From Marvania coccoides (Eukaryota; Chlorophyta; Trebouxiophyceae; Chlorellales; Chlorellaceae): 64,000 bases of DNA. How positions within the stretch are numbered: position 1 is the first letter of the stretch; every line of letters starts with the position of its first letter. Below, one piece after another: positions 1-64,000 of this stretch. Under the pieces are notes generated by a model. It made no database searches. It saw only the letters and a list, made by a program, of their open reading frames with translations, and was not told the DNA's origin. The stretch is taken from the NCBI GenBank assembly GCA_963854735.1, contig OY978098.1:2616001-2680000 (forward strand). Reading direction: 5' to 3'. The translations under genes and the position numbers were made by a program.

Positions 1-21
1 AGATAAACCGTGCTAATGAAA

Positions 22-863
22 TTACTTTGCCTTGTATCCACCGTCTATATCCCATGCCTGGCCAGTTATGAAGGCAGCTGCGTCGGAGGACAGGAACAGC
101 ACAGTATCAGCAACCTCCCCCGGCGTTCCAGCGCGGCACATGGGCACAGAAAACTTGACAACGGCATCTTTGTCGGCCTTGACGTTTTCAGCAATGCGCG
201 TCAGCATGTCTGTGTCAATCAGACCTGAAAAATGGACAAGAGAGAAGAGTAAGTTGCGCTTGGAGGCTTTGCTTAAAGAAGAGAGAAAAAATACATACCA
301 GGGCAGACCGCGTTGACTCGGATTCCTTGCTGCGCCATTTCCAGCGCCGCAGTTTTGGTGATGCCGATCACGCCATGCTTGGCAGCGCAGTACGCTGGGC
401 CGTACGGGATGCCGGTCTTTCCAGCGAGGCTCGAGCAGTTTACGATGCTGCCGCCGCCAGATGCCAGCATGAGGGGAATCTCATACTTAGTGCACATGAA
501 AATGCCGGTGAGATTCACCCCGATGATCTTGTCCCACATCGATTTGGGAAAGCTGGCAACGTCACAGGGCGTGCCGTCAATGCCGGCGTTGTTGAAGGCG
601 GCGTGGAGGCCATTGAACTCCAGCTTGGTGAACTCCATCAGCTCCTTGACCTGCGCCTCCTCGGAAACGTCGCAGTTGAAGAAGGCTCCGGTGCCGCCCT
701 GCACTTCGATCATCTCCACGGTCTCCTGACCGCCGTGCTCAGCCACGTCGGAGACAACCACTTTGTAGCCGGCTCGTGCGTACTTGAGCGCGGTGGCCCG
801 CCCGATTCCAGAAGCAGAGCCAGTGACGAGAGCGACGCGCGGGTGGTGCACCGAGATCTTCAT
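22..863 (-). CDS. Short-chain dehydrogenase/reductase (SDR), NAD(P)-dependent
   Basis: Classical SDR oxidoreductase with a Rossmann fold. Two exons (863-299 and 224-22) are separated by a GT-AG intron at 298-225 (donor GTATGT). Joining them restores the PGLIDTDM motif and gives about 254 residues, the usual classical SDR length. Visible motifs are the nucleotide-binding TGSASGIG near residues 14-21, NNAG near residue 90, the catalytic Ser in IVNCSS, YxxxK as YCAAK, and the C-terminal DGGY. No Asp-rich discriminator was resolved, so NAD versus NADP preference is open. The N-terminus has no obvious transit peptide, which suggests a cytosolic enzyme. The substrate cannot be told from sequence. 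The nearest family resemblance is to bacterial glucose-dehydrogenase-type SDRs. Family assignment is secure; function is not. Confidence 0.93.
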
Positions 864-1546
864 GGTGGAATCAGGGAGTGGGTAGATATTTAGGCTAATA
901 TATGGCTCCCCTATGAGTTAATTTTCATTAAGAACGATTAATTGCGTTTATGCGCTATTTAAATTGGCTCTTCAATGTTTATTTGTTGCGGAGAGATCAA
1001 TGGTCAAATTTTGGCCCCAAAAAGAAATATATGAATATTCAAATGCACGATTTCTTTTAGGAAGCATCAGTTAAATTTACACCATGCATTTGTTAATGTC
1101 AAATGTGCAGGCGGCGCTGTGGTAGTATTGTTGCCTGATGGCATGCAAAAAAAAGGAGACGTTGAAAAATTGTCCACCATTAATTCCATGGCTTGGAATA
1201 GTAAATTTGGGAAAATATAAATACTGAGAAACGCATAAAGGGAAGTGAAATATGCACCAAAAAATAAAAAAAATGCAAAAATTTAGAGAATGCTATGTTA
1301 GACATCAATCCTTCGAGATCGGCGGCTGGGAGCAATACAAAAAAAATAAAAAAAATACAGGAGGGCTGGATTTCTTTCTCCAGTTAGAAATGCAATTTAT
1401 ATAATTATAGTATATTTTAGCATATTTTAAATATACACATTTTTGCGCGGTGTAACCAGGCACGGGCGCGGCCCTGGGAGGTCCGCTGTAACCCGATCGA
1501 GGGTGCTGCGGCACCTGGTTGTGCCCATCTCCTTGTTACACCCTTC
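864..1546. other. AT-rich intergenic region
   Basis: AT-rich sequence with poly-A/T runs between the SDR start codon and the stop codon of the upstream same-strand gene. It presumably holds the SDR promoter and the 3' untranslated region of the CRAL-TRIO gene. I see no convincing ORF, RNA gene or repeat. Confidence 0.6.
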
Positions 1547-3933
1547 CTAGTTTCCGGAGGCATTGCACCCAGCGACGTATTTTTCCAGCTCAATTTCCAT
1601 CGGCCACTCCTCCCGTGGCAGCGCGTTCTTTCCGCCGTACTTGGCTGGCAGCACACCTTCATCGATCCACTCCAGCATCGCCTGCCGTGCCTCCTCCTTA
1701 TCCTTTTTGGAGTACAGATGCATCCGCTCGCGCTCAGTCGGAGGAATGAGCGGCGAGATTACCTTCCAGGCGATGCTCCACCAGCCTGGAGCATTCACCA
1801 GGAAGCACTTGTGCAGGCGCTCAGGGTAGTTTGACGACAGCACGCCGCCGATGCTGGCGATAAATTTAAACCCGGCTGTTCGCATATCGCTCATTCCCAG
1901 GCCATCCAAATCCACAATTTTCACAGTCTTGCCGTACGGAAGAGGGCGGGCGTCGAGCTGGGTAAACGCGTACTCGTAGGTAAACAGCAGATGCTCCAGC
2001 ATGGCCTGTTCGCTGACGCCTTCAGCCGCTATAGCGGTGTAAGCTTTTGACCACTCTCCAAAGGCCTACAAGATATCAGATACTTATTAATAGACGCTAT
2101 TTTGTTTTTAAAACATATAAATTAACCGAACTTAGGTCAAATTCTCTCACCTCCACCTCTACCAGGCAGTCTTTAATTTTTGACCACCCCGGAAACCCAT
2201 GGCGGTAGTGCTTTTTCATGGCCGCAAACGCGGGCTGCGGGTGGAAAACCAAGCCAGCAAGCCCGTTGGCCGTCTTCCACTCCACCATGGTGGACAGCGC
2301 CGCAAAGGCCTTGGTGCCTGAACTCAGGCTGGTGATGAACCGAAGAGAAATGTCGGGCGTGAGAATTTCCTTGTGCTGCTCAACCAGCAGCTCGATGTGG
2401 TGGGGGAGGCCGCTCTCGGTGGACTGCTCAGCGTTCTCGTGGCCTCCGTCAGCCGTTTCTGGCATAGCTGAGGCCAGAGTGGTGGACAGCGACAGCGTCC
2501 GTCTGAAAATATGCACCGCCCGTGTGAGGCGCTGCACGCTCTCCTGAATCTCTAAATCCAGGAGAATGAGCTTCCACTTGTACTGCTGTTGCTGCTGGAG
2601 GCGAATTGTGGCAACATGAGGAAGGCGGCTGAGCTTGGCGTTCAAAAGCCGTGAAAGATGAGCAAAGACCCCATTGAACAGCATGGCAAAGAATCCAAAG
2701 AATACAGCAAACCACGCCAGTACCGCCGGGGTAATGGAATCCACTTGTTTGATTGCTGCACCAGCGCTGACCTCAGCCGCCACCTTCTCTCCCTTCATTG
2801 CGCGCCACTGAAGCTTGACGGTCCACCGTTTGGACGGTCGCAGGCTCGATTCGGCGCCGAGAGGGGTGCTGAGGCGCACCGCTGTGGCCACGGGAGCGCC
2901 GCCTTCGATGGAAGACTGTGCCAACGCTTGCAACGGAATTTCCGCTGCAGCCAAGCCCAAAGGGGTGCTCAGGTGAACCTGCACTGCTATTTTCTGCTCT
3001 CCGTTACCACCATCGCCAGCTGCTGCAGTGGCCAGTCCCTCGCCTAGCGCGCTGCTGACCTCTGCCGGCAGCTCCACTTCTTTGCGCCACTGAGGGTTGG
3101 GGAGCACCCATGCGTGACCGCCTTTGTCTCGAGTAAATTTGCCGCCCACAGAAATCATCGGAATTGAAGAGTCTAGCCGCAGCGGAAGCCCGTCGCCAAG
3201 CCACACCACAGCATGCGCAAGGGCACGCTGCGCGCGCTCCACCTCTTCTTTCAGGGCTTCGGCTTCGGCTGGGTCGCCAGTCACGACGGTAAAGTGGTGG
3301 GCAGAGGAGGTCGGGGTGTGCGGGGAAGAATGCGTGTGAGTGGCGTCTCGCAGCTTGTCCACCGTTTGTCGCACCAACATGTTGACGCCGCTCTTTTTGG
3401 ACGCTCTGTTAGGGTGGTACCACACCTGACATGGTTTTTATTTGTTTTTAAGAACGATTTACAGAAAAGCCAGTACAAAAAATGTACAGGAAATTGGACC
3501 GTTTGAGTACATATTTTAATACAAAATTACAGCTTACTTTGATGCGGTCCTCCTTGAGTATTTTCACCTCGGTGATCTGGTTCAGCGCCACGCCCAAGCG
3601 GAAAACTTGACCTTCGTCCAGGTCCTCGCTGGTGGGCGCTACATCTGAGGCATCCTCAGGCTGCAGCTTGTGGACAAACCTTGACAACGGTCCACCCACT
3701 TTTGTGGCCACGATGCCGCTGCTCGCTGCCCTCTCCATCAGCGTCTCGTCGAGGTCGCCAGCATCAGAGGTTGTGAAGACTTGGAGGGAGTCAGGCGAGA
3801 GGATGAGGAGGTGGGGCAGCTTGTTCTTGTTCTTCTGGACGGCGTCGCCCTTGCCAAATGATTTCAGGCGCACCACGCTCGTGTAAAGTGGGAGAGTATG
3901 ATACTGAGCATCTCCAGGCCCGCTTTTCAACAT
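1547..3933 (-). CDS. CRAL-TRIO (Sec14-like) lipid-transfer domain protein with a central membrane segment
   Basis: Three exons (3933-3538, 3425-2151, 2065-1547) with phase-0 GT-AG introns give about 729 residues. The C-terminal part (about residues 500-729) is a CRAL-TRIO/Sec14 domain: KTVKIVDLDGLGMSDM, the NYPERLHKCFLVNAP strand-helix and the terminal LPAKYGG, equivalent to Sec14 LPEEFGG. Such domains bind and exchange phosphoinositides or other hydrophobic ligands between membranes. The first ~130 residues form a compact domain I cannot name. Residues around 365-390 are a strongly hydrophobic stretch (VLAWFAVFFGFFAMLFNGVF) that looks like a membrane anchor, unusual for soluble Sec14 proteins. 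A short Gln run follows. The start is the first ATG of exon 1. Lipid binding is inferred from the family. Confidence 0.85.
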
Positions 3934-4680
3934 CGTGCCCCTGGTTTTGAACAGTCGGGCTTGCGGTGCAGATGTCAGAGATAAAATGATGTACTCGGTT
4001 GATTAGTATGATGGATTTCCGGGTTCCAGAGAACGCAGATCAAATTAAATAAGAACTCAATTTTGAAATAAAAAGGCAGGCGGGGCGAGGCGTGTATGTA
4101 CAGCGTGCGCCTGCCTTTGGGTGATGCATATATATATATAAATAAAGCAAACGCCTCCAACCATCGGGAGGTACAGACTGTGTTTGTTTGTTTTCTTTTA
4201 GTCATTATTTTCCAACGCGTTTGGCCGTTCGCCACACCGCCTGCATGGATACGCTTGCATCAGACAGAAGACTGTCCGTGAAGACATGCAGCTGATTAAT
4301 GCAGTGCAAACGTGTTGTTGCGTTGGGCATGCTGATCGACACCACCGCCGAGTTGCATCCCATGTCTTTATAATTGCAGACTTAGTGCGAGGGGGCAGCT
4401 ACAAACCTTCCTCAACATTTCCGGATGCATAACATGTGGAGGTCAGCTCACCTGGAGGTCATGCTCATTGAAACTGGAGGTCATGCTCAGCGAAAATTAG
4501 TTCGAAATCCCTTGGAATCTTGGGGGGAAATCCTTCTGTGAAAAGCACGACAACGCCTCGAATAACTGAAATAATAGCTCTAATAATCTGCACGCCTTTC
4601 GACCTGTTATGAAAACCTCCGCCTGTCCTAAAAAATGCATCTCAATATAATCCGTTATCAAAAAAAAATTCCGCTAGCTT
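3934..4680. other. Intergenic region with short tandem repeats
   Basis: AT-rich DNA upstream of the CRAL-TRIO gene. It contains a TATATATATA stretch near 4128-4140 and, at about 4438-4493, three imperfect copies of a GGAGGTCA(T)GCTCA unit spaced about 20 bp apart. No ORF is supported. Confidence 0.5.
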
Positions 4681-4689
4681 CTTCTCGCG

Positions 4690-5281
4690 AAGCAAAAAAT
4701 GGCTTCGCAGCATCCGGCCTCAAGTTGGAGCACGATCTCCCCATTTCGCAGCTCAATATGACCGACTCGGAGGTCTAACAATATGACGATGTTGACTTTG
4801 AGGACCAGCGCCGTGGCCTGCGCCTGCAGGAAGCTGTGGAGGAAGCTGTAGAGCTTCAGGGCGGCAGCACTTCATACATTTCTTCCTTTTCTCGAGCGTC
4901 CTGGAGACTGATTGATGCGGTGGCCACAGTCGTTGCGCTGGATGACTACCCAAGCGAACTCTGCAGTGCCAGCTCGCTGCTGCTGCAGCTTGGGCTGGGG
5001 GAGAGGTGGCATTTGGAAGTCGCTGCATCGCTGTGCGAAGTCGGTCACAGCGTGTTCATCGATATCACCACCTCTCCAAATGCCACTGCGCCAAGCTGGC
5101 GGCGCTTCCACCGCGCTTCCAGAGCAAGCATGATAGTGTACATTATAAGGCGCCTCACACCGACGTGATGCTGTCTCTCCCTTGCGTGTCCTTCGTGGCT
5201 TCCCAGCCCCTGCAGTCTCCTCCCTCCTCCTCTTCTTCTGTGGAGGTACAGCTGTACATTCCGTCGTCAGCCAAGGTTTAA
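4690..5281 (+). pseudogene. Possible relic of a protein-coding gene
   Basis: A GC-rich island in an otherwise AT-rich gap has coding-like composition on the plus strand, but no frame stays open. One frame reads LEHDLPISQLNMTDSEV, meets a TAA at about 4777, and continues for about 130 residues (4780-5168). A second frame carries the coding-like text through 5160-5281, ending with SSAKV and a stop. An in-frame stop plus a frame change without good splice sites suggests a decayed gene or unrecognised exons. I recognise no family. Confidence 0.3.
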
Positions 5282-5498
5282 AAATGGCTTAGAACTCCAT
5301 GGTACCACATTTTATTGAATATAAAAGTAATAAATTGTGAGAATACTCGAATGGCGACGCAGTCATTTCGTTAAAATACCTGTAGCTCACAATTAGTTGT
5401 TTTTCGATCATCAAATTAAGCAAACTTCTTATTGAGCAGAGGATTGTTCATGGCGCTATATTCTTGACCGTGCGTATTTTTAACTTCGATTATTTAGC
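5282..5498. promoter_or_regulatory. AT-rich 5' region of the DDT/ARID gene
   Basis: AT-rich sequence immediately upstream of the ATG at 5499, with no ORF. It is the likely core promoter and 5' untranslated region, inferred from position only. Confidence 0.35.
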
Positions 5499-8400
5499 AT
5501 GGGACGCGCGCCCAAGAAGCAGGAGCAGCAAATTAATCCTCCTCCTCCACAGGATGCTGGCGCTGGCCCTACGCCGAGCACAATGCCCCCTGACAAAGGT
5601 CACGATTGACACCTCATCCATGAACCTGGTTTTCACATCTCACAACCTCCAGCTGTCTCTTCATTAGCTCTCCTCATTCCCCGCCGCTCAATTTTATTTT
5701 CCTTTCAAAAATAATGCAGAGCCCCTCCCTCTGCGCCTGCTGACCAACTTTGAGGTGGTCCCTGCCTCGGATCCTACCTCCCTATGCGGCCTGGACACCC
5801 TGGCGCACAGCCGTGCAGCAGGCAATGGGCTGCTAGTTTCTGGCAATGTCATTCAGCCTGGAGCTCAGCTGGACGACGCTGGGGAGTCTCTGCAGCCGCA
5901 GACCCTCGTGGAATGGGTTCTGGAGTACCCCGCCGGCGGGGGCGTGGCTGCATGGGCCGTGACAGACGCAGCATGGTTCAAATTGTTGCGGCCGAGCGAG
6001 CGGTACGCTGCGGTGCACTCGCAGGCAATGCAGGGCGCCGTGCTGGCTGCCCAGGCGCTAGAAGAGCTGGAGGCTGGGGAGGACGACGAAGACATTGCGG
6101 GGTTGATCGACAGCCTGAGCAGGAATGTGGCTCCTTCAGAGCCAGGGCGCCGGCGGACCGCTGTGGCCCGAGAAGTGCGCGAATTCGCGGTGGAGCAGGT
6201 GGAAACGAGGTTGGGGCGCAGCAGGAGCGGACGAGACGGGCGGAAACGCCGCGGCAGCGCTGCCGGTGGGTATGGGGGGTCAAAGCGCCTTCGTGGCATC
6301 GGCAGGAGTGCCAGCAGGGCGGGGCTGGGGGACGCGTGGGACGACTCGGACGCTAATCCGTTTATTTTCGGGGATGAGGTGGACGAGATTAGCGATGAGG
6401 ACATGCCTGACGACTTTATGGTCAGCGATGACGATGGCGGCGGTGATGACCACGAAGGGCCTGGCAAAGCGAGGCGGCGCGCGTGGAAGCGCATCAAGTT
6501 CTGGCAGAGGCGCGCGGAGGAGGACGAGCGCCGGCAGGCTGCGGAAGCTGCGGTATTGGAGCAGGAGCGGGAGGCTGATGCTGCACGGGGGCAGCCGCCG
6601 CGCCCCGCGCGCGCGTTCCGCCTGCCGCAGGACTGCATTGGCGACCTTCTGATGGTGTGGGAGTTCACGCAGGCCTTTGGAGACGTTCTGCAGCTGCCAC
6701 CTTTCTCGCTTGCTGCGCTGGAAGCTGCGCTGGACCCTGGGCCCAAGCTGCGGCGACCTGAGAAGGAGGAGGAGGAAGCAGAGGGCTCAGTATTGGAAGA
6801 AACCGGCGCTGCGGGGGAAGAAGAAAGCGGAGCAGTAGAGAAAGGGAAATCAGGCGGGGCCGCTGCTGCTGCTGCTGGGGGGGGGAGCGTGGACGTGAAG
6901 GAAGAGGAGGGGGAGGAGGTCGAGGGCGTATTTGCGGTGACAGCGGAGCCAGAGGAGGAGGAAGCGGCAGTAATGGAGGGTGAAGACGGCATAGTTAAAG
7001 CGGAAGATGAAGAGGTAGAGGAGGAGCCTTCTGCCGCTGCTGGAGGGGCTGCTGCTGGCGGGGAAGATGAGACCATGGACGAGGAGGAGCCGCCAACGGC
7101 TGCTGCTGGTGAAGAGGAGGACATGGAGGTAGAAGAGGGGGCAGGAGGAGCTGCTGCTGCCGCTGCTTTCTACGCTGCTACTGCTGCTGCACCTGTTCCA
7201 GCAGCGCCTGAGCCTGAAGCAGAGCCGGTACCAGCGGCTCCTGTCGTGCGCAAGGTGGGCAGACCGCGCAAGCAGCCCCTCACCGCGGCGCAGCAGGCTG
7301 CCGCTGCCGCTGCCGCTGCGGCACGGCGGGCTGCTGCTGCTGCTTTCGCGGAAGGGTCAAAGCGTCCTTGGAACCGCAAGGGCCCTAAGGTGGCGCCGCA
7401 GAACGTCATTTTCGACCCCACCGTCAGAACGCGCCGCCAAAAGGGCGTCCCGCCGTCTCTCTCGGAAAAAGCAGCGGCCATGTCGCCTGGTGGCAAGCCC
7501 GACAAGGCCTCCAGGTTCAAGTTGAAGCTGTTAGGCAGTGGCATCAGCCCGTCCGGCGCCCCTGGCATCGCGTCTACCGCGGCTATGGGCGCAGCAATGG
7601 GCCTGGGCAGCCCGCTGCTGCCGCCGATGGGGCCTCCTGCCCAGATGGCAGCCCCCAGCGAGGCGCAGCTCAGCGCCATGGCCGCCGCGCTGTCCGCCTC
7701 GCAGGCGGCGCAAGAGACGTACACGATGATGCTCAAATCCAAGTACCAGCTGGTCCCTGAGGTGGCAGCGGGGCTGAGCCCCATCGACCGAGAAACGGCG
7801 GCCTCTGGGGCGCTGCTGCGGGACGTTGTGTGCTCGCTGGCTGCCGCCGCTGCAGGGCAGCTGCTGGCTCCCAACGCTCCGCCCGGAGAGCAGCCCCGCA
7901 CCGCCAAGGCGAGTCCAGACAGCGAAAATCCGCCATGGCCGGAGCGCCTCGCCAACACGGTGTGGGGGTCCGCCGTGACCTCCCCCGAGGCACGGGCGGC
8001 GGCGCTGAAGCTGGCGTACGGAGACTTCCTGGATTTGACCCCGGAGGAGCGCGTGGCGCTGCTGGCAGGGCTGGTGCAGGCTGCAGTGTCGTCGGAGGCG
8101 ATGATAGCTGAAGTGACGGCCAGGGTGGAGCTGTTTGGGGCGTTCGCCACGCGGCGGGACGGCGGGCCCGGGGATGAGGTTGATGACGAGGGTGGACGGC
8201 TGGCAGCGGCCGCCGCCGCCGCAGTGGAGCAGCCGTTGCAGCTGGCGCCGGCGGAGGCTGGGGTGCCTCCCGCGGCGCCCCCTGGGCCCCTGGAGATGTG
8301 GAAACGGTGGCTTGCGGCGCTGAACCTGGGCGTCCGCCGTCCGCTGGGCATTGATTTCAGCGGCAGGCGGTACTGGGCGCTGGGTCGCAGGTCCGGCGCT

Positions 8401-11400
8401 TTTCGAGTGTTTGTAGAGGAGGCGGACGGCCGCAACTGGGGGTGGTACGAGGGCGCGGCCATTGCGAAGCTGGCGGGCTGGCTGTCGGGCGTGGGCATCC
8501 GGTGCGAGGCTGGGCTGCTGGCGGCGCTGCAGTGCGCCCCGCTGCCGCAGAAGGCGCTGAAGTCTACTGGGGACGCCAAACCGATGGAGGGGACGGAGCT
8601 GGCGGCGGCGCGGGCCGATGGCTACCGCGGACTGACCCTGCCGCTGCTGCGCGGGGAGTGGAACTGTCGGAGGGAGGGCAGCGGAGGGACGTCGGGCGTG
8701 GAGCAGCGGCTATTCCACGCTGTGGACTCCCTGCTGGGCTGCATTCCCTTCTGGTTCAAGGTAAAAAAATATGGAATCGTTATTAGCAAATGCATTTAAA
8801 GCGAACTAACTCATTATCACTGTTCATATTTACATTATTTCAAATTATGTTTTCTTGTCAAATTCTGCTTTCACAGGGCGACATCATGATCCGGCACGTG
8901 CTGGCCATCTCTGACATTCTCTCAGGCGTGCACTACGGCCGCGACGCAGCCCGCGCCCTGCTGGAGACCGAGCGCTTACTGTCCGCCGACTTCAAGCTCA
9001 GCCAGGAGTGGGGAGACCTGTGGCAGGGCCTGTGGCGGCGGCACGTGGCTGGCTTGACAGACCTGCGAGACGTGCCGCTGTGCATTGCCGCGCTGCAGGC
9101 TCACGTGAATGCTGCATCTGACCTGATCTCTCGGATGACGTTTTTGAAGCTGGCAGCGGAGCTGAATTCTCCGCTGGCTTGCCCTGCTCTGGCCGACACC
9201 GTGGTGGTGTCCAGAGCGGGGCTGCTGCGCCACATCGAGCGCTACATGCAGATCATAGGTGCAGCGCCGCCGCCGCCTGAGGAGCCCAAGCCTGTGCCCC
9301 CGCCCAAGCCGAGGTTCACAGTGAAGAAAGTGCCGCCACCGCCGCCGCCGCCACCGCCTCCCGTGGAGCTCAAGATCAAGCTCACGCTGCCGCAGGGGAT
9401 GGCCAAGCCTGAAGAGAAGCCTCATGCGGAGGGCATGCAGCCCAACGGCGGGGGTGCGGCGGCGAAAACCGAGGAAGGAGCGGCCTCTGAGTCTGGCGCT
9501 GCCGCTGAAGGCCCTGCGCCATGGCGGCCGTTCCGCTCGGTGGCGCTGCCGCCCCCCAAGGTGAAGGAGTCGTCCATACAGCTGTTGAAGCGCAACTGGG
9601 AGGCTCTGAAGGCGCGGGTGGCGGCCATGCGGCCGGTGGAGCGGTACAGCGTCCGAGGCATCGTGTATCGCCGCCACCTCGCTGATGCAGCAGATATCGA
9701 GGAGGATGCCCCCTCTCGACCCTCTCGCAAGTGTCCGGTGGCCTGGGTGGCCCTCAGGCCTGCGAGATTTGGGCCCAGGCATCAGCTGCCGACTAGAGAG
9801 CTGATGGTGCCGCTGGCCATGGTGCGGCACCTCCCAGACTACCTGCTGCAGGTCGAGGCGTATGCAGGGGGCATGCGCGTGGGGTGGCAGCCCGGAGACC
9901 GCTTCCGGGTGTTCCTCGGCGGCAAAATCTCCGAGAAGACGCACAAAAAGGTGAAGGCTGGGGGCGTGTGGCGCAAGGGCGAGGTGGTTGCTGCGGACCC
10001 GCCTGCGCCAGCCGCGAATGCGAGCTTGCTGGAGAAGGAGCAGTACGATCCGTGGGGATCTGTGGTCGTGCGGTATGACGGCACGGGAGAAGTACAAAGG
10101 GTCAGTCCCTGGGAGATCCAAATCGATCCAGAGGAGGAGGAGAAGCGGGAGGACGACGCACGGCGGCAGCGACAGGCTGCTGCGCGTGCTGCCCGTGCGC
10201 GGGGGGGCGCCCGGAGCGCTCTCTACGACCCTGCAGCGGCGGCGGCAGCGGCGGCGGAGGACGCACGGCTAGCGGCGCTGGCGCACCAGATGGAGCGCGC
10301 CGGTCTGCTGCTGCAGATCCACCGCAGCAAGCCTGAGCTAGAGGAGGCGGCGTTCAACGAGGAGGCCCACGGCACGAGAGCAGTGCAGACCCACCAAGCG
10401 CTGCTGGCCGCCATCGGGGCCCCCATTCTCATGGCACACGCCGCAGCCGCAGCAGCCGTGGCAGCAGCGACCGCCGCGCAGCACATGCCCACCCCGCCAG
10501 GCGCCCTCGGCCCTGCCGTCACCCCTGCAGCAGCGGCGGCGGCAGCTGCTGCCGCCGCTGCTGCCGCGGCATCGGGCGGCTTCACCCCTCCCCCTGCAGT
10601 GGCAGGTCTGGGGTACCCCCCGTCATGGCCTGGGGTGCCAGTGGCGCCGTCCCCTGCGGCAGCCACGCTGTCTCCCCCCACTCTAACTGGGCCACTGTTT
10701 CCTGGGAGGGTGGCGCCGAAGGCTGCTTTGGGCGCGCTGCGGCCCCTCACCAGCGAGCAGTTCACCACCCTGGTGACCAACTTCAACCGCGGCATTCGGG
10801 GCAAGTTCAAGGTGCCCGTCTTTGCCAAGCAGGAGCTAAACCTGAAGAACCTGTGGTGGGCTGTGCAGGACAGGGGCGGGTGAGCTGGATTTTTCAATCC
10901 TATTTTCGCTGTTTTTCTCTTTTTTTTCCTCATTTTTTCTACTTTTTTAATTTGTTCCCTTTTTTTAATTTGTTCGATGCTAAGAAACTCTCCCACTTGA
11001 GAACTCACGTTTCTGTCCTCTCACTTCTTCTCTCGCGATTTTTTCTGCTCCCCGTATGCAGCTACGAGTCAGTGACCCTGGGCAAGCAGTGGCGCGACAT
11101 CTGCCGCACGCTGCCCGACCTGGACCTCTCTGGCCAGACCAGCGCCTCGTACAACATCCACACCAACTACAAACGCTGCCTCCTGGATTTTGAGAACTAC
11201 GTTGTCAGCGGGCAATTTATGGCGGATAAGGAGGCGGGCAGGGAGCCAAAGCACGCCCACCTGACCGACGCAGCCACCACTCGGTTTGTGATCCCCGAGG
11301 TGTGCTTGGCGCCGCCTGAAGAGGAAGAGATGGAGGTAGGACCGTCAGCAGTGGCAACAGTAGAGACTGCTCCAGCTGGAGACGCTGCAACACCCTCAGC

Positions 11401-11851
11401 AGCGGCCATCCTTCCCCATGCCATGCCCCAGCTTCCTGCGACCGCGCTGGCCTTGGGCGCGCGGCTGCGCAGCATCGGCGTGCAGGCAGTGGGCTCCATC
11501 GTGCAGCGCTACTGGCCTGAAGAAGGTGGGTGGTGGCCTGCCACCATCACCGCCTTCAACCCCGCCACTGGGCAGCACCAGCTGACGTACAACAAGGGAG
11601 AGGCTGACGAGTCCTTTGAGGACGCTGACTTGGCGGATCTGAAGGACGAGGAGCTGCGCATGGCGCCAGATGCAGCGGAACCTGGCGCCGGTTGTGCAGC
11701 CCCGTCAGATGCTGCTGCCGCCCCGGCTGAGCCTGAAGCTGTGGCAGTTGAAGGTAGCCAGCCGATGGAGGTTGAAGCAGCAGAAGAGGAATCGATGCCA
11801 GCTGGCGATGGTGTTGACGCTGAAGGGAACGGCGATGGCGATGGTTTATGA
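5499..11851 (+). CDS. Multi-domain chromatin protein: RFTS-like, DDT, WHIM, BRWD-like, ARID and Tudor-like regions
   Basis: Four exons (5499-5598, 5720-8760, 8877-10879, 11062-11851) join in frame to 1,977 residues. In order: an RFTS/DNMT1-RFD-like region (about 35-140, with LLTNFEVV and AWFKLLRPSERYA); an acidic stretch; a DDT domain (about 333-375, GDLLMVWEFTQAFGDVLQLP); Ala/Glu low complexity; WHIM-type helices (about 795-945, LTPEERVALLAGL and DFSGRRYWAL); a BRWD/PHIP-like beta region (about 1335-1460, ending in VSPWEI); an ARID DNA-binding domain (about 1668-1765, LKNLWWAVQDRGGYESVTLG); and a Tudor/Agenet-like fold (about 1857-1908). DDT-WHIM modules are known from ISWI-type remodeller subunits, where WHIM helps measure linker DNA; ARID binds AT-rich DNA. 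I infer a nuclear nucleosome-spacing or DNA-targeting role. DDT, WHIM and ARID are confident; RFTS, BRWD and Tudor are resemblances. The ARID is split by intron 3 exactly at RGG/YES. Confidence 0.9.
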
Positions 11852-12085
11852 TGGAGAGTGGCTGGATGGCTGCTGGCGGAGGTGCAAGTTAGGGTTGGGG
11901 GCGATGGCGGCAATGAGAAGCGGGCAATAAGAAAACACACCGACACTGACATGGCATGAAAAGAAATAAAACCTACTGACAGACAGACGGACTCGCAGCT
12001 CTCTTTTACTCTCTGAACTTCTGCATATTTTTTTTTTTCATTCTTCGGATTCTGACATGACGTAACCATCGCTCAATTATTACCA

Positions 12086-12472
12086 TTGCACTGCCGCGCG
12101 CGTAGGGCGTGCTCCCGGCCGAGCTGGCCCCCTCCACAGAGCTCGTGCAGCACACTGGCGACCATCAGGTCCCTGGGTCTGGGGGTGGGTCTAGGGCTGC
12201 ACGCTGCCCATTTAATTCAGGTGATGCTGTTTGCGACAGAGCTGGCGCTGCGGCGCGCAGGCGGGCACGACGACATGGGAGCAAAGCTGATGGGGTGCAT
12301 CCAGTTGCTGGAAGATTGGATTGCGGCCAAGGAAGGGAAGGAGGCAAGCGCCCCGGGAGGCCCCAGTCTGCTCTACCCAAGCACTAAATGCCTCGCTTTT
12401 AAATTTTGTCCTTCTGTGTGGAGCGTTCTACGTAATATTATGATTGCCTGTGTAAAAATCACGTATATATAA
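12086..12472 (+). CDS. Orphan exon or small gene downstream of the DDT/ARID gene (uncertain)
   Basis: A GC-rich patch with coding-like text follows an acceptor-like CGCGTAG. The most protein-like frame gives FATELALRRAGGHDDMGAKL and then a short helix with QLLEDWIAAKEGK. It could be a further 3' exon of the upstream gene (whose stop is at 11849-11851), an alternative terminal exon, or a separate small gene whose first exon I cannot find. Frame and boundaries are not settled. Confidence 0.3.
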   Translation: MHCRARRACSRPSWPPPQSSCSTLATIRSLGLGVGLGLHAAHLIQVMLFATELALRRAGGHDDMGAKLMGCIQLLEDWIAAKEGKEASAPGGPSLLYPSTKCLAFKFCPSVWSVLRNIMIACVKITYI

Positions 12473-12560
12473 AGCCAATAAGCAACACTTCAAATAAATA
12501 ACAAAACAAAATAAAATTTATGCTGGGCGGCAGCAAAGCTCGCCATCTCCCACTCCGTAC

Positions 12561-13334
12561 TTATCGCCCCTCCCCAGCCTGCCCCTCCTCTATCGCCTCT
12601 GTCAGCAGCCTCACCACCGTGTCTTTGCACAGCCCCATCACGCTGTCAACCCCGCCCTCCATCTTCGTTATGTATGGCTGAACCAACTCATGCTCCACCA
12701 TCAACCCTCCAGCGCACCACATCACCTCCCCCTCCGCAATCAACGCCTCCGCTGTAGCTTCCGGAATCGGCAAAAAATGAATGGAAGCCACGTCTACTGC
12801 CTCCCATCGTCGGCCGGACGCCAGGTCGGTGCAAACAACTGAGCCCACAGTGCTGGCAGGGGCGCGGCCGTAGCCAGCGATAAACTCCCGCGCTTCCTGC
12901 GCGTTTTCCGGCTTTTCCAGGATTCTTTCTTCGTGGACAACCACCTGGTCGCAGGTGAGAAGCCAGCCGGAAGTTGGGGCGGCGGCAGCAGAGCGCAGCT
13001 TGGCCAGAATGGCATCAGCTTTGGCGTGGGCGAGCTTGACGACGAGTTCGCGGGGCTGCGGTACTCGGATGGCCTTTTCATCGATGTCTGCGGTGATTAC
13101 TGTGTAGGAAAAACCATGCTCGGTGGCCAGCTCATCCATGAGTTGGCGGCGGGAGGAGGAGCTGGAGCCAAGAAGGAGGATACTACCAGGGGTGGATTTT
13201 ATGAGGTTGGGAAAGGATGCGGAGAAGGTCATCTTGGGAGTGGTTTTGGTTGCGGTTCGGCGAGAGGTGGTGGCGGTGAAAGAGGTTGAGCGGGGGCGCA
13301 GGGATTTGAGGTGGTGGACTTGCGAAAGAAGCAT
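12561..13334 (-). CDS. Maf-family nucleotide pyrophosphatase
   Basis: Single-exon gene of 257 residues. Maf proteins hydrolyse non-canonical or pyrimidine nucleoside triphosphates to monophosphates, a house-cleaning role in bacteria and plants. Family features visible are the N-terminal LLGSSSSSRRQLMDE, the central LLTCDQVVVHEERILEKPE with its acidic metal and base ligands, and the C-terminal MEGGVDSVMGL. About 45 residues precede the domain, rich in Ser/Thr/Arg and nearly free of acidic residues, so a mitochondrial or plastid transit peptide is likely. An internal ATG (KMTFSAS) could give a cytosolic form. The gene is tail-to-tail with the DDT/ARID gene and head-to-head with the BRCT gene. 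Substrate preference cannot be read from sequence. Confidence 0.93.
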   Translation of the reverse strand: MLLSQVHHLKSLRPRSTSFTATTSRRTATKTTPKMTFSASFPNLIKSTPGSILLLGSSSSSRRQLMDELATEHGFSYTVITADIDEKAIRVPQPRELVVKLAHAKADAILAKLRSAAAAPTSGWLLTCDQVVVHEERILEKPENAQEAREFIAGYGRAPASTVGSVVCTDLASGRRWEAVDVASIHFLPIPEATAEALIAEGEVMWCAGGLMVEHELVQPYITKMEGGVDSVMGLCKDTVVRLLTEAIEEGQAGEGR

Positions 13335-13710
13335 CGACAGTGGGATGCAAATTTAGGGGTGCTGGGCTCAGCGGTTCAGTAGCTTTGAGCTCGCCGAGCA
13401 ACAGTGATCAGTTTTGAGATTAATTTGTATGTCGAGTTTAAATGGTGCCCAATTTATCCTGGTGGTTAATATCGACCTCGATTAATTTTTCGTTTTAAAT
13501 TTCATCAAAATTTGAGCAGCAGGGTGGGCCTCACGCCTCTAACAAAATTGCTCGAGAGAAAGAAGTTTCAATTTAAATTTTATAAACCTTGAACAATTTC
13601 TAAGGTTTACTAAATCATGGAAAGGTTATTTGAGTTCATCTGCAGGCCGAAACAGAGCTTTTTTAAACCGAAATTTTACTTTGTTTGATCTTTGGACTAC
13701 CCAACTCACG
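13335..13710. promoter_or_regulatory. Shared 5' region of Maf and BRCT genes
   Basis: About 376 bp of AT-rich DNA lie between two divergent start codons, so promoters for both genes must lie here or in the untranslated leaders. No named element was recognised. Confidence 0.4.
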
Positions 13711-16700
13711 ATGCCGGCGTTCTCGGGCTGCCGCATCTACGTCTGCCTAGACCCCTCCAACACGGGCATCAAGCCAGAGTCCGCCGAAGCCTGGATCCGA
13801 GGAGGCGGTGGGACTGTCACAGAGAATCCCGCTGATGCATCTCACGTACTTCTCCAGCACCTAGGGCAAGAGCAGGCCGCAGCGCTCGCTGGAGCCGGTT
13901 TCAGCGACAAATTCTGCAGTCTGACATGGTTCTTCGCCTGCTTAGAGGCCCAAGAGCCGATGGTGTCGGCCGCCCACCCTCTCTACTGCCCTTTCCCCTC
14001 CAGGGCCATTGAGGGGGCTGCGCAGCTTGGAGAGGTGTGCCAGAGCGGCTTCAGCGCCACCTGGCGCCACATGTTTGCTTCGCTGCTCATTTCAATGGGC
14101 GTGAAGTTCTCGAAAGGCGAGGGAGAAAAAAACGGCGTGTTGATGGAAGAAATTAATAAAGAAATACTCACGCTCTTCCTTTCTTCTCACATTTTCAATT
14201 TTAGAGCTGCGATTCGTTCTGGATGGCGGTGTGAACAGCTCAGAGCGGCAGACGGCTCTCCTGGTGTGCCACGACGTCACCTCAAACTCGGCCAAAGCTG
14301 AAGCAGCCAGGTGAGAAGAGGCTCGAACATCCCCCCCTTTTTTCATCTCTCTTTTGCAGCCCTTCTTTCCGAGTACCCCCCCTCTTGTTTGCAGCACACT
14401 CAATTTCTTTTTCTCGCTGATTTTTTTCTCTTCCTGCCCGCAGAAATTACGGTATTCCCATCATCAACATGCAGTGGATCCTGGACTGCTTGGAGCAGTG
14501 GGCTCTGCTGCCCACGGCATCTTACACTGCCGATGCGCCGGTCACTCTGGTGCACTTCCTCCCCTCCCCTCCCCCGCTGCCTGCTGTGACGCAGGGCATG
14601 GTGGCAGAGAGCGAAGACGATGAGGCAGACGTGGATCCAGCCGCCCCGCTGATGCCGCAGTCAATCAGATCAGCGGTAACAGCGCCGGCAGCGGGAACAG
14701 CCAGCACAGTGCCGACTGCGGCGACGGCAGCAGCGGCTGGGGCAACCGAGCAGCAACAGCAGGGGGAAGAGAAGGGTGAGCTGGAGGCTGAGAAGGGAAA
14801 AGAGGAGCAGCAGCAGAACCAAGCAGCTGCTGCAATTATGCCGCAGTCTGCGCCGGTGAACCCTGCACAGCAGCTGAGGCAGCCAGCTGTGCCTCCCGGC
14901 ACAGTGGTAGGCAGCGGCGGCGACGGAGGAAAGAAAGCGGGAAAGCCCACGTGGCGCGGCAGCGGTGTTGGCAGTGCAGTGCAATCAAAGACAGAGGAGG
15001 AGGAGAAGCAGCAGGAAGAGGCGCGCAGCCAGTCTCCACCTCTGCAGCATAAAAAGCAGCAGGCGTCAGAGACCGAGATGTTTTACAGGGCTGACACCAA
15101 AAAGCAGCAGAGCAGCACCGGCGGGGGCGCTGAAGAGGGGCAGCGGAAGAAACAGCGGCCGGGCACCACTGAAACTGTCGTTCCGCCTTCAAACGCCGCC
15201 GCTGCTGCTGCCAATGGCGAAGATGCTCCTGATGCCGATGCTCCTCAGCGGAATATTAGCGCGGCGGCCCAGCGGCCCAGCAGCGGCCTGGGCAGGCGGC
15301 CTGGCAGCGCTGCTGGCGGCGGCAACTCCAATTCATCGATGATGGCTGGCCTGCTGGGCGTCAACGGGCTAGGAGCAACGCAGGCGATGGCCAACGTCGG
15401 AAACCTCGCCAAGGCTCTGATGGGGGCCACGGAGGCGCAGGAGCGCGACGAACCCCGTCCCCTGCCGCTGCCGCTCCCTGCTGCTGCCGCTGAGGAGGAG
15501 AGGAAGGATGCCACGCCCACTCCTTCGGATCTGTCGCTGGATAGCGCGCACAGAGGCCTCAAGGAGGTGCTGATTGAGCCTGAAGAGATGGCCGTGGATG
15601 GGCCTGAAGCTCCGATTGAAGAGGAAGCGCCGCCGGTGCAGTCTCCGCTGCCGGCAGCTACTACTGAGGTGATAGAGGTGGAGGGAGAAGATGATGGGGA
15701 GGGGGGAAAAGAGGCGGAGTCGGAGGTGAAGAGATCAGAGGAGGCAGCTGCTGCAGAGCCACCTGTGGTGAGCAGAGCTGCAGGTCGGAGGCCTGTGGCA
15801 GCAGCGAGGCAGCGGCAGCGGCAGCCTGCGGCTCTGGCAGCTGATTTTGAGGGGGCATTAGTGGTGGAGGAAGCGGCTGAAGCTCGCGGGGAGAACAAGG
15901 GCGCAAAGCGGAGCTTCCTTGGAGGAAAGAAATCAGCAGCAGCAGTGGTTGAAGAGGAGGAGGAAGAGGCCGAGGCTGCAGCGCCGCCGCCGCCCCCAAA
16001 GCCGCTGGCTGCCAAAAAGGCGCCTGCCGCTGTGAAAAAGAAGGAGGGGAAGGCGCCAGCTGCAGCCCGCAAAACACAGCCTTCCTACAAGCGATCCGCT
16101 GCTGCTGCTGTTGAGGAGGAATCCGGAACTTCTGAGCTTGCCAAGAAGCGTCGCCGCGGCGCTGCTGCTCCTGTCGACCATCAGCCCGCCTGCCACATCG
16201 CCTTTTCTGGGATGCACACCGTCGAGCAGCAGGCACTGGTCGCAAAGCTGCAGCCGCTGGGGGTGCGGGTGACGGCTGGAAAGCACGAATGGAACGACAG
16301 CTACACCCACGTTGTCGCCCCTTCTGTGAGGCGCAACGCCAAGTGCCTGGCGGCGAGTAATTTCAGTTTGGCCGTCGTTTTAATACTTGCTGAAATAAAA
16401 ACACATTTATGTTTTCCATATTTGTGCTAACACATTCTATATTTGTCCTCTATTTCAGGCGCTGGCTGCGGGCTCTTGGCTGGTGGGTCCCGGGTTTGCG
16501 GCGGCCTGCCGGTCTGCCGGCAAAATCGTGGACGCAGAACCTCACGAGCTGGATGTAGGGGACGCAGGCGTGGTTGCCCCCGGGGTGGCTCAATGTTGGC
16601 GGGAGCGGCGTGCTTCCACGGGCGGTGGCGCGTTTTCTGGTCTGACTTTTGCCGTGGCACAAAAGATTGACGAGCCGCCCACTCGCGGCGAGCTCCTGTC

Positions 16701-16983
16701 CATCCTGAAAGCGGGAGGGGCCACCGTGGTGTCAATGTCGTCGCAGGAAAAAATGGCGGACGTGGTGGTGGTCGCTGCGGCCGCCGCCGCCACAAAACCG
16801 TCGGTGCAGCAGCGGATTAATCAGGGGGCGATGGCGGTGACGCCCAAGTGGATTGTCGAGTTTTTGGCCCTCCCTCAAGCTAGTCTGAAGGCGCACCGGC
16901 TGGCGGGGACGGCTCCCAACGCTAGGGTGGCGGCAGCGGAGGCTGGGCGGGCGCCAGGGCCAGAAAGCTCCGTCAGCTTGTGA
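13711..16983 (+). CDS. BRCT-domain DNA damage response protein (two N-terminal, two C-terminal BRCTs)
   Basis: Four exons (13711-14116, 14205-14310, 14444-16352, 16459-16983) give 981 residues. The N-terminal ~215 residues form tandem BRCT-type folds (SGCRIYVCLDPS; then GFSATWRHMFASLLISMGV and the Trp helix in INMQWILDCLEQW). About 500 residues of acidic/Ala/Gln linker follow. The C-terminus is a second BRCT pair (IAFSGMHTVEQQALVAKL, THVVAPSVRRNAKCLA, then LAAGSWLVGP and VTPKWIVEFL). Paired BRCTs of the MDC1/PTIP/TopBP1 kind bind phospho-Ser peptides at damaged chromatin; a similar scaffold role is inferred. Introns 1 and 3 appear to start with GC rather than GT: for intron 3 only the donor GCGAGT at 16353 preserves CLA/ALAAGSW, while intron 1 (GC at 14117) is less certain. 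The first ATG after an in-frame open stretch was chosen. Confidence 0.85.
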
Positions 16984-19199
16984 AGCTGGAGCAACCGCAT
17001 TTTCTAATAAATTTGTATATGTAAGACAGCAATAACCAGACTGGGATCTAGGTTATCAGGTGCGGGTATGGTAGTCAGCCAGTCGGTGCACAGAGTTTGT
17101 CCTGGTTGTGCCCCGCGTGGTCTGCCACCGCGGGAACCAGCGCCGCTGCCTGCACGTCGGTGATACGTATCCCGAACCCAACAGACCCCTCAGCAGCTCT
17201 CGCAGCATCTCCAGCACGCGCACCAGCACCTGTATGTTGCCATTGCACCCGCACCACCGAAGCAGCAGGTCCAGGGAGGCCGCCGCCTCCGGCAGCAACG
17301 AAGTAAGACCTCCCTCCAGGGCCTCTGTCGCCTTCGCGTGGTCTTTGGAGTCTCAGCAGAACGGCATCGCGCGGAACTCATCTGAAGCGACCCAAGCAAA
17401 GGCGGTTTCCAAGGCCTCACCTCGTCGGGCTCTGGGACGTCAAACTCGCCTGGGCGAGGAAGGAAGAGGCGGGAGCGGGCAGGCTTGGCGCAGCTCATGC
17501 TCAGCAGCGCGGGGGCGGCCTTCTCGCTCACTGTGACCGCCAGCGATGCCACGGAGGCATGTGCAAAGGAAGGATGTTGCGCGCTGTGGGGTGTAACCCT
17601 CCCAGCGCCTTTGCGAGCTCGCCGCTGCCCCAACGCCGCCGTTTTGGTCAGCAGCTGCCCAGAGCCGTGTCTCACCACCGGAGACATGATGTCTGCCAGC
17701 CCCGCAGCGGCAGGTCGCGGTTTGGACGACGGCCAGCAGTGACAAGAATGGGAATGATCCTGCCAGGTCAAAGAGGCCAGTGGGATCCCCAACCAACAAT
17801 GATAAGCAATTTATCCGAAAAAGAAAAGTATGTGGTAGCATTGGAAAAGGTCGCCAGTACTCTGTAATTTAAAACCATGAGTGGCCCCTGGGCTGGAGGT
17901 ATTGTTTTCTGACGGCTATGTGAGCATCGGCTGGCAGAATTAACCCCGCCACGGCAGCTTGACACCGCTGGGCCCCACCCTGTTCGACAACCTGGCACCG
18001 CAATGACCGTCAAAATTAGAGGAGGCCAGCAGAGCCCCGCTGCCAACCGCGTGGAGGCAGTAAGATGGAGCTCTGCACCCCTTCCTGCGCGGGGACCTTG
18101 TTGCTGAGTGCTGGGTGGCGGGGCCGCCGGCCCCATGAATTTTCCTGCGCTTCCTTATAAATCTTATTTAATTTAGTAGTCTGTGTGGTTTATTCTAGTT
18201 ACTTTGGACAACGGCCGCACCCCATGTAATGCAAACTTCCGGGTCCATTCTCTGTGTCCCCAGCGGGTATCCCAGGGGGAAGTATTACCTTTCCTTTTCT
18301 GAAGTCTTATTTTAAATAATTTGAATGCCGACCCCCGGGATTTCGATCCCTGTCCCGCCGCAGGACTTAGGCACACCCTCATCATCGTCGTAAGACAGCA
18401 GCATTCAGACTGTTTTTATGTCAATAAGAGCCCGGGTGAATGTGGCATTAAAAGAAAACGGGTCTGCATGGAAAGAGTTTGGGTTTGGTGGGTTGGCACA
18501 GGCGGCGGGTTTTACGTTGGTGGCGGGGGAAAAAATTGAGTTTCCTTTCAACTTTCCCACCAGTGGCCACCTACATCTGCCCTATGGTGTGCCCAGATGT
18601 TAAGTCTCTTCAATTGTCTCGCTCGCTTTCATTTCTGAACCGGGTCGAAAAAGGGAACAACAATGCACGCTGCTGGCGCAGCCGCTGCACCTTAGAATGA
18701 AAAAGAAAGAAAAGATTTTATAGAGCGCGAACGTTCCTGCGGCTGCAATCCTTTTCCCCCATTTATGTCCTGCGAGTAATTTCGTGAGTCAAACCCTGTT
18801 CTAATTATTAAATTGATACGCGATCGAGTTACTCACACCGCCTCTCAAGAGTTTCCGAGGCCTCGAGCAAGAGGCCCATCCCTTTCCGTCGTCACTTCAA
18901 ACAGAATTGCGCTCCACTCGTAGACCTTCACCGGTACTCAGAAAATGTGAGATCTAGGTTCGGGGGGAAGCGCAGCTGCCGGGTTTGATGCGCCGCACGA
19001 AAACTAGGTTGATTGAAGGGCTGATCCTGTGAAGACCCTTTTCTTTCTTCGCAAAGCACCCTCCTTTCGTGCGTGATATTAACAGCAGCCATTGCGTTCA
19101 TCTCGGGTCGCAAGGGTGCTCGGGTCGATTTTGCGAAACACTCCAGCATGTTCACTCCTCTAGCCCCCCCCCCCCTCCTTTTAATTCCCTGTCTGCAGC
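16984..19199. other. Gene-poor stretch with decayed coding-like patches
   Basis: About 2.2 kb without an intact gene. 17055-17850 is GC-rich with fragmentary coding-like text on the minus strand (listed separately). 17870-18140 is also GC-rich without a frame. 18300-18370 holds a T-arm-like motif that does not fold as a tRNA. 18560-19199 becomes mixed and leads into the 5' region of the next gene, ending in a C-rich/T-rich tract and CTGCAG right before the ATG at 19200, which resembles a 3' splice site and suggests a 5'UTR intron. Confidence 0.5.
17055..17842 (-). pseudogene. Possible helical-repeat gene remnant
   Basis: Minus-strand text such as LLPEAAASLDLLLRW followed by a leucine-rich helix (VLVRVLEMLRELLRG), and in another frame ALVPAVADHAGHNQ before a stop, reads like pieces of an armadillo/HEAT-type helical protein. 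No single frame or plausible exon chain joins them. It may be a pseudogene or an incompletely resolved multi-exon gene. I assign no function. Confidence 0.25.
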
Positions 19200-20777
19200 A
19201 TGGCGAACAGCAATCCCTGCCTCCTACCAATTTTCAAGCGCGGAATTGACATGTCCCCGGCCAAGAACGCCACCTTGACCACCATCACCCCGCCCAACGC
19301 CGGCGCCGGCGCCTTTGCTAGCGGCTTTCAGCGCCAGCTCAGCGACGACTCCTCCGCCCTGCGCGTCCCCACCGCCTCCTACGAGGCCCACAAACACGCG
19401 CAGGAAGCCGTCCCCGTGGCTGCAGTGCCCCAGGTGGAGTCCCCCGGCACTGACATGATGGTGTCGCCCTTTGCCCTCGCCCCTCGATTCCAGCACTCCT
19501 CCGACGGGGAGGCCGAGCACAGCAATAACGACCACGCCTCCGGCCTGCTGCTGCAGTCCGGGCTGTCCCTGGATCCCAACAATAAGCAGCAGCACCACCT
19601 TCTGCGCCACTCCCTGCCGTCTGAGCAACGGGGGCTGGGCGTCCTGGCGCACTTTGGCGTGACCACCGTCTCGGAGGCCGCCAAGATCATCAAGAAAATG
19701 AGCCAGCGCGAGCTGCAGGCGCGGTTCAAGGCCGTGTACGGGGCTCGCACCTTTTCCAACAACAACAATTGGCTGCGCCGCAAGCTCTTCGAGGCCATCG
19801 GCCTGGACCCCGCCAAAGGCGCGGTGAAGAAGCCTGGAGCAGGCACCCAGCGCCGCCGCAGGCCCGCCGGCAAGGCGACGACTGCGCCCCGTGCCGCTTC
19901 TGGGCCCCGCGTCCCCCGCCGCGGCTCCCGCGCTGCCGACAACATCGACAACGACAACGTCGCCGAGGCGCTGCTGGCCCTGGGAGAGCTGGCCAGCCTG
20001 GCGTACGACGGGTACGACCTGGACGAGCTGGAGGAGGCGGCGGCGGCTGCCGCGGCCAACAACGCAGACGGCGATCACCTTCACCGCCGCGCCTCCAAGG
20101 CTGCGCACAGCGGCAGTGATGGCCGCGTGCCCAGTGGCGACGACGAGGAGGACATGGAGGAGGACGGCCACGAGGTCCGTCACAGCTGGGCGGCTGACGG
20201 CAGCGGCGAGGAGGAGCGGGGGGTGCCCCGCGCCGCCACGGCCACCCCTGAGCTCGCAGCAGCTGCTACAGTTGTGGCAGAGCCCGCAATTCGGTCTCCC
20301 TCTCCCCTGCTGGTTGCACCTGTCGAGCCGGAAGCGACGGCGGCTGCCGCTGCCGCCATGCAGCAGGAGCTGGCCAGCATGGCGCAGATGTTCGACTGGG
20401 TGGCTGCCATGCAGCGTCAGTCCATGGAAGCTGCAGCCCAGCAGCAGCACCCTCACGCTGCCATGATGGCACACATGATGGCGGCAGCGCAGCAGCAGCA
20501 GCAGTCTCACTTGCAGGCGGTGCAGGTGGCGGCCATGGCCGGCCACCCTGGCGCCCAGCAGCTGCTGATGGCGATGATGGGCGGCGCCAGCGTTCCGCCA
20601 CAGCTGCAGCAGCACCACGTGATGCAGCCGCCGCCTGAGGTGTACCATCGCCTCATGCACGAAGCTGCGGCTGCCGCAGCGGCGCAGCACCACTCTGCGC
20701 TGGCTGCTGCGCGCGCGCACTCGATGATGGGCCACAGCATGGCTGCCCCGCCGTTGTTTGCCGCCAACAAGAAGTGA
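19200..20777 (+). CDS. Gln/Ala/Met-rich nuclear-type protein with a conserved SNNNNWLRRKL module
   Basis: Intronless ORF of 525 residues. The only compact, non-repetitive part is residues about 150-205: a short helix (VSEAAKIIKKMSQRELQARF), then VYGARTF, SNNNNWLRRKLFEAIG and a basic, AT-hook-like Arg/Pro/Gly-rich tail with RRRRP and RVPRRGSR. This resembles small DNA- or chromatin-associated modules I have seen described only as conserved plant/algal sequence, and I cannot name a family. The C-terminal half is Ala/Gln/His/Met-rich low complexity (many MMA and QQQ runs), typical of transcriptional regulators. I infer nuclear localisation; DNA binding is a guess. The ATG is preceded by a pyrimidine tract and CTGCAG, so the gene may have a noncoding first exon. 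Confidence 0.8.
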   Translation: MANSNPCLLPIFKRGIDMSPAKNATLTTITPPNAGAGAFASGFQRQLSDDSSALRVPTASYEAHKHAQEAVPVAAVPQVESPGTDMMVSPFALAPRFQHSSDGEAEHSNNDHASGLLLQSGLSLDPNNKQQHHLLRHSLPSEQRGLGVLAHFGVTTVSEAAKIIKKMSQRELQARFKAVYGARTFSNNNNWLRRKLFEAIGLDPAKGAVKKPGAGTQRRRRPAGKATTAPRAASGPRVPRRGSRAADNIDNDNVAEALLALGELASLAYDGYDLDELEEAAAAAAANNADGDHLHRRASKAAHSGSDGRVPSGDDEEDMEEDGHEVRHSWAADGSGEEERGVPRAATATPELAAAATVVAEPAIRSPSPLLVAPVEPEATAAAAAAMQQELASMAQMFDWVAAMQRQSMEAAAQQQHPHAAMMAHMMAAAQQQQQSHLQAVQVAAMAGHPGAQQLLMAMMGGASVPPQLQQHHVMQPPPEVYHRLMHEAAAAAAAQHHSALAAARAHSMMGHSMAAPPLFAANKK

Positions 20778-22808
20778 GCTACACAGAGAGTTTCCAATGC
20801 CTCTCTCTCTCTCTTGCTGCTTCTCCCCACCTCTCTCTTTCTTCCCCGCATGCCTGGCAGAAAAAAGTTTTGATCTTTTATTTTTTTGATTTTTTCCTCC
20901 CCTGCATATTGCTATCGTTAATTATAGTTTTTTTTTTTTTAATTTTTCATTCATTCATTCATTATGCGTGCCGCTGATCAGCGAGCGCACGTTTTGTTTC
21001 GCCATATGTGTGTTAATTCATTCATTCATTCGGTCCCTCAGGCGGCGCCTCCCTTGTCCCGGGGTGTGCTGATAATCCTGCCGTGGTTTTTTCCTTTGCG
21101 TCTTCCCTTCTTTCAAGTCTACAAACTAGCCAGTCATTTCAATTTTTTCTCTCCAGTGAAGGTTTTTTCAAACTCAGGCTCTCTTTATGTGTTGCTGTGC
21201 AGCCTGTTCATCCAAATCGTCTCCCTCCGCTTGTTTCATTCTGCCCACCGTCTTCCCTCTCTCCCCTTTTCCTGAATTTCAGTATATACGTTTTCCTTCA
21301 CTTTGATTTATCAGATTCATTTTCACGAGATTTTCAAAGGGCTTGCTCCTCCTTGCTGACGCTACCTACCGTTGTCACTCGCTCCCAGCGCACGCGACCT
21401 CCGATTTCTTTCCGATGGAAAAGAAAACGAGTCTATCGGTGCCGCATTTCATTTAGGCATTTTCGAGTCTTATAACTCTGGCCCTGTGCCTTGGCGGTCA
21501 GTCGTCAATTTTTTACCCCTACAATATTAAGTTACGATTACTTTCCTTTTGGCTGCCCGCCTTGATGCACCCCACCCCTGGTCGTTTTGTGGCTTCCCCA
21601 ACGCTTGATTTGATTTTGTTTTCCCCCTTCTTCCCCCGTTCGCTGCGTTAAAGAATGACTCGAGGTGATTATATTTTATTATCTACGCTTTCTCCCTTGT
21701 GAAGGGTGCTGCCACTGGGCGGCCCCTCAATTTCCTGAAGGTGCACTGCCGATGGTAGCTGTACCCCTATTCTCCCCCCTTCCTCACAGCAATGCTACTG
21801 TTCGAGAGGCCGGCACATATATATACAATACACCCTCCCCACGGCCAATATTCACAATAAGTTGTTGTTTGAGGGAAGAGCACGGCAGCGACGGAACTTT
21901 TTTGCTTCTGCCCACTGCCTGCTTCACCCACCTCACCATCGCACTTGCGTTTTGCTCTTTTATTCTTTTTACTCACGCCGCCAGATTTTCAATTTAGTGC
22001 TGCGGCAAGTCTTTTTTCTGGATTTTATGTATAATCAATCTTCTACAACGCTCGGATCTACTCTGCCTGCCTAAACTAATGATGGATACCCCCTTTCTGA
22101 GATGTAATTGATGAAATATTTGCCACCAAAAGCGATGGAGATGAAGAACGGAAGAAAGAAAATGAAAGCTATTCTGTCCACCCATGCCCATGGCCCATTC
22201 TATCTCGCAATCTTTCTGACGAATTCTAGTTACACGGGAATACACGAAAGGGAAGGAAAAACGTATTGAGAGTGTAGACTCGTAACAGAGGCGGCAACAA
22301 AGGCCACACAGCAGAGAGGCAAGCTTTCGGCCTGGAAATGAAGACAGGAGCCTGCAATTGTTCTTTTCTGAAGTTGCGTCCTTCTTTCAAGATGCATCAA
22401 GCTCTCTGTTTGCAGCCACCGCTCATTTTATTACCTCCCAAAAGAACGATTCAGCTTCCGACAGATTACGTCTGCACCCCTTCAGGCAGCCGCTATTGTT
22501 TAAAGACTCGGGCAGATCGGTTGTCTCTAGCCATCATTTTCCTCCAGCGGGGGAAAACAGGGAACAATTCTCTCGAATGCTTCTTTGGAGGCCGCCACTG
22601 CCTCATCGAGCTGCTTCCACTGAAGCTGCATGTTGGTCTTAAAGTGATTTTTCTGGGGAAAACCAAAGTTTTGAAATAGAGCAGAGCGTGGCTTCTGCTT
22701 GGCTTCTGCTGTGGTTTCACTTTATATTTATTTTCTTCTCTCACCTCCCCCCATTTCTATATTATATAACTGTATATTCGGATCAAATACGCTACGCAAA
22801 GATTCAAC
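20778..22808. other. Long T-rich intergenic/3'UTR region
   Basis: About 2 kb of T- and pyrimidine-rich plus-strand sequence. It contains short TTCA tetranucleotide arrays (about 20949-20964 and 21016-21030), a TATATATA motif near 21816-21826 and frequent TCTC/TTTT runs. Open frames here are Ser/Phe/Leu-rich by-products of composition and are not supported as genes. It probably holds the long 3'UTR of the upstream gene and the DAD1 promoter. Confidence 0.55.
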
Positions 22809-23360
22809 ATGAGCAGGGCGGCAAAGGGCGGAGCTAAACTCTCGAGCGAACCGACAATTGGCAGCATTTCCAACGAGTTTTTGAATCAGTATGAGAAGAC
22901 TCCCACCAACCTGAAGGTGCTCGAAAACCATCGACGCAGTGCGCTACCGGCTGCCTGCTTTTCCTGACGTTTCCGGACTTGATCTCATCTGTTTTCGATC
23001 ATCTCTCTTTTTCCTGCAGGTGCTTGACCTGTTCTGCGTGTGCGCTTTCGTCACCACGCTGGTGCAGGTTGTCTACGCAAAAACAGCGGGCTCTTTCCCC
23101 TTCAACGCCTTCTTGTCTGGAACTTTTTGCTGCCTGGGGTCGTTCGTCCTTACACGTGAGTTTTCTACACCAATTATGGCCTTTTCAAACACATTTTTCA
23201 CCATGAGCAAGCTCTCACACCGCTGTTCACGATCCCTGCAGTAAGCTTACGGATGCAGCTCAGCGGAGAAGGCAGCGGCAAGTCTCCAAACCGGGCGTTT
23301 GTGGACTACGTTTTCGCCATGACTGTGCTATTCTTGGCGGTCTGGTGCTATATTGGGTAG
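22809..23360 (+). CDS. DAD1: Dolichyl-diphosphooligosaccharide-protein glycosyltransferase subunit DAD1
   Basis: Three exons (22809-22916, 23020-23155, 23242-23360) join to 120 residues, close to the ~115 of plant and animal DAD1. DAD1/Ost2 is a small ER membrane subunit of oligosaccharyltransferase, needed for N-glycosylation. The sequence shows the cytosolic N-terminus ending in FLNQYEKTPTNLK, a first membrane helix (VLDLFCVCAFVTTLVQVVY), the invariant FPFNAFLSG loop, a second helix (CCLGSFVLTLSLRMQL), and the terminal NRAFVDYVFAMTVLFLAVW ending in IG. All introns are GT-AG. The stop is only 61 bp from the stop of the convergent LYRM2-like gene, so the 3'UTRs must overlap. Confidence 0.96.
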
Positions 23361-23421
23361 AAAACACGATGCCGAGACACCGTCACTGTCATATTTATAG
23401 CGCCTGTAACACTCCTTTATA

Positions 23422-23753
23422 TTAGAGCTGCATGCCCAGCATCTCAGACAGTTGTTTCAGCTTGGCCCGGCCGTCGCTCAGCAAATATTTCTGCGTGTGG
23501 GGATCGTCGACGCTCTTCGGGGCGTCAAACTCTCGCCGGATTTCTCCTCTCAGTTGCCCTGCACGCAGCAAAGCGGTGTGTGTTGGCGTCAGCACAGCAG
23601 CAATGGAGAAATTTAAAGTGGCATTAATTATCTCAAGGGGCCCTCACCTCTGGCGTGGCTTGGCGCCGCTCGGATCGCCTTGAGGAATTCACGATATAGC
23701 TTTTTTACCTCTGCCCGCCATAGAAAGTCTTTGAGGCTCAAAGCTCCAGGCAT
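23422..23753 (-). CDS. LYR-motif protein, LYRM2-like
   Basis: Two exons (23753-23648, 23558-23422) give 80 residues, a normal LYRM2 size. LYR proteins are small mitochondrial factors that bind acyl carrier protein and help assemble respiratory complexes or deliver Fe-S clusters. The signature KKLYREFLKAIR is near residues 17-28, followed by the basic EIRREF, the conserved KYLLSDGRAKLKQL helix (LYRM2 has a comparable GNMQLKEL) and a hydrophobic end. The intron is GT-AG. Both exons are too short to stand out as ORFs and were found by frame reading. Subfamily (LYRM2 rather than another LYRM) is likely but should be confirmed. Confidence 0.87.
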
Positions 23754-24062
23754 ACTTTTTAAATTTTAAAATGTGATTGAAATGTTTAATATTCTACCCT
23801 TTACGGCTTCCGCACCGAATAATGTAATCTATAAAACATTGCGATATTCGTCAAAACATATATAATATAATAAATAACAAGATCGAGGCTGCTCGTGGCC
23901 CAAAATAGTTTGCCAGGCTGTTCCCTCCCCCCCCCCAAAAAACTAAAGAAAGCTAATATTGACGAACGCGTATTAAATATATTACACTGAGAATACGTAA
24001 AACCCAGCTCTTCCTTCACTTCACATGACTCCCAACTAAGCTGCAACCGCTGCCAATCGCTT
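23754..24062. other. AT-rich intergenic region
   Basis: AT-rich spacer between two minus-strand genes, with a C10 run near 23929. It holds the LYRM2-like promoter and the 3'UTR of the oxygenase gene. Nothing else is seen. Confidence 0.5.
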
Positions 24063-24884
24063 TCACGCATAAACAACGTCGCTGCGCAGCACGTATTTCA
24101 CCCCATCCTCGACTTTGGCGCCCTCGTGTTCCAGGCAGTAGTCCCCATGCCTGTGCAGCAGCGCCAGCCCAGGCTGCGGCTGCACCACGGCAATCTTTCT
24201 TCCTCTGTCGTCGTAGAAAATCGTTTCCCCGCCCTTGCACGTGCTCAAGTACACCAACAGCGTGTACTGCGTCCAGCCTTGGGTGGTCTCATTGGCGTCG
24301 TCCACGTGCCTGCCAAACCGTTGGCCTCTAGAGTAGCGATACAGCCGGATATTGCTGTTGAGGCAACAGGCAGTTTCACCATCCAGTGGTATATCCGCCA
24401 TCGCTTGCCGTATGCCACTGCTGTTCCAAATGTCCTGGGCCAGCTCTGCGCTCTCGAATTGCAGCCGGTCGTTGTCTCGAAAAGCTTCACCAAATAGAGC
24501 GCCCCGGCTGCTCTGGTGCTTGAGCCCGATTGATTCCGCAACTTCGATGAACCGCTGTGCCTCTTGTTCGGACAGGCAATTCTCAACCTGGGGGAAAGGA
24601 GCGCTATATTATTTACACCGCTGAGCCGGAGAAAAGAACAATTTTACTGTGCTCACCGTGATAATTTGGTCTCCGTACATTCTGGTGATGTTCAGTTCCT
24701 TTCCCTTTTTAATCTTTGGCCATTGCGGCGCATCTGCGATGAAAACAACAGCAAATAGCAAGGATTCGAGTGGGAAATAGCTGGTTATCTGCAACCCACC
24801 TGTATTTTTTCTCCCCATTTTGAACTGCAATTTGAGTAACATTGAAAGCTCGACAGAACTGCAACGAGTTGTCGCAGAGGCCAT
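24063..24884 (-). CDS. 2-oxoglutarate/Fe(II) oxygenase, prolyl 4-hydroxylase-like
   Basis: Three exons (24884-24800, 24733-24657, 24587-24063) give 228 residues. The fold is a P4H-type double-stranded beta helix. The iron triad is visible as HVD (His148, Asp150) and the distal His in CLEHEGAKV (about His208), and the 2-oxoglutarate-binding Lys as GVKYVLRSD (about Lys218). No signal peptide is evident, so it resembles the soluble, PHD/ofd1-like or algal cytosolic P4H homologues more than ER collagen/extensin hydroxylases. The substrate is unknown. The upstream ATG keeps the frame; a second ATG (MGRKNT) is an alternative start. The gene is divergent from the primase gene. Confidence 0.9.
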
Positions 24885-25142
24885 TGCTCATTTCAATTGG
24901 AAAAAAGTTTTCGTTTAAAAAATTTTTTTTCCCACCGGAGTGCATATGCGCCATAATAATACGGTGTTTAAAATATTAAGGTATCAAGCGGCATAAAGAG
25001 GGAGCCCTACTCATAACAGAGCCTACCTTTTTTGAAAAGCAGTTTCAAATTTCAAATAATGCCGCCTGAAGAGGAGCCAGGCACGTTGGGCTTTGCATCC
25101 CTCATTGTCCCCTCTTGAATCCGCGTTACTCAATCCTCGGAG
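24885..25142. promoter_or_regulatory. Shared 5' region of P4H-like and primase genes
   Basis: 258 bp between divergent start codons. It includes AT-rich DNA and a short upstream ATG-initiated frame at about 25059 that ends before the primase ATG. Promoter role inferred from position. Confidence 0.4.
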
Positions 25143-26650
25143 ATGCTGCGTGCAGGGCCCTCCGGGGCGGGTGACCAGGACTTCACCAAGATGAACGTGC
25201 AAGAGACGATGAAGCTGTATTATGGTACGCCTGTTCGCTCTTTCACTTGCGCCATACGCCAACCGCTAACCATTTTATTGCTTTCACTGCACAGGCTGGC
25301 TGTTCCCTCACCAGGAGATGTACAAGTGGCTGGCCTATGGAAACGGTGTGCAACTGCTCTTTACTCCCTAATTTCATTGCTAACCCCTTCATGCTAAAAG
25401 TTCTCACTCATCAGTTCCTTCTCCGCCCTCCTATCTTGCGTACGAAACCAATTGCAGATGGCAAGCACCCTCAGTCTGATGCCACGTTCTTCCAGCGCCG
25501 TGAATTCTGTTTCACGCTGGACGGCGACATTTTTGTGCGGTACCAGTCGTTCAAGGACGGCACGGAGATGCAAGCGGCCATCCGCGACCGCTGCCCCGCC
25601 AAAATCGACATTGGCCCCGTCTACAACGTTGACCCTCAGCGCCGGGCCGCGTACGCAGCAGGCAAAGGCTTTCTTCCGCAGGAGCGCGAGCTGGTGTTCG
25701 ATATCGATCTCACGGACTACGACGACGTGCGCACGTGCGGCAAGGAGGGCCACATCTGCGCCAAATGCTGGCCGCTGATGGCAGCTGCGGTGACTATCCT
25801 TGACCGCGGCCTGCGCGAGGACTTTGGCTTCGAGCACGTGCTGTTTGTGTACTCTGGGCGGCGTGGAGTGCACGCATGGGTGTGCGACGAGCGCGCGCGC
25901 AAGCTCACCGACGAGCAGCGCGCTGCAATCGCCAACTACTTTGCGGTATACAAGGGGCAGGAAAAGGGGCACGCCAAGCTGGCGACGGGGCTGGAGGACC
26001 ACCCCGCGGTGGCCGCAGCGTACACCACCCTCACCCGCGCGTTTGAGGATCGCATCCTCCCGCAGCAGCGCCTGCTGGAGGACCCCGCTCACATGGAGGC
26101 CATTCTGGGGTACCTGCCATCTGAGGCGGTGCGCGCCGACGTGCGCAGCCGGTGGGCGGCGTCCCGGGCCACGGAGGGGGTGTCGGCGGTGCGGTGGCGG
26201 CTGCTGAAGGAGGCTGTGGCGAAAGAGGGCGCGGCGCTGGTGAGGGCCAAGGACGCTCGCGCGGCGAAAGCGCTGGAGAAGGGGGTGAAGGACATCGTGT
26301 TTGGGTACGCCTACCCGCGGCTGGACATGGAGGTATCGAAGAAGATGAACCACTTGCTGAAGGCGCCGTTTTGTGTTCACCCGAAGACCGGCAAGGTCTG
26401 CGTGCCCATCGACCCCGAGGCGGTGTGGGAGTTTGACCCCGACGGGGTGTGCACCGTAGGAGGGCTGCTGAACCAGCTGAACGCGGCAAAAGGCGGCGCG
26501 CCGGCGGGGGAGGAGTGGCGAGCCACCGATATGGAGGCGGCGGTGGACACCTTCAGGGCGTGCTTTTTGGACGCCATGCAGGCAGATGCCAAGGAGGGAC
26601 TTTCGGCCAGAGGGAGGGAGGCGGCGGCAGCGCCCACCATGGCGTGGTGA
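25143..26650 (+). CDS. PRIM1: DNA primase small (catalytic) subunit
   Basis: Three exons (25143-25224, 25295-25345, 25458-26650; GT-AG introns) give 441 residues, against about 420 for PRIM1. This subunit makes the RNA primer for DNA polymerase alpha at origins and on the lagging strand. Diagnostic features are MKLYYGWLFPHQEMYKWLAYG at the start, RREFCFTLDGDIFVRYQSF, the catalytic metal-binding DxD in LVFDIDLTDYDD (about residues 125-130), the zinc-binding Cys/His cluster around HICAKCW, SGRRGVHAWVCDERA, and near the end RLDMEVSKKMNHLLKAPF with VHPKTGKVCVPID. All catalytic motifs are present, so it should be active. The start is the first in-frame ATG after an upstream stop. Confidence 0.97.
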
Positions 26651-27113
26651 TGACCTTTATTTTATTTTTATGTATTTCGAAAAGACGGTGTTTTTCTCTT
26701 TGATTTGACGACTTGCTCATGTATGTGTGTTAACAGACACGGTAGTGTAATGGATGTTTCAGAAATTAATTTTTTTTAAGTAAGAAAAAGTGGCAGCGGT
26801 GGCCCTGTCTAAACAAGAGTATTTCAAAATGCAAAGCTACACCGCACAGGGAGAAAGAAAAAATAAAAACATGAGCGAGCGACCCAAGCTGGCCGCAAGA
26901 AGCTCTACACCGTACAGTTACTGTCATATTGAAAGGCATTTCACGGAAAGGAGAACGGCATTCAAGTACTCGGTATGTAAATTAATCAATGAGGAAAGCT
27001 GCGTACTTCTCCTTGCAATCGGCGGCCTTCAAAATTGGATAAATTTATCTACCTGCTGCTACCCACCTACACCATGCACAAAAGAATTCCTCGCTAGTTT
27101 TCCCTCCATAGGT
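26651..27113. other. Tail-to-tail intergenic region
   Basis: 463 bp between the convergent primase and GMPP genes, AT-rich, holding both 3'UTRs. The long plus-strand open frame that continues into 28124 is the antisense shadow of GMPP. Confidence 0.55.
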
Positions 27114-28448
27114 CTACATAATGATGGTTCCCGGCTCCAGGTACGACTCCTTGATGTCCTTGTGCGGCAGCACCACCGAGCCGTTGAGGTAGGTCTCGTC
27201 CGCCACGAACACGTCCTCCCCAATCACCGCCTTGTTGTCGATGCGCGCCCACTGCCCCACCGAGCTGCCCCACCCAACAATGGAGTCGCTCACCCGCGCA
27301 AAGTTCTTCACGCGCACACGGTGCAGCACCACGCAGTTGGACAGGCGCACGCCGTCCCCAATGACGCAAAACTTGCCGATCGAGACGTTGGGGCCGATAC
27401 AGCAGTCCCGCCCGATGGTGGCGCTCTCGTCTATGATGACGTTGCCCTTTATGTGATCCCCAACGGCCAGCTCCTCGGGCTTGCGCCGGCGCAGCGCGTC
27501 CAGGTGCAAGCTCAGCCCGGTGAGGTAGTCCTTGGGCTGCCCAATGTCCATCCAGTAGCCCTCCAGCTCCATGGCGTACAGCGCCCCGTCGGCAGCGATC
27601 GCAGGGAAAACCTCCTTCTCGATGGAGGTGGGGCGCGGATCGATGCGGTCCAGCACCGAGGGGTTACAGCAGTAGATGCCGGCGTTGATTTTGTCGCCCA
27701 CAAACTCTTTGGGCTTCTCCACAAAGCGCTCAATCTTGCCGGCCTCGTCCATCACCACCACGCCGTACTTCGAGGGGTCGGTGACCTTGGTGACCAGAAT
27801 GGTGGCCTCCGCGCCCGATTTTTTGTGCTGAACCAGCATCTCGGCCAGCGGGTACTCGCAGATGACGTCAGAATTGAGGACAAAAAATGGCGTGCCGGAG
27901 CCGTCGTCGAGGATTTCGCGGGCCAGCGCGAGGGGCCCAGCGGTGCCCATTGGCTCAGGCTCCTGCGAGCAGGTGATCTTTATGCCCAGCTTCACCTCCC
28001 ACTCCTTCAAGAAGTCCATCATGACCTGGGGGCGGTAGTTGATGGCCAGCACCACCTCATCGCAGCCAGCCTCCTTGAGCGCCTGATATTTTGGAGGGAA
28101 TTGGGAAAGAGGAATGGGGGGTGAGTTATTGTGGGGCGAAGCAGGGAGAACCTGGTGTGAAAATAACAGCTGAAAAGCAGCTGTCAGTGCTTCGGCGGAG
28201 GAGAAAAATGGCGCTCACCTCAATTTGGTGGCAGATCATGGGCTTGTTGCCAAAGTCGACAATGGGCTTTGGTACGGTGAGGGTGAGGGGACGGAGCCTG
28301 CGGAAAAGGAGATGGTGTGGGTGGACCTCATGTGAAAAAAACAGGAGTCAGCAGAAGAATAAAAAAATTGTGACAGACACGACGCTCACCTGGTCCCATA
28401 CCCGCCGACCAAAACCAGCGCTTTAGGTGCTTTTTCGCCCTGTGCCAT
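27114..28448 (-). CDS. GMPP: Mannose-1-phosphate guanylyltransferase (GDP-mannose pyrophosphorylase)
   Basis: Three exons (28448-28390, 28297-28219, 28082-27114; GT-AG) give 368 residues, normal for plant CYT1/VTC1 and animal GMPPB. The enzyme makes GDP-mannose from mannose-1-phosphate and GTP in the cytosol, feeding N-glycosylation, cell-wall mannans and, in plants, ascorbate. The N-terminal nucleotidyltransferase domain shows [34 protein letters not shown], the Asp in [22 protein letters not shown] and NAGIYCCNP. The C-terminal third is a left-handed beta helix of hexapeptide repeats ([19 protein letters not shown] onward) ending in PGTIIM. Together with DAD1 it places two glycosylation genes in the window, though not adjacent. 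Confidence 0.97.
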
Positions 28449-28839
28449 CGGAATTTCTAAAAACGGAGCTGCTGCTGAGATTTGATGATTTGTTTGAGAC
28501 TGATTGAATCTTTATATGTCGACCTTACTCGCTGTGAATGTCGCACGGAACAAAATTGCTCGTTGGAGATGACAATTTATAACAATTGAGCACACCACAC
28601 CTTCCCTCGAAAATGCCTTTTTAAGACCCCTTGTTTTTTTTTGGGCTGCCGAAAAAGCGCGCGCGCTGCTGCAGCTCTAAAAAACACCGCCGTATTTTAT
28701 TGCAATAAAAATTTTAAAGCTTTTAACCTCAATTATACTCGCTGCGAAGCGGAGGGAAAAAAAATCGCCACTCACTCTCATCACACATTTTTTTTTTTTA
28801 ATAGAAAAATAATCAATTAGAGCGGCGGTGCTAGGAGCT
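28449..28839. promoter_or_regulatory. Shared 5' region of GMPP and PRP8
   Basis: 391 bp between divergent start codons, mixed AT-rich DNA with a CGCGCGCG-like stretch near 28657-28668 and a T9 run. Likely a bidirectional promoter; no specific factor site was recognised. Confidence 0.4.
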
Positions 28840-37042
<8,203 letters not shown>

Positions 37043-37363
37043 GCGGGGATCATTTCTTTATGGTCTTCAGGTAGTGGGAGTTCCTCGTTGCTGTTTTTTG
37101 CTGCGTTTTTTAGTACAACTATTCTCTCGTTTACTTTTTTTTTCTGTGTTTATAGTTTGACAGACAAAATCGTTTTCTTTGCTGCTGCTGCTGTATTTCT
37201 TTTCGTCTTTGCTGCTTTTCGTGCTGCTTTGGTTTATAGACAACAAACAAAAGTAAGAACATTAACAACACCTCTTTAGACACAATTATTAGGAAATACA
37301 TTCTGCAAATATCTCAGGACAGCTGGTATGTATTTTTTTTCTCACGGCATAACCCTCCCTCAG
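37043..37363. other. Tail-to-tail intergenic region
   Basis: 321 bp of T-rich/AT-rich DNA between the convergent PRP8 and glyoxalase genes, presumably two 3'UTRs. No other feature seen. Confidence 0.5.
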
Positions 37364-38336
37364 TCAGTCAAGAGCGCCTGCGGGCTCTGCGAAAGAGTTG
37401 CCCGGCCAGTTGACCAGCTGCTCAGCGTTGCCAGCCTCCAGCACCTCAATCCAGTAGCCTGTAAACATAAGCATTTACTAATCATACAAACAAATGCCTT
37501 TTGATTACGCCACCAAAACAAAACGCTGACGCCACTCACCGTCGGGGTCTTTGATGAACGCCAAGTTGGTCATCTTCCCGTCGTTTGGCTTCTTCACGAA
37601 CTGGATGTTGAGGTCCTCAAAGCGCTTGCATGCTGCCGCCACGCTGGGCACCGTGATGCCTAAATTGTATTGACCAAAAAAAAAAATATAACAGAATTCG
37701 TACAATCTTGAGGAAAAAAGTAAATTAAAATTCATTCACTTACCAATGTGCCCAAAGCCCCTGGGGTCCGAGTTTCCGTTGTGGTAGGAGAAGTCTGGGT
37801 CATTCTCCGTGCCGTGGTTGTGCGTCAGCTCCAGGCAGCCTGAAAGATACAGAAATAATAAATTAACAGTCATTTCAAAGACTTCAATCAATACGTCAAT
37901 TTATTTTAGAATTTTCCAAAGCGAAAGAACTGGAAAAAGATATGATCAACATTGAAAACGCACCCGGCACACCAAACATCCACCGAGCTCGCTCCACTGG
38001 GCTCTCAGGGATGGCAGCGGGGTCGCAGTACCCCAGAAAGTAGAGAGAAAATTTCATGTCATTGTAATCCAGCCTCGCCATCAGCGTCATCCCCAGCACG
38101 CGAGTGTAAAAGTCCAAAGCAACCTCGGCATCCTTCACGCGCAGCATCGTCTGGAAAAGACAAAAGCACAAGGGAGGAATAGAAGAGAGGAAGGGAATGG
38201 GAGGGTTGAAAAGTTTTTGAAGGGCTGGAGTAAAGAAGGGGCTTGCCTGCTGGAGGATGTAGCCCCTGGTGGCCTCGTCAGGCTGGGCGGTGACGCCGGG
38301 CAAACTGAGGAGCTCCTGCTTGGAAATCGTCGACAT
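37364..38336 (-). CDS. GLO1: Lactoylglutathione lyase (glyoxalase I)
   Basis: Five exons (38336-38247, 38150-37964, 37839-37744, 37659-37540, 37458-37364) give 195 residues, matching the eukaryotic single-module (about 184-residue) enzyme. It isomerises the methylglyoxal-glutathione hemithioacetal to S-lactoylglutathione. The metal-ligand regions are visible: Gln in [12 protein letters not shown], Glu in [11 protein letters not shown] with the His of THNHG, and Glu in [28 protein letters not shown] and KKPNDGKM are family signatures. Intron 1 begins CAG/GCAAGC, a GC-AG intron required to keep the invariant QQTMLRVKD; the others are GT-AG. No transit peptide is obvious, so the enzyme is probably cytosolic. 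Confidence 0.95.
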
Positions 38337-38682
38337 GACTTTTGTGTTTTGCAGCTTTCGATGTTTCAGAGGGTGAAAACTTGAATTACGGAGGCGGAGA
38401 TAGCTGCTTTTGAGATTGTGTGGGAGATTTCTGATTTTGAGATATATTTTTTTGTAATTTGAAGCGCGCGTTCCGGAACAGCACGTGTCGAACTGATACC
38501 AATTCAGACTCAACATTCAAACGTTTATTAACAAAAATGGAAGAGAATTTCTGCTGTCGACGTGGACTGCAACTTTCACTGGTTTTTCATCACGAGAAAC
38601 CTTCGGCTGTCTCTTCCAAGTATCCTCGCCAAATTCAACTAATTTACATTTTTTTATAGTGTATTCCAAAAAATCAAGGTGC
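38337..38682. other. Intergenic region between GLO1 and MPS1
   Basis: 346 bp between two minus-strand genes, holding the GLO1 promoter and the MPS1 3'UTR. The open frames here are short and unsupported. Confidence 0.5.
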
Positions 38683-41600
38683 CTAAAACGGTGTCCGTGC
38701 CGGCGGCGGCGGCATGGCAGGCTGCAGGTTTTCATCCCCCACTGCTGCCGGTCTCCGCCGCCCCAATTTTGCCGCCAGCACGTCAGGGCTCACCGACCCA
38801 GACGCCAACTGCTTGAACAGCTGCCCACTGAGCTGCCCCACCTCCGCGTCAGACACCCCTCCCGTCTGGCACACCTTGAGCAGCAGCTTCCTCAGCTGCT
38901 GCTCGTCCAACTCGATTCTGACTCCGCCGCCGCCAAAGCCGTCGTCGCGGTGGCGCCCCGCGGTGGCGTTGGTGGGCGCCAGAAACGGGTGGTCGAGCAG
39001 CTCCTGCATGGTGACGCGCGCCTTGGCGTTGCGGTCCAGGCAGCGGCGAATGACGTCCAGCAGGGCGGAGTTTCTTAGAGGAGGGAACTCGATGTTGTAC
39101 CGCTCGTTGGTGATGGCGTGCATCTTCTGGATGAAGGGGAGGTGCGCAAAGGGGGTGCGCCCGTACGCCATTTGGTAGAGAATGCACCCCAGGGACCAGA
39201 TGTCAGACGCCCGGCCCACCTTCATGGGGGGGCCCCCTCGGCCCCCAGAGTTACCGCCCAGGATAGCCTCGGGCGACATGTAGTTGAGGGTACCCACCTG
39301 GGACTCGCGCGCGATGGAGGTGGTGTCTGTAATCAAGGGAGGAAAAGGACAAGGGGAACAAGACTGTTACCTTTAACGCTTCTTAAATGCTCAAGTGGTT
39401 ACTTGGTGATGGGTGAATATGAACGCACCTGACTGGATGGCTTTGGCGATGCCAAAATCGATGAGCTTCAGCTGCCCCTCCACCACCAAAAAATTGGCGG
39501 GCTTGAGGTCGGAGTGAACGATGCGCTCGCGGTGAATGGTGTCCACCGCCTGCAGCATCTGTTGCCAGTACAGCCGAATGAAGTTCTCATCCGCCGCGTC
39601 GTGCGCCGCCGGCGCACCCCCCCCACCCGATACCGCCGCCGCCCGCTCCTTCCGCCCTGCATCGTGCTTTTGCAGCAGCCTCGCCAGATCGATGTCTCCA
39701 TACTCCAGCACCATGTAGATCAGCGCCTGCGCGCGGTGCACCTCCGAGTCCACCAGCTGGATGATGTTGGACTTGCCGCGCAGCTTGGTGAGCAGCGTGA
39801 TCTCGTCCAGAAATCCAGCCGCCGCCTCAGCGTCGCAGCCGTTCAACCGAATGCGCTTCAGCGCAAAGATCTTTTTGTTGGGCGCCATCACCTTGTACAC
39901 CTTGCTGCTGCCGCCCCGTCCCACGCACTCGAGTTTGGTGTAGGTTATGCCTCTGACCGTCACGGAGTCCTCATCCTCAATGATGCGACGGCCGCTGGTG
40001 GCTGCTGCTGCCGCTGCCGGAGCAGCAGAAGCCGTCCTTGCATTGGATGGGACGCGAGGTGGCGGGGGAGGGAGGTGCGGCTGCGCCGGCGCTGTGGCAG
40101 CAGCGGCAGGCTCAGGAGCTCTTGTTGGCGGAGGTGGCGGGGCAGCACGTGCTGTTGCCGCCGCCGCTGCTGCAACTACGGGTCGCGACAGCGGCACCGT
40201 GGCTCCGGGGTCCTCTGGAATGCCCACGAGCTCCCTGCCAAGCCCACACCCGAGTGCGCCGCCTCCTGCCGCAAAAGCTCGCCCAGAGGAAGAAACCCGC
40301 GCCGTAGCCTCCTCTGCTGCAGCCACCGGACCGTCCTCCAGCACCAGCTGCCCCCCATAAGGCGCGGGAGGCGCCGGCGCTGCCGGTCGGGGCGCTGTTT
40401 TCGCTGTGGAAGGCTCCGCCTCCTCAGGCACGGGCCGCAGCTGCGATTTCGACATAGATGGCCCGGCTGTATGCAAGAAGGGGTCGGTAAACCCAGGCGC
40501 GGATCCAGCTGCCGCCATCGGCGTGCGCAGCCCGGCAGTAGCAGCAGAATCTTCTGCCGCCATCGCTGGCGCTGCCACGGGAGCGTCTGTTGCTGCCGTC
40601 ACGCGCAAAGCCTTGCCCATCACGCCAAACCGCTGCAGCCGGCGAGGGGGCGCTGCTCCATCCGCCGCATCTGCAGGCCCAGACCAGGGACTCTTCATTC
40701 CTGGCCGCTTGTTTGCTGCAACCGCTGCTGCAGAAAGGGCCGCGGGAGTTGCGCTGTGAGGCGCAGCAGCTGCTGCTGCAGCGGCGACCTCTGCCACAGC
40801 GGCGACCTCTGCCACAGCGGCGGCGGCTCCACTACCGCTGGTAATGGTGCGGGTGGGCTGCTGCGCGCTGCGTTGCATGCTGACGGTGGCCTCTTCACTG
40901 CCAGACGTCCCTGCGGAGCTGCCGGTGCGCATGCTGGCAGCGCTGGCCACACACACCGGCGTTTGATGCTGCTGTGTGTGTTGTACATGCTGCGTGTGGT
41001 GCTGCGCGTGATTCCCGCTGCTTTTTGCGCTGTGAGAGGAAGCGTGGCTGAGCGAAGAGTTGCTGGTGGTTGTTGTGGTCGGCCGAGATGCAGCAGACTT
41101 GAAGTCAGAGATGACAGTGCTGCTGAAATGAGGGAGAGAAAGCAACACTGTCTCGCGGGAGGCGCAGTCCACGGCGGGGGCGGCCGAACTCTGCAACAAA
41201 TCATTCGACGAAGTTAGTGAAATAGAGTTAACTATGAATTTGACGCACAGCATGAAGGTAAGGGACGCTTACCGGCCTGGCAGAAGAGGAGGGCGTGTAG
41301 CGCGGGGTGCCCGCAGGGTCTTCGACCCCGGGAATGCGGTAGAAAGGAACGTAGGCATAGCGCCCATCCCCCAGCGCTCGTTGCATGTCCAACAAAATCC
41401 TGCAATCATTATGGATAAGTTGCGGTAATTTTTCTATATCTAATAATATTATATTGAGAGAGAAAAAAACTCTCGGCCTGTCTCAATTCTACTACAACCG
41501 ATGCTCCTACCCCTGCGGCGCTGCCCCGGTTTTGATTCCCTTGGAGACGATACTAAGCGCCTTTGCGGTGTTGCCCGCGGCAGCCTCCAGCCCGCCCCAC

Positions 41601-42223
41601 TCCGCGTACATGATGGCGTACTCTTCCCCGATCTGCTGGCTCTTCAGCGTCTTGAAGGTGTCGCGAGCGTCGTCATGACTGTTGCGGAACCTACAAACAA
41701 CAAAAATACGTATTTTTTAGTATGAATATAAAGCTTAGCATCCCCTTCATCGAAAACGCTATTTAATGCTACCAGTGAAGCCCACCACTGCTGTCTGGCG
41801 TAGCCTAGCCAGAGGTTGACAAACGCCGCCTTGCAGTGGCTGTCCTGGCGGGGAACCAGCCGCGTGGCCCAGCGGTAGAGGTCGCACAGGCTGGGGACCG
41901 ACCCCCGCGGCGTGGAGGCAACCGAGGCCCCGCCAAAGGCCTCTTCGTGGCGCAGGAATGCCCACCAAGCGCCAGCGGACTGCGGGTCGGCCTGCACCGC
42001 TTGCACGAGGCTGCTGCGAACGCGCTGGTGCTCGGCGTCTGTGTCGCTGCTGGCGTTGAGATATGCAGTCAAGTCCCGCTCCCAGCTGAGCCGCAAGGTC
42101 TCCGTGCGGTTGGAGGCATCATCGCACCGCATTTCCTGCACCCCAGACAAAGCGCAGCAATGATACGATGGTCTGCATGGACTTGTATATATTTATATAA
42201 ATTACCTTGAAGGTGTTTGCCAT
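38683..42223 (-). CDS. MPS1: MPS1/TTK spindle-checkpoint kinase with N-terminal TPR domain
   Basis: Six exons (42223-42206, 42135-41786, 41690-41511, 41399-41273, 41190-39429, 39326-38683) give 1,026 residues. Residues about 8-200 form the TPR-type domain found in MPS1/BUB1-family proteins (AWWAFLRHEE, DDARDTFKTLKSQQIG, GNTAKALSIVSKG). An Ala/Pro/Ser-rich linker follows, then the kinase domain (about 640-925): GRGGSSKVYKV P-loop, ALKRI with the catalytic Lys, HSDLKPANFLVV, LIDFGIAKAIQ, SQVGTLNYMSPEA and SDIWSLGCILYQMAYG. These match TTK closely and include the TTK-specific IVHSDLKPANF and DTTS. MPS1 phosphorylates KNL1 at unattached kinetochores; I infer a conserved role. The 18-nt first exon encodes MANTFK and is the least certain part. 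Confidence 0.93.
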
Positions 42224-42586
42224 CTACAAATGGTCCTACTGCTTCATCTCTGTCGTTAACAAAATTAATCAACCACCACCGTGGAGTTCAGATCTGCGCC
42301 TTCTGGCGCTGTTATAGCTGCAAATAATGCTGAAAAACTGTTTTTATGTTTATAATTTCCAGATTGGCGCTGGATTGTAAGTTTCGGTTAAAGAATTCAG
42401 GGCGCGGTGGAAATTAAACAAGGTTGGAAATATAGCAGTCGAAATTATTTCAGATAATTGCCAGTAGATTTCATCCCGTTGAGATCCGGCCAAGCTCGAG
42501 GAAGCCTTGTTTCGTCGCACCATTTTATCGACATCGCATCAGACAAACTTTTACGCCACCATCACATACACCCCGTTACACACCCA
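42224..42586. promoter_or_regulatory. Shared 5' region of MPS1 and ankyrin-RING genes, with E2F-like sites
   Basis: 363 bp between divergent starts. It contains TTCTGGCGC at 42301 and ATTGGCGC at 42363, which resemble the E2F core TTSGCGC. This would fit cell-cycle control of MPS1, but two short matches can occur by chance. Confidence 0.35.
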
Positions 42587-43588
42587 ATGTCGTCTCCTCT
42601 TTCGCTGTTTCCGCCGGGATGGATCTGGGACTACCGCGATTTATGGGCGAGACTGGAGGACGGAGCTGACCCCACGGCAAGGGACAGCGAGGAACGCACA
42701 GCGCTGCACATGGCATGCCTCTACGGCGTGGAAGAGTGCGTCGAGATCCTGCTGGGCACTCGGTGCGAGCTGGATGCCAGAGATAAGTATGGGCGCACTG
42801 CGTTATTCTACGCCGTTGACGTTGGAAAAACCAAGCTGGTCGATTTGCTGCTGGAGGTTGGGGCATCGCCCAACGTAGTTGACCAGGACCTCTGGACCCC
42901 ATCGATCTGCGCGGCAGCCGGCGATCACCCCGCGGCTCTTCGAGCTCTCTTCAACCACGGCGCGGACAGGGGATGTCGCGATAAGCACGGCAAAACGGCC
43001 CTCTTCTGGGCTGCCCAATACGGCTACAGGGAGACATTGAAGCTGCTGATATTCCCTTCTCTGATCAACGTTGCAGACTTCAAAGGCATGACGCCGCTGA
43101 TGGCTGCAGCGAGGCTGTCTGAGTTTTCTGACGCCCATAGAGAATGCTACGAACTGCTGCTGGATGCCAACGCCGACTCGACCGTCGTCGACAGTCAGGG
43201 ACTCGCAGCCGACGATTGGAAGCGGCTTTTAAATGCACAAGGAGAGGACACCCTCCCCTTCCACGACCTGGAGTGGGATAGAAATGTGGGCAGCAGCGAC
43301 AGAGGCGTGTCAGACGCTGGGGCTTCGCAGCAATCACCCGCTGCCCCGCCTGATGGGCCCCAATTAGGCCGCTCTTTCAGCGGGTCTCGCCGCAACGCTG
43401 CCACGGGGCTGGAGGAGTGCGCCATTTGCTGCGAATCGATGGGGCGGGACGCCAAAAGTATTGGGACAGGGCTTTGCGGCCATATATTTTGTCATGATTG
43501 CCTGGTTGCGTGGGTACGAGAAAACGGGCGTTGCCCAACGTGCAGGACGTCGCTGGACAGCGACCAAGTCATCAAGCTCTACGTTTGA
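42587..43588 (+). CDS. Ankyrin-repeat RING-type E3 ubiquitin ligase
   Basis: Intronless gene of 333 residues. About five ankyrin repeats span residues 35-225 (RTALHMACLYG, RTALFYAVDVG, WTPSICAAAGD, KTALFWAAQYG, MTPLMAAARLS). A Ser/Gly-rich linker precedes a C-terminal C3HC4 RING (about 277-320): CAICCESMG, CGHIFCHDCLVAWV and CPTC. All eight zinc ligands are in place, so E2 recruitment is expected. Ankyrin-RING proteins of similar layout in plants (XBAT-like) and animals ubiquitinate substrates bound by the ankyrin face; the substrate here is unknown. The start at 42587 is the first ATG after an upstream stretch that stays open but lacks protein-like composition. It is convergent with the coiled-coil gene, 139 bp apart. 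Confidence 0.93.
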   Translation: MSSPLSLFPPGWIWDYRDLWARLEDGADPTARDSEERTALHMACLYGVEECVEILLGTRCELDARDKYGRTALFYAVDVGKTKLVDLLLEVGASPNVVDQDLWTPSICAAAGDHPAALRALFNHGADRGCRDKHGKTALFWAAQYGYRETLKLLIFPSLINVADFKGMTPLMAAARLSEFSDAHRECYELLLDANADSTVVDSQGLAADDWKRLLNAQGEDTLPFHDLEWDRNVGSSDRGVSDAGASQQSPAAPPDGPQLGRSFSGSRRNAATGLEECAICCESMGRDAKSIGTGLCGHIFCHDCLVAWVRENGRCPTCRTSLDSDQVIKLYV

Positions 43589-43727
43589 TTGAATTGCAAT
43601 ACCCTCTGGAATTTTTTGAATTTTTTTTACTGAAATTTTGCTGCCTTACTACTTTAATTAAACAAAAATGCAACAATTTATTATTTTCAAGTCAACAAAT
43701 ATGTGATTGTCCCCCCCCTCATTTTTG

Positions 43728-45184
43728 CTACTGCCGCTGCTGTCTCAGCACCGCCGTGACGTCGTCCAAATCAGCGCTCAAGCTGCCAACCTCCCACTCC
43801 GCTCGAGCCACCCTCTCAGCCACGTCGCTGACAGCAGCGTCTCGGGACTCTTGCGCAGCCCGAGCGGCCCTTGCCTCGCGTTGCCTCGCCTCCCGCAGCG
43901 AAGACTCTCGCAACGCTGCCTCGTGGGCCACGTCCTCCAGCTTCTCACGCAGTCGGGCGGCCTCAGCAGCCTGCGCCCCCGCCGCGCCCCTCGCGGTTGC
44001 AGCGTCTTTTTTAGCGAGGTCCAGCTGCGCCCACAACTCCTCCAGGCGGTGGTCCACATCGCGCAGCTGTTGCCGCAGCGCCCCCGCCTCCCTCTCCGTT
44101 AATTTCGCGGACGCGGCGGCCTTTTTGTGGGCGGCTTGCGCCGCCTCCAACTCCTGCTGCAGCTGCAGACGGTGCGCGCGCTCTAGCTTGGCTTCTCTCA
44201 GCGCTGCCGCCACGGCATCGGATCGGCAAGCAGCTGCGATCTCCGCCGCAGCCGCAGCCACCCGCAGCTCCGAGTCCCGGCCACCATTCCCTGCTGTCGG
44301 GTCAGCCAAAGCGGTACCGCTACCTCCCTCAATCGAGGAGGGTTTGATGATGCCAAGGCGCTGCTCCAGCAGCTGAATTTCTGCCGCTTTCAGCTCTCTG
44401 AACCTCCTGAACTGCGCCTTTTCAGCCTCTCGCTCGATCCTCAGCCGTGCGCACTCCTTCTGGGTCTCCTCCAGCCCGCGGTGTGCCGCAGCGGCGCTCT
44501 CCTGCAGCTCCGCCCTGGAGCGCATCTCACCGGCAGCGACTGCAGCCAGCGCCGCCTTGTCTGCCCTGCGCTGCAAGTCGGAGCACTTGGGGTGCGCGTC
44601 GGCCGTGGCTGCCGCCAGCTGGGCGGCGTGCAGCTCCGCCGCCTGCCGCAGCTGCTTTTCTCTGGCGCCCCTTACTGCCGCTATCCGCTTCACCAGTTCC
44701 TCCTTATCCGCCTGCAGCTTCGTCACCTGCGTCTCCAGCGCCGAAGCATGCTCCGCCTGCTGCGCTGCTGCGCTTTCTATCTCCGCCAGCTGCTGTCGTG
44801 CACCCAGCCATGTCTCAGCCACGGCTCGAGCCTGCAGGAGCTTCGCCGCCAGCCCGTTCCACCGCTCTGCAGATGCGCGCGACCGGAGGTGCGCAGCTTC
44901 CGCTGCTGCTGCCTCCAGCCCCCTCAACCGTCCCTCCATGGTGGCGGCATCGCTCAGCAGCCCATCCAGGCCATCGAGAAGAGGGCCAAGCCCAGGGGGA
45001 GCCTGCACACCGCATTCAGGACCGGACACACCGCTAGAACTAGCTGCTTGAGCCACGGAAGCCTCCAGCTTGGCTTGCAGCGAAGCCAGTTTGGCATTAA
45101 ACTTGCCTGCAGGGAAAACCTCAGCTGAGAGTTATAAACGGAAGAAAAGAAGAAATCAAGGGAATTTAATGAGGATTCCTTGTT

Positions 45185-45231
<47 letters not shown>

Positions 45232-48200
45232 TAGAAATGTAGAAAGTGACGTAATTTACCTTCCCAGGAGGTCTGTTCCTGCTCCAGCGAGTGCAACGTC
45301 GCCAGGAGCTGCCGGCACTCCTCTTGCGTCTCCGCCAGGTGCCGCCGCAACTCAGACTCGCGCACAGCCGCGCCCTCCGCCGCATGCTCCGCCTGCACGC
45401 TGGTTGTGTGCAGCGCCTGCGCCAGCTCCTCCACAGCATTCCGCCCGTGCAAAATTTCAATCTGCGCCGCCTCGTTGGCCGCCGTCAGCAGCGTCACGCG
45501 CTCAGTCATGCTGGAAAGCCGCTCAGCCATGTCTTCTACCTGGCGCTGCAGGGCAGCAGCCTTCTTGCTGTCAATTTCGCCGCTGCTGCCGCTATTGGCT
45601 GCCGCAGAGTTCTCTGCTGCAGCCGCTGCAGAAGCAGCCCTTGCTGCCTCCTCAGTAGGCACTAAATCAACGGTGGCGAGCTCGTCTTGCAGCACGCACA
45701 GCGTGCCTTGCATGCTTTGCACCACAGCCAGGACAGTTGCTGTAGAAGCTACGGAGCTGTCGCCACTCTGTTGCTGCTGCTGCGCATGCTGCTCCTCCAG
45801 AGTCCGCAGCTGGTGCACAAGGAGGGTGCACAGACCCTGCAGGCGCGCCCTCGGCGCACCGTCAGCATCACTACCACCACCACCAGCATTCCAGTTGCCC
45901 GATCTTCTCCCTTCAGCTGGCGCTGCCACCGCATCTCCTTCAGGCCCAGCGCGGTCTCCCTCCCGACCATTCAGCGCCAAGAGCTGCGCCGACAGAGCCC
46001 TGATGACCTCCCGCTGCGATGCCGCCAGCGCTGCCGCAGGGCTGGGCGCTCCTGAGGCGTTCTCTTGCCGCTGCTGGCACAGCAGCTTGGCCAGGTCTTG
46101 CAGCTTGGTGGCCACGGCAGCTGTGAGCTGCACCAGGTCGCCAGCGTCCACGTCAGCATGCAGCAGCGCGTCTCCGCCTGCAGAATCGCCCTCCGCCAGC
46201 GCCACCTGCGCCAGAGCGCCCTGCATGGCGCCCACTGCCGTGGCGCACAACCCCTCCATCCGCTGCAGCTCCTCGTACACGTTCTCCGCCACGTGCATCC
46301 GCCGCTCAAATTCCGCTTCCCGACCAGACGCTTCGTCCAAAAGGGCAGAAAACGCCGCAGCCTGGCCCTCCTGTGCCGCCAAGCTGCGAATGAGCTGCTC
46401 CCGCAGGTCGTTGGCAGCCAACTCGCTGGAGGATGGGCCTTGGGAACCCAACTCACCCTCTGAGGACAGCAACCCCGCGTTTAAAGCGCAGCTGGGGTCG
46501 TTTGCGAGGGCTGAGCTGAGTCGGGCGACACTGCGCCGCAAGCGCTCCACCGTGCGCTCCTTGGCAGCAATAACCGCGGCGGAGGTCTTCAGCTCGCGGT
46601 GGAGGTCAATCTGGTTGGCTGCCGCCTCCTGCAGACTGCAGGCCAGCTGGTTTGCGGGGGTTGAAGCGGCACCATGCATTGATACAGAATGGAGGCCATT
46701 CGAGGATCGGACGCGAGCCACCAGCGCCCCTGCTGCGTCTTGGGCGGCCTCGTGCGCGGCGGCAAACGCCAGTTTGCCCTCAAGGTCAGCCACGGCGTCT
46801 TTGAGTTCATCGTTTTCTTGTTGAGCGTCCATCATTTGGGTCCTCAGCTGGCCGCACTGCCGCAGCGCTGCCGCAGCACGACGCTCCGCCGCTTCAGTGG
46901 CGCTCTCCGCCTCGCTGCGCGCCGCCGCTGCAGCGTCACGCGCTGATTTTGCTGCTGCTTCAGCCGCTCCTGCCTGACCCTCCAGCTCCTGGCAGCGAGC
47001 TGAGAGCGCCTCTTCACGCCCAGCATGCGCAACACATCTCACTCCAACCTTTCTAAGCTCCTCCTCCAGCGTCTGACACCTGAAACCCGCCTCGTCGGCT
47101 TTTTTTTTAGCTGCCGCCGCTTGGCCGCTCAGCTCCACTTCCCTCGCCTTCAGGCTCTCCTCCCGCTCCAGCGCCGCGTGCAACTGTGCCTCTGCATCTA
47201 GGGCTGCCGTTTGGGCCACATTGTGGGCGGCCTCGTAGTGGCGAGCATTCTGTTCTGCCGCCTCCAAGGCTCCCTTGAGACCCGCTAACTCAGAGCTCAG
47301 TCGCACCACCTCATCGCGATCCTCTGGGTCTACCGCGGCGCTGGAAGGTGCCTGAGACCCGGCGTCGCCATCTCGAACCTTCGCCAGCGCAGCAGCCAGT
47401 GATTCTGGCGTGCTATGCGTGCTGGGATCGACGCCTGCCATGCGGAGATTTGCGTGCACCAGCGCCGCCTCCAGCGCCTCGTTAGCGGCCTCCAGGCGGC
47501 GGATGGTGTGCTCTGCGGTATGCCCCGACTCCCGCGTCTCAGCGCCAGCCACAGACACCCAGCGAGCCTTGTCTTTAGCCAGGCCAAGCAGCCGGGTGAC
47601 GCAGCCGTGCAAAAGAGCAGATTCTTGCTCTTGCTCCCTCGCGTCCACCTCGCTGCGCCGCGCTGCACTCTGCATCTCATCAATCACTTCGTCCGCCGCC
47701 TCCAGCGCCGCCGTCAGCATGGCTACCTGCTCTTGAGAGGCATTTAACTCGGCACCGAGGCGACATGCCTCTGCCGCCGCTGCCGCGCCGTACTGCGCCG
47801 CCGCCTGCAGCTGCGCCACCTCATTCTCTGCAGAAGCCACCGCCTCGCGCCGCGCCCCATCAGATTCCGCAGCTTTGTGCCTCTGGGCGGCGTTGGCGGC
47901 GATCAAATCCTCAACTCGATCCTGCGTCTCCTGGAGCTGTTTCCCCGTAGCTTGCAGTTGGGAGCGCAGGTGGGTGGCTTCGGTGGTGGAATGGGTGCAC
48001 CGCTCCTCCAGGAATTCTATGGCAGCGTCCTTGGCGCGCAACAGCGCCAGGGCTTTGGCGTTTCGCTGTTCCTGCATCGCCCGCTCCTGCTGCAGCTGCG
48101 CCAACGCTGCCGCGGCCTCCCCGGGCGATTCCACCACCCTCGCAGCCTCCAACTCCAATAGTGCGTCCTGCAACCGCTGCCGCAGCTGCCGATTCGCTCC

Positions 48201-48455
48201 CTGCACCCGTAAATAAATAATATTTATTGCTAGCGGCGGGTATATATATGTGTGTATATGAAAGCAGCTACTTGCCTCGAGTTGCGCCATCTCCAGCTGT
48301 GTCTCTGAAGGCAGCGCTTCGCCAAAGGCGTCGCGGCGGCTCGAGCGCACCGCCTTGATAGAGTCAGTGCGGTCCAAAGAGGGATGTGGCACCTCAGCGC
48401 TGTTGGGAGTGAAAAACAGGCGAGAGGAGGGGGCGCCGCTCTTCATTCTCGACAT
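43728..48455 (-). CDS. Large coiled-coil protein of unknown function
   Basis: Three exons (48455-48276, 48200-45260, 45106-43728) give 1,499 residues. After a short basic/Ser-rich head, almost the whole chain is heptad-like Ala/Glu/Leu/Arg sequence (for example NRQLRQRLQDALLELEAARV and LREKLEDVAHEAALRESSLR) broken by Gly/Ser/Pro-rich hinges. No motor head, kinase, CH, GRIP or membrane segment is visible, so kinesin, myosin and golgin identities are not supported. A structural role in basal body, centrosome, cytoskeleton or Golgi tethering is plausible but unproven. Intron 1 is a 75-nt GC-AG intron (GCAAGT at 48275) that is a multiple of three with no stop, so retention would add 25 residues. 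Intron 2 contains a long AT microsatellite. Confidence 0.85.
45187..45230. repeat. (AT)n dinucleotide microsatellite
   Basis: About 22 uninterrupted TA units inside intron 2 of the coiled-coil gene, between its donor at 45259 and acceptor at 45107. It is likely length-variable. Confidence 0.97.
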
Positions 48456-48755
48456 TCTATCGCCTTCCCCGGAGGTTCTAAAGGTGGAAATCACTTGGAG
48501 TTGCCAGTTTTCGAGTGCAGCTGAGTTTTCAATTGGTTTTTTTTTAACAAGCAGAGCGCAATGCCGTCAGCCCTGCCCGCTGTTCTTCATTTTGGTAGTG
48601 CAGATTAAAGATAAATTTATATGTAACTGGTCTCCACGCTGCTGACCGGGAAGCGTTACACACCAGTTTGAATTTTGGTTCAAGAAAGCAGTTGTTAAAA
48701 CACAAAAAATATCGTCTCTTGCGTACTTGCATTGTTAAATAATACCACACTTAAC
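48456..48755. promoter_or_regulatory. Shared 5' region of coiled-coil and TFIIS-N genes
   Basis: 300 bp between divergent starts, AT-rich with a T10 run near 48539. Promoter role inferred from position. Confidence 0.4.
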
Positions 48756-49783
48756 ATGTCTGACTCGGAACAAGTGGCGCCTCTGCGCCCCGATAAAAAT
48801 CAACGCACTTTATTCTCATTGGCAAAGGTCGTTCGCCTGGAGAACACCTCGCGGTGCTTCACTTTGGAAGATATCAGCATACTGAAGGCAGCACTGCTGG
48901 ATACGACTCAGACCAAGCAAGAAGTGAGCCATGACAGGGTCGTTTTTGTCAAATCAATGTTTAAATCAAATTTATTTTTCAACCTCCTCTCTTTCCCTCC
49001 AAACCGCTCTCTGCCACTCTGCAGCTCCTCACCAACCTCCGCAAGCTCGACTGCTACAACCTCAACGTGGACGATCTCGTCAAAACAGACATCGGCCCTG
49101 CCGTCGCCACCCTGGCTAGGTTTCACCCCAAGGCCGACGTCTCCCGCCTGGCAGGCAGCGTGCTGCAGAAATGGCGGGACATGGCGGAGCAGTCGCTTTT
49201 CCGCTCGTTGGAGTACGACGTGGCGGCTGCAAGGAGCGCCCCAGACGGCGAGGTGGTGGCCCCTGCGGTGCTCATCGCAGCGGAAAAGGAGCAGGCGCGA
49301 CTGGAGAAGCTGGAGCGCCGGCGGCAGCGCATTGAAGAGGACTTCATGGCGGTGAGCAGCAGCGACGATGAGAAGGACGAGAACGATGGCTTTACGGACC
49401 CTGAATGGGCACCAACAGCGGGGCCGGCAACAGCGGGAGGGGCCAGCCACGGCCAAGGCATGGGTCCCTCGCGGCAGCAGTCTGCAGCGGCGCTGGCAAA
49501 CTATCGTCGCAGCAGGAGCGCACGGGCGGCGGCACTGGCGGCCAAGAAAGAGGCTCAGGAGCGCGGGGAGGGAGAGGCGATGGAGAGTGAGGACGGGGAA
49601 GATGCTGGCGCGGTGGTGGTGTCTGCGGACGTAGAGGGGAAAGAGGAGGATGAACAGAAAGAGGAAGAGCCTGAGGCACCCAAGCCCAAAAAGAGGCCCT
49701 CAGTTTTGATGATGCTGCAGAACGCGCACGTGCAGAAGACGCTGCTGCAGCAGTCCCAGCAGCAGTCCCAGCAGCAGCAGTAA
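48756..49783 (+). CDS. TFIIS N-terminal (LW) domain protein
   Basis: Two exons (48756-48923, 49025-49783; GT-AG) give 308 residues. Residues about 35-115 form a TFIIS-N/LW four-helix bundle of the kind in TFIIS, Med26, Elongin A and IWS1: helices with ISILKAALLD, LLTNLRKLDCYNLNVDDLVK, IGPAVATLARFHP and VSRLAGSVLQKWRDMAEQSL, including the conserved Leu-Trp. Such domains bind short disordered motifs in transcription-elongation factors. The rest is charged, with Lys/Arg coiled-coil-like and acidic segments, ending in a Gln/Ser run. There is no TFIIS zinc ribbon, so it is not TFIIS itself. It is an elongation or Mediator-linked adaptor by inference. The stop is 190 bp from the convergent gene's stop. 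Confidence 0.9.
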
Positions 49784-49973
49784 TGTAATAAAATAATGAA
49801 CTTGTGAGAAATGACGGTGTGACATGATTTTCATTCATTACAAAATTTTGCTTTTTTTTCATATGCCTTGTATGGTATCCATTCATTCATTCGTTTAAAA
49901 TGTCTTGAAGTAAATTGCACGTCTTTTCAATGAAATTCGTCAGTCAATCGGTCAGTCACGTGCTTCCCCTCTA

Positions 49974-51423
49974 TCATTTGAGGGGGCGCAGCTTCTGTTT
50001 GCCTCCCCATCCTCCTCCTCCACCGCCTCGACCACGCGCCGACCACTCCTTTTCCCTATCTTTCGGAGAAGCTTTTGCAGGGGAAGCTGCACCAGGCGGG
50101 GGCGGGCTTGCTGCCACCGCTGCCCAGCCGCCCTTCCGCGGAGACGACGCAGCGCTAGAACGAGGGGTGGACACCGCAGCCCCAGTCCCAGCCTCAGCGT
50201 CGGTCTGCCCCCCAGCGCCAAGGCCCCGAACAGAGGCAGGCGCAGCCGCCCACACGCCCACCGCTGGAGTAGCAGCAGCAGCAGGAGACGGCACTTTCCT
50301 GGGCGGGATGCTGGGGAAATCGCTGTCTTTGAGCTCGATTTCGGGGGGCACTGGCGCTGCTGACGGCGTAATGGCGGGAGGAGGAGGCGGCGGAGGGGCG
50401 GCAGGCGGGGGAGACTGAGGCGCTCGCGGCGTTGTTGTTCCGCTGCCGTGCACGCTATGCATCTGCCCCATCCTGCTGGTGGTGGAGGGCGGCCGCGCCG
50501 GCTTCTCCCCGGCGGCGATAGAGCTCCAGCTCTGCCTGGCTGAGCTGGCCACGCTGCTGACGCTGGTCGCCGCAGATCCCGACTCCGCTGCAGCTGCTGC
50601 TGTTGTCTTCGGGGAAGCGGGAGGCGCAGGCACTGGGACAGGCGCAGCAGTGATCCTAGGCGGAGCCGCAGCAGCAGGAGCAGCAGCAGGAGCAGCAGCA
50701 GGAGCAGCAGCAGGAGCAGCAGCAGGAGCAGCAGCAGGAGCAGCAGCAGGCTCGGCCCTAGTAGCGAGGACTGGAGTTGATTGGCCAGAGCTCAAGCCTG
50801 AGTTACTCATCTTAGACCAGGGAGGCCCTGCACTGGCCACCGATCCCGGCGCAGCATCGCTGCTGGCCAGCTTCATGCCTCCGCGCCCCCACGGCATCCT
50901 GGGCGGCAGAGCTGTCTGCTGTGGCTGCGCCAAAGCCGCCGCAGCTGCCACTGCCAGCGCTGCTGCGTGGGTAGGGGTGGACACCGCGCTCCCTGGGGCG
51001 CTGCTGCTGATGTTCTTGTTAAACAGCGCTGATTTGTGGCGGGGAGAGCCGTTGGGTCCAGCTCTGAGCGAGCGGGGAGTGTTGGCTGCTGAGCTAGACA
51101 CTGAGGCCGCGGCGCTGTTGGGCTCAGTCACAGGAATCAGGCCGTGCGCAGTGACGGATGCGTAGGAAGAGGTCACGACGCGAGGGGAACTGACGCGAAG
51201 CGCCGGCAGCGAAGCGATGGCCGCTTCCAGCTCTGCAGCAGAAGCTGCCGCCGACTCTTCGTTCTCCGAGGAGCGGCGCCGAGACCCCGGCTGTGATGAA
51301 GGCCCCCGTTGGCTGCTGGCCTCTGCTTGCTGCGAAGAGGTAGACGCTCTACCGCGAGGCCGGCTACTGCTGCTGCCGTTGTTCCATCGGCGGGAGGGCT
51401 CGGCTGCTGCGCTTGTGGCGGGA

Positions 51424-51454
<31 letters not shown>

Positions 51455-53738
51455 CTACGGTTACTGCAGTTGCCGCCACTGCCCTGGATTCGTCCGTCAG
51501 CTGGCACTCGCGTGCTATCCTCAGACTTTCAAGCACAGAGTCAAGATTTGAGGTGAAGACGTCTCGAGTGCCACCAGGCTGGGCGGCGGACAGATAAATG
51601 GGCGCGATGGGCGGCCCGGCGTGCACCGCCAGCATCGGCGACACCGGCAGCGAGGAGTGAAACGCTCGAGGTTGGCCCGCTGCAGGCGGCGGCGGCGGCG
51701 GTGGAGAGGGAGGGGGAATGCCAGCAGGAGGCCCCGAGTAATAAGCCCCTCCCTCCATTCCAAAAGGGACGAAAGCAACGTAAGGCGCTGTCGGAGAGGC
51801 TGCTGCTGCTCCAGGAGGGAGCGGGGAAGTCCCGCGCGGCGAACGATTTGTAGGGGTGCCATACGCAACTCCCCCTGACCCTGCACTGCTGCCGTTCACG
51901 GCGTACTGACCCGCCGCGACGGCCTCCTCTTCGCCCATCTCCGCCAAGCTGCTGGTGGATCGATCGCTGATGGCGTCTGGCAGCGATGCGCTGCTGCCGC
52001 GGTACCGTTGCCGCCCCCGCCCCAAACGGGCGGACCCAGGCGCCATACCTGAGTAGAACTCGTTGCCTTCAGCGCGGCCGCCATGCCCCGCTCCACCATG
52101 CTCCACGCCGCCACCAGCTGGAGCCTCTCCGCACCCACCGCTGCTGCCGTTGCCCCGCCAGTGGCTGCCGGCGCTGCTCCACAGCGCAGGCGCTCCTGCC
52201 GGCATTGCAATCGGCCGGCTCTGGAATAGCTGGTTGTCCGCCGCCATGCGCATGGGGCTCCTCCACGTGTTTTTGAAGTAGGCAGCGATGCCTTCCGTCG
52301 CTGTCAGCGGATCCTGCAGCTCAATCGCCTCCAGCTGTTGGGCGCCGTACGCCAAGGCGCGCTTTATCCGCGCGAAGTTGGCTTTGCTGACGCTGCGCCC
52401 AAGGTTGTTGGTGGGCAGCAGCGGGTCCATGATGTTGAGAAGCTTCTGGGGCAGCGCAAACGTGGGCTGCTCGCTGCCGCGGCTGCCGTTCGCTGAGCTC
52501 TCCAGTGAGGCTCTGAGGCAGTCCAGGGCGGCTACCGCTGCATCCGGTTGGATGCTGTACTGCTGTACTGCTTCTCGTAAAGCTGTAGGATCCAGGGTCT
52601 GCGAGCCTTGCGGCAACGCCTCAAGAGCAACTGCAAAGCGGCATAAGTTGAAGAAAAAGATATTCAGCGACGTATCAATGCGCATTATTGATAAATTTTG
52701 AGGGGATGGAGGTTATGTGCATGTTGGAAAAGAAAAGGCAAAGGCAAAGGCAAAGGCAAAGGCAAAGGAAAATCACGTGGAAAAAAAAAGGGTCGAAAAA
52801 ATAAATAGAAAATTCTCGCAATTACGCACTGCGGGGGTGAGGGAGGGCGGACAACGGGATGGGCCCCAGCAGGCTAAGCGCGTACGTGTCCCACTGGAAG
52901 TCCACAAACTCTCTGAGGAAGCAGTGCAGCACCTGGAGAGGCGAGTGCAGGGCGGCGCCCCTCAGGTTGAAAACGTACAGCACTAGCGTCTCAACGGTGT
53001 AGCTGGAGAAAAGGCTGTGGTGGGCACCCAACAAGCGCGCTTCGTAGTAGCACCACGCCTTTATCAGCACGATGCTGCGCTTGAACAGGTGCTCCCGGCC
53101 GATGGCTCGATCTGCCCAGTCCAGGAACGCCACCGTGCAGAGGCCGCCCAGGGAGTTGAACGACACGTCGACAACGACGTCGGCCACCACGAACTTGACG
53201 AGCTTCACCTCCGCCTGGATGATCTGGCAGTTGCGAATTCGAAAAGGGGCATCGTGGAGGCCTGCCTCCCGCTCCAGCGCCTTCAGCAGCTGCGTGCCCC
53301 AGGAGTTTTGCAGCGAGTCGGAGGGGTTTCTCAGCCGCGCGAACACGCTGATGTCGATGTCGCCATCAGGGAGATACGTTCTCAGCGGGACGGAGCCAAA
53401 AACAAAGGCTTCCACCTGTTGTTTCGGTGAGGTATCGCAGGAAACGAGGGACAGGCGGGTGAGATGCGGAGACGAAGATGAGGAAAACAGGTTGAACAGG
53501 AGAAAAGGGGACAACAGGAGTGTCATAAATATGGAACTATGGGTGGCATTGGTTGCGTCAGAAACCTCACCTCTCGTTGTGGAGCGAAGCAGCGGCGTAT
53601 CAAGTCGATCACGTATGATGCTATTGTTAGTCTGCGGTGCTCTGATGGCGCGTTGGGCTGAATACAAGCAAGAAGGTGATCGATCGATTGGTTCAGAACG
53701 CTCGCTGTGACGTCCTGTGGTAGCGTTTGGTTTTTCAT
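49974..53738 (-). CDS. DNA polymerase beta-type nucleotidyltransferase (PAP/OAS-like) with long low-complexity tail
   Basis: Three exons (53738-53571, 53415-52830, 52630-49974; GT-AG) give 1,136 residues. The first ~260 residues are a poly(A)-polymerase/OAS-type nucleotidyltransferase: FGSVPLRTYLPDGDIDISVF holds the GS (63-64) and the metal-binding Asp75 and Asp77, a third carboxylate lies in VVVDVSF, and the substrate-binding helical domain shows LIKAWCYYEA and YTVETLVLYVF. Plants carry similar PAP/OAS1-superfamily proteins with poorly known roles, including RNA uridylylation or adenylation. From about residue 420 to the end the chain is Ala/Pro/Ser/Gly-rich low complexity with a PAAA minisatellite. 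RNA-tailing activity is inferred from intact active-site residues; the target is unknown. Confidence 0.88.
50668..50752. repeat. 12-nt coding minisatellite (PAAA repeat)
   Basis: About seven near-identical copies of a 12-base unit (GCAGCAGGAGCA on the plus strand) lie within the tail of the nucleotidyltransferase, encoding (Pro-Ala-Ala-Ala)n on the minus strand. Copy number probably varies. Confidence 0.9.
52736..52770. repeat. (AAGGCA)n hexanucleotide repeat
   Basis: About six copies of AAGGCA in intron 2 of the nucleotidyltransferase gene (52829-52631). A simple repeat with no known role. Confidence 0.9.
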
Positions 53739-54049
53739 TGCTCTCTAAATAAAATCAAATCTAAAATAAGTGTTTGTGTTCATTAAAAAAAAATTACTGG
53801 ACTTCAAAGGAAATTCAGAAAATGTGCATAGTGATGAGGCGAGGCCGCTGCTGATTTCAAATGTAACTTTTAAACTTAAAATACGATGCAGAGTGTGTTG
53901 ACAGCAAATAACACTAGCGCCCTCGTCCCTAGGCCCAAATAATTAATTTAATTGTTTCGTAAATTAATTGTATTCCGTAAAACAGTTAGCCTTGTGCAGC
54001 GCACAATCGTTTCCATTCTTCAAATTCATTAACCCTTATTTCGCTGCGC
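53739..54049. promoter_or_regulatory. Shared 5' region of nucleotidyltransferase and APAF-like genes
   Basis: 311 bp of AT-rich DNA between divergent starts. A bidirectional promoter is likely from position; no motif stands out. Confidence 0.4.
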
Positions 54050-57000
54050 ATGGGCGGCACAGAATCGAAAATTGCACAGAAGACGGACATCGAGAAGACA
54101 GCTGTTCACCGGCCAGTTCTTGTGTCCCCTCCTGAACACCCAGACCAAGGCAACGAAAAGCTTAACATCGAGCCCGACCAGCCCGGATCCGAGAGCTCCG
54201 AGGAGGTGCGGCCAGTTTCTGTCCCATTGTTTTCAGTCATTTATATTCTTTTCCAAGCCTCAACCGAACGTTTCTTCGCCGCCTGCAGGAAGAAAAAGAA
54301 TCGTACAAGGACTGGGTCAGTACCGGTACCCGCTCCACCACAAGCGGGTGCCGAAACTCCAGTCTGGAGTTGAGAGAGGCGTCCGGAGGGGAGTGTGGTG
54401 CTTCCCACACCCACACTCACTCCTCCAACCCATCTGATGACGCTCCATCCTCCACCGGGTGGCTGGGACAGTGCCCCTCCACCGATACCCCGCTCCATCA
54501 CCCTGGAGACCTCCACATGAAGACCTCCACCGCTCCTGTTTCCGGGCCTGCCGCGCACACAGCCCCCCTCCCCCGCACCAGCAACAGCAGCACGGGGGGA
54601 GATAACGTAACGCTCAGCCCCGCCGCCTCTGCGCGCTCCTCTTTCGCGCTGGAACGCGCCAGCTTGGAAGCCAATCGTGCCAGCTTGGAGGCGTTTAACC
54701 ACGCCTTCAAACCGCATGCGGCGGTTGGGCAGGCGGCGCCGCCGCGCGCATCAGACGCCCAGGTCTACGACGAGCTCGAACACGCCGCAGCGGCCATGAC
54801 GCTTGACGTTTTAATGAAAATGGCGGGGATTCCTGGGGGGACGAGAGATCAGTACGCCATGCTGGGTGTGCTTCCCTTGCAGACCCCCGCGCCTTCAGGC
54901 ATGCTAGGCCTGCTGTGGGGCATGAACGAGGAGCAGGTGGGCGCCGTGCTGAGCATGCTGGCCTCTCGTGGCGTGGTCAACGTTGCTCGGCTGCCGACAG
55001 GCCACGTCTGGGCGCTGCCGCAGCCGCAGCATCTGCAGCTGCTGCAAGACGCGTGCAAGGCAGAGCTACCGGGGTACCACGCGCGGCTGGTGGCGGCCTA
55101 CGCCGCGTGCCAAGCCGGCACTGTGGACTGCGGTACCGCTCGTGGCCTGGCTGCAGCCCTGGCAAGCAGACCTGATGATGGGTGAGTTTGAATTGTTTCT
55201 CTGTTCTTTCTATTGTGTATATCATCTTGAATGAGTGGGATTTGGTCCTTACCCGCGTTATTTTACTGCTTCAAAGCTGCCAGGCTGGTATTGGGTGCCT
55301 AAAATATCTTCATTTCCCCAAAGATGTGCCTTGGAAGTATGCCATAATTTTAGTAAGCGTATCATTTTACCTATGATAACCTTGGACTGCAGATACTTTG
55401 TGGCCAACATCGCACACCACTTGGTGGCAGCTGGCCGAATGGACGCCGCCAGGGAGTTGCTGTTCGATTTGGGGTGGTTGGAGAGGAAACTGCGGGCGTG
55501 CGGCCCTGCCGCCGTAGTGGCAGACTTCCGGCGCTACCTGCTGGCCCGCTCCGAGCGTGAAGTCAAGCTCTTGCTGGAAGCTTTTCAAATGTCTGTCGGC
55601 CTCGTTCAAACCCACCCAGAGCTGTCAGGCCTGCTTTCTACCCTGGTCTCTGCACGCCTCATGACCGTGCCCCTTTCCCCCGGTATGGCGGGGCGGCTGG
55701 AGGAGCAGCGCACGCGCCAGCGCGCCGCTACCGCTGCCGCCGCCGCCGCCCGCCGCCCCCGTCCTCTTCCCCCCCACACCCCCTCCCTCGACCAAGCTGG
55801 CGGGCTGCAACGGCTCACCTTGAAAGGTCACCGTGGTGCGGTGCCTGTCCTGCTGCTGACGCCCTCTGGCACCGAGGCTGTGAGCGGTGGCGCTGACGGC
55901 AGCGCCCGCGTGTGGGATTTAGAGATTGGCGACTGCACGCTGGTCATGGAGGGGCACGCAGGGCCAATCACCGGCCTGGCCATCACCGCGGACGGCAGCC
56001 TGCTGGTGTCGTGCTCAGAGGACGGCACAGCGCGCGCTTTTGAGATGGAGCAGGGGCAGTGTCTGCGGGTGTTGGCGGGGCATGTTGGGACCATTAACGC
56101 GCTGATGGTGGATCCGCAGGGACGGTTTGTGGTGACAGCAGGGGAGGATGGCACTGTACGCGTGTGGGACTTGGCCTCCGCCAAGGCGCTGCACGTTCTG
56201 TCGGCCCCTGGAGGCGCGTGTGCTGTGGCGCTGTCGCCGTGCGGTCGCTTTGTGCTGGCGGGCTGCGCCGACGGCTCCTGCCGCATGTTCAACGTTTCCA
56301 CCGGCCAGTCTATGGGCTGCATGACGGGGCACACCCGTTGGGTGTCGGTTGTGGCCTTTCTTCCCGACGGCAAGCACGCTGTGTCCGCCTCGCACGACGG
56401 CACTATGCGTACGTGGAGCCTGCGCTCCGGGCGCTGCTCCGCCGTCGCCAAGGGCCACTCCGGGCGCATCAACGCGCTGGCGCTGTCTGCCGACGGTTCG
56501 ATAGCAGCCACCGCCGGCGACGATTGCACCGCTCGCGTGTGGGATGTGCGCACCGGCGCCTGCAGGCGCGTGCTGCAAGGCCACGCCGCCTGGGTGTCGC
56601 ACGTCGCGCTGTCCCCTGCGGGCGATCGCCTTGTCACCGCTTCTGCCGACAGCACCGCCATCGCATGGGCGGTGGACTCAGGGGAGGTTGTCCGAGTGCT
56701 TGAGGGGCATTCTGGGGTGGTGCTGGGCGCGGCAGTGACCAGGAGGGGCCGTTTTGCAGTCACCGCCGCTGAGGACGGCAGCGTGAGGGTGTGGGATTTC
56801 TCCGCCAGCACCGGCCACACTCCGAGGTGGCACGAGGGCAGGATAAGGGCGCTGGCAGGGCGGGACGGCAAGGTGGTGGCCACCTCAGGGGACGACTGCT
56901 TGGCACGGCTGTGGGACTCTGCACTGGGGGAGTATCGAGGGCTGATCAAGGGCCATGTGGTGCCCATTAGATGGGTGCAGTTTTCGGCAGATGGCAGCAG

Positions 57001-58065
57001 GCTGGTCACGGCGTCGCCCGACCGCCAGGTCTGTGTGTGGGACTGCAACACCACCGAGCTGCTCCACCAGCTTCCAGGTAGGTTATATTTTTGCAGGATG
57101 ATACTAGTCATATCGTTTTTCTCTCGCTTTCCCTCAAATTGCTTGCTCTCTTCCGCAAATATATATATATCGATCCATTCTTTTAATTTGCAATTTGTTT
57201 ATCCCCGTAATTGATGCGGCCACGTAAATTAAGCAGCACACGCCCAAATACTATTACTACTACTGTCTAATTCCTACTTTTCCGCCCCTTCTTTTTTTTC
57301 GCAGTCAACCAGGGCAGCCGCATGAAGAGCTTCGCCGCCTCCGCCGACCTTTCCACCGCCGTCATCTGCCTCTTCGACTCCACTGTCACCATCTGGGACC
57401 TCCCCACGGCCCAGCCCACCCTGCAGCTGCAGCGGTGGGGCGATCGTGATGCCACCAGGGGCCACAGCTCCGCTGTGAACGAGGTGATGATGACTGCAGA
57501 CGGCTCCACGGTGATCACCCTCTCCAAGGACTTCACTTCCCGGGTGTGGGACGCTTCTACTGGGGTGTGTCGGCATGTTTTGGAGGGTCACACCGATCCC
57601 GTGGTGGGCGGGTGCTTGAGCGAAGAAGGGCGGCTGGTGGCGACCTACTCGCACGACGGCACGGCGCGGCTGTGGAGCCTGGACGGTGGGCCAGCGCTGG
57701 CGGTGGTGCGGCTGCCGCAGCTAGTCACGAAAATGACGCTGGCGCCGGGAGGGTGCCGCATGGCGGCGGCGCTGGTTGATGGCACCGTGATCCTCGCCGA
57801 CCTGAAGGCGGCCGGCGGGGAGTGCGTGCTGGTTGAGGGCCACAAGGAGGAGGTCACAGATCTTGGGTTTTCAGCCGACGGCCAACTACTGGTGACCTGC
57901 TCCATGGACTGCACCGCCCGGCTGGTGTCGGCCAAGGACGGCGTGACCGAGGGCGTGTTTGTGAGCGACTGTGGGCTGACGTGCTGCCACTACGACAGCG
58001 TGACTGAGTGCATCATTGCCGGAACTGATCGTGGCGTTGTCCACTTTGTGGACGCAAGCAAATGA
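54050..58065 (+). CDS. APAF-1-like winged-helix/helical plus 14-repeat WD40 protein lacking NB-ARC
   Basis: Four exons (54050-54205, 54289-55181, 55393-57077, 57305-58065; GT-AG) give 1,164 residues. It begins MGGTESKI, an N-myristoylation consensus (Gly2, Ser6, Lys7). A Ser/Pro-rich unstructured region follows to about 215. Residues about 220-310 match the winged helix that follows NB-ARC in APAF-1-like STAND proteins (YAMLGVLPLQTPAPSGMLGL, LLWGMNEEQVGAVL), and about 345-420 the APAF-1 helical domain (YFVANIAHHLVAAGRMDAAR, ELLFDLGWLERKL). From about 493 there are 14 WD repeats, enough for two seven-bladed propellers. No Walker A (GxxxxGK) or Walker B occurs anywhere, so the ATPase switch is absent. 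Such proteins are signalling sensors with the NB-ARC present. A membrane-attached scaffold or regulator role is inferred. Confidence 0.88.
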
Positions 58066-59065
58066 TTGCCGGTATAGGTTGAAACAACTCCCGTTTTCCC
58101 GTTTTTCTCCTCTCCACCCCCACTAATAACCCTAGACATTAGTCAAACTGTTCTACTTTCAAGAGACATTCTAACACATTTGCACATCTACAAGTTCTAG
58201 TGCTGTTTGCCTTTTTCCTGTTTTCCTTTTCTTTTCCTCTATTTCCGTCCAAACAGTTTGTTGTTACCCCTTTCTTTGCCAAGATGGATTTTGATAGTTT
58301 TATTTTCCCCTCTTCTTGTTTTTTCCCCATCTACATTTTCTTTTGGTGTTTTCTTTTTTTCCAAATATGAGCCGCTGTCAGCCGAAAATGAGGCAGCGGC
58401 TCTAAGCTAAATGATACGTTGTTTGATGATACACATACAATGATGCACACTGTTGCGATATCACAAATTGCTGCATGTTATAATGTAAAGACAAACTCAG
58501 CGCGATGACGGCATGGGACAAAGTTGAGAAATCGAGTTTACCGCTCGTATTTCACCATCAGTGGCACGTTCAACAAAATATCTTACACTTTAAATTCTGT
58601 GTTATTGTATTGTCAACTGCTTGCCGTTCTCGCCGTCCGGAGCGTCGTGCATGCCATGCATTTCTGCATGCACCTGTGCCTGTTTTGCACCTGTATTTGC
58701 TCTGCACCTGTTTCTGTGTCGGTCGGGCCGTCAGGGACTCGGGGGCAGGGGCCAGAGCCTAGAAAACTGAGGTTGATCTGACGGAGGGAAAGAGGGCTCC
58801 GCCTTACTGTGGCGGGGTTCGTGGCACGTCGGCTTGCGGATCTCTATAGGAGTGACCACGGTAGTGGACCTTAAACCATTTTAAACCTTGAAAACCTTGA
58901 AACCTTGCTGCTGTGACAGTACCGGAGCAGAATAAAATATTGTTAATGCTAGCATGAAAATAAACTAGTGTAAAATGATTGCTAGATGGGACGGTAGGAG
59001 AACCCTGCAGCCAGCACCTTACACCATAGCTCTCCTTAATGAACGGTTCAGACGCAACGATGACT
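58066..59065. other. Intergenic region with a GC-rich island
   Basis: 58080-58410 is T-rich with TTTTCC runs (the 3'UTR of the APAF-like gene). 58610-58870 is an abrupt GC-rich island without an open frame of protein-like composition. It is followed by a short imperfect AAACCTTGAAA array (58868-58905). The left arm of the inverted repeat begins at 59066. No gene is supported. Confidence 0.5.
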
Positions 59066-59422
59066 CTCGATGCCGCCGTTCTGGAACTCCATCAGAGCAT
59101 ATGCGGCGCGGCGCCCCCCGCTGGCAATATGGATAGGCTGGCTGCTTGCATGCACGAGTTAGGGCGCAAAATCATCCGTGGCGTTGAATTGCGTGCGATT
59201 GGGTGTGAGCTAGACGCAAGATGCATCCACGCCCTGGCCCATGTGGAGGGGTTGCTGGAGATTATCGACACTGGCATCTCATTCCACGCCGCGACCACCA
59301 CCTTCAGGCAGGCGGCGCAAGCGGCAAAGGATCGCGTTCAGGACATCAAAGCCAGCCTGACCATTCTGGTCAATGACAACACCCCGCTTGCGGGAGGCAG
59401 TTTTAGCTTTCAACCACGCGTT
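59066..59422 (+). repeat. Left arm of a perfect 357-bp inverted repeat
   Basis: Reads from CTCGATGCCGCC to ACCACGCGTT. Its reverse complement matches 59511-59867 base for base on my reading. It is an inverted copy of most of the last exon of the unrecognised gene, so a plus-strand frame here repeats that protein (starting DAAVLELHQSICGAAPP) but has no promoter or upstream exons of its own. Confidence 0.95.
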
Positions 59423-60674
59423 GCTGAGAGGCAGGTTCACCCTGAGCGGTGAACGGCAGTCGGTCAAAATCAGAAGCAAACGCATCGCAAAGGGGACGCA
59501 GCACGTCAGTAACGCGTGGTTGAAAGCTAAAACTGCCTCCCGCAAGCGGGGTGTTGTCATTGACCAGAATGGTCAGGCTGGCTTTGATGTCCTGAACGCG
59601 ATCCTTTGCCGCTTGCGCCGCCTGCCTGAAGGTGGTGGTCGCGGCGTGGAATGAGATGCCAGTGTCGATAATCTCCAGCAACCCCTCCACATGGGCCAGG
59701 GCGTGGATGCATCTTGCGTCTAGCTCACACCCAATCGCACGCAATTCAACGCCACGGATGATTTTGCGCCCTAACTCGTGCATGCAAGCAGCCAGCCTAT
59801 CCATATTGCCAGCGGGGGGCGCCGCGCCGCATATGCTCTGATGGAGTTCCAGAACGGCGGCATCGAGCAGCGGAACGGGGCCCGCTGCAGGAGAGTGCAT
59901 CTCCGTTATCCTGCAAGAATGCAAGAAAGAAAACTATGATTAGAAATACACTCACAAAGCTTTGGACGACAAATAAATGCATAAATATATGGTGTCTCTT
60001 TAATTTTTATTTTTGTTGAAAAATAAGATTGAGACTTAATATCCTCGGTGCTTGGTGGGCATATGAAAAAATAAATATACAAATACATATTTAAAATAAA
60101 CAAAGCATTGTGCATACATCAACTCACAGCATGTCCACCACCGCTTGGTCCCCGGCCTGCAGATTCTTCAGCAACATATCCGGTACACGGGCTTGATGGA
60201 CTCCGCGTGTACATAGACTGTGGAACCTATAGTTCTTAGTCATCGACGAGGTCACTCGGGCCGTCCCCAAGCAAGGGAACCCATCCAAGAAAAGGCCAGA
60301 ATGACGAGCAAAAATAGCCTTGAGATCAGGGTCGGAAAGACTGTGAACCCCAGGCTCAAGCTTGAGGAAGCGCATAGATTTCTGAAAAGGAGGATGACAC
60401 GGGGGAAGAGCATAATCAGAAAAGGGGTGTGATGGAAGAACGAAAGTATTCAGCTCACCCTATGGCAAGTGAAAGCGGCGCCTTCTCGAGTGACGAAAAT
60501 TAGATCCCCAGAGGCCTCAATGATGTCTTGGTCCGCCCGGACGTGAGCATGGATGGTGGGAAAGCCTTCCAAGGCAAGGATAATCCCGGGCTGGTCAAAC
60601 TCGGCCCTGCTCGTGCCAGACAGCACACCAGCCGGTGGATCGCTCACGACCCTGAACTGCCCCACGACTGACAT
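59403..60674 (-). CDS. Unrecognised protein; last exon captured in a foldback
   Basis: Three exons (60674-60459, 60381-60128, 59910-59403; GT-AG introns) give 325 residues. I recognise no family. Exon 1 carries LALEGFPTIHAHVRADQD and exon 2 FARHSGLFLDGFPCLGTARV; exon 3 is largely helical (NMDRLAACMHELGRKIIRGV). The coding sequence crosses the loop of the inverted repeat and ends a few codons into the opposite arm (QRVVES then stop), so the present C-terminus is probably a by-product of the rearrangement and the native end may be lost. Exons and splice sites look orderly, so it could be an expressed gene or the protein part of a degenerate element. Two 32-bp direct repeats lie at 60036 and 60825, on either side of exons 1-2. 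Confidence 0.65.
59511..59867 (-). repeat. Right arm of a perfect 357-bp inverted repeat
   Basis: Partner of the left arm at 59066-59422, separated by an 88-bp loop (59423-59510). This arm lies in the sense of the unrecognised gene, which is probably its source. A minus-strand transcript covering 59910-59066 would fold into a 357-bp duplex. Confidence 0.95.
60036..60067 (+). repeat. 32-bp direct repeat, copy 1
   Basis: Begins TTAATATCCTCGGTGCTTGG and continues to CATATGAA. It is identical to copy 2 at 60825-60856, 789 bp away in the same orientation, one copy in intron 2 and the other upstream of the unrecognised gene. Confidence 0.93.
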
Positions 60675-61259
60675 TGTAAGTTTGAGAAGTACTAATTAGT
60701 AGAATTTAAGAAGAGAACCCAGTCTCCAAGCAGCTCTGAGACCCCCAAAAGTCCAAAAAGAAAGACGCACTTTAAAACGATAAAACCGCGAAACCCAATC
60801 CAGTAGTATTCAAGGTTTCAAAGTTTAATATCCTCGGTGCTTGGTGGGCATATGAAGAAAAAAAGTTTAGTTTTCTTTAAAGAAAGACTCAGCGGCCCCC
60901 GCGCCTGGACCGGATACGCGCCGCCAGGATACTCGGGCTTGCACGCATGAAAGGCGTCCCCCTCCACCCAACCCACTACCAAGCACATTGGCAACAAAGT
61001 TTTAAGTTTTTTTTTAATCTGCAGACGAGGCGTCACTCTGGCGCGCCAGATTGTTGTAATAGCATAGTGAATTCATAAATTGCAAGTATATGGCGAAATT
61101 AAAAATATGTCAAATCTATAATCCAAAAAGTGGTCTCATGAAAAAGTGAAATAGAAACCAAGGAAGAAAGTTAGGAAGAACTCCACCGCGTTGGTGATTT
61201 TCCACGTTGCTTGGAACCTTGGGCGGTGTTTAATGAATAAAAACCTAAATTCGGCCGCC
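60675..61259. promoter_or_regulatory. AT-rich divergent 5' region
   Basis: 585 bp between the start of the unrecognised gene and the start of the matrix-protein gene. It includes direct-repeat copy 2, A- and T-rich runs, and a palindrome CTGGCGCGCCAG near 61039-61050. Presumed promoters for both genes. Confidence 0.35.
60825..60856 (+). repeat. 32-bp direct repeat, copy 2
   Basis: Identical partner of the copy at 60036-60067, located 5' of the unrecognised gene's start codon. The pair could mark a duplication, an excised element or a shared regulatory motif; the sequence alone does not say which. Confidence 0.93.
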
Positions 61260-63424
61260 ATGCAGCTGTCAAGGTCGGGTCTTGGGGTCTTTTTGTGCCT
61301 CGCTTGCCTCCTGACAATTGGCCAGACAAAACGATGCCAGGTACACTTAAACGCTCCTTTCGTCCTTCTTGATTAATTATAGCTACGAAAAAAAGAATAA
61401 AAACACTGTGACCGGCTTGCAGGCACGGAAAATTCTTCAAGCTACTGCTGCGGTGCAGGCAATTGTGAGCGTTTTTTCGCTCGCATATCGCTGCTAGTTA
61501 ATGCCCAAATCAAGTATAAACACCATGATTCTGTGTATAACACCATGGTTCGTTTGCAGGCCATCGAGAACCTGAGCGGCTTGACGAGCAACCGCACAGC
61601 TTCTGCGGCTGCTGCTGCACGAGCGACAGCCTATTCCGTCACCCCACTCCCCCGTAAGAACCCACCTTTTTCAACCCATTTCATTTTGAAAATCCGCCGT
61701 TTTATTAACCCACGTCGCTAAAATCTTTTATTATGTCGAGCCACGTCGCTTATATCTTTTGTTGTAAACCCCTGTAATGTATGTATGTATGCAGCCATCG
61801 CTCAATGTCTCACTTTCGCCAACACCAACTACAACGGTGATGTGCTGTTCTTCATCAACAGCGTGGCTGACGTAGGGCGCTGCTGTGAGCTGTGTTCAAC
61901 CCAGCCGGGGTGCAACATCATGGTGTACTGCCCTCAGGTTGGCGGCTGTGACGATGGCGCTGGCCGGATCTATCCCTTTCAGCTGTGCACGTTGAAGAAC
62001 CAACGCTTGGTGGCAGGCACCAGCCCTGGAGCCTACGGTGCTGGGCCTCAGGTAAAAGGGAGATGGATGAGTTTGCTACCGGAACTTCCCAGATCCGACC
62101 TGCCGCCGCTAGACCGCCCAGGGACACTTGCTACTTAGAGGATACACGTTAATTCTTTCTTTACTTTATTTTATTTTTACACTTCTTATCCTTGGTTTTC
62201 TTTCTTCAGGTGCCTTGGATCTCTGGCATCCTCTCACAGTCCTCCTTGGGCCTCTGCGTGGGCTTCGCCGAGGCCGCCGCCTCCGCGGAAGCCGAAGCTG
62301 GGTGCGGCAGCGTCGCGTACGCCGTGGCCATCGCCTCCGCCGTCGACACTTGCGGAAACACCGCTGCCGCTGAGGCGCTCGCTGTGGCCATCGGCGGGAT
62401 CTGTCCAATTTCTTGCGATTCCGCCGTGGCTACCATGCAGTCCGCTGCTGCATCTTTTGGCTGCACCTCCTCCGAATTTGCCATCGCTACTGATGCGGCC
62501 ACCAGTCTCTGCGGTGCCGATCGTTTCGCACAGCTCACCGCCACCATCTGCCCTGAGACCTGCGAGGGCGCCACCGCTGCTGCCGAAGCTTCCATTGCCG
62601 ACGGAGCGGGCTGCGGAACCATTGTCTACGGAACCGCAATCGCCCAGGCCGCCGCAGCTTGCAGATCTGCCTTTGCGAGCGCCACCGCGACGGCCATCGG
62701 CGGGCGCTGCCCTGTTGACTGCGGCTCTGCCGTTTCGGCAGCTGGGGCTGCCGAAGCCAGTGCCGGCTGCAACAGCACCATATTTGGACAAGCGCAGGCC
62801 ACCGCGGTTCTCCTGTGCGGAGCAGAGAACTACTCTGCGAGAGCCGCTGCTCTTGGCGGCATTTGCACCATTGGCGTGTCTCCTCCCACAGATGACGTCA
62901 TTCCGCCTCCTGGACCGGAACGCCAGCCAGTCACGCCCATCATCGTAGCTCCTCCCCTCCCCGAGGTGCAGCCCATCATCACTTTTGAGCCCCCCGTTGC
63001 TCCCCTCCCCGCCCCTTCTCCCGAGGAGCAGCAGCCTCAATTGGTGGTCCCTGATGTCATCGTGCCTTCATCCATCGTCCCCGCAACGGAGCAGCCGCCT
63101 GACGACAACATCGTCGTTATCCAGCCTGCTATCATCATTACCCGCCCCCCTGCCCCTGAGATCGTTGTCACGCCTGACGCTGTCGTCATCGCCCCACCCG
63201 CCCCTGAGACTGCTGCTGTTCCCACCACGGTGGTCATTGGCACCGTCATTTCTGCTCCGCCGGGCCCCGAGACCGTGTTGATTGTTGACCAGCCGCCCAC
63301 TCCACCCGCTGGCCCCCCTCCCACGCAGGAGGGTGCTGCCGTGACCGACAGGGTGGCACGCCCTGAGACCCTGACGCCTCCACCTGGCCCTACAGGCACA
63401 GGTGCGCCCACGACCGAGCGCTGA
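61260..63424 (+). CDS. Secreted matrix/cell-wall protein: PAN-like domain, Cys/Ala repeats, Pro-rich tail
   Basis: Five exons (61260-61340, 61423-61464, 61560-61653, 61795-62051, 62210-63424; GT-AG) give 562 residues. The N-terminus is a signal peptide (GVFLCLACLLTIGQTK); an in-frame ATG at 61233 would only lengthen it. Exon 4 encodes a Cys-rich PAN/Apple-like fold (CCELCSTQPGCNIMVYC). Residues about 165-375 contain four ~50-residue repeats, each rich in Ala with four Cys placed as C, GC, C and C, and often AIGGICP before the last. The remaining ~185 residues are Pro/Val/Thr-rich (PPPGPE-type motifs), like hydroxyproline-rich algal wall proteins. There is no C-terminal membrane helix. A disulphide-bonded wall or extracellular-matrix component is inferred. 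Confidence 0.88.
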
Positions 63425-63863
63425 GCTGCATACCAACTTTATTGAGCATATAATAATCCTCGGGGGACACTGAGGATGTGAAAACTTTGCCAGGCATCCA
63501 TTAATAATAATAAAAAATTGCAAGGGCCTGAAAATTTGAACGCCTCCAAACGTTTATCTTGTGCAAGAGTTGGTACCTGCTATGTTATAAGCAACACAAG
63601 CACATTATCTTTGCCATTAATGCAAAATTACTGGGATAGTTTTCCCGGCAAGCCTCCATGCGTGCTGGTTTCTTAGCGCTGATGTATCTAAAATGCGAAT
63701 GGCTGTTTGAATTTAAGACAATACAGTCGACGTAAAAATATGTTTAGTAAAAAATAATAACTGAGAGAGGGAAAATCAAAATTCAGTACATATGTCCTGT
63801 AACATATTTAATATACATTGGGAGATCTGCGCAAGAACTTGCTCACTCTCAATTGTTAATTCT
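63425..63863. other. Tail-to-tail intergenic region
   Basis: AT-rich spacer holding the 3'UTRs of the convergent matrix-protein and RGG genes. No other feature is seen. Confidence 0.5.
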
Positions 63864-64000
63864 TTAATTCTTATCGGAAACGGTGATCCTCAATTGCGGC
63901 TTTCCGTCTCTGCTGCCGCCACCGCCGCCTCTGCCGCCGCCACCGTTGCCGCGCCCGCCGCGCTCTCCACCGCGATACCTGTTCCCGTAAGAGCCAGTGG
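63864..64000 (-). CDS. 3' end of an RGG-rich protein gene (partial)
   Basis: About 45 codons of a minus-strand exon run into the window edge. They encode a Gly/Arg-rich stretch with RGGERGGRGNGGGGRGGGG-type RGG boxes, then KPQLRITVSDKN and TAA at 63866-63864. RGG boxes are typical of RNA-binding proteins and are often arginine-methylated. The family cannot be decided from the tail; the rest of the gene lies beyond 64000. Confidence 0.75.
   Translation of the reverse strand, partial: TGSYGNRYRGGERGGRGNGGGGRGGGGGSRDGKPQLRITVSDKN

Follow-up and report, generated by a model that had tools for sequence, protein, structure and literature searches.

New MIRNA genes can arise by inverted duplication, in which the foldback of a gene gives discrete small-RNA duplexes. 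In Caenorhabditis, the arms of long inverted repeats are reported to be actively maintained, and gene conversion has been proposed as one mechanism (PMC1803023). The foldback inversions of yeast have loops with a median of 36 nt when Mre11 and Sae2 are intact (PMC7467729). In the green alga Chlamydomonas, DCL3-dependent siRNAs originate from coding genes, transposons and repeats (PMC4817775), and the available sections of the Chlamydomonas small-RNA map (PMC7676726) contain nothing on single long hairpins. None of the papers listed by one literature search appeared, from their titles, to join hairpin small-RNA loci with gene conversion or concerted evolution. The foldback described here, from Marvania coccoides, is of a kind already known; it is unusually well documented by its relatives in the same genome.

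The window, the whole 64-kb stretch of DNA analysed (C2:2616001-2680000), comes from a 22.46-Mb genome in 15 contigs. An inverted-repeat scan (seed 14, arms at most 5 kb apart, length at least 40 nt) detected a single pair in it. The left arm (59066-59427, 362 nt) duplicates part of exon 3 of a predicted gene in inverted orientation; it is followed by a 78-nt spacer (59428-59505) and by the right arm (59506-59867, 362 nt, minus strand), which is the sense arm and lies within that exon. The scan gave an identity of 100%, a rounded value: column-by-column comparison of the arms showed one mismatch in 362 columns, at 59510, 5 nt into the right arm from its inner end. The mismatch-free core is therefore 357 bp (59066-59422 with 59511-59867) with a loop of 88 nt, which is exactly the perfect foldback described by the initial annotation. 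The same annotation had proposed that this inverted duplication of the last exon would yield a long duplex RNA if transcribed, and the arms are indeed exon 3 sequence. Among the five sequences scanned (the window, L009, L010, L026 and L027), inverted-repeat pairs were present in the window (1) and L009 (5) only. A dispersed repeat of ∼280 bp (58625-58906) ends ∼160 bp to the left of the foldback and has at least 40 matches covering most of its length elsewhere in the genome.

The gene that carries the foldback is predicted on the minus strand, with exon 1 at 60674-60459, exon 2 at 60381-60128 and exon 3 at 59910-59403, joined by GT-AG introns into one spliced frame of 325 aa. Exon 3 crosses the right arm and then the spacer; its stop codon ends 25 nt into the left arm. 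The neighbouring three-exon gene of the initial annotation thus holds as a prediction, with its frame and GT-AG introns intact; that it is "expressed-looking" is a prediction from the open frame and the splice sites. No homologue of the 325-aa protein was found at E ≤ 1 (5266 word-sharing candidates, database of 5.8 billion). Neither this protein nor the C-terminal tail encoded by the C10 copy (see below) matched a Pfam family at E ≤ 1, and Rfam gave no match in the window at gathering scores. WD-repeat-like open frames, with motifs recognized by eye in the translations, lie beside the foldback at 55373-58065.

A DNA search of the alga's own genome placed the arm at three loci, on contigs C2, C5 and C10 (scoring covered 40 of the 399 first-look candidates, and counts of dispersed repeats are therefore lower bounds). 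The same three loci were recovered with the exon 3 protein (7/7 candidates scored), and a search with exons 1-2 gave matches at C2 and C5, not at C10. The unit common to C2 and C5 covers 59066-60753 of the window and C5:939420-942006, with 96-98% identity across its large blocks, and includes insertions. C5 carries the foldback with the axis, junction and 78-nt spacer seen at C2, the spacer being of equal length and place and different in 3/78 bases. Its left arm is longer than that of C2, reaching the equivalent of window position 60263. Both C5 arms are interrupted, the left by 323 bp inserted between repeated ACATG and the right by a 350-bp insertion. A 40-nt direct repeat (95%) was also noticed at 60036-60075 and 60825-60864 of the window, with a relative near L009 6863-6908; these elements are possibly parts of small insertions.

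The C10 locus has a single arm and no inverted copy in the inverted-repeat scan. Its frame stays open for ∼104 codons past the turn-back point of C2 and C5, and exon 3 of C2 lacks this C-terminal tail; a protein search with the tail gave no other place. C10 differs from C2 and C5 by deletions of 1 nt and 8 nt. It carries frameshifts, and exon 2 of C5 is broken, so both relatives are decayed; the DNA and protein searches of the genome revealed no copy of the ancestral gene that is still intact. The initial annotation had named one arm with a different 3' end as the pattern that would speak against its reading. That pattern exists, at C10, but in a paralogue, which we read as being in the pre-inversion state. 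Between C2 and C10 there are 7 silent and 19 replacement changes in 351 nt (dN/dS 0.89), and between C5 and C10 7 silent and 16 replacement changes (dN/dS 0.74). The C2-C5 comparison gave 5 silent and 5 replacement changes in exon 3 plus spacer (dN/dS 0.33), and 0.5 silent and 4.5 replacement changes in exon 1. The value of 0.33 would fit some constraint on the protein, but the mixed record (0.33 vs. 0.89) does not settle the protein's importance.

At the breakpoint, the gene strand reads CCTCTCAGCCCGCC in C10 and CCTCTCAGCAACGC in C2 and C5, and the turn-back site of C5 is CACGTCAGCAAC. TCAGC is shared at the junction, forming a 5-nt inverted microhomology with its partner 78 nt away; at 59506-59510 the motif is TCAGT in C2 and TCAGC in C5. 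Inverted microhomology of at least 5 nt occurred in 0.6% of 200,000 random inverted junctions made from the C10 copy. Five nucleotides of inverted microhomology are the trace expected from a 3' end that snaps back on itself, and the two hallmarks of such an event were both found, namely inverted microhomology at the axis and a copy without the inverted arm (C10). Judged from this anatomy, a 3' end within the last exon, terminating in TCAGC, would have folded over to pair with GCTGA 78 nt upstream; synthesis from there would have run backwards along the gene, taking in exon 3, intron 2 and part of exon 2. A unit of ∼1.7 kb including the foldback would then have come to lie at C2 and C5 alike. 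Just past the left arm of C5, at L009 3393-3413, 21 bp of the arm end recur exactly and in forward orientation, compared with a longest match of 15 in 200 mononucleotide shuffles; nothing further was found there, and C2 has no such piece. On the thin evidence of this relic, synthesis may then have switched back to the forward direction, as in inverted triplications. The edge of the relic (equivalent of 59864) is 3 bp from the end of the C2 arm (59867), which may reflect chance or a shared breakpoint.

The initial annotation held that complete identity of the arms implies a very recent event. The C5 locus argues against this, with the same foldback on the same axis: over the common 362 bp the two arms differ at 1/362 sites within C2 and 2/362 within C5, whereas the right arms of C2 and C5 differ at 7/362. 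Nine sites vary among the four arms. At six of them the two arms of a locus share one base and the loci differ; none separates left from right arms. The remaining three were changed in one arm only and are located at edges, 59510 and 59516 at most 11 nt from the spacer and 59694 beside the C5 insertion. With C10 as outgroup, the six locus-separating sites resolve into four changes in C2 (both arms) and one in C5 (both arms), the sixth having three different bases and a polarity left undecided by C10. Since both arms of each locus share later substitutions, the arms have apparently been homogenised.

The longer arms of C5 provide an internal control. No difference was found over a further 166 bp, so that the inner part differs at 2/528 sites; beyond the 350-bp right-arm insertion the outer arms differ at 4/138 sites plus a 7-nt gap (Fisher P 0.019, a modest value from small counts). 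In the outer part, the right sides of C2 and C5 differ at 2/143 sites plus a 2-nt gap. Because the outer-arm divergence within C5 is not below that between C2 and C5, the C5 foldback seems no younger than the split of the two loci. Most likely, therefore, the foldback is older than the C2/C5 split, and the arms have most likely been homogenised since then, as the pattern of changes supports. To this whole account, a genuine inverted duplication with an origin before the split and later arm homogenisation, we assign a probability of roughly 0.8. Two mechanisms fit the homogenisation and are indistinguishable here, gene conversion between the arms and template-switch correction, known as quasi-palindrome mutation (PMC3820800). 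A counterpoint is that the outer ends are unequal (C2 at 59066, C5 at the equivalent of 60263), which means that C2 either lost the remainder or never received it. The dating is based on paralogues in one genome of one strain. That genome supplies its own outgroup and its own control, and it shows that a hairpin can be nearly perfect without being young; arm identity is consequently an unsafe clock for new hairpin or MIRNA loci.

The strongest competing account is that C2 is a working hairpin-siRNA locus, with a useful duplex that silences the relatives at C5 and C10. The genome appears equipped for this. A Piwi profile search of the genome detected one Argonaute, in two pieces (C1:121853-122943). 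It has 67 protein matches, of which the best with an organism name are from Chlorella sorokiniana (48%) and Parachlorella kessleri (47%), and seven matches without an organism name score higher than these two (49-63%). Its DNA had no match in a plasmid collection, which is ill-suited to the purpose. The RNase III search gave five matches in the genome, three of them away from the Argonaute locus. The other two (profile positions 1-71 and 26-102, C1:116842-118021) share the strand of the Argonaute match and precede it by ∼3.8 kb. The frame with the first RNase III match also contains a Dicer dimerisation domain (86 bits), a helicase-C piece (24.0, cut-off 23.5) and a PAZ match of 27.7 bits, just below the Pfam cut-off of 28.8; we call the gene Dicer-like on account of these domains beside RNase III. 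The region L026 (C1:114500-124400) thus holds what looks like an RNAi gene pair, a Dicer-like gene and the sole detected Argonaute within a few kb of each other and in the same orientation. An RdRP (PF05183) search gave no match, but the control set was equally silent and nothing follows from the result.

The hairpin itself offers further points in favor. Its predicted RNA folding energy (59066-59867) is -841 kcal/mol. TGTAA, a candidate poly(A) element, is found at 59019-59023 on the minus strand, with its first base (59023) 43 nt past the left arm. From 58600 to 60760 the gene strand has no other TGTAA; over the full 64 kb, 1.8% of 60-nt windows on this strand contain one, a figure that ignores the AT-richer flank. 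UGUAA serves as the poly(A) element of late-branching chlorophytes (PMC1868727). A minus-strand transcript would read the sense arm, the loop and the antisense arm and could end at the UGUAA 43 nt on, and the resulting 362-bp duplex could be processed by the Dicer-like protein and Argonaute of this genome. Exact matches to 229/342 distinct 21-mers of the arm are present in the C5 locus sequence analysed, and to 63/342 in C10; as for possible trans targets, the analysis turned up the decayed C5 and C10 relatives only. One feature expected of an hpRNA locus was found here, a long near-perfect hairpin in a genome with a Dicer-like gene and an Argonaute, and the locus is a plausible source of hairpin siRNAs. 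That it really makes siRNAs we propose only tentatively, with the odds somewhat against it. As an explanation of the structure, a working siRNA locus is a little less probable still and on balance unlikely: homogenisation alone explains the identity of the arms, and the relatives to be silenced are decayed (frameshifts in C10, broken exon 2 in C5). Improbable, in our view, is the full scenario in which C2 would be a hairpin-siRNA gene born by one snap-back from an orphan, possibly selfish, gene, one that reached a second locus, silenced its family, outlived its now decayed targets and has its duplex kept nearly perfect by arm-to-arm conversion.

Two independent recent foldbacks at the same junction, one in C2 and one in C5, would make homogenisation unneeded. 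They would also predict the agreement of arms within each locus, and the outer ends of the two foldbacks do differ. However, a breakpoint identical to the base and the 78-nt spacer would be needed twice, and the divergence of the C5 outer arms (4/138, vs. 2/143 for the C2 and C5 right sides) suggests a C5 foldback no younger than the split. We consider independent origins quite improbable. The alternative raised by the initial annotation was a foldback chimera produced during whole-genome amplification or long-read assembly. The junction does resemble MDA chimeras, which are mostly inverted sequences with more than 70% of junctions primed at 2-21 complementary nt (PMC1855051). Such an artefact is nevertheless very unlikely because the junction recurs at a second locus with a history of its own: C5 has its own substitutions and its 323-bp and 350-bp insertions, the flanks of C2 and C5 differ, and the C2 copy is ∼350 kb away from the end of a 3.0-Mb contig. 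A foldback transposon or MITE has hardly any chance of being correct, since the arms consist of exon sequence, C10 has a single arm and the genome searches placed the arm at three loci only, even though dispersed repeats and insertions are common around these loci.

An inverted duplication that most likely predates the C2/C5 split, with arms homogenised afterwards, can be set beside the systems described before. The presumed pre-inversion copy and two derived copies coexist here with Dicer-like and Argonaute genes, so how a long-hairpin locus is born and kept up becomes directly testable in a small alga. The Nmy and Tmy hpRNA loci of Drosophila simulans (PMC10292708) likewise combine a hairpin related in sequence to a small gene family with the presence of RNAi proteins; their silencing has been shown, whereas the algal locus is known from sequence alone and its relatives are decayed. 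Small inverted triplications (PMC13334657) have a forward-inverted-forward layout, with a 30-bp spacer and a 6-bp junction; the C5 relic would fit this layout. They are smaller (148/160/148 bp on average), and what is seen of a third copy amounts to 21 bp at C5 and to nothing at C2. Yeast foldback inversions (PMC7467729) similarly start an inverted duplication at a short-stem hairpin, but they are gross chromosome rearrangements, while the alga has an interstitial inverted copy of less than 1 kb. The Caenorhabditis long inverted repeats (PMC1803023) likewise have arms that are near-identical within a locus and a sequence that differs between related loci, and a short spacer, 126 bp in one detailed case vs. 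78 here. Those repeats are intergenic, at orthologous loci of three species, with arms of 2207 bp in the detailed case; the alga, in contrast, has two paralogous loci of one genome, with the foldback within an exon.
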